A DNA stretch of 38,299 nt from a virus. Below, piece after piece: positions 1 to 38,299 of this stretch. The notes beneath the pieces were generated by a model. It searched no databases. It saw nothing but the letters and a program-made list of their open reading frames with translations, and had not been told where the DNA came from. The stretch is taken from the IMG/VR virus record IMGVR_UViG_3300036845_000114, positions 1 through 38,299 of that record; one strand, 5' to 3'. Position numbers and translations under genes: made by a program. Each line of letters opens with the position of its first letter. Within the stretch, counting starts at the first letter, position 1.

Positions 1-2
1 GG

Positions 3-119
3 CGTGCCTACCCGTGGGGCGGGGCAATAGGTGCGCATAAAACCCAATACGCGCCCCGCCACGCCGCGCAAGCGCCCGACCCGCTACCGTTGAGCGCCCC
101 CGATGCGAAAGACCCATAG
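3..119 (+). CDS. possible 3' end of an upstream gene
   Basis: Frame 3 is open from the window edge to a TAG at 117-119 and gives 38 residues rich in Ala and Pro, ending in ...LSAPDAKDP. It would overlap the start of the next gene by 17 bases, in keeping with the compact packing downstream. The low-complexity tail resembles the C-terminus of a phage replication or regulatory protein, but nothing identifies it, and an open frame this short could be chance. Confidence 0.3.
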   Translation, partial: RAYPWGGAIGAHKTQYAPRHAAQAPDPLPLSAPDAKDP

Positions 120-387
120 ACGCGATTTAAATCAAAATACGTTGGTGCGCGAGCTAACCGCATGCGGCTTTAGCGTCGCGGATACCTCCCAAGTCGGCGG
201 CAGCTTCCCCGATCTAGTCGTAGCTCGCAACGCGCTTAATATTTTGGTTGAAATTAAGAACGTTGACGGCAAGTTAAGCGCAGATCAAACCGATTTCGCC
301 ACGCATTGGAAAGGTCCCGTGATTCTGGCGCGCTCAACGGAGGACGTGCTAGCCGCCTTTCGCAACCAATTGCGGGCCATGAAATGA
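103..387 (+). CDS. VRR-NUC / PD-(D/E)XK-type phage nuclease
   Basis: A 94-aa protein with the compact nuclease core of the VRR-NUC and Holliday-resolvase-like families. It shows a Gly-rich turn followed by P36-D37, then E50-x-K52 on the next strand and a downstream Q62. This is the D...ExK metal-binding arrangement, in a length usual for stand-alone phage members. Family members cut branched or structured DNA in recombination or packaging; the substrate here is unknown. The ATG lacks a strong Shine-Dalgarno sequence. The stop overlaps the next gene by 4 bases (ATGA), so the two are probably translationally coupled. Confidence 0.75.
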   Translation: MRKTHRRDLNQNTLVRELTACGFSVADTSQVGGSFPDLVVARNALNILVEIKNVDGKLSADQTDFATHWKGPVILARSTEDVLAAFRNQLRAMK

Positions 388-494
388 TTAGGCGCCCCGC
401 CGTCGATTTGCGTTTCTGGCAAGGCATCGCGCTTGCGGTAACGGTTGAAATTCTCCTAATCGTGATAGCCGTTTTATTCTGGAAATCCGCATGA
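384..494 (+). CDS. 36-aa single-pass membrane protein
   Basis: This small gene is joined to both neighbours by ATGA overlaps, at 384-387 and 491-494. The peptide has a short basic N-terminus (MIRRP), then a hydrophobic segment from about residue 16 to 34, and ends FWKSA. Topology is probably N-in, judged from the arginines. It is unrecognised. The double overlap with real genes is the main evidence that it is translated. Confidence 0.6.
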   Translation: MIRRPAVDLRFWQGIALAVTVEILLIVIAVLFWKSA

Positions 495-835
495 GCGCGG
501 TACAGCAAGATTTATTCGAAGCGCGGCGTTTACGCAATGATGGAATTTCGCGCGTGTTGACGCGTGACGAACAATGGACGGCGCTCTATAAATCCGTCAT
601 TGCTAAATGGTTTGCGCAACAACCAACCGGGCATCTATTCACGGGCGAAACGTTGCGCCTAGTTGCCAAGCATTGCGGAATGATTAACCCGCACCATCAC
701 AACGCATGGGGCGGCGCCGCGAGTAGCGTTATATGCGCTTGGATAAAGGCGGGCGCAATCGAAGTACACGGGTTGAAAAATGCCACGGCGCCGAAATCTC
801 ACGCGCGCATTTATCGGGAGTACATCAAGCTATGA
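491..835 (+). CDS. conserved phage protein, possible winged-helix fold
   Basis: A 114-aa protein. Its middle (about residues 45-95) has the pattern seen in a widespread phage family: a Phe-Thr-x-Glu helix start, then Pro-His-His-Asn-Ala-Trp-Gly, then a helix and a Gly-x-Ile strand, ending with a conserved Ser-His. This looks like a small helix-turn-helix or winged-helix domain. Family function is unknown; members usually sit in early replication or Nin-type regions, as here. ATGA overlaps link it to both neighbours. Confidence 0.65.
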   Translation: MSAVQQDLFEARRLRNDGISRVLTRDEQWTALYKSVIAKWFAQQPTGHLFTGETLRLVAKHCGMINPHHHNAWGGAASSVICAWIKAGAIEVHGLKNATAPKSHARIYREYIKL

Positions 836-1023
836 AAGCAACACCAATGACGCGCGTATTTGTAGCCAACGGCGGCCCCGGGAAAATTAGTGTAACGGTA
901 TGTGATGATGAATTAAGCGTAGAAGAAACCGTGGAGCAAATGACTATTTTAGCCGTGAATGAGTTTCTAGAATTCACGGTAAATGAAACTCACCATTTAC
1001 AGATAGAAGAGCAATATGAATGA
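832..1023 (+). CDS. hypothetical acidic protein (63 aa)
   Basis: The start is the ATG at 832, which overlaps the preceding stop (ATGA). A longer reading of the same frame from 733 would lie inside the previous gene and is unlikely. The 63-residue product (MKATPMTRVF...) is acidic, with two predicted strands followed by a Glu-rich helix. I do not recognise a family. It overlaps the next gene by 8 bases, in keeping with a single early transcript. Confidence 0.55.
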   Translation: MKATPMTRVFVANGGPGKISVTVCDDELSVEETVEQMTILAVNEFLEFTVNETHHLQIEEQYE

Positions 1024-1240
1024 TTTCTATCACGGCATAAACAACAAACTACCGCCCGATAAAAAGCGCCACGACGCCGCATTAGATGCGGGTTGCTGGC
1101 AGTGCCCAAACTGTGAACTAGGCTGGCAAGTTTATATGATCAATAACGATATGCATTTGTGCAGCGTGTGCGGCTATACGGGCGGCTACACCACGCGACA
1201 AAAGACCGCGCGCAGTGACACACAAGGGGACGTGAAATGA
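1016..1240 (+). CDS. small zinc-ribbon protein
   Basis: A 74-aa protein with two Cys knuckles, C30-P-N-C33 and C49-S-V-C52, 15 residues apart, plus an extra C27. This is the layout of a classic zinc ribbon binding one Zn ion. Such phage proteins usually bind nucleic acid or RNA polymerase, but no target can be assigned. The remainder is hydrophilic. It is coupled to the next gene by an ATGA overlap. Confidence 0.65.
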   Translation: MNDFYHGINNKLPPDKKRHDAALDAGCWQCPNCELGWQVYMINNDMHLCSVCGYTGGYTTRQKTARSDTQGDVK

Positions 1241-1425
1241 TTATTACGTTACTAACGTTGTTTCTAGTGCTTTGCATTGTCGGCTTGATAATTTGGGGCA
1301 TTGGGCAAGTGCCCGGCATTCCGGCAATAATCAAAGTTGTTATTTATGTCGTGGTCGGCGTGTTGGTATTGCTTTGGCTATTGGGGCAAGTGCAAGGCGG
1401 CGGCCTGCATTTTAGTTTGCGATGA
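1237..1425 (+). CDS. two-TM membrane protein, Thivi_2564-like
   Basis: A 62-aa, very hydrophobic protein with two membrane segments, about residues 2-24 and 30-50, joined by a short GQVPGIP turn and ending in a Gly-rich tail. It resembles the Thivi_2564 family of small membrane proteins found in proteobacterial phages, whose function is unknown. Its place in an early operon argues against a holin role, though this cannot be excluded. Confidence 0.6.
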   Translation: MIITLLTLFLVLCIVGLIIWGIGQVPGIPAIIKVVIYVVVGVLVLLWLLGQVQGGGLHFSLR

Positions 1426-1727
1426 ATGCAAAGCTAATCGAGCGCTTGCGCAAGTTAAGCGCTTACGGTTGTTGTCTTGAAGCGGCCGACGAGTTAGAAG
1501 CCAATGAAGCCGAACTAATCCGCACCCGCGCCGTGCTGGCGTGCGCGCGCGAAGCGCATCACTTGCGCGAAGAGAAATTGCGCGATGCTGCTAGGGAAGC
1601 CGAAGCGCTCATTTCGCGCATACTCACCGATGAGGATTACTTCGCACGCCCGCGCAATCGCGACTGCGCCGAGCGCATGCACGTTAGGTTATCCGAGCTA
1701 ATCAATTGGCCGCCAAGGCAAGGCTAA
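1422..1727 (+). CDS. hypothetical coiled-coil protein
   Basis: A 101-aa protein dominated by a long charged helix (about residues 20-75) rich in Glu, Arg and Ala with heptad-like leucines, so probably a coiled coil. It begins with a short helix (MNAKLIERLRKLS) and a Cys-Cys pair. Function is unknown. It is the last gene of the left plus-strand run, coupled by an ATGA overlap, and faces a minus-strand operon. Confidence 0.5.
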   Translation: MNAKLIERLRKLSAYGCCLEAADELEANEAELIRTRAVLACAREAHHLREEKLRDAAREAEALISRILTDEDYFARPRNRDCAERMHVRLSELINWPPRQG

Positions 1728-1733
1728 AGCAAT

Positions 1734-1760
1734 AAAAAAAGGGCCTTCGCTTGAAGGCCC
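1734..1760 (-). terminator. intrinsic terminator of the proline-rich gene
   Basis: A perfect 8-bp stem, GGGCCTTC/GAAGGCCC with a GCTT loop, lies at 1741-1760. It is preceded on the plus strand by seven A residues, so the minus-strand transcript reads stem then U-run. There is no T-run on the plus-strand side, so it should terminate mainly minus-strand transcription. Confidence 0.8.
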
Positions 1761-1779
1761 CTTAACACAAAAGAATTTT

Positions 1780-2160
1780 TTATCGTGATGGCGTTATATG
1801 TTCGCCGGTCGGCACGCCTACAACAACCCAGCCAACTTCGGCACTCCAACCGGTATGCCACTCCATTAGCGGCGTCGTTGGCGGGCTCACATTGGGCGGC
1901 AGAATCGGCCCCGGATGCACCACAATGGGTGGAATCGGATGCGTCGGTGCGCCGGGCCACCACGGGGGCAGCGGTGCGCCGGTCGGCGGCAACGGTTCGG
2001 GCCATATGGTCGGCGGGATCGGATGCGCCGGAAACGGCGGCGGGCCGCCCGGTGCGATGGGATGGGCTGGCACGCCGGGTGGGAAATAAATGGGGTGTGA
2101 AGGAAACCCGGGGGATTCGGGGGCGGTTAGCGGGGTAATCATGGCTAGAAATGGTTGCAT
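1780..2160 (-). CDS. proline-rich repeat protein
   Basis: The start at 2160 is chosen because AAGGAGA (plus 2167-2175) sits at good distance; a frame extension to 2238 has no such signal. The 126-aa product is nearly one-third proline, with a degenerate repeat around (A/S/T)HPI-x-P seen four to five times between residues 20 and 85, then WEW/GW-rich C-terminal residues. It is probably extended and unfolded, perhaps binding a partner or displayed on a surface; no domain is recognised. It is flanked by its own terminator at 1734-1760 and follows another at 2260-2284, so it is probably a separate transcription unit. Confidence 0.6.
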   Translation of the reverse strand: MQPFLAMITPLTAPESPGFPSHPIYFPPGVPAHPIAPGGPPPFPAHPIPPTIWPEPLPPTGAPLPPWWPGAPTHPIPPIVVHPGPILPPNVSPPTTPLMEWHTGWSAEVGWVVVGVPTGEHITPSR

Positions 2161-2259
2161 GGAATTTTTCTCCTTAAGCTTAAGGGCTAATGGACGTTGC
2201 AACGAACGATGGGCATTAGGCGAGCGTTTTAATTGCAAGTCGATGACACTTAACGCCCA

Positions 2260-2284
2260 AAAAAAGGGGCCATTAAGGCCCCTT
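2260..2284 (-). terminator. intrinsic terminator of the 2307-3158 operon
   Basis: An 8-bp perfect stem, AAGGGGCC/GGCCCCTT with an ATTAA loop, at 2264-2284. A-residues precede it on the plus strand, giving a U-tract for minus-strand RNA. It lies 22 bases downstream of the stop of the minus-strand gene at 2307. Confidence 0.75.
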
Positions 2285-2306
2285 ACATTGCGTTTAAACG
2301 CTAGCG

Positions 2307-2681
2307 CTATTTATCGTCGCGAAAGCCGCGCAAAAACTCATCCACCACGGCCGGGTCATTCATGGATGCGGCCATGGCGCGCGCTTCGGGCGTGTCGCCA
2401 AGCGCGGGCTCATCATCGGCGCGGCACGGCGCGCACACCCCAAGGAAATTGACTTCCGCGCCCGTTACCTCGCGCTTGCACATGACGCACTTGCCGCCGA
2501 AGGCTTGGGCCGCGCGCGTTGCCATGTCGGCGGCCGTTTCGGTGTCGATGCGCTTTTGCAAGGCGCGCACCATGTTGCGGGTTTTGTTCCACGCGTTGAA
2601 GGCGCGGGCAAGCTTGCGCTCGCGCTCTTCGAGAAGCTCCAAGGCCTTGGCGAATTGCTCGCCTACGTTGCGTTTGCTCAT
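2307..2681 (-). CDS. hypothetical protein with zinc-ribbon centre
   Basis: A 124-aa protein. Residues 1-55 form a charged, coiled-coil-like helix, followed by two knuckles, C-V-M-C and C-A-P-C, about 17 residues apart (roughly residues 65-86), and an acidic C-terminus. The knuckles suggest a single Zn site. Function is unknown. It follows the gene at 2694 with a 12-base gap, and the pair forms the leftward operon leaving the divergent control region at 3159-3367. It is probably expressed in the regulated early phase. Confidence 0.6.
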   Translation of the reverse strand: MSKRNVGEQFAKALELLEERERKLARAFNAWNKTRNMVRALQKRIDTETAADMATRAAQAFGGKCVMCKREVTGAEVNFLGVCAPCRADDEPALGDTPEARAMAASMNDPAVVDEFLRGFRDDK

Positions 2682-2693
2682 ATTGGGTACTCC

Positions 2694-3158
2694 CTAACCC
2701 GTGAAGCCGCGAACGGCGAAGAATTTCACCAAGCGCGCATCCGGCTTGGTTTCGAAGCGCAACACTTTGCCATCCTTGCCCGGGGTGTGTATGTAATCCG
2801 ATTCGCACAAGACGCACGTCATGGTGCTATTGAACATTTCGGCCCAGTACTCCGCCGCCGTCATGCCGCGCCCGTTGGCTTCCAGGAAGTCTTTGGCGCG
2901 ATAGCCATCAATCACGGTTGTATCGTCGGCATTCTCAACCGCCGCGTAGATCGCTTTTAAGGCACGGTCGCGGCGCGCTTCATCCTTGATAGTCATCGCA
3001 TCGATGACCAATTGCACGCACTCGGCGGAAGGCACAACGGCGCTAATGCGCAGCGCGTTTAAGCGCTGTTCGGCGGTGCGTGAATAGGCGGCGCGCTTTT
3101 CGGCGCGGGCAATGCGGTACGCCTGGATTTGCTGTAAGGCGGCTAGTATCTGTTTCAT
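2694..3158 (-). CDS. hypothetical protein, first gene of leftward operon
   Basis: A 154-aa, mostly helical, Ala-rich protein with a C-x-x-C pair late in the chain (TCVLC). No family is recognised. The ATG at 3158 is preceded by AAGGAGT inside a 14-base leader, GCGACAAGGAGTCA, that is repeated in mirror image ahead of the divergent gene at 3368. This shared leader implies equal, coordinated translation of the two divergent units. Confidence 0.6.
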   Translation of the reverse strand: MKQILAALQQIQAYRIARAEKRAAYSRTAEQRLNALRISAVVPSAECVQLVIDAMTIKDEARRDRALKAIYAAVENADDTTVIDGYRAKDFLEANGRGMTAAEYWAEMFNSTMTCVLCESDYIHTPGKDGKVLRFETKPDARLVKFFAVRGFTG

Positions 3159-3198
3159 TCTTGACTCCTTGTCGCCCGGGATTGGGCGTGATTCGAAC

Positions 3199-3212
3199 TA
3201 TACACACATATT
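3199..3212 (-). promoter_or_regulatory. operator-like site, left copy
   Basis: TATACACACATATT is the exact reverse complement of the site at 3307-3320. It lies 23 bases from the leftward leader and overlaps TATAGT, a possible -10 element for leftward transcription. A DNA-binding regulator is inferred, not shown. Confidence 0.6.
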
Positions 3213-3261
3213 AGGCCCCGGGTGTAGGTATTTGTTGACATACTCATGTAATGTGCCGGAA

Positions 3262-3291
3262 TTGTGCTTTATTTAGCACTTTGGTTATAAT
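3262..3291 (+). promoter_or_regulatory. probable rightward early promoter
   Basis: A perfect -10 hexamer TATAAT (3286-3291) sits 18 bases after TTGTGC (3262-3267), a weak -35. The expected start near 3298 falls on the GTGTACAC palindrome, just before the operator copy at 3307-3320, so bound protein would block it. An isolated TTGACA at 3235-3240 has no well-spaced -10. Confidence 0.5.
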
Positions 3292-3306
3292 TGTGTACAC
3301 CATAAG

Positions 3307-3320
3307 AATATGTGTGTATA
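3307..3320 (+). promoter_or_regulatory. operator-like site, right copy
   Basis: AATATGTGTGTATA is a perfect inverted copy of 3199-3212. It lies just downstream of the predicted rightward transcription start and 27 bases from the rightward leader. The TGTGTATA core recurs at 34981-34994 and, imperfectly, at 6329-6340. Confidence 0.6.
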
Positions 3321-3367
3321 TTACTACCCCTAAGCGGTAATAACGCCGCGACAAGGAGTCATATATC

Positions 3368-3835
3368 ATGGTTTTCAAATTCATCGCGGGCCGCACTTAC
3401 TACACCCGCAGCGCTTGCAATCAAGACACTATCTTCACCGTGAGGATAATTAGCCGCACTGCAAAAACCGTGCGCGCGCAGATCGATGGGCGCGGCGAGC
3501 CCAAAACCTTGCGCGTGAGCGAATACGCGGACCGCAGCGGCTTGGATGTAATCGAGCAAGTGAAGCCGCACGGCTCCTACTCCATGGCCCCCATCGTGGG
3601 CGCAGATCGCGAGCAAGCGCCCCCGGTGGCGGGCCCGCTGTCCCCCACGCAAGCCCTCATTGCGCAAGAGCTACGCCGTGGCCGCCCCGCCGTACTGCCC
3701 GGCACCAACGTCATTGTTAGCGACGTGTCGCGCGTCGCTTGGTACAACGAAGTGACCCGCCTCATGTCTTACGCCAAGGTGTACGAGCCTGCCGCCGTTA
3801 ACGCCTTTTGTGATCTCGCGGGCGTGCCGTCGTGA
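3368..3835 (+). CDS. hypothetical early protein
   Basis: A 155-aa protein with a clear ribosome site (AAGGAGT, 8 bases before the ATG). The N-terminal 60 residues look beta-rich and SH3-like (FIAGRTYYTRS...FTVRIISRTAKTVRAQ...), resembling small barrel domains found in many phage and plasmid proteins. A proline-rich linker and a helical C-terminal part follow. No function is assigned. It heads the rightward operon of the control region and ends in a GTGA overlap with the next small gene. Confidence 0.65.
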   Translation: MVFKFIAGRTYYTRSACNQDTIFTVRIISRTAKTVRAQIDGRGEPKTLRVSEYADRSGLDVIEQVKPHGSYSMAPIVGADREQAPPVAGPLSPTQALIAQELRRGRPAVLPGTNVIVSDVSRVAWYNEVTRLMSYAKVYEPAAVNAFCDLAGVPS

Positions 3836-3996
3836 AACGCAAGCCCAAAACCCCGACCCCCGGGCGCCCGCCCAAGCACGGGCAAACCGGCGCACGGTAT
3901 AACGTATATCTGCCCCCTGCCGTGGTGGCGCAGTTGCGCAAGCTCGGCGATGGCAACCTATCGGCCGGTATCGTCAAGGCCGCCACGCTCGCCTAA
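3832..3996 (+). CDS. 54-aa ribbon-helix-helix-like protein
   Basis: It starts with GTG at 3832, overlapping the preceding stop as GTGA. The product begins MKRKPKTPTPGRPP, a basic arm, then a strand (RYNVYLPP) and two helices (VVAQLRKLGDG, LSAGIVKAATLA), which is the Arc/MetJ-type fold order. It matches the 57-aa protein at 5512-5685 along most of its length (GRPP...RY.V.LPP...LR.IG.G.LS.GI..A). Such proteins bind DNA as dimers, so this may be an early-region regulator. A terminator follows 24 bases later. Confidence 0.65.
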   Translation: MKRKPKTPTPGRPPKHGQTGARYNVYLPPAVVAQLRKLGDGNLSAGIVKAATLA

Positions 3997-4020
3997 GCGC
4001 ACCCCATCGGCGTATTCTCA

Positions 4021-4047
4021 AGCCCTCACCTAAGAGGGCTTTTTTTT
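4021..4047 (+). terminator. intrinsic terminator
   Basis: Stem AGCCCTC/GAGGGCT with an ACCTAA loop (4021-4040), followed by seven T residues. It ends the transcript carrying the genes at 3368 and 3832. Its GAGGG also lies 7 bases before a TTG codon that could start the next gene, so it may double as a ribosome site. Confidence 0.85.
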
Positions 4048-4345
4048 GTTCCGCGATAGGCGACACCGGGCAGGCCTGCCAACACTCACCGACGCCGACA
4101 AGATCCGTAACGCGCTGCATGACTTGGGCTTGTCGCAACGCCGCGCGGCTCGCGAGCTAGACGTGAATGAACGCACCATGCGCCGCTACTGCGCGGGCAG
4201 CGAGTACCCCATACCGCGCGCCATCTTCTACGCCCTTGCCTACCTAGGGCATATTGGCCGCTTCCAAGGCGGGGAATTCACTCCCACGGGGGAACGCACG
4301 CCAGCGGTCGACGCCGAGCCGCCCGACCCCGCTGCGCCTGGTTGA
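4046..4345 (+). CDS. helix-turn-helix DNA-binding protein
   Basis: The conserved part is IRNALHDLGLSQRRAARELD followed by VNERTMRRYCAG, a Cro/C1-type HTH of the style found in small phage regulators, with a Pro-rich C-terminus. The only obvious start is TTG at 4046, inside the T-run of the terminator, with GAGGG of the terminator stem as its ribosome site. A CTG at 4079 is another option. It is a candidate repressor or Cro-like protein for the nearby operators, but the binding target is not shown. Confidence 0.65.
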   Translation: MFRDRRHRAGLPTLTDADKIRNALHDLGLSQRRAARELDVNERTMRRYCAGSEYPIPRAIFYALAYLGHIGRFQGGEFTPTGERTPAVDAEPPDPAAPG

Positions 4346-4360
4346 AGCGCGCTTAACATG

Positions 4361-4389
4361 CAACTGCTACCAGCTAGTGTTACCAGCTT
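4361..4389 (+). repeat. AACTGYTACCA-type repeats (distant copy)
   Basis: One exact AACTGCTACCA (4362-4372) and one degenerate copy, GTGTTACCAGCTT, follow the HTH gene. The 15-mer CAACTGCTACCAGCT at 4361-4375 is identical to 35272-35286 in the repeat cluster upstream of the integrase. It is probably a second binding site for the same protein. Confidence 0.5.
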
Positions 4390-4601
4390 CGCTAACTACT
4401 TGAAGGCATTAGCAATACTGGCGCGTTGTACTCATATGTAATGATTCAACGGCAGGGGAGGGCGCTAAACAGTACCTTTCGAGGGGGTGCTACCTTAATT
4501 TTGCCACCCCCACCCCCGGTTTGGTTTGGGGTGGTCACGCGCACTAATTTTTTTTTCGGGCCTTCGCGCATTAAAGCGCATCGGCGCGCATCATGTTTTT
4601 T

Positions 4602-4721
4602 TTATTCCGGTCGCAACGTTTTCTTATTGCGCTGGCGCACTCGCTTCCAAAACACTCGCTTCCAATCGCGCAAGTGTTTCCACCATTGCGGGGAGCGGGT
4701 GTTGAATTTCGAGTAAGCCAT
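4602..4721 (-). CDS. 39-aa basic Trp-rich protein
   Basis: Starting at ATG 4721, the product opens MAYSKFNTRSPQWWKHLRDW and continues very basic, with four Trp in all. Small phage proteins containing an xPQWWKHLR-like motif followed by an Arg/Lys-rich tail occur in betaproteobacterial phages, which is why I think it is real. AAGGCGCC lies just upstream of the start. It would continue the minus-strand cassette. Function is unknown; nucleic-acid binding is plausible from its charge. Confidence 0.45.
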   Translation of the reverse strand: MAYSKFNTRSPQWWKHLRDWKRVFWKRVRQRNKKTLRPE

Positions 4722-4738
4722 TTTGCGGCGCCTTTTTT

Positions 4739-4846
4739 TTACGCGGTTGTGCCCGCGTTCTTAACTCTTAGCTTCTCGCTTTTTCTCGCGCACTTAGCAG
4801 TGCATGGACAACGAAAAACGATTTTAGTTTCTTTTTTTTTGTCCAT
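4739..4846 (-). CDS. possible 35-aa Cys-containing peptide
   Basis: MDKKKETKIVFRCPCTAKCA then a basic tail, with a CPC...C cluster. It lies between the minus-strand genes at 4875 and 4602, but there is no convincing ribosome site, and another frame from 4857 is also open. It is listed only as a candidate. Confidence 0.2.
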   Translation of the reverse strand: MDKKKETKIVFRCPCTAKCARKSEKLRVKNAGTTA

Positions 4847-4874
4847 TGTGTGGTCATAGAAACATTTAAACGCA

Positions 4875-5117
4875 TTAGGTTTTTTTAAAGGTTTGTTTTC
4901 GCTCGATTTCTTTTTTGATGTTTTCCATTTCTTCTTTGCTAACTTCTTTGCCGTTGAAGCGGTGGACCCACCCCGGGCGGGCGAAGTCTTCGGCGGTTAG
5001 CTCGCGGCAGTTGCCGTCCGCATCCGTCATGGGCGCGAGCGCTGCGCCGGATAATGTCGGGGCTTTAACCGGCGCCGGTTGCAAGGCTCGCCACGGGTGG
5101 GCTTTACGCTTTTTCAT
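4875..5117 (-). CDS. hypothetical protein
   Basis: An 80-aa hydrophilic protein with a basic N-terminus (MKKRKAHPW), a middle LTAEDFARPGWVHRFNGKEV segment and a Lys/Glu-rich helix at the end. No family is recognised. It overlaps the upstream cassette gene by 14 bases. Confidence 0.5.
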   Translation of the reverse strand: MKKRKAHPWRALQPAPVKAPTLSGAALAPMTDADGNCRELTAEDFARPGWVHRFNGKEVSKEEMENIKKEIERKQTFKKT

Positions 5118-5349
5118 TGGCGCGGATGCCGTCCGTTAGTTTATCTACCTTGGTTTGCGCTAGCTCGATTAGGTCGGGGCTATCGATGAAGGCGGCGACT
5201 AGCAGGCATTGGTAGGCATGCGGGGGTACCGGGCTATCCCCGCCTTCGATGACTTCGCGCGGCATGAGTACGCGTATTTCATCGGGCGAGAAAATCACCG
5301 CCGCTTCGTTTTGCGCAACGACGCGATTTTTAGGCTTTGACTTTTTCAT
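5104..5349 (-). CDS. hypothetical protein
   Basis: The ATG at 5349 is preferred because GGAAAGG precedes it; a longer reading to 5388 lies inside the preceding gene. The 81-aa product starts MKKSKPKNRV and contains EIRVLMPREVIEGGD and a Leu/Ala-rich helix. It is unrecognised, and overlaps the upstream gene by 20 bases within the cassette. Confidence 0.5.
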   Translation of the reverse strand: MKKSKPKNRVVAQNEAAVIFSPDEIRVLMPREVIEGGDSPVPPHAYQCLLVAAFIDSPDLIELAQTKVDKLTDGIRANEKA

Positions 5350-5515
5350 TCGGCCTTTCCGGGTCCCAACGCCATACGTCTTTCGCATCGCGCGTCATCG
5401 GCGCGCCGCAGTACTTGCAAACGATGGTTTTAAATTGGTCCAAGTCTTGCGCCTGGTTTAGCGTGTCGATGCAGCAACGCATGAGCCCGCCGACGTGTAC
5501 TTTATGCTCGCTCAT
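5330..5515 (-). CDS. small CxxC-containing protein
   Basis: A 61-aa protein with a Cys pair (C14-C15) and a knuckle C33-K-Y-C36-G, consistent with a minimal zinc-binding unit. It has the feel of a phage 'CKYCGAP' zinc-ribbon protein, but four-ligand geometry is not certain. It is coupled to the upstream RHH-like gene by an ATGA overlap at 5512-5515. Confidence 0.55.
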   Translation of the reverse strand: MSEHKVHVGGLMRCCIDTLNQAQDLDQFKTIVCKYCGAPMTRDAKDVWRWDPERPNEKVKA

Positions 5516-5685
5516 TTGACCCCGCCTTTTTTAAAGGTGGCGATTGCATAGGCGCGGATGATGCCTTGTGACAGTGAGCCCTCACCGATGGCGCGCAGCT
5601 TCTCGGCGATACCGGGCGGCAAATGCACTTGGTAGCGCATGCCGGGCGCGCCGTTGATCGGGGGGCGGCCGCGTTTACTACTCAT
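5512..5685 (-). CDS. 57-aa ribbon-helix-helix-like protein
   Basis: The start is ATG 5685, overlapping the upstream stop as ATGA; the longer open frame to 5841 is not needed. It begins MSSKRGRPPINGAPG, then a strand (MRYQVHLPP) and helices (IAEKLRAIGEG, LSQGIIRAYAIA). It is a clear paralogue of the 54-aa protein at 3832-3996. The RHH fold predicts a dimeric DNA-binding protein. Two such genes on opposite strands around the control regions suggest paired regulators. Confidence 0.65.
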   Translation of the reverse strand: MSSKRGRPPINGAPGMRYQVHLPPGIAEKLRAIGEGSLSQGIIRAYAIATFKKGGVK

Positions 5686-5912
5686 GGGTTTAGCGCCTTG
5701 TCGGTCATTCCCCAAATCATACCCATACGCAGTGCCGTAACGCTCGCCTGCCCGGGGTCGGTGGGGTTTTCTTTGCCTTCGCGGTAAGTGAGGCGGCAAA
5801 GCTCTTGGATTTCCTTGAGCGCTTGCCGGTAGCGCTCGCACAGCACTTCGGCCGCATCCATGCGATTAGCAAAGCGCAGTGCGCGTGCGGCGGTGTCTTC
5901 CAGTTCGCTCAT
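5682..5912 (-). CDS. hypothetical helical protein
   Basis: A 76-aa protein from ATG 5912 (ATGA overlap). Mostly helical (ARALRFANRMDAAEVLCERYRQ...), it shares an RYRQALKEIQEL-type helix with RNQYRQALEEIHKL of the next upstream gene, so the two are probably related by duplication. Function is unknown. Confidence 0.55.
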   Translation of the reverse strand: MSELEDTAARALRFANRMDAAEVLCERYRQALKEIQELCRLTYREGKENPTDPGQASVTALRMGMIWGMTDKALNP

Positions 5913-6079
5913 ATTTTGCCTAACGCCTTTTCGGCTATGTCGCGGATTTCTTGCACTTCCCATAGCTTTTGATCTACCCAAGCTTGCGCGAGCTTGTGAA
6001 TTTCTTCGAGTGCTTGGCGGTATTGGTTGCGCTCGCGTTTCACGCGCAATAGCTCATCGATTGATAAAAGGCCGCTCAT
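5909..6079 (-). CDS. 56-aa helical protein
   Basis: It begins at ATG 6079 and ends with TGA overlapping the next start. The sequence MSGLLSIDELLRVKRERNQY, then QALEEIHKL, forms a long charged helix and ends EKALGKI. Both ends are joined to neighbours by ATGA overlaps, the main support for it being real. It is similar in its central helix to the downstream gene product. Confidence 0.6.
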   Translation of the reverse strand: MSGLLSIDELLRVKRERNQYRQALEEIHKLAQAWVDQKLWEVQEIRDIAEKALGKI

Positions 6080-6291
6080 ATGCGTATGGAATCCCTATAG
6101 GCTTGCGTGCGCTGCGCGTGGTTAACACTTCTTGTAATACGCGAACGGGTGTCAATGCACTTATGCCCGGGGTTGGCATGACAGCGCGGGCAGGCTATCG
6201 AACGCACGGCACTAGCGGTGGGCCATGCCCCGGGGTAGGCTTTGTTTGGGTCGATTTTTCGCACTTTTCCTTCTTGCTTCGCGCCCCTCAT
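6076..6291 (-). CDS. phage zinc-finger protein (CPxC...PGHxC)
   Basis: A 71-aa protein with C-P-R-C-H-A-N-P-G-H-K-C followed by an H-A-Q-R motif about 13 residues later. This matches a phage zinc-finger family with a C-x2-C-x7-C...H site. A second copy of the motif occurs in the plus-strand protein at 10119-10400. It is probably nucleic-acid binding. It heads the leftward cassette 4602-6291, opposite the gene at 6398. Confidence 0.65.
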   Translation of the reverse strand: MRGAKQEGKVRKIDPNKAYPGAWPTASAVRSIACPRCHANPGHKCIDTRSRITRSVNHAQRTQAYRDSIRI

Positions 6292-6397
6292 CCCATCTTG
6301 CGGCGCAACCTAAAACCCAATGGTTTTGGTGTGTAGACATTTGCCCAACTTTGACTTTAAACTAAACTTAACCCCTCGCGCTAGACCCCCTCATCCC
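6292..6397. promoter_or_regulatory. divergent intergenic region with operator-like site
   Basis: A 106-base AT-rich spacer between divergent operons. At 6329-6340 it has GTGTGTAGACAT, one change from the palindrome core GTGTGTATACAC at 34981-34994 apart from the last base. A possible rightward promoter is TTGCCC (6341) with TAAACT (6363). This is weak, so the call rests mainly on position. Confidence 0.4.
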
Positions 6398-6703
6398 ATG
6401 ACCCACCCCGCCGCCGAAATTACCGGAATTCCTACGGAAGCCGAAGTGCCGGGCTTTAGCGCGCTTGTGCGTGAAGTCGGGGATTTCATCCACAGCGCGG
6501 CGCGCCGTCCCGAATCTAAGCGCATGAATGTCGTTTTCTCGCTCTTTATTACTATCGACATGGAAGGTAGCGAGAAGGTCGGCGCTTCCATCGCTAATGT
6601 CCCCGTTGACGTCTTGCTATCGATGCTGCGCGCGCAATTGGCGTGCGTCGAAGAGCTTCACGCAAGCGGGCAGAGCCTAGACGGCTTGCCGGTGAGCCAT
6701 TGA
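6398..6703 (+). CDS. hypothetical protein
   Basis: A 101-aa protein from the ATG at 6398 (MTHPAAEITG). The upstream part of the open frame lies in the intergenic region and is unlikely. The core alternates strands and helices (VVFSLFITIDMEGSEKVGAS, VDVLLSMLRAQL). No family is recognised. It is the first gene of the rightward accessory block and ends in a TTGA overlap with the next. Confidence 0.55.
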   Translation: MTHPAAEITGIPTEAEVPGFSALVREVGDFIHSAARRPESKRMNVVFSLFITIDMEGSEKVGASIANVPVDVLLSMLRAQLACVEELHASGQSLDGLPVSH

Positions 6704-6966
6704 GCTACCGTTATTCATGGGACAAGGCGCGCAACTGTCTGCAAATAACGACATTGTGCGAGCAGTGCGGCGCGCCGCGCGGGGAGCAAAGCGCGCAGTA
6801 CTGCCAAAAGTGCCACTACGAAATGGCTTTGACGGCGCAAAGTTCGAGAAAGACGCTAACGCTAATGATGCTAAAGAAAGATGAGGGGCGAAATGAAAAC
6901 GATAAGCTACAACACGCTAGACAAAAGCGTATGGGGCGCCGGGCCTTGGGTCCAAGAGCCCGATAA
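6700..6966 (+). CDS. zinc-ribbon protein, TTG start
   Basis: The frame has no ATG at the right place. A TTG at 6700 overlaps the previous stop (TTGA), with GGTGAG close before it. The product starts LSYRYSWDK and has C-E-Q-C-G-A-P and C-Q-K-C knuckles 14 residues apart, a zinc ribbon. The frame runs 74 bases into the next gene; this tail is very basic and may or may not matter. Function is unknown. Confidence 0.5.
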   Translation: MSYRYSWDKARNCLQITTLCEQCGAPRGEQSAQYCQKCHYEMALTAQSSRKTLTLMMLKKDEGRNENDKLQHARQKRMGRRALGPRAR

Positions 6967-7432
6967 GCTGCAATGGCGGCACCGCGCTAGCGGCCTGCCC
7001 TGTCTCATCGTGCGCAACGTGCATGTCACGGGCGCGCTGTGCGGCTACGTCGGGGTACTTAAGGGGCATCGTTGCTTCGGTAAGAGCTACGACAGCGGCA
7101 AGCGCAACCCGGTGGATAAATTGCGCGTGCATGGTGGCATCACGTTTGGCAATTTTTGCCGCCCCAACGCCGATGAAGCTCGCGATATTTGCCATGTCGT
7201 AGCGCCCGGCGAAGATGAGCATGTGTGGTGGCTTGGTTTTGATTGCTCGCACGCGGGCGACTTGTCCCCGATGCTCGATTCAACCTTGCGCGCTATTCCG
7301 GCGATTGCCGAGCTACGCGCGCAGCGCAGTACGTTGCAGCAAATGCTTGGCGCGCATGAAAGCTATCGGGATTTAGCCTATGTGCGGCGCGAAGTTAGTT
7401 TCTTAGCGCGGCAATTGGCGGCGATGGCGTGA
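6893..7432 (+). CDS. conserved phage protein of unknown function
   Basis: A 179-aa protein. ATG 6893 is chosen for GAGGGG 4 bases upstream. The conserved block EPDKLQWRHRASGLPCLIVRN, then GALCGYVGV, then VHGGITFG and WWLGFDCSHAGDLSP recurs in many phages and prophages. Its Cys, His and Trp-rich core suggests a small alpha/beta fold; no activity is established. The C-terminal 45 residues are helical. The stop overlaps the GTG of the next gene. Confidence 0.65.
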   Translation: MKTISYNTLDKSVWGAGPWVQEPDKLQWRHRASGLPCLIVRNVHVTGALCGYVGVLKGHRCFGKSYDSGKRNPVDKLRVHGGITFGNFCRPNADEARDICHVVAPGEDEHVWWLGFDCSHAGDLSPMLDSTLRAIPAIAELRAQRSTLQQMLGAHESYRDLAYVRREVSFLARQLAAMA

Positions 7433-7845
7433 AAATTTTAGTTTGCGGCGGGCGTGAGTACGCCGAAAAAGATTTTTTGTACGATTATTTAGATGGGTTT
7501 CGCAAGACGTGGGAATGGGGTGAGGTGAAGATAACGCACTTAATCCATGGCGATGCGCGCGGCGCCGATCATTTGGCGCACGGTTGGGCGGTGTTGCATG
7601 GCGTGCAACCGGTGCGCGTGCCCGCGCTATGGGATTTGTTCGGGCCCAAAGCGGGCGCAATACGTAACGCTCGGATGTTAGCGTTGCTCGATTTGGAAAG
7701 GGATTTTGTGATTGCATTTGCAGGCGGGGCAGGGACCGCGCACATGATGAGTATTGCTAGGAAAGCAAAGGCGCGAGTAATAGACACAACTGAAAAGGGG
7801 CGAACCAATGAACGCATACGAAATGATCATGAGGGCAGCGGATAA
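7429..7845 (+). CDS. SLOG-superfamily protein (YspA-like, DUF2493)
   Basis: A 138-aa protein starting at GTG 7429 (GTGA overlap). KILVCGGREYAEKDF is followed by HLIHGDARGADHLAHGWA and, later, RNARML and AFAGGAGTAHM: the YspA/SRK family of the SLOG Rossmann-like fold. SLOG proteins bind nucleotides or nucleotide-derived ligands, and several act as sensors or effectors. Phage copies are frequent, and their role is unsettled: nucleotide metabolism or countering host signalling defences are both open. The C-terminal 38 nt overlap the next gene. Confidence 0.75.
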   Translation: MKILVCGGREYAEKDFLYDYLDGFRKTWEWGEVKITHLIHGDARGADHLAHGWAVLHGVQPVRVPALWDLFGPKAGAIRNARMLALLDLERDFVIAFAGGAGTAHMMSIARKAKARVIDTTEKGRTNERIRNDHEGSG

Positions 7846-8260
7846 TATTGAGCGCTATCCGGGGCGCTTTAACTTCCAGGTGACGCGCTTGCCGCAAAAT
7901 GAACATGACCCGGCATGTTATTTGGGCGAAATGCTGCGCGTGTTGGGCGTCACCAAGGGCGTTAACGTGGGCGATTTCACGCAATCGATGCTTGGGCTTA
8001 AGGAAGGGGCGTTTTTCGAAGAGCTAGCGAAGATCCACGGCGGCGGCGTGCCGGTGCAATTCGATCCTAATGACGCGCGCGTGGGCGTGCCGCTATTGCG
8101 TAAGTTCGCGAAGCGCTACGAAGGCATCCCGGATGAAGTGCGCGCGATTTTCGACATAGGGCGCCCACCGTTCAAAGTCGTATGGACGGTAACGCCACCG
8201 ATGCCCAAAGGGGCGTTCTACAACATTGCAACCGATAGCTACGAAATGGCCCCCGCGTAA
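7808..8260 (+). CDS. hypothetical phage protein
   Basis: A 150-aa protein with a good ribosome site (AAAGGGGCG). Features are NAYEMIMRAADNIERYPGRF, HDPACYLGEMLRVLG and a helical middle, then a strand-rich end. Phage proteins with this 'aC-LG-ml--lG' signature are common, but no activity is known to me. It is followed 9 bases later by another gene with a strong ribosome site. Confidence 0.5.
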   Translation: MNAYEMIMRAADNIERYPGRFNFQVTRLPQNEHDPACYLGEMLRVLGVTKGVNVGDFTQSMLGLKEGAFFEELAKIHGGGVPVQFDPNDARVGVPLLRKFAKRYEGIPDEVRAIFDIGRPPFKVVWTVTPPMPKGAFYNIATDSYEMAPA

Positions 8261-8269
8261 AGGATAGAC

Positions 8270-8809
8270 ATGAAAATCATTCAGGCAATGAAGCAAATTA
8301 AAGACCTAAGTGTTAAGGCGGCGGATTTGCGCGAAAAGGTCGGCAAGAATTGCGCTAATTTGAATATCGAAACGGAAACTTACGCCGACACCAAGGCGCA
8401 AATAGCCGAATGGATTCAAGCGCACCACGACATTTTGAAGGAAATCATGCGCCTTCGGGTGAGCATTCAGCGCACCAACTTGGCAACGCAAGTTTCGATG
8501 ACGATTGACGGCGTGACGGTGACGAAAAACATTTCTGCATGGATTCATCGGCGCCGCGATTTGGCAACGCTCGAAATGAACATGTGGCAAAAGTTGAGTG
8601 ACCGGGGTTTGAAAGAATCTAACGTGCAAACCGCGCAAGGCGGGCCGGTAACGGAAGTGCGCATAAGGCGTTACTTCGATGCCGCCGAGCGCGACCGCAA
8701 GCATGAGCTTTACCGCTCGGAACCGGCGCTAATCGATGGCACGTTAGAAGTTGTCAACGCGGTAACCGATCTAATGGAAGGCGACGCACCGGTAACCGCA
8801 GCGGCGTAA
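8270..8809 (+). CDS. DIP1984/DUF6847-like coiled-coil protein
   Basis: A 179-aa protein. The N-terminal 100 residues follow the DIP1984 (DUF6847) pattern: an AL-x-x-x-x-x-L helix, LREKVGKNC, a helix ending in RVSIQRTN, then an IDG turn and a second helix ISAWIHRRRDLATLEM. These proteins form long antiparallel helices; function is unknown. About 85 extra C-terminal residues are not seen in the typical family. AAAGGATAG precedes the ATG. Confidence 0.6.
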   Translation: MKIIQAMKQIKDLSVKAADLREKVGKNCANLNIETETYADTKAQIAEWIQAHHDILKEIMRLRVSIQRTNLATQVSMTIDGVTVTKNISAWIHRRRDLATLEMNMWQKLSDRGLKESNVQTAQGGPVTEVRIRRYFDAAERDRKHELYRSEPALIDGTLEVVNAVTDLMEGDAPVTAAA

Positions 8810-8895
8810 AAAGTTTTTGGGCCCGACGTACTAGAGTAAAAATTGGAAATAGATAACACCTTTTGCCGTTCTGGAAAAAACGGCTTAAAACCCTT

Positions 8896-8970
8896 GCGGG
8901 TTAGCTCAGTTGGTTAGAGCGCAGTACTTGTAATACTGTGGTCGCCGGTTCGATTCCGGTATCCGCACCA
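8896..8970 (+). tRNA. tRNA-Thr (anticodon TGT)
   Basis: A cloverleaf: D arm GCTC/GAGC, anticodon stem CAGTA/TACTG with loop CTTGTAA (TGT, reading ACA), 5-base variable loop, T arm GCCGG-TTCGATT-CCGGT, and encoded CCA. The acceptor stem has only six pairs (GCGGGT/ATCCGC, including one G-T), because both strands are one base short. A seventh pair would need T8895 with the discriminator A, and would then shift the CCA. It lies between an accessory block and late-proximal small genes. Confidence 0.85.
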
Positions 8971-9024
8971 TTAGGTAAATAAAGGTTCAAGGTTTGCAGT
9001 CAACCAAGATTTAAGGGTTAGTTA

Positions 9025-9162
9025 ATGGCAAGTTTCACGATACAAGTAACTAAGGTTGGGCCGGTCTTCGGCAAAATCCTGGTTCTAGAGTTAGGTTTGT
9101 TATCGCCTTCGATTCTCTACAGGCTTCCCGGTATGGGCGGGTCTTATGCTTTTTATTTTTAG
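9025..9162 (+). CDS. possible 45-aa peptide after the tRNA
   Basis: ATG 9025 has AAGGG seven bases upstream. The peptide begins MASFTIQVTKVGPVFGKILV and is hydrophobic throughout, ending GGSYAFYF. It overlaps the start of the next gene by 17 bases. The ribosome site and position support it, but I know of no homologue. Confidence 0.35.
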   Translation: MASFTIQVTKVGPVFGKILVLELGLLSPSILYRLPGMGGSYAFYF

Positions 9163-9469
9163 CGACGAAGAATTGCAACGAAGAGAAAAAGTAGTGCGCG
9201 ACTTGCTGCGCTCTTGGACGTGGAATCTAAACGTGTCGCTTATGGCGATGGTTTGGTGTGTCGCATTTTTGTTTTGGGATTTGTCGCAAGTGTCTTTGAC
9301 GTGGCTATGGGCCGCCGTGCAACTTATTTTGATAGCCGTTAATAGCAGTAATGCATTTACCGCTTATCAAGGCCGCCGCTTTTGCAAAGAATATCTTTTT
9401 TTTCTAAATTACTTGAAGGGGAAACAAAATGCCTTTATTCGAAATAGCGATAATCAAGAAGCCGACTAA
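9146..9469 (+). CDS. two-TM membrane protein
   Basis: A 107-aa protein with a cytosolic-looking N-terminus (DEELQRREKVVRDLL), two hydrophobic segments at about residues 28-46 and 52-70 rich in Trp, and a polar C-terminus. No family is recognised. Two closely spaced TM segments would suit a holin-like or accessory membrane function, but it is not in the usual lysis position. The end overlaps the next gene by 41 bases. Confidence 0.5.
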   Translation: MLFIFSDEELQRREKVVRDLLRSWTWNLNVSLMAMVWCVAFLFWDLSQVSLTWLWAAVQLILIAVNSSNAFTAYQGRRFCKEYLFFLNYLKGKQNAFIRNSDNQEAD

Positions 9470-9623
9470 AAAGGAATTGGACGAGGGGACCGGGCAAGAA
9501 GAGCTACTTTTTGGACCCAAAACCGTGCTAGCGAAAGATGAGCAAGCGGCGGGCATGATGGCAGTCATGGGCCAAAACGTAGACTTAAACCGCTCGCAAG
9601 TACTTATCCGCCCTTTTGCGTAA
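9429..9623 (+). CDS. conserved small phage protein
   Basis: A 64-aa protein, with AAGGGG shortly before the ATG. The pattern LFEIAIIKKPT, then a Glu-rich loop, GPKTVLAKDEQAA and VLIRPF at the end matches a small protein family found in many tailed phages, often close to regulatory or late genes. It is predicted to be a beta-alpha-beta fold. Function is unknown. Confidence 0.6.
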   Translation: MPLFEIAIIKKPTKKELDEGTGQEELLFGPKTVLAKDEQAAGMMAVMGQNVDLNRSQVLIRPFA

Positions 9624-9661
9624 GCCCCGTTGAAGCGCAGCGCGCGCGCTCGCGGGCGGCG

Positions 9662-9859
9662 GTGCGCGCAGCGGCGGCGCCGCAGCTAATGCAAGCGGCG
9701 CAAGAAGCGGCGGGGCATGATGTTTTTTTCGCGGGGAATGCAGCAACGAATGCTTTTGATTTGGATACCGGGGTTAAGTATTTAAAGAGCCTAGGGAATA
9801 CGACTAGCTATAGCGGTGCGAGCTTTACGAACACCGCAGCGACAACGGGCGGCAGATGA
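9662..9859 (+). CDS. hypothetical Ala-rich protein
   Basis: The frame opens in a very GC-rich stretch; GTG 9662 is the best start seen (MRAAAAPQLMQ). The product is 65 aa, Ala-rich and then Thr/Ser/Gly-rich. The stop overlaps the next gene by ATGA, which favours it being real. It could be a distant scaffold-like or disordered protein; nothing specific can be said. Confidence 0.4.
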   Translation: MRAAAAPQLMQAAQEAAGHDVFFAGNAATNAFDLDTGVKYLKSLGNTTSYSGASFTNTAATTGGR

Positions 9860-10128
9860 AATATAGGGAACATCGCGGCGGCCTTAGCGCAAGTATGGCT
9901 ACAGTTGTAGAGATACCCGACAAGGCCGCCTTAATTAAGTACCTTCGCGCATCGTTCGATGCGTGGAATAAAATGGTGCCCGGCTTAGAGCATAACTTCC
10001 CGCGCATCGATGACGATACGGTGAAGGTTGCAAAGTACCATTACGATGAGCGCATAAAATGGGATACGCACATCGTGACCATTGAAAAGTATGGCCCGGT
10101 GGGCTTTACAGACGGCCCATGCGCATAG
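9856..10128 (+). CDS. conserved phage protein
   Basis: A 90-aa protein. MKYREHRGGLSASMATVVEI, then ALIKYLR, belongs to a recurring phage family with a 'MkYReqRGsLaeSMaTvvE' opening. The rest contains NFPRIDDDTVKVAKYHYDER and a final GFTDGP. Function is unknown. It is coupled to the previous gene by an ATGA overlap. Confidence 0.6.
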   Translation: MKYREHRGGLSASMATVVEIPDKAALIKYLRASFDAWNKMVPGLEHNFPRIDDDTVKVAKYHYDERIKWDTHIVTIEKYGPVGFTDGPCA

Positions 10129-10400
10129 AATCGCGCGCTTTGTTGCCGGATAGAAGCTTGCCGCCGCCGAGCCGCCGCGCGGCAATCCGTACCTTTCCAT
10201 GCGCAACATGCGGCGCGCAGCCGGGGCACCCGTGCTTATCCTTAAAACCGCGTACCTTTGGGCTACGCTACGAAAAAATGCACCGCGCGCGCATCGAAGC
10301 GTACCGGGGCGGGTGCGAATATTGCGGCGGCAATGGCTTGCATGCCGTTAGCTGCGCGCACCCGCGTAAATTCGCGCATTTAAACGCATCATGTAAGTAA
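10119..10400 (+). CDS. phage zinc-finger protein (CxxC...PGHPC)
   Basis: A 93-aa protein. It has FPCATCGAQPGHPC, then a KMHRARIEAYRG helix, the same motif as the protein at 6076-6291, and additionally C-E-Y-C-G-G-N-G and an SCAHP segment that may form a second site. The two paralogues lie in opposite operons. The protein probably binds nucleic acid. The start overlaps the previous stop by 10 bases. Confidence 0.6.
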   Translation: MRIESRALLPDRSLPPPSRRAAIRTFPCATCGAQPGHPCLSLKPRTFGLRYEKMHRARIEAYRGGCEYCGGNGLHAVSCAHPRKFAHLNASCK

Positions 10401-10442
10401 ACTTTTTGCGTTGTAATGTGTGCGCATATACATTGCGCGCCA

Positions 10443-10907
10443 ATGATTTCAGAAACACGACGACGCCTTAAAGAATGGGGCATATGGGCTTGCGGCGGCG
10501 AGCCGCAGCTTTCAAGTATGTTTCGCTCGATGTTCGGGCGCGGCGCGCAAGATTTAAGAGAAATGCCGCCGCATATTCAGCAAATCGATCACATCATCTG
10601 TATTGCCCCGCCCGACATTCGCCACGCCCTCATCAAGTTTTACGGCACTGGCGGCACCTTCCAAGACAAAGCAATTTCTTTCGGCCTAGATCGCAAAACG
10701 CTACGCCGTCGTATAGATCGCGCAGACTATTACGTCCATTCCACCCTTGACAACCTTCCCGAAAAAAACGAAATTCGCGCGCAGAATGGCCTTGGTGTCC
10801 ACCAAGCCACAAAAATGCGGGTAAGTGAACCAGTGTCACGCCGGGCTCATAACTCGGAAAGGCCGCGCGACTCGGCAACCCGCTACCAACCCTTAGAGGT
10901 AAGCTAA
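10443..10907 (+). CDS. Q/ArpU-like antitermination candidate
   Basis: A 154-aa protein from ATG 10443 (another start at 10416 is possible; neither has a clear ribosome site). Residues 45-95 read IDHIICIAPPDIRHALIKFY, then a KAISFGLDRKTLRRRIDRA helix-turn-helix, the arrangement of phage late regulators of the Q/ArpU/RinA type, which resemble sigma region 4. The gene lies immediately before the late genes, the expected place. The last 50 residues are polar and look unstructured. The role is inferred from fold pattern and position. Confidence 0.65.
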   Translation: MISETRRRLKEWGIWACGGEPQLSSMFRSMFGRGAQDLREMPPHIQQIDHIICIAPPDIRHALIKFYGTGGTFQDKAISFGLDRKTLRRRIDRADYYVHSTLDNLPEKNEIRAQNGLGVHQATKMRVSEPVSRRAHNSERPRDSATRYQPLEVS

Positions 10908-11102
10908 ATGAAATCCGGTGAAGCACAAAACAAGGCTTCCGAGCGCGGCATGGTGCGCGCGAAAAAAAGCGCGGGCTCGGAATCGATTCATAGCGAAGAG
11001 CATGTAGGCGGCACGGGCCCGGGCACGCATAGCTTTAGGCTTCCGAAGCAACACGAAGTTTGCGACCATTCCAACGTGCGCGGCTCTATCGGCAAAGAGT
11101 AA
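10908..11102 (+). CDS. hypothetical hydrophilic protein
   Basis: A 64-aa protein that begins directly after the previous stop. It is polar and Gly/Ser/His-rich (SEEHVGGTGPGTHSFRLPKQ), with a single Cys. It is probably disordered or a small structural accessory. No family is recognised. It starts the run of small genes leading to the terminase. Confidence 0.5.
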   Translation: MKSGEAQNKASERGMVRAKKSAGSESIHSEEHVGGTGPGTHSFRLPKQHEVCDHSNVRGSIGKE

Positions 11103-11109
11103 TGCCGGT

Positions 11110-11490
11110 ATGGTCATGACACCAAGTCAAGCGGCTAATCGCAATCAACCGGCTAGCAACATGCGCGGCCGCGACACCATCGGCAAAGGCACGCCGAAGG
11201 GCGCGGGCGGCGTGTATGCGGGCAAAGACCCGATAGCCTTTGACACGCGCAGCAACACCGTACACGGCGAGCCTAAAGGCGCGCCCGACAATCGCAGCAA
11301 CAACGCGCGCGAAGTCGGCGACGTGATGCTAGCCCAAGAAGCTAAGGGGCGCGACGTTACGCAAAAGAAAATGGACAAATTTGTGTCCAACCAGCACGCC
11401 AACAACCACGGCGGCGCGGGCGCGATGACTTTCCGCATAGAAGAGGGAAACCGCGCCAAGCAAATCGACCAAGACAAGCCGCCGCAGTAA
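11110..11490 (+). CDS. hypothetical hydrophilic protein
   Basis: A 126-aa protein, Asn/Gly/Lys-rich and low in hydrophobic residues (ASNMRGRDTIGKGTPKGAGG), then a charged helix. An in-frame ATG six bases on (11116) is another possible start. It is followed by a TAATG overlap with the next gene. Function is unknown; its position suggests a late-phase accessory or virion-associated protein. Confidence 0.5.
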   Translation: MVMTPSQAANRNQPASNMRGRDTIGKGTPKGAGGVYAGKDPIAFDTRSNTVHGEPKGAPDNRSNNAREVGDVMLAQEAKGRDVTQKKMDKFVSNQHANNHGGAGAMTFRIEEGNRAKQIDQDKPPQ

Positions 11491-11639
11491 TGCCGGAACC
11501 GGCGAAAGGCGAAAAGCTTAGCGACTTCGTAGGCCGCTACATGGGCAGCGGGGAAGCGCGTAAGAGCTTCCCGAAACAATCGCAACGCGCCGCCGTTGCG
11601 TATTCGGAATTTCGGGAAAAGAAACGTAAGAAGGCATGA
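11490..11639 (+). CDS. 49-aa conserved small phage protein
   Basis: The start is the ATG sharing its A with the previous stop (TAATG at 11488). The sequence MPEPAKGEKLSDFVGRYMGS, followed by FPKQSQRAAVAYSEF, belongs to a recurrent small phage protein family of the 'KGEkksdFm.rcms...FP.qkQRvAvcys.wr' type. It ends in a Lys/Arg run and overlaps the next start by ATGA. Function is not established. Confidence 0.7.
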   Translation: MPEPAKGEKLSDFVGRYMGSGEARKSFPKQSQRAAVAYSEFREKKRKKA

Positions 11640-12031
11640 ACGTTGACGGCGTAAGGCTAGCGGATAAATCCGTTAACTTTGTGCGTGGGCGCGTGCGCCC
11701 GCTGCGCGACCAAGTGATAGTTAAGCCCCTACCCTTGAAGCTGGGCGACAAGCTCGCCGCAGATTGGCAAGGCGCGCCCGTGGTCGGCGTGGTGCAGGCC
11801 GTTGGCCCCGGGTGTTACTTGAACATCCACGAAAAGGGCTTCAAAGACGGCAAGCCCTACCGGCGCGTGCGGCAATCGAAAGTTTTCACGCCAACGGAAG
11901 TAAAACCGGGCGACAAGGTGCATTTAGGTGGCATGGAGCTAGGCGGCTATCTGTTCCCGCAAGTATGGATAGATGGCGCGTGGTGCGTACTGTGCCGCGA
12001 GCAAGATGTAGCAGTGTTACAGGAAGCGTAA
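11636..12031 (+). CDS. GroES/Cpn10-like co-chaperonin
   Basis: A 131-aa protein whose segments match GroES in order: RPLRDQVIVKP (21-31; GroES RPLHDRVIVKR), GVVQAVGPG (51-59), VKPGDKVHLGG (89-99) and REQDVAVL (121-128). It is about 35 residues longer than GroES because of an N-terminal extension and an insert at about 60-85. Cpn10 heptamers cap GroEL, and T4 gp31 replaces GroES for capsid folding; the same role for the coat protein here is inferred. The mobile-loop region (32-48) is unlike GroES and may bind GroEL differently. It lies right before the terminase. Confidence 0.75.
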   Translation: MNVDGVRLADKSVNFVRGRVRPLRDQVIVKPLPLKLGDKLAADWQGAPVVGVVQAVGPGCYLNIHEKGFKDGKPYRRVRQSKVFTPTEVKPGDKVHLGGMELGGYLFPQVWIDGAWCVLCREQDVAVLQEA

Positions 12032-12034
12032 AAC

Positions 12035-12424
12035 ATGGGCACCGTTAAAGATAATCCGAAGATGGCAAAGAACATTGGCGTTAAAGGCGTTGAGCCGCCG
12101 CAATTTGCCAAATATCGCGCCGAGCGCATCCCGGGGCAGCCTACAAAAGCGCGCGCGCGGATTCAATCGAGTTTCTTAAACGCGCTAGCGGATGACTTCG
12201 ACAAGCACGGGCGCGGCGCGATTGAGTATTGCCGCCGCAATGACCCGACCGCTTACGTAAAGGTTTGCGCGTCGCTCATGCCGAAGGAATTCAAGCAAGT
12301 TTCCCCATTGGAAGAAATGACCGAGGCCGAACTAGTTGCAGCCGTCGAACATATCCGAAGCAAGATTATTGGAAATCTTGACGCGGGAATTATTGAAACG
12401 TCGGGCACGGAATCAATTAACTAG
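12035..12424 (+). CDS. terminase small subunit
   Basis: A 129-aa protein. The segment SFLNALADDFDKHGRGAIEY, then DPTAYVKVCASLMPKEF and an ELVAAVEHIRSKI helix, is the common pattern of podo- and siphovirus small terminases. These bind the packaging site and present DNA to the large subunit. A basic N-terminal part could contact DNA. The last 89 bases overlap the large-subunit frame, an unusually long overlap that leaves the start of the next gene open. Confidence 0.75.
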   Translation: MGTVKDNPKMAKNIGVKGVEPPQFAKYRAERIPGQPTKARARIQSSFLNALADDFDKHGRGAIEYCRRNDPTAYVKVCASLMPKEFKQVSPLEEMTEAELVAAVEHIRSKIIGNLDAGIIETSGTESIN

Positions 12425-13763
12425 CTATAAGCCGTATCCGAAACAATTAGAATTTCACGCGGCGGGCTTGGATTACCGCGAGCGCTTGCTAATGGCAGGC
12501 AATCAACTAGGCAAGACGCTAGCGGCGGGCATGGAAACCGCCATGCACTTGACCGGGCAATACCCGCCCGATTGGCCCGGGCGCCATTGGCGCCGCCCCG
12601 TGGTGGGGTGGGCGGCGGGGGTTACGGGCGAGTCAACGCGCGATAACCCGCAACGCATTTTGCTTGGGCGCCCCGGCGAATTTGGTACCGGTGCGATTCC
12701 GAAAGATTTAATTATCGATCATACAAGCTCGCGCGGCATGGCGGATGCGCTCGATACCGTGCGCGTGCGCCATATTTCCGGCGATGTTTCTACGCTGCAA
12801 TTTAAAGCGTATGAGAAGGGCCGCGAGAAATGGCAAGGGGAAACGCTAGACTTTGTTTGGTTTGACGAAGAGCCGCCCGAAGATATCTATACGGAAGGCT
12901 TGACGCGGACCAACGCTACCGGGGGCATGACGTTTATTACCTTTACGCCGCTCCAAGGTATTACGGGTGTCGTGCGCCGCTTCATTATCGATAAACAAAT
13001 CGGCACACACTTTACGCAAATGGCGATAGATGACGCGGCGCACTTCACGCCCGCGCAGCGCGACGCAATCATAGGCAGTTACAAGATTTATGAGCGCGAC
13101 GCCCGCACTAAGGGCATTCCACAACTTGGGAGCGGCCGCGTGTTTCCAGTGAATGACGATGACTTGCGGGTGAAGGCCTTCGCCATCCCCGACCATTGGC
13201 CGCAGATCGCCGGGCTAGATTTCGGGTGGGACCATCCGAGCGCGGCGGCGCGGCTCGCATGGGATCGCGATAACGATATTTTGTATGTCACCGCGATTAA
13301 GCGCGCGCGCGAGAACACGCCAACCATGTTTGCCGCGAGCGTGAAAGCTTGGGGCGCCTGGTTGCCGTGGGCCTGGCCGCATGACGGCTTGCAACACGAC
13401 AAGGGCAGCGGTGAGCAATTGGCCGCGCAGTACCGCGAGCAAGGCTTAAACCTTTTGCGCGTGCGCGCCACCTTTCCCGATGGCAGCAACGGCTTAGAAG
13501 CCGGAGTCACGGAAATGTTAGACCGCATGCAAACCGGTCGATTGTTGGTCTTCGATCATTTAGCGGATTGGTTCGAAGAGTTTAATTTGTACCATCGCAA
13601 AGAGGGCCTAATCGTCAAGCTAAACGACGATTTAATGAGCGCAACACGCTACGCCATGATGATGCGCCGATTTGCGAGCGTGGCGAGCAAGCTTATTCCC
13701 CGCCCGCACTTTGAACGGCTCTTCGTCGGGCGTAACGGTGATGAACACGGTTGGATGATGTAA
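12336..13763 (+). CDS. terminase large subunit
   Basis: The packaging ATPase and nuclease, 475 aa if begun at TTG 12336; TTG 12369, 12378 or 12393 are other options, as no ATG precedes the conserved part. YKPYPKQLEFH leads into Walker A G55-NQLGKT-61, then Walker B LDFVWFDEE (171-179). The RNase H-like nuclease part starts with IAGLDFGWDHP (D295), followed by the PHDG aspartate near residue 365. Length and motifs fit complete, active large terminases of P22/BcepC6B-type phages. It cuts concatemers and drives DNA into procapsids through the portal at 14071. Confidence 0.9.
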   Translation: MQPSNISEARLLEILTRELLKRRARNQLTSYKPYPKQLEFHAAGLDYRERLLMAGNQLGKTLAAGMETAMHLTGQYPPDWPGRHWRRPVVGWAAGVTGESTRDNPQRILLGRPGEFGTGAIPKDLIIDHTSSRGMADALDTVRVRHISGDVSTLQFKAYEKGREKWQGETLDFVWFDEEPPEDIYTEGLTRTNATGGMTFITFTPLQGITGVVRRFIIDKQIGTHFTQMAIDDAAHFTPAQRDAIIGSYKIYERDARTKGIPQLGSGRVFPVNDDDLRVKAFAIPDHWPQIAGLDFGWDHPSAAARLAWDRDNDILYVTAIKRARENTPTMFAASVKAWGAWLPWAWPHDGLQHDKGSGEQLAAQYREQGLNLLRVRATFPDGSNGLEAGVTEMLDRMQTGRLLVFDHLADWFEEFNLYHRKEGLIVKLNDDLMSATRYAMMMRRFASVASKLIPRPHFERLFVGRNGDEHGWMM

Positions 13764-13765
13764 CT

Positions 13766-14071
13766 ATGGCCGCCGTAATTTCTCGCAAACAATCGCGCGA
13801 CCCGGGCGCCAAATTTGCGGCGGGCGATTCCGCGCGCTTTAGCGGGCAATCGGCCGACCGCAGCGTATCGGGCGATATGGACGTTAAAGTAGTCGACCCG
13901 TGGAGCAATAAGCACAAAGTGACTAGCACGGATTCGCGCGGGCAACCATACGAAGGCGCGAGCATGCACTTGCCTACCGCGCGCGTAGAGCGACCGGAAC
14001 AAAAATTTATGGGCGCAATGCGCCCCGCAAAACAATTCGAAGCGTATCACCATACGTTAAGCAAGGCTTAA
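13766..14071 (+). CDS. hypothetical late protein
   Basis: A 101-aa protein from ATG 13766, just after the terminase stop. It is hydrophilic and basic (SRKQSRDPGAKFAAGDSARF), with HLPTARVERPEQKFM toward the end. It shares the polar style of the products at 10908 and 11110, without clear alignment. It lies between terminase and portal and overlaps the portal start by one base, so it is probably packaging- or head-related. Confidence 0.5.
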   Translation: MAAVISRKQSRDPGAKFAAGDSARFSGQSADRSVSGDMDVKVVDPWSNKHKVTSTDSRGQPYEGASMHLPTARVERPEQKFMGAMRPAKQFEAYHHTLSKA

Positions 14072-16251
14072 TGCCGACGATTCCGCGCGACCTGGAACGC
14101 CAAGCAACGACAGATAGAGAAATATTTAACGAATGCCGCGAGCGATTACGCATCGCCACGGAAGCGGAAAACCAAAACCGCGCGAACGGGATTGAAGCGC
14201 AACAATTTCGCGATGGGCGTCAATGGCCCGATGATTTATATAACCAGCGCAAAATTGATAAGCGCCCCTCGCTTACCATCAATCATACGAATACTTTTGT
14301 GCGCCGTGTTGTTAACAACATGCGCCAAGAGCGCCCGCGCATCAAGGTCCACCCGGTAGGCGATGGCGCCGACGTGCCGAAGGCGCAAGTTATTTCGGGG
14401 CTTATCCGCCATATCGAAAACATTTCGAATGCTTCCGTGGCGTACGACACGGGCGGGGAATCGGCCGTTACGATTGGTTGGGGCTACTGGCGCGTCATGT
14501 CGGATTACTTGGCGCCGGATTCTTTCGACCAAGAATTAAAAATCGTTCCTATTCGAAACACTTTCACGGTGTACTTCGACCCGACTAGCACCATGCCAGC
14601 CGGGGAAGATGCGGAATGGTGCATTTTAACCTACAAGATGAAGCGCCAAGACTACGCGCGCGAATACCCGGACGCGGATAACGTCGAATTTCAACGCACG
14701 GGCAACGGCGATGAAATGAGCGAATGGGAAACGAAAGAAGAGATACGGCTAGCAGAGTATTACCGGGTTAGAAAGGATGCCGACACGCTCTATCAAATGA
14801 GCAACGGTATGGCGCTATTCGCCGATCAAATCGATGAGCTAAGCGCCGATCTATCCGCCGCCAAGGTAACGAAGGTGAAGGGCCCGGGCGGCAAGGTAGT
14901 TAGCCGTCCAACGGTGCGCCGTTGCGTCGAATGGTTCCGCTTGAACGGGCAAGAAATAGTCGACAAGCGCACGCGCAGCGAAGACCCGTTGCCCGATCAA
15001 TGGATTCCGGTAATACGTTGCGAGGGCAACGTCATAGACTTAAACGGCACGGTGCGCCGTAAGGGCATGGTCGCGGATTTGATGGACCCGGCGCGCATGT
15101 ACAACTATTGGCGCACCATGGAAACGGAATTGCTCGCGCTCGCACCGAAGGCGCCGTTTATCGTCGCGGCCGGGCAATTGGATGGGCACCCGGAATGGAA
15201 GGACGCCAACCAAAAGCCCTACTCGGCGTTGGTGTATGAGCCCGCCTTCGTTGAACAGCCGGACGGTAGCAAACAAGTTTTGCCGCCCCCAACACGTATG
15301 CCAGCGGTGCCGGTGCCAGCGGGCGCCGTGCAAGCGGCCCAAGGCGCGCAGCAAGATTTAATGGCCGTTGCCGGGATGCCGCATGACCCCGTAGCAGATG
15401 TGCCGGGGGCGGCAATCTCGGGCGTAGCTCTTCAACGGCGCCAAGCCTTGTCCGACATTTCGCATTATCAATACTACGACAACCAAACGCGGGCCATTGC
15501 GCACACCGGCAAGATTCTTTTGCAGCTAATCCCGTTTTATTACTCAACGGCGCGCATGCAACGGATTATCGGCGAAGACGGCGTGCCGCAAATGGTTGGC
15601 ATCAATCAACCGCAAACCCAAGGCGTGGGCCCCGATGGCGTCGCCATCCAAGCGGTAAAAAATGATTTGAGTATCGGCCGCTATGACGTGGTGATGGACA
15701 CGGGCCCCGGCTATGAAACCAAGCGCCTAGAGGGCGCCGAGTCAATGGTAGAGCTACTAAAAACGCCGCTCGCCGAGCCTATCGTGAAAGTCGGCGCCGA
15801 TATCGTGGTGCGCAATATGGATTTCGCCGGGGCATCGGATTTAGCCGACCGCTTGGCGCCGATGAATCCGCAAGGCATGCAACAAGCCATCGCGAATTTG
15901 CCGAAAGAAGCGCAGAACATTGTTTCGACGCTACAGCAACAAAACCAGCAATTGACAACGCAAGTACAGCACTTGCAGCTTGAAATTAAATATAAATCCG
16001 ATATCGAACACGGTTGGCAGCAAGTAGAGCGCGAGAAACAACACGCGCACTCTAAAGAAGTTCAAGTCAAAGCGGAAACCGCAATTACCGACACGCACAC
16101 CAAAGCGCAGACGGCACGCGACGTTGCCGAGATCAATCAAGCGGGCAAGCTCATTGATTCCGAAGCGCAGCGCGGCCATGACCGGCGCGCGCAAGATAAA
16201 GAATTAGCCGCCGCCGCATCCGCAGAAAAAGCTAACGGCGCGGCAAAGTAA
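14071..16251 (+). CDS. portal protein (P22 gp1-like)
   Basis: A 726-aa protein. Early residues (QQFRDGRQWPDDLYNQRKID, then RPSLTINHTNTFVRRVVNNMRQ) and IRHIENISNA are characteristic of P22-type portals; length matches P22 gp1 (725 aa). A long Gln/Glu/Lys helical C-terminal part, about 610-720, corresponds to the P22 barrel region. It forms the dodecameric vertex ring through which DNA enters and leaves. A hairpin follows the stop. Confidence 0.9.
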   Translation: MPTIPRDLERQATTDREIFNECRERLRIATEAENQNRANGIEAQQFRDGRQWPDDLYNQRKIDKRPSLTINHTNTFVRRVVNNMRQERPRIKVHPVGDGADVPKAQVISGLIRHIENISNASVAYDTGGESAVTIGWGYWRVMSDYLAPDSFDQELKIVPIRNTFTVYFDPTSTMPAGEDAEWCILTYKMKRQDYAREYPDADNVEFQRTGNGDEMSEWETKEEIRLAEYYRVRKDADTLYQMSNGMALFADQIDELSADLSAAKVTKVKGPGGKVVSRPTVRRCVEWFRLNGQEIVDKRTRSEDPLPDQWIPVIRCEGNVIDLNGTVRRKGMVADLMDPARMYNYWRTMETELLALAPKAPFIVAAGQLDGHPEWKDANQKPYSALVYEPAFVEQPDGSKQVLPPPTRMPAVPVPAGAVQAAQGAQQDLMAVAGMPHDPVADVPGAAISGVALQRRQALSDISHYQYYDNQTRAIAHTGKILLQLIPFYYSTARMQRIIGEDGVPQMVGINQPQTQGVGPDGVAIQAVKNDLSIGRYDVVMDTGPGYETKRLEGAESMVELLKTPLAEPIVKVGADIVVRNMDFAGASDLADRLAPMNPQGMQQAIANLPKEAQNIVSTLQQQNQQLTTQVQHLQLEIKYKSDIEHGWQQVEREKQHAHSKEVQVKAETAITDTHTKAQTARDVAEINQAGKLIDSEAQRGHDRRAQDKELAAAASAEKANGAAK

Positions 16252-16277
16252 ACCCTAGGTCTAGCTAGGTCGGTGAG

Positions 16278-16303
16278 AAGGGGGCACCGTAAAAATGCCC
16301 CTT
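16278..16303 (+). terminator. possible weak terminator/hairpin after portal
   Basis: AAGGGGGCA pairs with TGCCCCTT across a 9-base loop (16278-16303), followed by a moderately T-rich stretch (AATTTTCTTT). It could attenuate or process mRNA between the portal and the abundant scaffold and coat genes. Confidence 0.45.
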
Positions 16304-16349
16304 GCCAATTTTCTTTAAGAGCAAGTCGCTTAACCGCGAAGGATGACGT

Positions 16350-17387
16350 ATGGGCAAAGTAATTACGGGCGCGGGCCTAAATGATTTTATTTCCAGCGGC
16401 AAGGTCGAAGAGATCAAAGACGCGCCGAAAGCGAAGGCGGCGAAAGAAGCGCCAGCGCTCGAAGTAGTGAAAATCGCCGGCGATGGTGGCGGCGATAAAA
16501 AAGCGGAACCGAAAGAAGATGACGCGCCCGCCGAAGAGCTTAGTAGCGCGGAAGAAATTGAAGCGGCGATAAAGGGCAGCGACGCGCTCGCCGATTACGT
16601 CACCAAGAAAAACGCGACGATTAATCGCAAGCACGCGCAAATGCGCGAAGCGCAAAAGGCCGCCGATGAGGCGGAAGAGTTTGCAAAAGGACAATACACG
16701 CGCGCGCGTCTAGCCGAAGATCGCGCCGCGCAGATCGAAAGAGAGTTAGCAGATTTTAGAGCTAAGGCCGCGCCAGCGGCAGAGAAAGCGCCGGAGATGG
16801 TTAAACCGGACCCGGCAAAGTTTTACGATGATAAAGGGCAATTTAAGGCGTTTGAATACGCGGAAGAGTTAGCAAGTTATGCCGCTAAAAAAGCGGTGGA
16901 AGAGGATCGCGCGAAGGTAGTAGCGGAACAACAAGCGGCGCAACTCGCCGCAGCGGAAGCGCAAGCACGGGCTCGCGTCGCCGCATCGATTAAGAAGTAT
17001 CCCGATTTTGAGCATGTCTTAGGTGAAACGGACACGCGTCTACATACGCGCGTACTCGAATACCTAAGCGCAAGCGATTACATCGGTGATGTTTCTTACT
17101 ACCTCGCTAAGCACCCCGATTACGTCGAGCGTATCAACAAACTAAACCCGCTTAAGGCAATCGCCGAGATCGGGAAACTTGAATTGACCTTCGAGCCGAA
17201 GACCGAAGACACAACTAAAAAAGTTGTGGAAGAAGTCGCGGCAACGAAGGTTGCCCAGGGAGCGCCCCCGCCCATCAAGCCGCTAACCGCATCGGGTGCC
17301 GTGAATGTCAACACGGACCCCGCAAAAATGTCGTTTCGCGATTTGAGAGCTTACGAAAGATCGCGCGCCGCATCTAAGCGCCGCTAA
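16350..17387 (+). CDS. scaffolding protein
   Basis: A 345-aa, highly charged, Ala/Glu/Lys-rich, helical protein lacking a globular core: coiled-coil stretches at about 75-145 and 180-215, and a short basic C-terminus (RAYERSRAASKRR). A basic helix-turn-helix at the C-terminus is what P22 gp8 uses to bind coat. Position between portal and coat is canonical. It should direct procapsid assembly and exit before packaging. Confidence 0.8.
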   Translation: MGKVITGAGLNDFISSGKVEEIKDAPKAKAAKEAPALEVVKIAGDGGGDKKAEPKEDDAPAEELSSAEEIEAAIKGSDALADYVTKKNATINRKHAQMREAQKAADEAEEFAKGQYTRARLAEDRAAQIERELADFRAKAAPAAEKAPEMVKPDPAKFYDDKGQFKAFEYAEELASYAAKKAVEEDRAKVVAEQQAAQLAAAEAQARARVAASIKKYPDFEHVLGETDTRLHTRVLEYLSASDYIGDVSYYLAKHPDYVERINKLNPLKAIAEIGKLELTFEPKTEDTTKKVVEEVAATKVAQGAPPPIKPLTASGAVNVNTDPAKMSFRDLRAYERSRAASKRR

Positions 17388-17427
17388 CTTTTTCGCGCTT
17401 CCTAAAACCCTTTAGGAGCAAATATCG

Positions 17428-18783
17428 ATGGCTAATAACCTTCTCACTATGAGCTATATCACCAATGAAGCTCTAGTGGTTTTAGAAAATGAATTGGTGA
17501 TAGCTAACCGGGTGGAGCGCCAATACTCGAATGAGTATGCGCAAACCGGCGCGAAAGTCGGTAACACCGTCAACATTCGCCGCCCGCCCCGTTACATCGG
17601 TACTTATGGGCCACCGCTCAACGTTGAAGACACTAATGAAACGTTTTTGCAGGTCGCGCTTAATTATCAGTTCCATGTTGACGTTCAATTCACCACGCAA
17701 GATTTGGCGCTATCCATGGACATGTTCAAGAAACGCGTGTTGCGGCCGCAAATCGCAGCGGTTGCAAACCGCATCGATAGCGACACCGCACAATATGCAT
17801 TCTTGAATACCGCCACCACGTTGGGACAATTTGGCACTAGCCCGGCTAGCTACAAAATTTTCTCCGACGCGCGCGCGTATCTCGCGGCCGAAGCATGCCC
17901 AACGGAAGGCGAAAAGAATTGCATATTGGACCCGGTGAGCATGTCGGCGGCAACCGATGCCATCAAGGGATTGTTTAACCCGCAAGTGCAAATCGGCGAG
18001 TACGTCGAGAAGGGTTTGATAGCGCGGCAGTTCGCCGGGCTCGATTGGTGGGAAGACCAGAATGTGCCCACCTTCCAAACCGGCATCCAAGGCGGCGCGC
18101 CTACCGTCACGGCAACCCCGGGCGGCACTGCGCTTATTTCCACGGGATGGGTACAGCAAGGCACGCTAAATACTGGCGGTTGGACCGCTAGCACGGGCGT
18201 TGTCAAAGTTGGCGACACCATCCAAATTGCGGGCGTCTTTCCGGTTAATCCGCAAAACCGTTTGCAGTACGGAAAGATTCTTAAACAATTCGTTGTGTTG
18301 CCGCCCGGTGGCTTCGTCACGCCCGCGAACGGCGCAGCGGTTCCCGGTCTTACCTTCGGCGCCGCAACGCTGGCTAACGGAACTTTCACCCCGGCAACCG
18401 GTGTGTATACCTCCACCGCTGGCGGCTTGCTCACGCTCACGATTGGTGAGGCGGTGATAAGCGGCGGGCAGTTCCAGAACGTCACGGCGGCACCGGCTGC
18501 TAATGCGGTAATTACCGTGAACGGTGGAACCGGTAACGCGAACGTCACAAGCCCGCAAGGCTTGGTGTTTCACAAATATGCTTACGCATTGGCGTTTGCA
18601 GATTTGCCGTTGCCGCAAGGCGTAGAAATGGCGGTGCGTGCTTACGACGATGAAGATGTAGGCATGTCCATACGTTGCGTAACGCAATACACGATTAACA
18701 ACGATAGCGAGCCAACGCGCGCAGACGTGCTGTATGGCCCCGCGTCGCTGTACCGCTCGCTCGGCATTCGCATAGCCGGTTAA
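17428..18783 (+). CDS. major coat protein (P22 gp5-like)
   Basis: A 451-aa protein preceded by TTAGGAGCAA. MANNLLTMSYITNEALVVLE begins a P22-type coat N-arm, and the QYSNEYAQTGAKVGNTVNIR pattern is typical. The Gly/Thr/Pro-rich section at about 225-375 probably forms the inserted (I-domain-like) beta region; the C-terminal part resumes the HK97 fold. It makes the icosahedral shell. It is the likely main client of the GroES-like protein, because P22-like coats need the GroE machinery. Confidence 0.88.
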   Translation: MANNLLTMSYITNEALVVLENELVIANRVERQYSNEYAQTGAKVGNTVNIRRPPRYIGTYGPPLNVEDTNETFLQVALNYQFHVDVQFTTQDLALSMDMFKKRVLRPQIAAVANRIDSDTAQYAFLNTATTLGQFGTSPASYKIFSDARAYLAAEACPTEGEKNCILDPVSMSAATDAIKGLFNPQVQIGEYVEKGLIARQFAGLDWWEDQNVPTFQTGIQGGAPTVTATPGGTALISTGWVQQGTLNTGGWTASTGVVKVGDTIQIAGVFPVNPQNRLQYGKILKQFVVLPPGGFVTPANGAAVPGLTFGAATLANGTFTPATGVYTSTAGGLLTLTIGEAVISGGQFQNVTAAPAANAVITVNGGTGNANVTSPQGLVFHKYAYALAFADLPLPQGVEMAVRAYDDEDVGMSIRCVTQYTINNDSEPTRADVLYGPASLYRSLGIRIAG

Positions 18784-18798
18784 TAGGAGTCAATTAAA

Positions 18799-19260
18799 AT
18801 GCCAACTGTAAATCCAGGACCGGCTATCACTGGCAACGTTAACGCCGTTGCCGGTTTTGTTCCGGTCAATACTCAAACCAGTTCAACGCCCGTTCTTACT
18901 AATGCGCTTCGGCTCATTTGTGAAGCTCGCGCCATGTCCGTTGCCGTTGCCGGTGATGCGGCCGCTATGCCGCTAATCGACGTTGGCACGTATGTAGTGC
19001 AAGCCATCCTAGTAGGCAATGCGGTGGGCGGCTCGGCGGCAACGGCGAGCATTTCTCTAAATAGCGGACCCAATGTAACGGGCACGCAATTTAAAGCGCC
19101 CGCCGTGCTAGCCGGGGTCACCGGACCCACAACGGCAGTAGCGCAAACCGTTACCAACGGCACCGTTATAAATACATCGCAAGTCATGTATGTAAACGTC
19201 GCGGTTGTGGCGGCAGGCGTTACCGTCGACGTATTCGTATACGGGTACGACACAACCTAA
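18799..19260 (+). CDS. probable head decoration/virion protein
   Basis: A 153-aa protein with a strong site (TAGGAGTCA). It is Ala/Val/Thr-rich with alternating strands (ASISLNSGPNVTGTQF; VMYVNVAVVAAGVTVDVFVY), so an all-beta fold is likely. It follows the coat gene and is cut off from downstream genes by a terminator, suggesting high expression like the coat. A decoration role is an inference from position and composition. Confidence 0.55.
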   Translation: MPTVNPGPAITGNVNAVAGFVPVNTQTSSTPVLTNALRLICEARAMSVAVAGDAAAMPLIDVGTYVVQAILVGNAVGGSAATASISLNSGPNVTGTQFKAPAVLAGVTGPTTAVAQTVTNGTVINTSQVMYVNVAVVAAGVTVDVFVYGYDTT

Positions 19261-19281
19261 GCGAAAGTTTTTTCGCCCTTC

Positions 19282-19308
19282 AAGGCCCCTTCGGGGGCCT
19301 TTTTTTTT
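19282..19308 (+). terminator. intrinsic terminator after capsid genes
   Basis: AAGGCCCC-TTCG-GGGGCCTT (19282-19301) with a run of eight T. A smaller hairpin, GCGAAA/TTTCGC, precedes it at 19261-19276. The next gene's AAGGAG (19309-19314) begins right after the T-run. It would lower transcription of the tail genes relative to the coat. Confidence 0.9.
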
Positions 19309-19323
19309 AAGGAGTATTCCCCA

Positions 19324-19674
19324 ATGCCCGGCAGTAGCACAGCACAACGCGGGAACGAACTTTTCGCGCAAGTCATTTATGTCCCCTTAGTCACCGTTCC
19401 CAACGTCGCGGCGAATGCGACCGCAAGCCAAGTAGTCGCCGTTTCCGGCGTGCAAGTCGGCGACTTGATTAGTTGGAATCAACAAGGCGTCGTGACAGGG
19501 CTAGCAGTCGATAATATTTTCGTCAATGCCGCAAATTCTCTTACCTTCTATTGGACTAATTCAACCGTCGCGGCTATCAACGCATCGCCGCCGCAACCTT
19601 TCTTGATTGAAGTCACCCGACCCGAAAACGTGGTTGACGGTGGAATAACCACGCTCGCTAACTCCATTTTTTAA
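19324..19674 (+). CDS. probable virion protein
   Basis: A 116-aa beta-rich protein (VPLVTVPNVAANATASQVVA; VQVGDLISWNQQGVVTGLAV), with a strong AAGGAG. Hydrophobic strands with Asn/Thr turns suggest a structural barrel. No family is recognised. It is the first of the genes after the capsid terminator. Confidence 0.5.
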   Translation: MPGSSTAQRGNELFAQVIYVPLVTVPNVAANATASQVVAVSGVQVGDLISWNQQGVVTGLAVDNIFVNAANSLTFYWTNSTVAAINASPPQPFLIEVTRPENVVDGGITTLANSIF

Positions 19675-19686
19675 AGGCGCACACCT

Positions 19687-20043
19687 ATGGAAACTCGCCG
19701 CTTCGCGCCGCTGTACACTCCCGCATCCGGTCAAACGCCGGGCAGCTTATTGCCGAGCGTAACCGTTGCCGCTGGCGTCGCCGCGCTTCCATCGGCGGTA
19801 TTTCCGGGAACGCTTAATAATCAATTCGTACAAATCCTCATTGCCAATCAAACAACGTCATGGGCCTACGTTAATTTCGGCGTGTTTGGTGCGGTGGTTG
19901 CGGCAACCGTTGCCGCTAGCTTGCCGGTCGCGCCCAATTCGATTCTAGTTGTATCGGTTGCCAATGAAGTTACCGGCGCTAGTGTGATACTCGCGGCGGC
20001 GGGTACGGGCAGCGTTAGCTTTACGCGCGGCGAAGGCATTTAA
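19687..20043 (+). CDS. probable virion protein
   Basis: A 118-aa beta-rich, low-charge protein. It has ...GTLNNQFVQILIANQTTSWA, then Ala/Val strands and an SVSFTRGEGI ending. Such small phage proteins are often decoration or fibre-associated, but this cannot be shown. A 12-base gap from the preceding gene fits co-transcription. Confidence 0.5.
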   Translation: METRRFAPLYTPASGQTPGSLLPSVTVAAGVAALPSAVFPGTLNNQFVQILIANQTTSWAYVNFGVFGAVVAATVAASLPVAPNSILVVSVANEVTGASVILAAAGTGSVSFTRGEGI

Positions 20044-20049
20044 GCTTCG

Positions 20050-21375
20050 ATGGCGCAGCAAATCATTAGCACCGGCACCGGGCCTAACACCGGCACGGGC
20101 GACCCGGGGTTTACCGCGTTTACCAAAGTAAATGCGAACTTCACCGAGCTATACGCGGGCACGGCGCCGCTAGTCGGGCCGGTTGTCATCGGGCCGCCGC
20201 TCGCGGGCGTGGCGTTAACCGTTAACGGCGTCGTGAATCAACCGGCTATGAATGTTCGCTCGGCGGGCGCATCGGGCGCCGCCGATTTTAATTTCGTTGG
20301 CCCGATAGTTGCGCCGCTTGCGTTGGAAGTTCAAAACACCGATACCGGCGCCACGTCGGGCGCAATTGTTTCCGTTGTGAATAGCGCGCATGCGGCCGTA
20401 ATGGAAATAACTAGCACCGGGTATGTCGGTCCCGCCGTGCCGGGCGGCCCAACCGGCGAGCAATGCATAATAGGTAGCTCGGGCGCGATTCCGTTAACGT
20501 TGACTGTAAATCATGCGCCTTTTCTAACCGCGACTAGCGCCGGAAATGTTTCCATTTACGCGCCGACTAGCGGCACCACGCTGGCATTATCCGGTGCCGC
20601 AAGTGCGACCACGAATCCTCTTGTCATTACTACGACTTCGGGCAATTACGGGCTCGCCATAGCTCCCGCTACAACGGCCCAAATCCCCGCAATTGTAATT
20701 CAAAATAATGCCGTTATCAGAGTGTTAGAAATTGGCTATGTGGGTTCAACCGCTGCCGGTGCCTACGGCGCCGCCGCCAATAGTTCATTTATCAATGCAA
20801 GTGCCGGTACCACGGGATTTTCTTTATCTACAAATGACCTAGCTAGGTTAACCGTTAACAGTACCGGAAACGTTACGATTGCCGCGCCATCGAGCGGCAC
20901 GGCGCTAACACTCAATGCTTTCGCCGGTGCATTGTGTATGCAATTAAATGGTTCCGGTGGCGGCGCTTATATGAATGCATCGGGAAGTACCGGCAGTCAA
21001 TTGGCGGTGTGGGATTCATCTAACGCCGCTGGCGGGTACATTCAAATAACCGCGAGCAGTGTAGCAACTAATTATTTTGGCAGCGCGAAAGCACTTATAA
21101 GCGGTTCGCTTAGTGTTAATGACGCGGCGATTCGCGCGGCGGGCTCGATAATCTTGGGCGTTAATGGCGGCACCCCTGCCATAACTCTTACCGCATCTGG
21201 GGGATTTGCATTTGGCGCTGCTGGCGGCTCGCCAGTAGTCACCGGATGGGGCGCGCCCACGGGCTTTAGCCAAATCGCAAATTTTCCAGGCGCGACGGCG
21301 ACGCTTGTTCAATGCTCGCAAGTGATCGCGCGAATTATTGCTGATTTGAAAAACTTCGGCTTCTACGCCGTTTAA
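20050..21375 (+). CDS. fibre-like structural protein
   Basis: A 441-aa protein, starting with a QIISTGTGPNTGTGDPGFTA-type N-terminus (tail/head-fibre anchor style, with NANFTELYA). It then has at least three modules of the form GNV-x-I-x-x-P-x-SG-x-A-L-T-L-N, and a C-terminal cap GWGAPTGFSQIANFPGATAT that returns in the fibre at 32084-33184. It is beta-repeat-rich and probably trimeric. Its location between capsid and connector genes suggests a head fibre, or a chaperoned appendage; receptor binding is inference. Confidence 0.65.
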   Translation: MAQQIISTGTGPNTGTGDPGFTAFTKVNANFTELYAGTAPLVGPVVIGPPLAGVALTVNGVVNQPAMNVRSAGASGAADFNFVGPIVAPLALEVQNTDTGATSGAIVSVVNSAHAAVMEITSTGYVGPAVPGGPTGEQCIIGSSGAIPLTLTVNHAPFLTATSAGNVSIYAPTSGTTLALSGAASATTNPLVITTTSGNYGLAIAPATTAQIPAIVIQNNAVIRVLEIGYVGSTAAGAYGAAANSSFINASAGTTGFSLSTNDLARLTVNSTGNVTIAAPSSGTALTLNAFAGALCMQLNGSGGGAYMNASGSTGSQLAVWDSSNAAGGYIQITASSVATNYFGSAKALISGSLSVNDAAIRAAGSIILGVNGGTPAITLTASGGFAFGAAGGSPVVTGWGAPTGFSQIANFPGATATLVQCSQVIARIIADLKNFGFYAV

Positions 21376-21741
21376 ATGCCGCTCAACGGTCAATGGTTCG
21401 TCGCGAGTCAAATCACGGCGGATGGAAAGTATTTTCCTTTTGGTGGGCCGCAGTGGACCGCAGACGGTGGCGTGCCGAGCGCTTACCCATCAATACCTAT
21501 GCCCAACTTCGTGGGCTTGGATTTCTATACCGCTAGCACGATGTGCTTTGCAAATGGCTTTGTGCCGGAAGTTTTCGGCTATCGGAAAATTCCGACTATC
21601 GCAGCGGGCACGGTGCTTACGCAATCCGCGCCCGCGCAAGCCGTCTTATCTGGTTTGGTGTCGCCACCTAACACGGTGGTTGGCATGACCATCGCCGCGA
21701 ATCCTTTTTTACTTTCCGTAACTCAAGATGAGACGGCTTAA
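21376..21741 (+). CDS. PASTA-like domain protein
   Basis: A 121-aa protein. Residues about 41-108 read MPNFVGLDFYTASTMCFANG, FVPEVFG, then IAAGTVLTQSAPAQAV: the PASTA pattern (PN-x-x-G, helix, strand, x-x-G-x-V-x-x-Q-x-P). PASTA domains bind peptidoglycan fragments or beta-lactams in bacterial kinases and PBPs. In a phage virion this would suit cell-wall contact, but the domain is also used as a plain scaffold. The gene starts directly after the previous stop. Confidence 0.6.
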   Translation: MPLNGQWFVASQITADGKYFPFGGPQWTADGGVPSAYPSIPMPNFVGLDFYTASTMCFANGFVPEVFGYRKIPTIAAGTVLTQSAPAQAVLSGLVSPPNTVVGMTIAANPFLLSVTQDETA

Positions 21742-22731
21742 ATGGCAACGACTGCGCTAGACATTATTACCGGCGCGCTACTGAATATAAATTCTTATTC
21801 GCCGGGCGAAGCGCTAGACCCCGCCGACACGCAAACCGGTTTAAATGTTTTGAATGATTTAATTGATTCACTCGCGAACGATGAATGTTTCATGTACACG
21901 CAACTTGAAACAATCTTTCAATGGATCGGCGGGCAATTTCAATACACCGTAGGCAACCCGGTGGGCGGCACGTTCTTAGGCACCATCACGGGCGGCAGTA
22001 ATATTATTACCGGTATCGCGCCGTTACCCGCGAACATGATTATTGGCGGCACGCTCACCGACTTAGGCGCAGTGATTCCAAGCGGCACCAATATAGCGCC
22101 AGTGCCCACCACGATAATATCCATTGGCGTTAACACCGTCACCATGTCGGCGCCCGCGAGCGCAACGCCCGCGATTAACCCCGACACCGTAACGTATACC
22201 GTGCCGGGCAATATCGTCATAGGCTCAACGCCGGGCCGCCCGCTGCGCTTTCGTGATGGCTTCACGCGTGCCACCGCAAGCGGCAACGCAAATCTAGACT
22301 ACGCGTTTGAAATGATTAGCTTCGACCGCTACAAAGAAGAGCTACTCAAAAACGTGCAAGGGCCATGGCCCTATGTTGCGAGCTATCAACCGACTTTCCC
22401 TTATGGCACGTTGTACGTATACCCGGCGCCAAGCGCGAACTACACCGCGCACATTTTCACCGATATTATTATCAATCAATGGGCGTCATCGACTACCGCG
22501 TATAACTTGCCGCAAGGCTACGCGCGCGCCTTAAAGAAAATGCTAGCCCTTGAGCTTGCGCCGAACTACGGCAAGACGCCTAGCCCGTTACTCATCACGC
22601 AAGCCAAAGAAGCCAAAGACTTGATACGCGGCACGAATGATACGCCGGTTGTAACGCTGCGCTTCGATAGCGCCATAGCGCGCGCACAAACCCATGATGC
22701 CGGGTGGATCATTCACGGCGGATTCCTATAA
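21742..22731 (+). CDS. head-tail adaptor (P22 gp4-like) with inserted domain
   Basis: A 329-aa protein. ALDIITGALLNINSYSPGEA, then a LNDLIDSLANDE helix, is the start of P22 gp4-type tail accessory factors, and the C-terminal half (LPQGYARALKKMLALELAPNYG) is also canonical. Residues about 76-155 are a Gly/Thr/Ile-rich beta insert with IPSGTNI, resembling the insert in the next protein. It should sit beneath the portal ring. P22 gp4 is about 166 aa; the insert accounts for part of the extra length. Confidence 0.8.
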   Translation: MATTALDIITGALLNINSYSPGEALDPADTQTGLNVLNDLIDSLANDECFMYTQLETIFQWIGGQFQYTVGNPVGGTFLGTITGGSNIITGIAPLPANMIIGGTLTDLGAVIPSGTNIAPVPTTIISIGVNTVTMSAPASATPAINPDTVTYTVPGNIVIGSTPGRPLRFRDGFTRATASGNANLDYAFEMISFDRYKEELLKNVQGPWPYVASYQPTFPYGTLYVYPAPSANYTAHIFTDIIINQWASSTTAYNLPQGYARALKKMLALELAPNYGKTPSPLLITQAKEAKDLIRGTNDTPVVTLRFDSAIARAQTHDAGWIIHGGFL

Positions 22732-22734
22732 GCG

Positions 22735-24465
22735 ATGTACACCGGGCAAGATTTCGGCTTCGTGGGTCAATCCTATGAAGCGCCCATGGTATTGCAGGAT
22801 GCGCAGCGGCTTATCAATTGGTATGTAGAGAAGGACCCCAACCCCAACGCTAAAGAGCAATTAGCGTTGCTCGGTTGCCCGGGGCTCTTCGCGGTAATAG
22901 CGACCATACCCGGGCAAGTGCGCGGGCTTTGGGTACTGCCCGGCGCGCAAAAAGCGCTAGTCGTAACCGGGGCAACGGTTTGGGTTGCAACTATTACGGT
23001 GCCCGCCACCGCTACTAGCTTGCCGCAATTCGGCGCGGTGCAAGTCGGCACGCTGCTAACCAATTCCGGCCCCGTGACTATTCGCGATAACGGCGTTATC
23101 TCAAACGGGCTTGGCGGCTATGCCGTGATAGTCGATGGGCAATTCGGCTATTACTACTTGCTTAGCGGCGTGACCTACGTCAATTCGTTTCCCGGTAGCT
23201 TAACGCTTGGGTCACCCGTGATTACTTTCCCCGGCGCACTTCCGGCCGGGCTCATTATCTCGCCCGGCGCCACGCTAACCGATACGGGCGGCGTGATACC
23301 AGCGGGCACAACGTTGGCATCCGTTGACACTATTGGCTTAACGGCAACGATGAGCGCTAACGCCATCGGCAACGCCTTTACCGATACCGTTAATTTAAAC
23401 GTTGCACCCTTCGGGCAAATCACCGACCCGGGGTTTCTCGGCGCGCAGCGCGTGGCGTTTATCGAAGGTTGGCTAATCTTCAATCAACCGAACACGCGCA
23501 CGTTTTACACCACGGGCCCAACGCCGTACCAAATTTTATTCCCGGGTTTGTTCTTCGCGCTTAAAGATTCAAGCACGGATAATTTAGTAACGCTCTTCGA
23601 GAACAACCGCGAGCTATGGCTAATAGGCGAGCGTACTAGCGAAGTATGGTTTAACGCGGGCGGCGCAAACTTCGCCTTTCAACGCATCCCGGGTATCGGG
23701 CCGCAGATCGGCTGCGCGGCGGTTAACTCCATTTCGCGCGTCGGCGCCGAATTGTGTTGGTTAGCGCGCAATGAACAGGGCCAAAACGTCGTGGTGATGA
23801 CTTCGCAATATTCTTTCGAGCGCATTAGCACGCATGCAGTCGAAACGGCGATAGCCAATTATCCGGTAGTTAATGACGCAATAGGATTCGGCTACGAAGA
23901 GGCGGGCCATTTGTTCTTTGTGCTTGTGTTTCCTACCGCCGATGTTACTTGGTGCTTCGATGCTACGGCGGGCGTATGGCATCAACGCGCGAGCTTTCAA
24001 ACTAGCACCGGGCAATTTCACCGCTTCCGGGGGAATTGCTTTATGGATTTCGGCGATGAGCGCTTAGTTGGCGATTATCAAACCGGGCAAGTACACCGTA
24101 TGAGCCGCGACTACTACAGCGACAACGGCGCGCCGTTGGTATGCGTGCGCCGCACGCCGCATGTATGGAGCAAGGCAAACCGGGAGCGCGTCTTTTTCGC
24201 ACAACTGCAAATTGAATTTACGCCCGGTGTCGGCTTGCAAACGGGGCAAGGCTCTAACCCGCAACTCATGCTTAGGTGGTCGGACGACGGCGGCTTTACG
24301 TGGAGTAACCAACATTGGACGACAATCGGCAAGGCGGGACAAACTAAAAACCGCGCGATATACCGGCAACTCGGACGCGCGCGGGATCGCGTATGGGAAG
24401 CGACCTTTAGCGACCCCGTGCCGCGCGACATTATCGGCGCGACGTTGTACGCGGAAGCGAGCTAA
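22735..24465 (+). CDS. packaged-DNA stabilisation protein (P22 gp10-like)
   Basis: A 576-aa protein. YEAPMVLQDAQRLINWYVEK and LLGCPGLFAV are signatures of the P22 gp10 family, as are FTTGPTPYQI-like and WFNAGG segments farther on. Residues about 152-224 are a beta insert (IPAGTTL) like that of the adaptor. It forms the tail nozzle or plug below the adaptor and holds packaged DNA. A length above P22 gp10 (about 472) agrees with the insert. Confidence 0.85.
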   Translation: MYTGQDFGFVGQSYEAPMVLQDAQRLINWYVEKDPNPNAKEQLALLGCPGLFAVIATIPGQVRGLWVLPGAQKALVVTGATVWVATITVPATATSLPQFGAVQVGTLLTNSGPVTIRDNGVISNGLGGYAVIVDGQFGYYYLLSGVTYVNSFPGSLTLGSPVITFPGALPAGLIISPGATLTDTGGVIPAGTTLASVDTIGLTATMSANAIGNAFTDTVNLNVAPFGQITDPGFLGAQRVAFIEGWLIFNQPNTRTFYTTGPTPYQILFPGLFFALKDSSTDNLVTLFENNRELWLIGERTSEVWFNAGGANFAFQRIPGIGPQIGCAAVNSISRVGAELCWLARNEQGQNVVVMTSQYSFERISTHAVETAIANYPVVNDAIGFGYEEAGHLFFVLVFPTADVTWCFDATAGVWHQRASFQTSTGQFHRFRGNCFMDFGDERLVGDYQTGQVHRMSRDYYSDNGAPLVCVRRTPHVWSKANRERVFFAQLQIEFTPGVGLQTGQGSNPQLMLRWSDDGGFTWSNQHWTTIGKAGQTKNRAIYRQLGRARDRVWEATFSDPVPRDIIGATLYAEAS

Positions 24466-24803
24466 TGGCGCAATACCGCACGGTACCGACGTATACCAGC
24501 GCATGGACGCCGGGCAATAAAAATGATTCGACTTGGTATCGATACTTTCAAGCGGCCGAACAAGGCGAAGCGCCGAGCGCCGAAATTCCGCTAAAGCCCG
24601 GGCCATCGCCGTTTATTTATACGGCACCGAAAAAAGGTTTCATGGTGGTTTCGGGCGGCACGGTTACGGCGATAGCCATAGCGCGTACTAGCCCGACCTA
24701 TTACGCGACCGGCGAAACGGCGGGCGTGTTCCCGATGGCGCAAAACGATTTGCTACGCGTCACCTATACCGGCATTCCGGTCATGACGTTTTTCCCTACG
24801 TAA
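24465..24803 (+). CDS. small tail-associated protein
   Basis: A 112-aa protein with SAWTPGNKNDSTWYRYFQAA and a beta-rich C-terminus (VVSGGTVTAIAI...LLRVTYTG). It resembles small conserved proteins next to gp10 homologues in Burkholderiales podophages. The C-terminal part may be a pilot or adhesin-type barrel. The stop overlaps the gp10-like gene start arrangement (one-base overlap). Confidence 0.5.
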   Translation: MAQYRTVPTYTSAWTPGNKNDSTWYRYFQAAEQGEAPSAEIPLKPGPSPFIYTAPKKGFMVVSGGTVTAIAIARTSPTYYATGETAGVFPMAQNDLLRVTYTGIPVMTFFPT

Positions 24804-25013
24804 ATGGACGATTGGCAAACCTACGAATTGCTGCAAGACATTTGCGGCGAGCTTAGGCAATTAAATAAACAAATGAGTGACTTACTTTGTTTGCAGAAAT
24901 TGCAAGGTGTACGCAATGGAATTAATTCCCCGTTGGGATCAATACCCGACCCTAACCTTTCGCGAACGGGTGGCATTTCTAACAACGGAATTTCTAAAGC
25001 TTCCGCAGATTGA
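24804..25013 (+). CDS. hypothetical protein
   Basis: A 69-aa protein starting directly after the previous stop. Residues 1-35 are a heptad-like helix (ELLQDICGELRQLNKQMSDL); the tail is polar. It overlaps the next gene by 98 bases, so the true end of coding usage is uncertain. Confidence 0.4.
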   Translation: MDDWQTYELLQDICGELRQLNKQMSDLLCLQKLQGVRNGINSPLGSIPDPNLSRTGGISNNGISKASAD

Positions 25014-25386
25014 CTGCCCGGTCATGCACATTTTCGAAGACGGCTTCTATATCCGCGAAATGAACATACCAGCGGGCACGCTCTTTCTAGGGCGCGCACA
25101 TGTTCGCGGCCATCGTTGCGAACTTGTTAGCGGCTCGGTAATTCAAATGCTACCCGATGGTACGAAACGCGAAGTTCACGCCCCTTTCGCCGTTCATACA
25201 ACCCCGGGGTTTCATATGGTTATCTATGCCTTAACCGATGTGATCGGGCGCACCATTCATTCTAACCACGGCGAAGAGCGGGACACCGATTTACTAGAAG
25301 CCGGAATATTCGAGCCGCTTAGCAGTCTATTAGCGCTCGGCGATGAAATCGCACAACGGCTTTTGCCTAGCGATGTAGCCGCATGA
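24916..25386 (+). CDS. cupin-like phage protein
   Basis: A 156-aa protein from ATG 24916 (AAGGTG upstream). It includes FEDGFYIREMNIPAGTLFLG, RAHVRGHRCELVSGSVI and VHTTPGFHMVIYALTD, a double-stranded beta-helix-like arrangement with His and Cys in cupin-like places. Metal binding is possible. Phage genes of this type often accompany tail assembly genes, without a known role. The stop overlaps the next gene by 4 bases (ATGA). Confidence 0.6.
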   Translation: MELIPRWDQYPTLTFRERVAFLTTEFLKLPQIDCPVMHIFEDGFYIREMNIPAGTLFLGRAHVRGHRCELVSGSVIQMLPDGTKREVHAPFAVHTTPGFHMVIYALTDVIGRTIHSNHGEERDTDLLEAGIFEPLSSLLALGDEIAQRLLPSDVAA

Positions 25387-26171
25387 CTGGCGTTGCAACC
25401 GCAGTAGTCGGCGCAGTCGGCGCCGTTGCGACCGCTGGCGCCGCGATGTACGGCGCGAACAAACAAGCGAGCGCCGCAGAGAATGCGCAGAACATTGCGC
25501 AAAGCCAGTACCAGCAAAACAAAGCGCTCGAAGCGCCCTACAACGCCGAAGGTCAGGCGGCGATGGGGCAGCTTAATAACTTGCTTGGCATCGGCGACCC
25601 TAGCGCGGGCAAGAATGCCGGGGGTGCGTTTGGTTCGCTTAATGCGCCGTTCACGACAGACACCTTTAAAACCATGTCGCCCGCGTATCAATTCCAAATG
25701 CAGCAAGGGCGCCAAGGCGTACTCAATCAAGAAACCGGCACGGGCGCGCTATCGGGCGCCGCGCTCAAAGACCTAACAAGCTTTAACCAGAATTACGCCA
25801 ACACCGCATTTAATAACGCGTTTAATCAATATCAAACGCAGCAATCAAACACCTATAGCCGTTTGTCTAACTTGGTGAACTTGGGTCAATCGGCGGCGAG
25901 CGGCACGGCGCAAAGCGGTACCACGCTAGCGGGTACCGCCGCGCAAGCGGCGCAGAATGTTGGTACCGCGCAAGCGGGCGGCGCAGTCGGCGCGGCCAAT
26001 GCGTTGAGCGGCGGCGCCACCAATGCCGCGCTATGGGCCAACTATGGCGGCGGGGGCATGGGCGGCGTTAACGGCGTTGGCGCGGGCACGTTTGGCGCAA
26101 ACGTATCGCCATACGAAAGTAACGCACTAGAACAAGGGGCGCTAACGGCAACTGCGCCGACGTTCCCATAA
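25383..26171 (+). CDS. DNA ejection protein 1 (P22 gp7-like)
   Basis: A 262-aa protein. The N-terminal 22 residues (VATAVVGAVGAVATAGAAMY) are hydrophobic and may enter membrane; then come Gln/Ala/Asn-rich helices with ALEAPYNAEGQAAMGQLNNL, common in podovirus ejection proteins. The Gly-rich C-terminus (NYGGGGMGGVNG) is disordered. It is expected to leave the virion with DNA and form the trans-envelope channel with the next two products. Confidence 0.7.
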   Translation: MTGVATAVVGAVGAVATAGAAMYGANKQASAAENAQNIAQSQYQQNKALEAPYNAEGQAAMGQLNNLLGIGDPSAGKNAGGAFGSLNAPFTTDTFKTMSPAYQFQMQQGRQGVLNQETGTGALSGAALKDLTSFNQNYANTAFNNAFNQYQTQQSNTYSRLSNLVNLGQSAASGTAQSGTTLAGTAAQAAQNVGTAQAGGAVGAANALSGGATNAALWANYGGGGMGGVNGVGAGTFGANVSPYESNALEQGALTATAPTFP

Positions 26172-27736
26172 TGGCCGATTTAGGCGGAATTTCCCCGGTA
26201 GGGTTGCAAGCGCAAAGCCCCGATACTTTCGGCACGCTTAATACTATTTTGGGCATTCAAGGTAAGCGCCAGCAACTACAAATTCAGGCGCAAGACCTAC
26301 AGCAAAAGCAAGTCGCCACCGATACGCAGCAAGGCGTATCGAATTTCTTTAGCGGCTTTAATCCGCTCGATTACGTGGCGCCCGATGGCACAACGGATAT
26401 GGACAAGGTACACCGAAGCGCCGCATATAATAGTGCGTCGGCAGTGTCGCGCCCCGCCATCGATGAGCAATTGCAAAAGATTACAGCGGGGCAAATAAAA
26501 AATAAATCCGACATGATGACGCTAGGCAATCAAGGCCTAGCAACGATGGGTAGCGCCGTTGGGAAGCTCGCGCAAGATGAAGACGTGCAAGCGGGAAATG
26601 AAAAGGGCCGCAATAAAGTTGACCAAACGCTATCGGATTTAGAGACGCAATTCCCGGGCGCGAGAAATCAAATTGATTTAATGCGCACGCACGTTAAGCA
26701 ATTGCAGCTAGATAAACGTCCCGACGATTTAAAGAAATCGGTATTTCAAGCACAACTCGCCGGGCAAGACGCACAAAACCAACTCGCAATAACTAAACCG
26801 GGCGGCGCGACCATCGTAGATGAAAACGGCCAAACGCAAGTAGTCAATGTAAATCCGTATGCGGCGGGGGGTGCCGCAAGCGTAGGGCAAAACGTTGGCG
26901 CGCCGATGAAAACCGGTGTAGCGCCACAACTGACAACCGCGCCGAGCGGCGCGCCGGGGCGCGTCGTTGGTGGTTCATTCGTACCCTTGACGCAACCGGG
27001 TGGCGGCGGCAATGTCCCTTCGCCGCCAGCGAATAAATTACAACCATATAAGCGGCCCGCCGACATAGCGCCAAAATCCGAGCAAGAGCGCTATACAAAC
27101 ACAATGCAGCAATCGGCCGACCACGTTAACGGGGTAAGTGCGGCGGCGAATGATACGCAAAATGGCGTGGCGGCAACGCGCTTTAGAAACGATAAGATTT
27201 TAGGTCTTACCGCTTCGGGCGCGGCAACCGGCCCGGGCAAAGAAACTTGGAACCATATAGCGTCTTGGTTCCCGGGCGAATCGGGCACCGCATACCAAAA
27301 AATCGGCCATTACCTTGCGCAGAATAGCGCGGCTATCGCTGGCAAAATGGGCGTGCCCAATACCAACATGGGCGCGGAAACCGCAGCGGCGAGCGCGGGC
27401 AACGTCGCACAAAATCCCGGCGCGATTGCCGAAATAACGCGAGTGAATGACGCGCTTAATAGTGGCTTGGATTTGTATAACAAAGGGCTCGCGCGTGTTT
27501 CAAGTAATGGCGCGGACCCTTCCAAGGTTCCCGCCTTCCGCCAAGCCTTCGGGCAAAACTTTGACGTTAACGTGATGCGCTATGACGATGCCTTGCGCCG
27601 CGCCGATATTGACCCGAAGGGATCGAAGGCCGAAATAGATAGAATTAAAAGCGAAGTCGGCGCCGAAGGGCTCAAGGCTTTGGGAGCGAAGCGCAAAATT
27701 CTGCATAGCCTTGCCGATACCGGCGATATGCCGTAA
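26171..27736 (+). CDS. DNA ejection protein 2
   Basis: A 521-aa protein, Gln-rich helical at first (GKRQQLQIQAQDLQQKQVAT), with a Pro/Gly linker at about 275-305. It is soluble-looking throughout. The start has a one-base overlap with the previous stop. It is the middle gene of the three-gene ejection set, equivalent in position to P22 gp20. I looked for a lysozyme or transglycosylase motif and saw none clear. Confidence 0.65.
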   Translation: MADLGGISPVGLQAQSPDTFGTLNTILGIQGKRQQLQIQAQDLQQKQVATDTQQGVSNFFSGFNPLDYVAPDGTTDMDKVHRSAAYNSASAVSRPAIDEQLQKITAGQIKNKSDMMTLGNQGLATMGSAVGKLAQDEDVQAGNEKGRNKVDQTLSDLETQFPGARNQIDLMRTHVKQLQLDKRPDDLKKSVFQAQLAGQDAQNQLAITKPGGATIVDENGQTQVVNVNPYAAGGAASVGQNVGAPMKTGVAPQLTTAPSGAPGRVVGGSFVPLTQPGGGGNVPSPPANKLQPYKRPADIAPKSEQERYTNTMQQSADHVNGVSAAANDTQNGVAATRFRNDKILGLTASGAATGPGKETWNHIASWFPGESGTAYQKIGHYLAQNSAAIAGKMGVPNTNMGAETAAASAGNVAQNPGAIAEITRVNDALNSGLDLYNKGLARVSSNGADPSKVPAFRQAFGQNFDVNVMRYDDALRRADIDPKGSKAEIDRIKSEVGAEGLKALGAKRKILHSLADTGDMP

Positions 27737-29754
27737 TGGCCGACCCGGCACAAGCCTTTTTAGATAGCGGCGGCGACAGTGCGCACCCGTTAAGCTCAGA
27801 AGCGGCGGCGGCCAATGATCCGAGTGTATCGAGCGACCCGGCGCAAGCGTATTTAGAAACGGGCGGCGATTCGACGCACCCGCTTAAAGCTAAGCCGAAA
27901 GAAAAAGATACTTCTAGCATTTTTGACATTGGCGGCGGCTTTACGCGGCTAGGTCACAAGGCTTTAGATATCGCGGGCGGCGTAGCGCACGGCGCCGGTA
28001 CGCTTGTCGACGTGGCGCGCAATGATGTTAGAGCGTTTCAAAATAAACCCACGCTTGACTATGGCGGCCCCGATAGCGCGGCGGCGGCTATGTCCGCGCC
28101 ATTCCAACATGCGCCCGACAAGCCGTTACCTAATTCGTTTACGCCAGTCGAATACGCTAGCAGCCTTGTACGCGGCGGAATTAACGCGGTAGGCAATACT
28201 GCGCCGGTACAAGCGGCACTCAATACGCCAGCGGGCCAAACCCTGACGCAAGACGTGGTGAAGCCCGCCGCCGATATTGGGCAAGCGGCGCTTACCGTGG
28301 CGGGTGGCGTTGGGCTCGCGCGTGGCGCCTTGTCGCTAGCTCGCCCGCGCTTGGGTCCAAGCGGCGCACCAATCGCGGAACCGGCACCAACTGCCGCCGC
28401 CCCGCCCGGGGAGTTAGGTATTCAAACCGAGCGCGCCGAAGCGGCCGGGACTACTGGGAATTTAACGCCAGAGCAACAACAAGCCCGCCTAGACCTTGCC
28501 AAGCGCGTAGGCATCAAAGAAGTACGTAAAAGCGCCGTCGAAGGCGACGCGCAAGCGGCGGCGGATGATTACGACGCAACCAAGTACACGGGCGACCCAA
28601 TCGGGGAACGCATGAGCGGCGTTATCAAAGGCGAGCGCGCCGCGATGATTAAGCACGGCGAGGGCATCGTAGAAGATTCGGGCGGCACGCCTGGACTAGA
28701 TCAAACGACAAACAAGGCAACCGGCAAAACCATTGCGCAACCGTTTGACGATTTGCAGCAACATATCGCCGACACTAAAAAAGCAATGTACACCGCCGCG
28801 ACCGAAAAGTTAGGCGAGCATGGGCCGATAGATACGGCGCCAATCGATGCCGCGCTAGAAGATCGCACGCTAAAAAATAGCTTAATGGCCCAAGGCAAGG
28901 GCACGTTTTTAGATAGCGTCAAAGATCAATTGGCAGCCTTCAAAGAAAATAACGGCGGCGTGTTGACGCCAGTCACGGCGGAAAGGTTTCGCCAGTTCGT
29001 TAATACGCTTTGGTCGACCGATAAAAACGCAGTCGGGCACATTACCGGCGCGATTGACGAAGCGGTAGGCAAAGCCGTTGGGGAGGATGCGTATGCGCCA
29101 GCGCGCGCAATGCATGGGCTTGGCAAAGACTTGCTAGAGAATCCCGACGGCGTGCGCGAGCTATTTGAGCGTGACCCGAAAACGAAAATTAATCGCGCAA
29201 CGTCTTACGAAGATATCCCCGACAAGCTCACTAACCTAGACAGCGACCAATTTAATAACGTGATGGACACGTTAGATAAGATGCCCGAAGAGCTTCAACC
29301 ACAAGCGCAAGCGGCGAAGGATGCCATCCGCGCGCATATGAGTAACCGACTACTCGAAGCCGGAAGCAAAACCGCCACGCAATGGAATAAGGCGGGCGTC
29401 AATAAAGAGCTAGGCGCGAATAGCGCTAACTTTGAGCGAGCCTTCGCCGAGCGGCCCGACTTAGGCGACCGAATTAAAGACATGCGCGACGCGGGCGAAA
29501 TGCTGCGCTTCAATTCCGCTTATCGCGGCGCGCATGCGCAAGCCTCTAACATGATTCGCGAAGGTATCGGGCTTGGTGTTCAAGGCGGCGGCGCCGCTAT
29601 TGGTGGCACGGTTGGCACCATGTTGGGCGGCCCGGGAATACCGACCGCAGCGGGTGCGATGGCAGGCAAGGCGGCCGGTTCCCGGGTAATGGGCTCAGTT
29701 AACGCGCGAGCCGCGCGAGCGGCGGCAGAAAAGCGCGTTGTAAAAATACCATAG
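27736..29754 (+). CDS. DNA ejection protein 3 (large)
   Basis: A 672-aa protein. An N-terminal tandem motif (DPAQAFLDSGGDSAHPL, then DPAQAYLETGGDSTHPL about 33 residues on) is followed by an Ala/Gly-rich part (FDIGGGFTRLGHKALDIAGG), a helical centre and a Gly-rich hydrophobic end (VQGGGAAIGGTVGTMLGG) able to insert in membranes. It corresponds to P22 gp16 in position and size. It should help move DNA across the inner membrane. The end overlaps an antisense membrane-protein gene by about 60 bases. Confidence 0.65.
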   Translation: MADPAQAFLDSGGDSAHPLSSEAAAANDPSVSSDPAQAYLETGGDSTHPLKAKPKEKDTSSIFDIGGGFTRLGHKALDIAGGVAHGAGTLVDVARNDVRAFQNKPTLDYGGPDSAAAAMSAPFQHAPDKPLPNSFTPVEYASSLVRGGINAVGNTAPVQAALNTPAGQTLTQDVVKPAADIGQAALTVAGGVGLARGALSLARPRLGPSGAPIAEPAPTAAAPPGELGIQTERAEAAGTTGNLTPEQQQARLDLAKRVGIKEVRKSAVEGDAQAAADDYDATKYTGDPIGERMSGVIKGERAAMIKHGEGIVEDSGGTPGLDQTTNKATGKTIAQPFDDLQQHIADTKKAMYTAATEKLGEHGPIDTAPIDAALEDRTLKNSLMAQGKGTFLDSVKDQLAAFKENNGGVLTPVTAERFRQFVNTLWSTDKNAVGHITGAIDEAVGKAVGEDAYAPARAMHGLGKDLLENPDGVRELFERDPKTKINRATSYEDIPDKLTNLDSDQFNNVMDTLDKMPEELQPQAQAAKDAIRAHMSNRLLEAGSKTATQWNKAGVNKELGANSANFERAFAERPDLGDRIKDMRDAGEMLRFNSAYRGAHAQASNMIREGIGLGVQGGGAAIGGTVGTMLGGPGIPTAAGAMAGKAAGSRVMGSVNARAARAAAEKRVVKIP

Positions 29755-29886
29755 CGACATTAAAAGCCCTTCGAGTATGTAGGCAATGCTAAACGCTAGC
29801 CAGAAACTACCTAGCATTACGAAGAGAACCAGAAACAACGCGGCGGCAAGCCAATAGTTACCGCCGATTAAAAGCTCAAATTTCAT
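29695..29886 (-). CDS. small membrane protein (antisense to late genes)
   Basis: A 63-aa protein with an excellent site (TAAGGAG, 6 bases before ATG). Hydrophobic segments at about 12-32 and 34-50 precede a basic tail CRRSRGSRVN. It lies downstream of the lipoprotein gene on the same strand; the ribosome site is inside the last codons of that gene. The two could be a moron pair, a lysis accessory or a superinfection-exclusion unit; nothing decides. Confidence 0.6.
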   Translation of the reverse strand: MKFELLIGGNYWLAAALFLVLFVMLGSFWLAFSIAYILEGLLMSLWYFYNALFCRRSRGSRVN

Positions 29887-29888
29887 AT

Positions 29889-30134
29889 TTATTTCTCCTT
29901 AACCCATCCGTGCGCTTCCATGCACGAACCAAAATAAACGGGCGTCGTTTGGGTTTGCTGTAAGCACGTCCATTTGTCGCGCGAGAAATCATCATGAGTC
30001 AACGATTCATGCCCTTCGCCGGGCTCCCAAAACTTGGGCGTGGGTTTTGTCGCTGGCGCCGTCGCCGTGGTGGTGGGCGTCATTGTTTCGCACCCGGTAA
30101 TTAGAAGTATCAAGGCAAAAAGAAAGACTCGCAT
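29889..30134 (-). CDS. lipoprotein, probable moron
   Basis: An 81-aa protein with a signal MRVFLFALILLITGC: lipobox LITGC with C15. A Thr/Pro-rich linker follows, then WTCLQQTQ and a C-M-E-A-H-G-W motif common in small proteobacterial lipoproteins. The two remaining Cys could form a disulfide in the periplasm. GGAG precedes the start, and a TATAAT lies 40 bases upstream on its strand. Transcribed against the late operon, it may be expressed from the prophage. Confidence 0.7.
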   Translation of the reverse strand: MRVFLFALILLITGCETMTPTTTATAPATKPTPKFWEPGEGHESLTHDDFSRDKWTCLQQTQTTPVYFGSCMEAHGWVKEK

Positions 30135-30172
30135 TTAATGCACTCCATGTGATTAAGGAAAAAAACGGCCCG

Positions 30173-30178
30173 ATTATA
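30173..30178 (-). promoter_or_regulatory. -10 element of lipoprotein promoter
   Basis: Perfect TATAAT on the minus strand (ATTATA on plus), 39 bases upstream of the lipoprotein ATG. The -35 is not clear: TTGTCA lies only 14 bases away. The site is close to the opposing fibre-gene start at 30192. Confidence 0.45.
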
Positions 30179-30191
30179 GCCATTTAACACC

Positions 30192-32087
30192 ATGACAACC
30201 GCCTTTCTTTCGCCAAGTGCCAAATTCGTCGCATTTGCGAACGGCGGCGCGCCCCTAGTAGGGGGGCAGCTTTTCACCTACAGCGCTGGCACGTCGACCC
30301 CGGTAGCGACATACACCGATAACACGGGCGGCACGCCAAACAGTAACCCCGTGGTGTTGAATTCTCGCGGCGAAGCTAACGTATGGCTTTTGCCAAACGT
30401 CGGCTACAAATTCACGCTAGAAGATGCGGCCGGTAACATTATTTGGACAGTCGACCAAGTATTTAATTCGCAACTGCTAACGCTCTTCGGTGGCGTCGAT
30501 ACCGGCGCCGCCAATGCCTATGTCTTGAATTTCGCAACGCCGTTCACTTCCTACGCGAATGGCGAAGTCATTTATTTTATTCCGAGCTTCACCAATTCCG
30601 GCCCATCAACCTTAAACGTTAACGGGCTTGGGCCGATTCCGATTGTAAATATCAACGGCACGCCGTTGGGCGCCGGGCAAATTACATTCGGCCAAACAAC
30701 CCAAGTCATGTATTACAACGGGAATTTCCAACTGCTAAGCATTGGAAGTTTCACGGGCGTAACGATTGGGACATTCGGACAAGAGACGCCGATAGCATCG
30801 GCCGCGACTACCGACCTAGGCACCGCCGCTGCGCACGTTGTGCAAATCACCGGCACGACAACTATAACTAGCTTCGGCAATTCCGCGAGCATTACCGCGC
30901 CCATCTATCACGTCCGCTTTACCGGTTCGCTAACCCTTACCTACAACGCGACGAGTCTTAATTTACCCGGCGCGGCTAGCATTATCACGCAACCCGGGGA
31001 TGCGCTCTTAGCGCAGTACTTAGGTAACGGAAATTGGAAAGTTAATTTCTACCAAAGCACTACGGGCAGCGTTTCCACGTCGAAGGTAAAGCCCGGCGAC
31101 ACGGTGCGCATAAGTACGTCAACACTAACGCCCGACCCCGACCTACAAACCCCGACGCTAACCATTGGCCGCTATGTCTATGAACTTTATTTGCTCTTCG
31201 ACTCGGTAGTAGCGGGCGCGGGTTTCAAGTTCACCAACGACGGCACGGCGGTTGACTCGCGCGGGCAAAGCCCCGCCGTGGGCTTAGGTTTTGTGAATGG
31301 CGTTGCCTATGGTCCGAACGGGCAAAGCTTTTACGCAACCGTGGTGCCTTTTGCCGCCATATCGACAACCGCTTACAGCAACGAAGCCTTTTTCAAAGGC
31401 TCGCTACTCGTCGGCAGCGCTGGCACGTTTGGTGTTTCGTGGGCGCAAAACACGCTAACCGCGAGTAATACCACGCTGCGCGCCGGTAGCTATTTGCTCA
31501 TGACGTTGGTTAGCACCGGCACATCATCGACCACTATCACGCGCATTTATACGACGGTTGGCAGCTTCGTTGAAACGGTGCCGATAGGCTTTAACACGCT
31601 CACGCTCGAAGTTTGGGGCGGTTCGGGCGGCGGTGGATTCCAAAGCGGCGGCACCAATGGCGGCGGCGGCGGCGGGTCGGGCGCTTATTGCTTGTCTAGT
31701 TACTCGGTAACCGGGCAAGGCGGCAATACCTTGAACTTTACCGTCGGCGCCGCTGGCGTCGCGGGCGGCACCAACGGCGGCGCGTCGAGCGCATCTAGCG
31801 GCACGATGGCAATAACCACGATGAACGCGCCGGGCGGCATTGTCGGCGGTAACGCAAGCCCGGGCATAGGTGGCACGGGCGGCCCGGGCGGCTCGCCCGC
31901 CACGGGCGGCACCGTCACCAATACCAACGGCAATAGCGGCGCTACTCCGGGCGGCGTGATAGGCGGCGCGGGCGGGCTCGGCATACCCGGCATTAATGAT
32001 GGGGGTTTCAATGGCGGCGCCGGGCAAGGCGTCGCGGGCGTGCATAACGGTTTTACTGGAATCGTTGTTTTTAGTTACTCCGTATGA
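30192..32087 (+). CDS. tail fibre/receptor-binding protein with Gly-rich tip
   Basis: A 631-aa protein. Residues 1-90 (FANGGAPLVGGQLFTYSAGT, then NPVVLNSRGEANVWLLPN and an AAGNIIWTVDQ) form a virion-attachment domain shared with the next gene and common in podovirus spikes. A beta-rich shaft follows. From about 475 to the end the chain is highly Gly-rich (WGGSGGGGFQSGGTNGGGGG ... GGTGGPGGSP), like the polyglycine sandwich tips known from phage adhesins. The tip is probably the host receptor contact. Confidence 0.8.
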   Translation: MTTAFLSPSAKFVAFANGGAPLVGGQLFTYSAGTSTPVATYTDNTGGTPNSNPVVLNSRGEANVWLLPNVGYKFTLEDAAGNIIWTVDQVFNSQLLTLFGGVDTGAANAYVLNFATPFTSYANGEVIYFIPSFTNSGPSTLNVNGLGPIPIVNINGTPLGAGQITFGQTTQVMYYNGNFQLLSIGSFTGVTIGTFGQETPIASAATTDLGTAAAHVVQITGTTTITSFGNSASITAPIYHVRFTGSLTLTYNATSLNLPGAASIITQPGDALLAQYLGNGNWKVNFYQSTTGSVSTSKVKPGDTVRISTSTLTPDPDLQTPTLTIGRYVYELYLLFDSVVAGAGFKFTNDGTAVDSRGQSPAVGLGFVNGVAYGPNGQSFYATVVPFAAISTTAYSNEAFFKGSLLVGSAGTFGVSWAQNTLTASNTTLRAGSYLLMTLVSTGTSSTTITRIYTTVGSFVETVPIGFNTLTLEVWGGSGGGGFQSGGTNGGGGGGSGAYCLSSYSVTGQGGNTLNFTVGAAGVAGGTNGGASSASSGTMAITTMNAPGGIVGGNASPGIGGTGGPGGSPATGGTVTNTNGNSGATPGGVIGGAGGLGIPGINDGGFNGGAGQGVAGVHNGFTGIVVFSYSV

Positions 32088-33184
32088 GCGTACAGCTAGC
32101 ACCATCGCCAGTCTTTCGCGCAGTCGCGAATGACGGCACCGCGTTAGTTGGCGGGCAACTCTTTACCTATGTTGCGGGCACCACGACGCCGCAAGCAACG
32201 TACATCGATGTTACGCAAACGACGCCGAACACCAACCCCATAATTTTAAATTCGCGCGGTGAAGCCAATGTATGGCTAGTGCAAAGTCAAACGTACAAGT
32301 TTGTCTTGCAAGATGCGCTAGGGAATCTCATTTGGTCGGTGGATCAAATCGCGGGCAACAATTTGCCCTTCGGCATCACGGTATCGGCGGCGGGCAATGT
32401 CACCATAGGCCCCCCGACTAGCGGCCTTGCCTTGACGGTTAACGCCGCCTCTGGGCAGCAAGGCATACTAATTAATGCGGATACAACTAACGGCACGTCG
32501 GCGCTTCAATCGCACGTTGTAGCTAATGCCGTTGCTGGCGGCTTAGTACTGCAAAACCAAAGCTTAGGCACCGCCGCTGCAATCGTCATCGATATTCAAA
32601 ACACGGCTACAACTTTTGTGCTCGGAATTAGCGGCGCTGGCTTTACGGGTACATTTGTTCCGGGCGGCCCTTCGGGACAATGCGCGGGCATAGTGACCAA
32701 CGGACCGGTTCCGCTAGCTATCGGAACCAATGCAACTACCGCGCAAGTGATTAGCGCGGGCGGTAACGTGAGCATACTTGCGCCGCCTAGCGGCGTTGCT
32801 CTCACGGTTACGCAAAACGCCGGGAGCCCCGCGTTTGCTTGGACCAATGGCGCCGTTACGGCGAACCTTGGAATAGGCAACGCATTTTCGGTAGGGCAAC
32901 TAGAAATTTTTTCCCTTGGCACCGCTCCATTAGGCCTTGGTCCGACTGGTAACGCTGCGTTAAATTTTTATACCAATTCAACCAATCGCCTCTCTATATC
33001 GGGCGCTGGCATATTGTCTTTCCTTGGCGGCGCCGGGCAAGGTCAATTAGCGGGATGGGGTACGCCCACCGGGTTTTCGGTGGTTCCTAATTTCCCCGGC
33101 GCCACCGCTACACTTTTGCAGACTTCTACCGCTGTCGCTGAAATAATCGCGTTTTGCAAAAACATAGGATTCTTTGCGGCTTAA
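32084..33184 (+). CDS. second tail fibre protein
   Basis: A 366-aa protein, ATGA-overlapping the first fibre. Its N-terminus (NDGTALVGGQLFTYVAGTTT, NPIILNSRGEANVWLV) is a paralogue of the first fibre's, whereas the rest parallels the product of 20050-21375: GNV-x-I-x-PPTSGLALTVN modules and the GWGTPTGFSVVPNFPGATAT end. It is probably a trimeric fibre sharing the attachment site, or a branch of the first one. Confidence 0.75.
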   Translation: MSVQLAPSPVFRAVANDGTALVGGQLFTYVAGTTTPQATYIDVTQTTPNTNPIILNSRGEANVWLVQSQTYKFVLQDALGNLIWSVDQIAGNNLPFGITVSAAGNVTIGPPTSGLALTVNAASGQQGILINADTTNGTSALQSHVVANAVAGGLVLQNQSLGTAAAIVIDIQNTATTFVLGISGAGFTGTFVPGGPSGQCAGIVTNGPVPLAIGTNATTAQVISAGGNVSILAPPSGVALTVTQNAGSPAFAWTNGAVTANLGIGNAFSVGQLEIFSLGTAPLGLGPTGNAALNFYTNSTNRLSISGAGILSFLGGAGQGQLAGWGTPTGFSVVPNFPGATATLLQTSTAVAEIIAFCKNIGFFAA

Positions 33185-33199
33185 TTTGGAGCTTAAAAA

Positions 33200-33382
33200 A
33201 TGCAGTTCGATTTCACCGACCAAGAAATGAATTTGATTCTAGCGGGCTTGTCCGAGCTACCCGTGAAAACATCGCTAACGCTCATTAATCAAATTATGGC
33301 GCGCTACCAAAAGCCGGTAACACTCGGTAATGGCGCCGTCATGGAGCAACCGAAAAATGATGCTAATCAAATCGCTAATTAA
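33200..33382 (+). CDS. small conserved late protein
   Basis: A 60-aa protein with TTTGGAG upstream. MQFDFTDQEMNLILAGLSEL, then LINQIMARYQ, forms two helices; similar short proteins are common in phage late regions, with unknown function. It overlaps the following holin-like gene by 26 bases. Confidence 0.5.
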   Translation: MQFDFTDQEMNLILAGLSELPVKTSLTLINQIMARYQKPVTLGNGAVMEQPKNDANQIAN

Positions 33383-33572
33383 GGATTTTCTCTCATGGTG
33401 CGCCGTGGCTTTGGGCGCGCTAAGCGCTATCGCGCCGCATTGGTCGGGGCTCATGGAATTTCTAAAGTTAGACGGCAAGACAACCGAATATGAGGGCGTA
33501 GTGGTCGCGCTAGTCTTGCTTATCGTTCGCGCCTTCACGCTATCGAAACAGTTGCCGCCGCCTAAAATCTAG
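33357..33572 (+). CDS. candidate holin
   Basis: A 71-aa protein from ATG 33357 (or 33360), with GGAG about 10 bases upstream. There are two membrane segments, about 12-30 and 47-65, separated by a charged loop [14 protein letters not shown], and a short polar tail. Size, topology and position at the end of the late operon suit a class II or related holin. No endolysin or spanin lies beside it in this window. The stop overlaps the antisense csrA stop by 4 bases. Confidence 0.5.
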
Positions 33573-33760
33573 CGGTTACCCCAATCGGGCGAAACATAGT
33601 CCGGGTGTATCTTCTGATAGATTTCTTCCCGGTGTACTTCAAGAGTTTTCGGGGCCGCAATGCCGACCCGCACTTGATTGCCCCTCACGTCAAGAATCGT
33701 TACCGTTACCGTGTCGCCGATCATTAGCGACTCGCCTACCCGCCTTGTAAGAATCAACAT
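33569..33760 (-). CDS. csrA: carbon storage regulator CsrA (phage-borne)
   Basis: A 63-aa protein with the complete CsrA sequence pattern: [50 protein letters not shown]. The RNA-contacting L4 and R44 are both present, and length equals bacterial CsrA (61 aa plus tail). CsrA dimers bind GGA-containing leaders and block or stabilise mRNAs of carbon storage, motility and biofilm. Here it is the last gene of a phage operon behind a triple-HTH gene. It may act on host mRNA during lysogeny or infection, or on phage messages; the targets are unknown. Confidence 0.93.
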
Positions 33761-33787
33761 AAGAAACGCGCCCCCCTGGCTTCAAAA

Positions 33788-34720
33788 CTATTCCCCTGTA
33801 AGTGTACGCAAGGCCTGCAATACTAGTAGATGCATTTCGTTGAATTCTTTAATCACTCCGTTTTGTAAATCCGCATAGGCCGCCGCCTTCGCATGCTTCA
33901 AGAGCGCCACCGCATCGCGCATGCGCGTGGATAACACCGCCGTTGTTTCTTCGACTTGCTTCTTGCTGTCGCCGTAACTAATCCCGATACGCGCGCCGCC
34001 TCCATTCTTTTTTGGCTTTCCTTTGTTCGCTAACCCGCCTTTGCGCCCCGCCGCCGCTCGCCACGCATGTTGTTTATTCTTGTCGCTACTCCAATTGTAA
34101 ACGTTCGAAATGTCGATACCTAAGCTGTCTGCTACTTCCTTCGCCGACTCGCCCGCCTTCAATCGTTTGAGCGCCGCCACCTTGTAGAGCGCCGTATAGG
34201 TTCCCCTCTTTACATCCTTTTTTTGGGTTGTCATTTTCGCCTTTTTTTGTTGCATCAATTCATTGCGCCGCGCCCATTCTTTTTTATAGTTTCGCCCGCC
34301 CTTGTGCTTCGCCGGGTCGCGCGTTTTGTGGTAGGGCTCGCGGCCTTCGCCAATCATTCGGCGCCACGCCGAAAGAATGCTTGGGCGTACGTCTAGCTCG
34401 CGGCCTAGATCGGCGCTGTTAATCTCGCCCGACATGAGCCGCGCAACGGCTTCTTTTTTGTAGGCATCCGAATAAACCTTATTACCCGATGGCCCGACGA
34501 TAAAGCCCGTTTCCGGTTTATCTACGTCCATGCCCTTACCGCGTACCCATTGCCTAACGTGCGTCGGGTGTACGCCTAGCTCTTCGCCTACGGCGCGCGC
34601 GGTTTCCCCGCCCTTAATGCGCTCTACAACTTTTAATTTAAAGGCATGTGTATAGGCGTGCTTACCGGCTCGCGTTAGCGTCACGCCTTCGGGTAGTTGT
34701 TGGGGGGCGTTTTCTGCCAT
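33788..34720 (-). CDS. triple helix-turn-helix protein (transposase-type HTH, no catalytic domain)
   Basis: A 310-aa protein from ATG 34720 (GAGGG 6 bases upstream). It has three units similar to the HTH of IS3-type transposases: residues 23-60 (YTHAFKLKVVERIKGGETAR...VRQWV), 83-123 (YSDAYKKEAVARLMSGEI...ILSAWRR) and 175-211 (YTALYKVAALKRLKAGESAK...VYNWS). Basic linkers separate them and a helix closes the chain (about 255-308). No DDE or serine-recombinase motif is seen. It probably binds long DNA sites as a regulator. It is co-transcribed with the zinc-ribbon gene and csrA. Confidence 0.75.
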   Translation of the reverse strand: MAENAPQQLPEGVTLTRAGKHAYTHAFKLKVVERIKGGETARAVGEELGVHPTHVRQWVRGKGMDVDKPETGFIVGPSGNKVYSDAYKKEAVARLMSGEINSADLGRELDVRPSILSAWRRMIGEGREPYHKTRDPAKHKGGRNYKKEWARRNELMQQKKAKMTTQKKDVKRGTYTALYKVAALKRLKAGESAKEVADSLGIDISNVYNWSSDKNKQHAWRAAAGRKGGLANKGKPKKNGGGARIGISYGDSKKQVEETTAVLSTRMRDAVALLKHAKAAAYADLQNGVIKEFNEMHLLVLQALRTLTGE

Positions 34721-34964
34721 ATGCAACCCTCATTGTTTTGTTGTCACGTTTCTCTTTCCTAAATGCCGCTAAGTCTTGGTCGGCTTTCCGGTCTTCAAAG
34801 TTGGTGATTCGAAATAAGCTTTTTTCGCGCTTATAGCGTGCATCGATTAGCTCGGCGGGCGTCTTCTTATCCCAGTAGTACATTGATTGGCGGCATTTCT
34901 GACAGTATTTTTTTCGGCCATGTACGGGCAAAGATTCCGGGCAGCGGAAGGTCGGGCATTTCAT
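34662..34964 (-). CDS. phage zinc-ribbon protein
   Basis: A 100-aa protein. C3, C8, C21 and C24 (MKCPTFRCPESLPVHGRKKY, then CQKC) resemble a small phage family with 'VHGRKKHCAKCR' and 'YW-K-PPAE'. The rest is basic and helical, ending in an Arg-rich tail. The last 59 bases overlap the triple-HTH gene. AAAGGGG precedes the start, and the 34981-34994 palindrome lies directly upstream of that, so this is the first gene of the operon. Confidence 0.65.
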   Translation of the reverse strand: MKCPTFRCPESLPVHGRKKYCQKCRQSMYYWDKKTPAELIDARYKREKSLFRITNFEDRKADQDLAAFRKEKRDNKTMRVAYGRKRPPTTTRRRDANASR

Positions 34965-34980
34965 CCTTAAACCCCTTTAG

Positions 34981-34994
34981 GTGTGTATACACAC
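34981..34994. promoter_or_regulatory. perfect 14-bp operator palindrome
   Basis: GTGTGTATACACAC is fully self-complementary and sits 17 bases before the start of the minus-strand operon, next to its AAAGGGG. Its TGTGTATA core equals the cores of the early sites at 3199-3212 and 3307-3320. It probably controls the zinc ribbon/triple HTH/csrA operon by the same regulator. Confidence 0.6.
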
Positions 34995-35078
34995 AAGAGA
35001 GCTTAACTCCATGCCCTTTGTGCTGCCAAGCATAAAAAGAATATACATGATTGTTTTAAATGTTCGCGCATGGTTTAG

Positions 35079-35102
35079 AACTGCTACCAGAACTGCTACC
35101 AG
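35079..35102 (+). repeat. AACTGYTACCA repeat pair A
   Basis: Two exact copies of AACTGCTACCAG in tandem (12-base period). This is the farthest pair from the integrase gene. Confidence 0.8.
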
Positions 35103-35197
35103 GCACGTCTAAGTGATTGATAATAAAGGGCAAAAAACTGGCATTGATAATGAATAATTATAACAGTATTATATGAATCAAGCCCTTACGGGGCAAT

Positions 35198-35218
35198 TGG
35201 TAACAGTTGGTAGCAGTT
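35198..35218 (-). repeat. AACTGYTACCA repeat pair B (inverted)
   Basis: Two inverted copies, TGGTAACAGTT and TGGTAGCAGTT, with a 10-base period. The orientation is opposite to pairs A and C. Confidence 0.8.
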
Positions 35219-35262
35219 GGAAACACCTAGAAACATAGGGAAACAGCATGTCGAGTAAACCC

Positions 35263-35283
35263 AACTGTTACCAACTGCTACCA
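35263..35283 (+). repeat. AACTGYTACCA repeat pair C
   Basis: AACTGTTACCA and AACTGCTACCA with a 10-base period, about 44 bases upstream of the integrase start. The 15-mer CAACTGCTACCAGCT here is identical to 4361-4375. Confidence 0.8.
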
Positions 35284-35326
35284 GCTTTTGAAGTCGATTA
35301 TTATTCATCACAAGGAGTGCAATTCC

Positions 35327-36367
35327 ATGGCAACCACAGTTAAGCGCGGTAAAGTTTACCGCACCTCAATCCGCTTATCCGGCATGTCACAACCGGTCAC
35401 CATGACCCACGCCACCAAGGCGGAAGGGAAAGTATGGGGCATGCAAGAAGAGAAGCGCCTACGCGGGCGCTTGAAGCTCTCCGGGTTATCCTTCGGCGAT
35501 GTGATCCGCGCCTATATCGTGAGCAAATGCAAAGACCCCGCCAAGGCGCGCAACGCCACGCAACTGCGCCGCTTTGCAACCGAGTTTGATCGCACCGCCA
35601 TTAAGGACATGACGTGCAAATGGTGGGAAGAAACCGCGCTAGCCTGGCCGAATCTTACCCCCTTTAGCCGCATGACCTACATGCAACGCTTACGCATGGT
35701 CATGAAATGGGCGAAGAATGGCCCGGATAAAGTGCAGTTCGATTGGGATGCGGTTAAAGAAGCCACCGGGTACTTGCTCGCCAATAAGGACATTACCACC
35801 AAGGCACGCAAGCGCGAGCGGCGCGCATCGGATAACGAACTGGCGCGCTTAAAGGCTTGCTCGAATAACACCAAGTATCCTATCGGGGATGTCATCGAAT
35901 TCGGCGTGCTTACGGGTTTGCGTATCGGGGAAATCTGCAAATTAAAATGGGCGGATTTCTACCAAACCAAGCGCGGCCCGATGATTACCGTACATGACCG
36001 GAAAGACCCGCATAACCAGGACGGCAACGATGGGGAAATTCCCTTGCTCGGCAACGCCGCCGCCATCGTGCAACGCCAGCCGAAAGGCGATGCGCGTATC
36101 TTCCCCTTCGACCCCAATGCCTTTGGTAACGCGTATCGCGCCGTGCGCCATCGTGCGGGCATCAAAAATTTGCGCGTCCATGACTTGCGCCATGAAGCGA
36201 TAACGCGCCTGTTCGAGCAAGGCTACTCAATCGAAGAGGTATCGGACATTTCCGGGCACAAGGATTGGGAAACCTTGAAGCACTATCGCATCGGTGATTC
36301 ATCGCGCTTGCATGATGGGCCGATTGCCAACATGCTCGCGGCGCAAGGCCGCAAGCGCGTCGCTTAA
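35327..36367 (+). CDS. tyrosine recombinase (phage integrase)
   Basis: A 346-aa protein. ATG 35327 is chosen because AAGGAG is 9 bases upstream; a longer frame from 35288 lacks one. The N-terminal arm-binding type domain (GKVYRTSIRLSGMSQPVTMT) resembles shufflon/integrase families. The catalytic set is complete: R199 (GVLTGLRIGE), K226, H285-x-x-R288 (HDLRH), H311 (SGHKDW) and Y320 (KHYRIG). It should integrate the phage at an attachment site. It converges on the Xis-like gene with only 5 bases between the stops. Confidence 0.9.
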   Translation: MATTVKRGKVYRTSIRLSGMSQPVTMTHATKAEGKVWGMQEEKRLRGRLKLSGLSFGDVIRAYIVSKCKDPAKARNATQLRRFATEFDRTAIKDMTCKWWEETALAWPNLTPFSRMTYMQRLRMVMKWAKNGPDKVQFDWDAVKEATGYLLANKDITTKARKRERRASDNELARLKACSNNTKYPIGDVIEFGVLTGLRIGEICKLKWADFYQTKRGPMITVHDRKDPHNQDGNDGEIPLLGNAAAIVQRQPKGDARIFPFDPNAFGNAYRAVRHRAGIKNLRVHDLRHEAITRLFEQGYSIEEVSDISGHKDWETLKHYRIGDSSRLHDGPIANMLAAQGRKRVA

Positions 36368-36372
36368 GGGCT

Positions 36373-36660
36373 CTAGGCGGCGGCGCTCTTCTTGCGCCGC
36401 CGCCCCTTGCGCCCATCCGGGCGCGGCGGCTCTTCCAGCTTCTTTAATCCCTTCGCCCGTTGTTCCCTAAAATAATTGTCAATGACGTCTTTATCGACCA
36501 CGATAAAGCGCCCAAGGCGGTACGTCATCACCGGGAAACGCTCTTCCAGCACGGCATTTTTCGCACTCCCATAGGTCATGCCGAACATGTCGCACGCCAC
36601 GCTCAAGGGTAACCAGGGGTAGGTATCGTAATTCGGCAACGCGCGTTTGCGATTTCCCAT
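36373..36660 (-). CDS. Xis/AlpA-like DNA-binding protein
   Basis: A 95-aa protein. LPLSVACDMFGMTYGSAKNA, then an RFPVMTYRLGRFIVVDKDVI, has the winged-helix order of excisionase and AlpA-type proteins, with a 'hydrophobic-x-hydrophobic-VDK--ID-Y' wing and a Lys/Arg-rich C-terminus. PrtN-type activators have a similar pattern, so a transcription role is possible. Its gene faces the integrase tail to tail, which favours a recombination directionality factor. Confidence 0.6.
   Translation of the reverse strand: MGNRKRALPNYDTYPWLPLSVACDMFGMTYGSAKNAVLEERFPVMTYRLGRFIVVDKDVIDNYFREQRAKGLKKLEEPPRPDGRKGRRRKKSAAA
36376..36404. terminator. strong GC hairpin between convergent int and xis-like genes
   Basis: GGCGGCGGCGC (36376-36386), loop TCTTCTT, GCGCCGCCGCC (36394-36404): 11 perfect pairs. 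It lies within the last codons of the Xis-like gene, just past the int stop. There is no T-run, so at best it is a partial terminator or an RNA-stability element for both messages. Confidence 0.45.
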
Positions 36661-36662
36661 AT

Positions 36663-37532
36663 TTAATAAATCCTAATTTTTTGCTCATCATCGGGCGTCA
36701 CGGTGACGACTTGGCGCGTTGCCGTGTTGTTGCCGCGCCTAAACCAGTTCCACCCCTTAACAATCATGCGCACGCGGATTGATTGCGAATACTTCGCGAC
36801 CTTCTCGGAATCCTTCATAAAGGCCGCGCGCAAAATATATTCGCCATCGGACCGGGTGAGCCCTTCCCCGGTGTAGAAGCGGCGCATAAAGTTTTCGGCT
36901 TGCTCTTGGTTTTTGCGCTGGAACATTTCATAAACGGCGGTACCGGGCCCAAGGGATAGCGGGCGCGCTTCGACCGGGTAGCTTGCCAACGTTTCCGCGC
37001 ATTGCAGAAGCGACCTATGTTGACTTACGTATTCAATAACATCCGTGTTGCTTAGCTTTAAGTTGGCGTGAATTTGTCCGCGCTCTAGCCGGTTACACCA
37101 TTGCACCGCCGTAGCGGCGGCTTTGACTATGTAGTTAGGAACGTCTTTGAAGTACAAGCAAAGCGCATCGGCGCCCGTGCGCACGGCGCCGGTATCAATC
37201 GTTTTAAAGGCGTCGGGCGTGATGCCATAAACAACCATCGATTTTATCGGCTTGCCCGCTTCGATGATGGCAAAGAGGCGGTGTTGGCCGTCCAAGATTT
37301 GCTCATCATCCGCAATCACGATGGCTTGCCCGTTTATCTGCCAATTGCCGTTAGTGATTTCGCTTGCTAAAAATTCTATGTGCCGCTTGCGAAGCGGGCG
37401 GTTATTTTTATTGCAGCGAAGCCACGCGGTAGCGTCTTGCGGGGTAATGGTCATTACTTCCGCCACTATGTTTTGGTCGGTGCCGTAAATTTTCGCCGGG
37501 TTGGGGAATTTTATTATCTTCGGGTTTCCCAT
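36663..37532 (-). CDS. ParB-like nuclease-domain protein
   Basis: A 289-aa protein from ATG 37532 (MGNPKIIKF), with AAAGG 8 bases upstream; ATG 37556 just after the previous stop is an alternative. NRPLRKRHIEFLASEITNGN, then W-Q-I-N-G-Q-A-I-V-I and DGQHRLFAI, is the ParB/sulfiredoxin-like N-terminal fold in its phage form. ParB family members bind DNA or CTP; some nick DNA. A KAIDTGAVR-like segment and helical C-terminal part follow. In this recombination cluster, a role in DNA metabolism is likely but unproven. Confidence 0.7.
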   Translation of the reverse strand: MGNPKIIKFPNPAKIYGTDQNIVAEVMTITPQDATAWLRCNKNNRPLRKRHIEFLASEITNGNWQINGQAIVIADDEQILDGQHRLFAIIEAGKPIKSMVVYGITPDAFKTIDTGAVRTGADALCLYFKDVPNYIVKAAATAVQWCNRLERGQIHANLKLSNTDVIEYVSQHRSLLQCAETLASYPVEARPLSLGPGTAVYEMFQRKNQEQAENFMRRFYTGEGLTRSDGEYILRAAFMKDSEKVAKYSQSIRVRMIVKGWNWFRRGNNTATRQVVTVTPDDEQKIRIY

Positions 37533-37557
37533 GCCGTTTACCTTTTGTGTTGCCATT

Positions 37558-37815
37558 TTAAAAGGGTATGTCGTCATCAAAATCTAAGGGCGGCGTTACC
37601 GATTCTTGCGGGCGCGACGCGCGGACGCCTTTTACCCTAAAGCGCACGTTAGAAAAAAGGTCGGGGTATTGGGATTTGGCTAGCCAAACATCCATCCAAT
37701 ATTCAACGTGATTTATTTCGCAAGTACCGGTGTAATCGGCGCGCGTTGGGATGCCTTTTTTATCGTTCACGAACAACACGCCGCGCATGTTGTTATCCCA
37801 TTCTTTGTTAGCCAT
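37558..37815 (-). CDS. small protein with SSB-type C-terminal tail
   Basis: An 85-aa protein from ATG 37815. MANKEWDNNMRGVLFVNDKK, then YTGTCEINHVEYWMDVWLAK and VRFRVKG, forms strands as in short OB-like phage proteins, and it ends in DFDDDIPF, nearly identical to the last residues of bacterial SSB that recruit RecQ, Exo I, PriA and other partners. It may bind ssDNA, or mimic the SSB tail to bring host factors to the phage recombination site. It lies between the exonuclease and ParB-like genes. Confidence 0.7.
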   Translation of the reverse strand: MANKEWDNNMRGVLFVNDKKGIPTRADYTGTCEINHVEYWMDVWLAKSQYPDLFSNVRFRVKGVRASRPQESVTPPLDFDDDIPF

Positions 37816-38299
37816 AGGCACCGTCCATAATTAAGCAGTAATGCGCTTCTACTTCGCTTAAGAATTTTTTTGCTTCCGCTTCATACTCATCCAGGCGGGC
37901 GTTAAAGCGCTCCACGCGCACGCGTAACAGTTGCTTGTGCGGCGGCATCCGGTCATCGAATGAAATTAGATCGCAAAACGCTGCGCCGCTAATCCATAAG
38001 TTGTGCCGCACTTGCGCGTCATACTCGGCGGCAAGTGCCGAAGGGTCCGCAAGGTACGTCAAGTGCGTTGCCATCTTCGGGCATTTCAATTCAACGATGC
38101 CGGAAAAGTCGCCTATGTCCCCATCAAGCGAGCAACCCGCCATGATTTCGTTATGCTGCAAAAAACCAGTCTTGCGCACTAGCTCGCCGGTTTGCGCTTC
38201 GTAGGCGGCGAAGGCTTGCGGCTCAATCACCACGCCCCGTTCCATGTCGCGGGTAAAAAATAAATTCTCTTGCGCTTCCCCGGCGATGCGCTCGCTTAC
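37808..38299 (-). CDS. YqaJ/lambda-Exo-type recombinase exonuclease (5' end cut off)
   Basis: At least 163 codons are visible, and the frame stays open to the right edge of the window. ERGVVIEPQAFAAYEAQTGE, HNEIMAGCSLDGDIGD and VELKCPK contain the D...ExK catalytic core of the YqaJ viral recombinase family (lambda Exo: RGxxxEPxAxxxYE). It degrades one strand of dsDNA for annealing-type recombination. No annealing protein is visible in the window; it may lie just beyond the edge. The stop overlaps the start of the next gene by 8 bases. Confidence 0.85.
   Translation of the reverse strand, partial: VSERIAGEAQENLFFTRDMERGVVIEPQAFAAYEAQTGELVRKTGFLQHNEIMAGCSLDGDIGDFSGIVELKCPKMATHLTYLADPSALAAEYDAQVRHNLWISGAAFCDLISFDDRMPPHKQLLRVRVERFNARLDEYEAEAKKFLSEVEAHYCLIMDGAYG

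Follow-up and report, generated by a model that had tools for sequence, protein, structure and literature searches.

The window analyzed here, a stretch of viral DNA 38,299 nucleotides in length (IMG/VR record IMGVR_UViG_3300036845_000114), encodes a 131-residue protein that belongs firmly to the Cpn10 superfamily, carries an enlarged, basic roof, and accompanies one lineage of P22-like coat proteins. The protein probably aids the host folding machinery in making phage capsid proteins. In the specific form that we favor with reasonable confidence, it would be a divergent Cpn10 ring capping host GroEL for virion-protein folding, chiefly that of the acidic, 48-kDa P22-like coat. Phage GroES proteins are already well known; we found no paper on GroES of P22-like podophages among open-licence papers, and the proposal gives a function to genes that go unannotated in Pfam and PHROG searches.

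The co-chaperonin gene

The ORF at 11636-12031, originally claimed from the sequence alone, was recovered exactly (plus strand, ATG start, 131 aa). An AAGAAGG stretch precedes its ATG, which is overlapped by the stop of a small upstream ORF, and translational coupling between the two is likely. Comparison with the related locus L001 revealed purifying selection (dN 0.058, dS 0.575), which indicates that 11636-12031 is a real gene. A scan for promoters and terminators returned matches no commoner than expected by chance. The gene and its parts are as follows:

11490..11639, plus strand: small upstream ORF, 49 aa, its stop overlapping the co-chaperonin ATG
11636..12031, plus strand: roof-enlarged Cpn10/GroES-family co-chaperonin gene (Pfam, hhalign, AlphaFold, Foldseek)
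11636..11689, plus strand: N-terminal extension, residues 1-18, not in GroES; near relatives keep GVRL.DK..NFV
11690..11731, plus strand: Cpn10 N-terminal strand RVRPLRDQVIVKPL, residues 19-32 (family profile alignment to GroES)
11732..11788, plus strand: mobile-loop equivalent, residues 33-51 (PLKLGDKLAADWQGAPVVG), in which the likely counterpart of GroES L27 is Ala and a conserved Trp follows two residues on
11813..11899, plus strand: enlarged basic roof hairpin (predicted), residues 60-88 (CYLNIHEKGFKDGKPYRRVRQSKVFTPTE), 29 residues, net charge +4
11900..12028, plus strand: Cpn10 C-terminal half, VKPGDKVHLGG...CREQDVAVL (Pfam and profile alignment)

Searched alone, the window protein scored 17.7 bits against Pfam PF00166 (Cpn10), below the cut-off of 21.1, while a relative, L029, cleared that cut-off by itself (28.8 bits, 2-92/93). 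Neither a PHROGs search nor tblastn against 50,697 phage records gave a match with the window protein. Iterated IMG/VR searches yielded 51 related loci, four of which (L069-L072) encode ordinary short Cpn10s, and a family profile was built from an alignment of 40 phage sequences. In hhalign, this family matched ten aligned canonical Cpn10s at a probability of 98.9 (E=1.2e-17), and its profile matched GroES of the PDB (E=3.4e-9), both GroES halves aligning in order around an insert. The AlphaFold2 monomer of the window protein had a pLDDT of 84.8; when it was searched against the PDB with Foldseek, the first 24 matches were all Cpn10/GroES, with nothing credible below them. The best match in a viral model library was UniProt A0A6J5KIU6 (53% identical, TM 0.84), a "GroES chaperonin family" protein of an uncultured Caudovirales phage. 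It is apparently a member of the enlarged-roof family that was already deposited, and we found no study of it beyond that deposition under the GroES family name. Taken together, the hhalign and PDB GroES matches, the Pfam score of L029, the predicted fold with its Foldseek matches, and the viral library match make membership of the Cpn10 superfamily firm.

The sequence-only reading had seen a Cpn10 signature over most of the chain and had called the protein a phage-encoded GroES homologue, and both statements are strongly supported by these comparisons. An unrelated beta-barrel fold as best match, the outcome which that reading had named as contrary to it, did not appear. The extension of about 18 residues that it had placed at the N terminus is likewise borne out and is conserved among near relatives. 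The edge strands form the subunit interface in GroES. Both are conserved in the 40-sequence alignment, which counts toward a co-chaperonin reading.

An enlarged roof and an altered mobile loop

An insert had been placed at residues 60-85, and it proved to be the GroES roof, predicted to have been turned into a long beta-hairpin (strands 59-70 and 73-86, with pLDDT >90 across the block in the AlphaFold2 model). The roof stretch spans 23-36 residues with a net charge of +2 to +6 in 60/60 measured relatives, whereas ten canonical Cpn10s have 4-12 residues there and a net charge between -1 and +1, so that the window roof falls outside the canonical size range. Its basic, aromatic character is kept in all measured family members. 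Since the size of the co-chaperonin roof already varies, T4 gp31 having none (PMC6318259), the enlarged roof is a variant and not a defining feature. The open-licence papers searched gave no prior description of such an enlarged, basic roof, of the loop changes, or of the tie to one coat lineage.

The GroEL-contact loop, which had been said not to look like that of GroES, is indeed altered: in the profile alignment it is ~4 residues shorter than in GroES and the GG-I-V-L motif is absent. Loops of the family instead follow the pattern S-x-x-hydrophobic-x-[A/V/L/I], usually with an aromatic residue two positions later. Two positions of this pattern would correspond to GroES I25 and L27, give or take about one residue in the register. 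The likely I25 position is hydrophobic in every loop read, and the likely L27 position is Ala throughout the window's own supported clade of 26 rows (support 99/96) and Val, Leu or Ile in 34 of the 37 rows outside it. In E. coli GroES, I25A and L27A each lower affinity for GroEL >1000-fold, and V26D is tolerated (PMC5575113). Considering the cost of L27A in GroES, the loop of the window clade may bind GroEL poorly, and weak binding caused by this Ala is plausible from the sequence, although the conserved Trp or the host GroEL might make up for it.

Plausibly weak binding suggests mixed rings with host GroES, in which the phage protein, a poor GroEL binder alone, would supply the basic roof while host GroES subunits would supply the grip. 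Several observations are consistent with such a lid, which we nevertheless hold to be unlikely. The Ala is fixed across the supported 26-row clade, and two relatives (L163:1477-2283 and L164:1102-1908, minus) contain a 269-codon open frame in which an enlarged-roof Cpn10 domain precedes a canonical GroES domain (94 bits) whose GGIQI loop is intact; a single-sequence structure prediction of this tandem protein was uninformative (pLDDT 31). There is also precedent: Arabidopsis Cpn10(1) needs to form hetero-oligomers with Cpn20 to be active (PMC4242682), and GroES rings built as concatemers keep their action on GroEL when one or two modules carry an I25 mutation (PMC5575113). However, the sister clade retains I-x-V and might bind without a partner, co-assembly with a distant host GroES is hypothetical, and the loop register carries an uncertainty of about one residue.

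The same loop, deviating as it does from the GroEL-binding motif, could also belong to a Cpn10 fold that has been exapted as a GroEL-independent ring acting directly in head assembly, for instance by binding coat, portal or nucleic acid with its basic hairpins. The basic, aromatic roof of all measured members and the position of the gene adjoining those for terminase, portal and coat would fit such a role. Nevertheless, the hydrophobic loop anchor is conserved family-wide, the L163/L164 fusion joins the domain to a canonical GroES, an ordinary-looking GroES occupies the same slot in Xanthomonas phage PBR31, and the gene is retained where the large terminase subunit (TerL) differs; we therefore regard exaptation as improbable.

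Association with a P22-like coat lineage

The co-chaperonin gene stands at the head of a block of structural genes in the window:

12035..12424, plus strand: conserved next gene, probable small terminase subunit (TerS; weak phrog_8771)
12336..13763, plus strand: TerL (Pfam, PHROG)
14071..16251, plus strand: P22-like portal (Pfam, PHROG)
16350..17387, plus strand: head scaffolding protein (PHROG)
17428..18783, plus strand: P22-like coat protein, 451 aa, 47.9 kDa, pI 4.95 (Pfam, PHROG)

The order Cpn10-TerS-TerL-portal-scaffold-coat recurs in dozens of loci. At about ten loci the relationship of TerL is no longer detectable, and the portal is kept, as are scaffold and coat where the sequence allows. 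Conversely, phages whose TerL is 53-59% similar, and in whose examined stretches no window-type coat is detectable, carry no Cpn10 at all. Together these two sets of phages ruled out the possibility that the gene goes with the terminase. In L014, L015, L026 and L027 the family Cpn10-like gene lies beside an unrelated TerL type; a collagen-like repeat protein is encoded downstream, and a P22-like portal farther along.

The association was also examined in reverse, starting from the best 80 coat loci in IMG/VR (≥71% identity) and counting a co-chaperonin gene anywhere on the contig. All 34 of the contigs with at least 6.5 kb upstream carried the gene, one of them as a fragment truncated where the contig ends, in a test biased toward near relatives because the coat query was drawn from gene-carrying contigs. 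A scan of a genome collection with a five-member Cpn10 alignment found none, and the same collection scanned with a coat alignment gave three contigs; 2/2 bacterial-assembly contigs with enough sequence carry the co-chaperonin gene. Across 24 genomes, the partial distance correlation between Cpn10 and coat, other genes controlled for, was 0.33 (permutation P = 0.017, nominal, as one of four tests), and there was no such correlation of Cpn10 with TerL, portal or scaffold. The gene thus follows the coat and not the terminase, and its presence with this coat lineage is near-universal. Among records with distant P22-like coats (≤34% identity), 12 of the 13 tested lack a Cpn10, which shows that such coats need no Cpn10 as a rule.

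The link to the P22-like coat that had been suggested from the sequence is therefore supported by synteny, by co-occurrence, and by the nominal distance correlation. The description of that coat as large did not hold, since at 451 aa and 47.9 kDa it is smaller than T4 gp23 (~56 kDa), which is itself said to exceed the capacity of the GroEL-GroES cage only slightly (PMC6318259). A larger cage for a large coat was ruled out by this size.

Many unrelated phages carry ordinary Cpn10 genes, several of which lie away from head genes; a tblastn search with GroES matched 83 records of the phage collection, a few of which are bacterial sequence. Such genes, together with the modest size of the distance correlation, could suggest that the protein is a general replacement for host GroES during infection, with no tie to the coat and with synteny reflecting operon inheritance. 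We consider this improbable, given the near-perfect co-occurrence with one coat lineage, the near absence outside it, and the persistence of the gene where TerL differs. In a different phage type, Shewanella phage 1/44, an annotated GroES (L075:3992-4297) lies between the minor and major tail protein genes.

Neither the window nor 14 related phage contigs contain a Cpn60, so any partner would be host GroEL. In the mechanism that we favor, the window protein would form a ring, expected to be a heptamer, that caps host GroEL while virion proteins are being made. Its most likely client would be the P22-like coat, with the basic hairpins of the roof lining or closing the dome and shaping or charging the surface that faces the acidic coat chain. 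The constant hydrophobicity of the likely I25 position, the L163/L164 fusion, and the Cpn10s of PBR31 and of spring-water phages support the co-chaperonin reading, whereas the Ala at the likely L27 position, the nominal status of the coat correlation, and the 12/13 distant coats without Cpn10 count against a co-chaperonin for the coat.

Other features of the window

Many relatives conserve, upstream of the co-chaperonin gene, a 163-aa ORF (10416-10907 in the window) that matches no known family. Further upstream of the structural block lies a tRNA-Thr (TGT) at 8895-8969. An integrase (PHROG) at 35288-36367 indicates that the phage is probably temperate. On the minus strand, a 312-aa ORF at 33788-34726 contains three transposase-type helix-turn-helix stretches, and no catalytic domain was found in it. 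The adjacent proteins at 30192-32087 and 32084-33184 share an N-terminal family (phrog_26190) and are perhaps alternative tail-fibre or spike proteins.

Comparison with known co-chaperonins

The influence of the lid on the range of GroEL clients rests largely on one phage example, the roofless gp31. Phages with coats related to that of the window encode Cpn10s whose roofs range from none (spring-water phages) through ordinary (PBR31) to greatly enlarged and basic (the window family), with the tandem fusion in addition. Two spring-water phages (coat 45-46% identical) encode nearly roofless Cpn10s, located just upstream of the terminase in MW202674, as in the window, and at the end of the deposited sequence in the circular record MW202520; phage DSL-LC05 (coat 32%) also has a roofless Cpn10. 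This natural series would allow matched clients to be used in testing how the roof and loop affinity affect client choice. It is conceivable, although on balance we doubt it, that the lineage evolved client-specific lid subunits, in which a weakened grip on GroEL and a large basic roof would match the ceiling of the chamber to a single lineage of P22-like coats; these subunits might act in rings mixed with host GroES.

With bacterial GroES/Cpn10 (PF00166), the window protein shares its fold, the colinear halves, the edge strands, and the placement of loop and roof. It differs in its 18-aa N-terminal extension, in a loop ~4 residues shorter, and in a roof of 29 residues and charge +4 where that of bacterial GroES has about 12 residues and a net charge of -1. 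In the cultured phage PBR31, whose coat is 53% identical to that of the window, orf017 is annotated "co-chaperonin GroES" and occupies the same slot, followed by a small ORF, TerL, portal, scaffold and coat, but it has a short, ordinary roof and a GroES-like AGILV loop, and the enlarged-roof family profile gives no match to it. The L163/L164 protein resembles chloroplast Cpn20 in joining two Cpn10 domains head to tail; unlike Cpn20, it pairs an enlarged-roof domain with a canonical one, and the window gene itself is single-domain.

The sequence-only reading had likened the protein to T4 gp31. The family has no sequence match to gp31 (hhalign probability 0.2%, E=0.27), and gp31 combines a longer loop (22 residues against 16) with the lack of a roof loop (PMC6318259). 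An identity of the gp31 type was thus ruled out, both by the hhalign result and by a shorter loop and larger roof in place of a longer loop and missing roof. What stands is the analogy of how the two may work, as both are phage-encoded and occur in a context of head morphogenesis, with the anatomy of loop and roof reversed.

Follow-up and report, generated by a model that had tools for sequence, protein, structure and literature searches.

A compact operon joining a four-cysteine protein, a tandem helix-turn-helix protein and CsrA is a candidate two-level regulator for the lysogeny stage of P22-like phages

We describe a single compact operon of a temperate P22-like phage that consists of genes for a small four-cysteine protein (Cys4 protein), a protein with an array of helix-turn-helix (HTH) units, and CsrA. 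The reading we prefer, with confidence that falls just short of even, is that this operon would be an accessory lysogeny-stage regulator of temperate P22-like phages, acting at two levels, transcription and translation. The window, by which we mean the whole stretch of DNA analysed, is a 38,299-base viral record that encodes a portal and a coat protein of P22 type, a terminase and a single tyrosine integrase. All three operon genes are confirmed as open reading frames on the minus strand, where a sequence-only reading of the window had placed them. The first (34662-34964) encodes a small, basic, putatively zinc-binding protein of 100 aa; the second (33788-34720, counted from its ATG) encodes the 310-aa HTH-array protein, with three HTH_Tnp_1 units followed by a conserved C-terminal helical hairpin; the third, csrA (33569-33760), encodes a CsrA/RsmA-type RNA-binding protein of 63 aa. 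The Cys4 gene shares 59 nt with the HTH gene, and 27 nt separate the HTH stop codon from csrA. As also claimed earlier, the stop codon of csrA shares 4 bases, tail-to-tail, with that of the last late ORF (33330-33572, plus strand), whose 80-aa product is hydrophobic by eye and has no match in Pfam, NCBIfam or PHROG; a convergent 4-base overlap alone is no demonstration of antisense function. On the other side, an intergenic region (34965-35326) separates the operon from the divergent tyrosine integrase gene (35327-36367, plus strand; PF00589, 3e-17). A scan of the region for promoters and terminators gave no clear excess over shuffled sequence (2 vs 2.6; 6 vs 3.7, sd 2.0). Elsewhere, the window has a tRNA-Thr (tgt) gene (8895-8969) and encodes what looks by eye like a YspA-related SLOG-family protein (7429-7845; the Pfam tally holds one YAcAr match, its member unnamed).

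The csrA product matches Pfam PF02599 at 86.7 bits (cut-off 27; E=1e-24) and the NCBIfam equivalog NF002469 at 99.4 bits (cut-off 73), and has homologues in the PDB down to 4e-22, in keeping with its earlier description as a full CsrA. It retains the segments MLILTRR and VHREEIY. The residues that we take to contact RNA are L4 and R44 (E. coli numbering); this L and R are conserved in the 14 untruncated homologues, the R being missing from one truncated copy (in G020). Because the phage protein keeps these residues, it is likely to bind mRNA. Its identity to records labelled phage is at most 70% over 54 residues, with 72% identity to one 691-kb record labelled Salmonella, and in the collections searched relatives of it occur in 85 records of the phage collection and in 240 plasmid records, a few of the latter as large as chromosomes. 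In the window and in its two closest relatives, L001 and L002, the Cys4 start codon overlaps with the sequence AAGGAUG, which a Shine-Dalgarno-like sequence alone could give. GGA motifs, which CsrA-family proteins bind in mRNA hairpins, proved uninformative about CsrA autoregulation, since Shine-Dalgarno sequences carry identical letters, and A-N-G-G-A occurs within 25 nt upstream of 10 of the 50 window ORFs of at least 80 aa.

The description of the second gene product as a triple-HTH protein holds, with HTH_Tnp_1 matched in three stretches (Pfam E=5.4e-20). Its C-terminal part has no Pfam family, and the HTH-array family as a whole has no model of its own in Pfam, NCBIfam or PHROG. An AF2 model (mean pLDDT 70.6, pTM 0.29) consists of separate three-helix units and the C-terminal helical hairpin; the units are credible and their mutual arrangement is not. 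Tandem DNA binding is likely, and dimerisation through the hairpin would be a guess. Foldseek returned no PDB match at E<=0.001, the weak fold matches including paired-type HTHs such as those of IstA and Mos1, and the four BFVD matches at E<=0.001 have TM-scores of only 0.12-0.18; most hits of a profile search against PDB sequences were small proteins of HTH or homeodomain type, the best at 6.6e-6. There was no match to the HTH protein among 50,697 phage-collection records, and three plasmid records gave partial, transposase-like matches. We rejected several identities for this protein. The Pfam and NCBIfam matches include no catalytic DDE domain, as a transposase would have, and the NCBIfam IS3 and IS66 TnpA matches fall below cut-off (37.5 vs 160 bits and 40.4 vs 74); neither library gave a TnpB-type (RuvC) match. 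A CI-type repressor is likewise not indicated, HTH_3 scoring 22.9 bits, just below its cut-off of 23, with no S24 domain in the protein. A small terminase gene is expected beside that of the large terminase (12336-13763), which lies ~20 kb away.

The Cys4 protein has the pattern C-x(4)-C...C-x(2)-C, and its four cysteines are kept in 16/16 homologues. Where it had been called a zinc ribbon, the conserved cysteine pattern (C-x(2,4)-C...C-x2-C) stands, whereas the ribbon itself is a prediction from that pattern. The protein has no Pfam or NCBIfam match and a single PHROG match at E=0.058; its profile matched no PDB sequence, and its AF2 model (mean pLDDT 78.4, helical from residue 22 onward) had no Foldseek match in the PDB.

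The operon recurs in other phages. Searching viral contigs with the operon genes and reading the matches gave 11 further records with a Cys4-HTH pair (G001-G011), and a portal search gave 72 relatives, 21 long ones of which were given to CsrA and HTH searches; four of these 21 are further carriers (G012, G013, G020 and G021). Across the resulting 15 further viral records and the window, the two genes are adjacent and on the same strand in 16/16, and they overlap or abut in all 12 records measured. Intact csrA lies directly downstream of the pair in 12/16 and after an extra 88-aa ORF in G008; in the remaining records it is cut to 35 codons (G020), not found (G012) or ~3.6 kb away beyond the integrase (G010). 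The three genes are thus not carried independently, without a shared neighbourhood, as had been suggested for a chance association; because their order recurs in diverged phages, we do not consider the unit to be chance. A small protein that starts MK(F/Y)REHRGGL, encoded in the early region of the window (9856-10128), is also encoded between HTH and csrA in G008 (L071:5688-5951) and directly after the truncated csrA in G020 (L201), as if recombined into the cassette. The terminal repeats of G004, G005, G009 and G011 are exactly 127 bp long and look more like an overlap left by the assembly of circular contigs than like a biological repeat.

How the records were found affects how closely csrA appears tied to the pair. 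Six (G004, G005, G006, G008, G009 and G011) were discovered with CsrA as bait, which inflates the linkage; five (G001, G002, G003, G007 and G010) were found with HTH or Cys4 and the last four with the portal. Among these nine records not baited with CsrA (window excluded), intact csrA is directly downstream in 6/9, and all three exceptions fall here. Viewed from CsrA, the HTH family lies upstream in 8 of the best 80 of 230 CsrA-relative loci, a count that could miss a few neighbours at the 6/80 loci with less than 700 nt of upstream sequence. Three single divergent queries for more relatives each matched only themselves. The cassette also follows the portal. Six of the 11 records found with operon genes have a portal 72-78% identical to that of the window, one of these (in G007) being broken into pieces 78% and 69% identical; G001-G003 are fragments of 22-24 kb, which is probably why they lack a portal, and no portal was matched in G008 (132,772 bases) or G010 (55,256 bases). 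Of the 21 long relatives from the portal search, the four with at least 73% identity carry the pair (one of these identities spans only 178 residues) and the 17 with at most 65% do not, 8 of the 17 being fragments shorter than 34 kb. By these comparisons the cassette is characteristic of a single phage clade, with G008 and G010 as two outsiders, and because it follows the portal clade, shared descent explains much of the linkage within the P22-like group.

The DNA-binding protein has changed greatly between these phages. Pairwise identity of HTH proteins drops to 24% in the records compared, and six phages with portals 72-78% identical to that of the window match its HTH protein at 26-38%; for G009, identity to the window is 72% for the portal, 26% for HTH, 30% for Cys4 and 61% for CsrA. 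By sequence comparison the HTH protein diverges much further than the virion genes do. Its length ranges from 157 aa with two Pfam units (G013) through 310 aa with three (window) to 509 aa in G021, whose homologue (L202:2598-4124) has about six units when Pfam matches at different places are combined. Variation from 2 to about 6 units between related phages is an unusual copy-number variation of DNA-binding units. Despite this divergence between phages, the window and its nearest relatives show constraint: csrA has 0 nonsynonymous and 12 synonymous differences from L001 and 2 and 11 from L002, and dN/dS against L001 and L002, respectively, is 0 and 0.05 for CsrA, 0.08 and 0.23 for HTH, and 0.08 and 0.15 for Cys4, compared with 0.07-0.08 for the portal (two contigs from the same samples). 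All three genes are under purifying selection and therefore maintained.

We compared pairwise distances by Mantel tests in 13 records, or 11 without near pairs, leaving out L001 (a near-duplicate), G012 (no csrA) and G020 (truncated csrA). Cys4 and HTH distances correlate at r=0.83 (r=0.69, p=0.0002 without near pairs), HTH and CsrA at r=0.51 (r=0.27, p=0.09) and Cys4 and CsrA at r=0.42 (r=0.12, p=0.21): Cys4 and HTH diverge together, and CsrA follows weakly. Since Cys4 and HTH are paired in every record and co-diverge, the two proteins probably work together. The earlier idea of one joint unit is accordingly best kept with a qualification: neighbourhood and purifying selection speak for it, whereas csrA, not found, truncated or moved in 3/16, is the loosest member.

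These data bear directly on an alternative that we consider unlikely while giving it real weight, namely that regulation by the phage itself lies with the Cys4-HTH pair, while csrA is an independent passenger, or moron, that hitch-hikes on the same promoter. The bait bias described above raises the standing of this alternative and lowers that of the two-level reading slightly. The three exceptional records, all from the set not baited with CsrA, fit a passenger, as does the weak HTH-CsrA correlation, and csrA occurs at unrelated places in other phages, including two without the HTH family: G016 (L203) and G023 (L204) are P22-like, lack the Cys4-HTH pair and have csrA elsewhere in the genome. 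Against a passenger, CsrA is found in 15/16 records with the pair (counting the truncated copy) but in 2/17 P22-like records without it; restricted to P22-like phages the contrast is 10/11 vs 2/17 (Fisher p=5e-5, a test that ignores kinship, with five of the 11 CsrA-baited and 8/17 being fragments shorter than 34 kb). The strong purifying selection on CsrA likewise argues that it is more than baggage.

The region between operon and integrase suggests where the operon would lie in a prophage. The sequence-only reading had proposed an operator in the 14-bp palindrome GTGTGTATACACAC (34981-34994), upstream of the operon. This palindrome is exact and its sequence occurs once in the window (tolerating as many as 3 mismatches gives 3 matches, of which two overlap at this site, compared with a shuffle mean of 0.48), but among the 11 intergenic regions compared it is kept only in the window and its two closest relatives, L001 and L002, so we do not regard it as a general operator; L087 contains another palindrome, of 12 bp, L055 has one of 10 bp at its integrase end, and none of 10 bp or more is present in the other six regions. 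In the window, L001 and L002 the palindrome may be an operator or alternatively the tip of an RNA hairpin that covers the ribosome-binding site. As a conserved feature we rejected such a hairpin over the Shine-Dalgarno sequence, since only the window, L001 and L002 form it among 12 folded leaders (z -1.6 to -2.6).

The same intergenic region contains paired arm-like repeats, TGGTARCAGTT, at 35079-35101, 35198-35218 and 35263-35283, with six exact copies there and one further exact copy elsewhere in the window. Arm-like repeats also recur as an apparently non-coding tandem pair far from the integrase, at 4362-4385 in the window, and likewise in G009 at about 39747-39768. Near 35112 the window has an attP-like core with one mismatch to AATCAATCACTTA, and 9/15 intergenic regions have a core within 2 mismatches. 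This test is partly circular, the core having been read from the same regions, and its shuffles preserve base composition only; the independent regions are those of G012, G013, G020 and G021, with 0, 1, 3 and 1 mismatches and fractions of equally good shuffles of 0.0, 0.0, 0.19 and 0.005. In 6/15 regions (L001, L008, L090, L029, L095 and G020) the core is no better than shuffles, at least 10% of which equal it. The core is not specific by itself, because an exact copy is also found in the CsrA loci L052 and L053, where over 9 kb separates it from the integrase-like ORF. Taking repeats and core together with the adjoining gene, we read the region as a putative attP, in which case integration would put the operon at one end of the prophage and the integrase at the other. 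A prophage end is the usual place for lysogenic-conversion genes.

The arrangement is shared by the P22-like carriers, in which operon and integrase are head-to-head across 328-631 bp. A PF00589 integrase was found in 10/10 carriers tested compared with 5/9 non-carriers; the integrases of G001, G002, G003 and G006 are related to those of other carriers, and the one in G010 was identified by reading; these five are included in the integrase profile, to which nothing in G008 matched. When we read the regions of five integrase-bearing relatives without the cassette, no head-to-head locus was recognisable. A small protein encoded at 36373-36660, convergent with the integrase of the window, looks by eye like an AlpA/excisionase-type protein and has no family match. 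An HTH profile search of genome contigs for a host confirmed nothing, and the Cys4 profile matched 0/398 and 0/399 sampled genomes in searches run without a positive control; genome contigs did include two distant portal relatives (38% and 35%), whose genomes have no Cys4 match. Because no host genome was found, we infer the lysogen from the integrase and the attP-like site.

The position beside int and the putative attP would also suit an operon that is the main lysogeny/immunity switch, with the HTH protein as repressor and operators in the intergenic region. We consider this improbable. In its favour, the DNA-binding protein diverges fast relative to virion genes, as in immunity regions, the arm-like repeats recur at second sites in the window and in G009 (near 39750), and nothing else in the window matches HTH_3 above cut-off, its HTH_3 matches being weak only, one of them in the HTH-array protein itself. 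However, HTH_3 exceeds the Pfam cut-off in 4/10 carriers (G004, G011, G020 and G021), and the genes of G004 and G021 read as CI-like, that of G021 with a Cro-like neighbour. Since HTH_3 is equally common in non-carriers (4/9; G014, G015, G016 and G024), the operon does not replace these genes, and a primary role in immunity is unlikely as a general rule. Moreover, the repeats are better explained as integrase arm sites; they differ between the window and L001, whose HTH proteins are 98% identical and whose integrases are 41% identical.

Slightly less credible still is a lytic-phase takeover, in which the operon would redirect transcription and mRNA use in the infected host. CsrA has fast, global effects, and early expression of the operon from a promoter of its own is conceivable, but the operon lies at the putative attP in the orientation opposite to the late genes, and every one of the 10 carriers tested has an integrase. 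Finally, it is very improbable that the HTH-array protein serves the adjoining integrase as an accessory factor in recombination (for directionality or attP architecture), since its constant association with int and attP-like repeats among P22-like carriers is offset by the near-identical HTH proteins beside dissimilar integrases in the window and L001, by the much more distant integrases (12-20% identity) beside the family in G009 and G010, and by G008, where no integrase match accompanies the family.

We therefore return to a two-level accessory regulator, which would work as follows. The operon would have its own promoter, active mainly in the lysogen, and after integration would sit at the chromosome-proximal end of the prophage. 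The HTH-array protein would bind phage and/or host DNA, with the Cys4 protein as its constant partner, and its specificity may shift quickly between phages through divergence and as HTH units are gained or lost. CsrA recognises a near-universal RNA motif; it would repress or stabilise mRNAs of both host and phage, and may also act on translation of its own operon. We speculate that in lytic growth late transcription, running antisense across the operon, could silence it.

The operon had been put forward as a combination not known from a described system. For this gene set that holds in the literature searched, where no paper joined csrA, helix-turn-helix, zinc ribbon and phage; it holds less well for the principle, as a parallel locus of a DNA-binder and CsrA, tldR-csrA, has been published (PMC13418256). 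As far as searched, then, the operon is new in composition and resembles CsrA-bearing regulatory clusters in logic, with tldR-csrA and lvrRABC as its nearest organisational parallels. For tldR-csrA of gut commensals, its authors propose that flagellin is controlled at transcription as well as translation, and they present ChIP-seq and RIP-seq (PMC13418256). There too the gene of a transposon-derived DNA-binding repressor is linked to csrA; TldR, however, is an RNA-guided derivative of TnpB, and the locus is chromosomal, flagellin-linked and has hin nearby (PMC13418256). The phage operon instead has a tandem HTH_Tnp_1 DNA binder and a Cys4 partner and is found in phages, and no flagellin family is among the matches of the 55 window proteins scanned. 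In lvrRABC of Legionella genomic islands and ICEs, the CsrA-family gene lvrC is the last gene, and the cluster is reported to regulate excision of one island (PMC3864950). Both clusters are small, conserved and regulatory, end in a CsrA-family gene and reside on an integrating element. They differ in that the Legionella elements are conjugative and LvrR has domains like those of SOS-response regulators (PMC3864950); Pfam finds no S24/LexA-type domain in the proteins of the operon.

CsrA is itself an occasional phage gene, present in 30/2517 phage genomes in a 2020 survey (PMC7366521), and in JC1 it is called a moron gene, with one peptide found in virions (PMC9144972). Other phages likewise encode full or partial CsrA (F116, PSTCR8lys, BcepIL02/JC1 and Vibrio phages; PHROG 9500/5527), with different neighbours: a CI-type repressor within ~2 kb in F116 and PSTCR8lys, virion genes in BcepIL02, an exonuclease in VvAW1 and unnamed genes in D279. 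Neither the Cys4 nor the HTH profile matched in five annotated phage csrA neighbourhoods. A CsrA-type regulator on another mobile element, RsmQ of plasmid pQBR103, takes control of host mRNAs, its carrier being a plasmid rather than a phage (PMC9928087).

Why mobile elements carry csrA is a wider question, and here csrA has a recurrent, selected genetic neighbour. Natural variants, with csrA present, absent or truncated and with 2 to about 6 HTH units, make what CsrA adds directly testable, and the HTH-array family offers a natural series of DNA-binding repeat proteins. We consider it doubtful, though worth stating, that the operon goes as far as a lysogenic-conversion device at the prophage end, in which an HTH array, its specificity re-programmed by divergence and by adding or dropping units, works with a constant Cys4 partner and CsrA. 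If true, this would be a new class of phage regulator that shuts down one set of host or phage genes twice over, first at transcription and then at translation.
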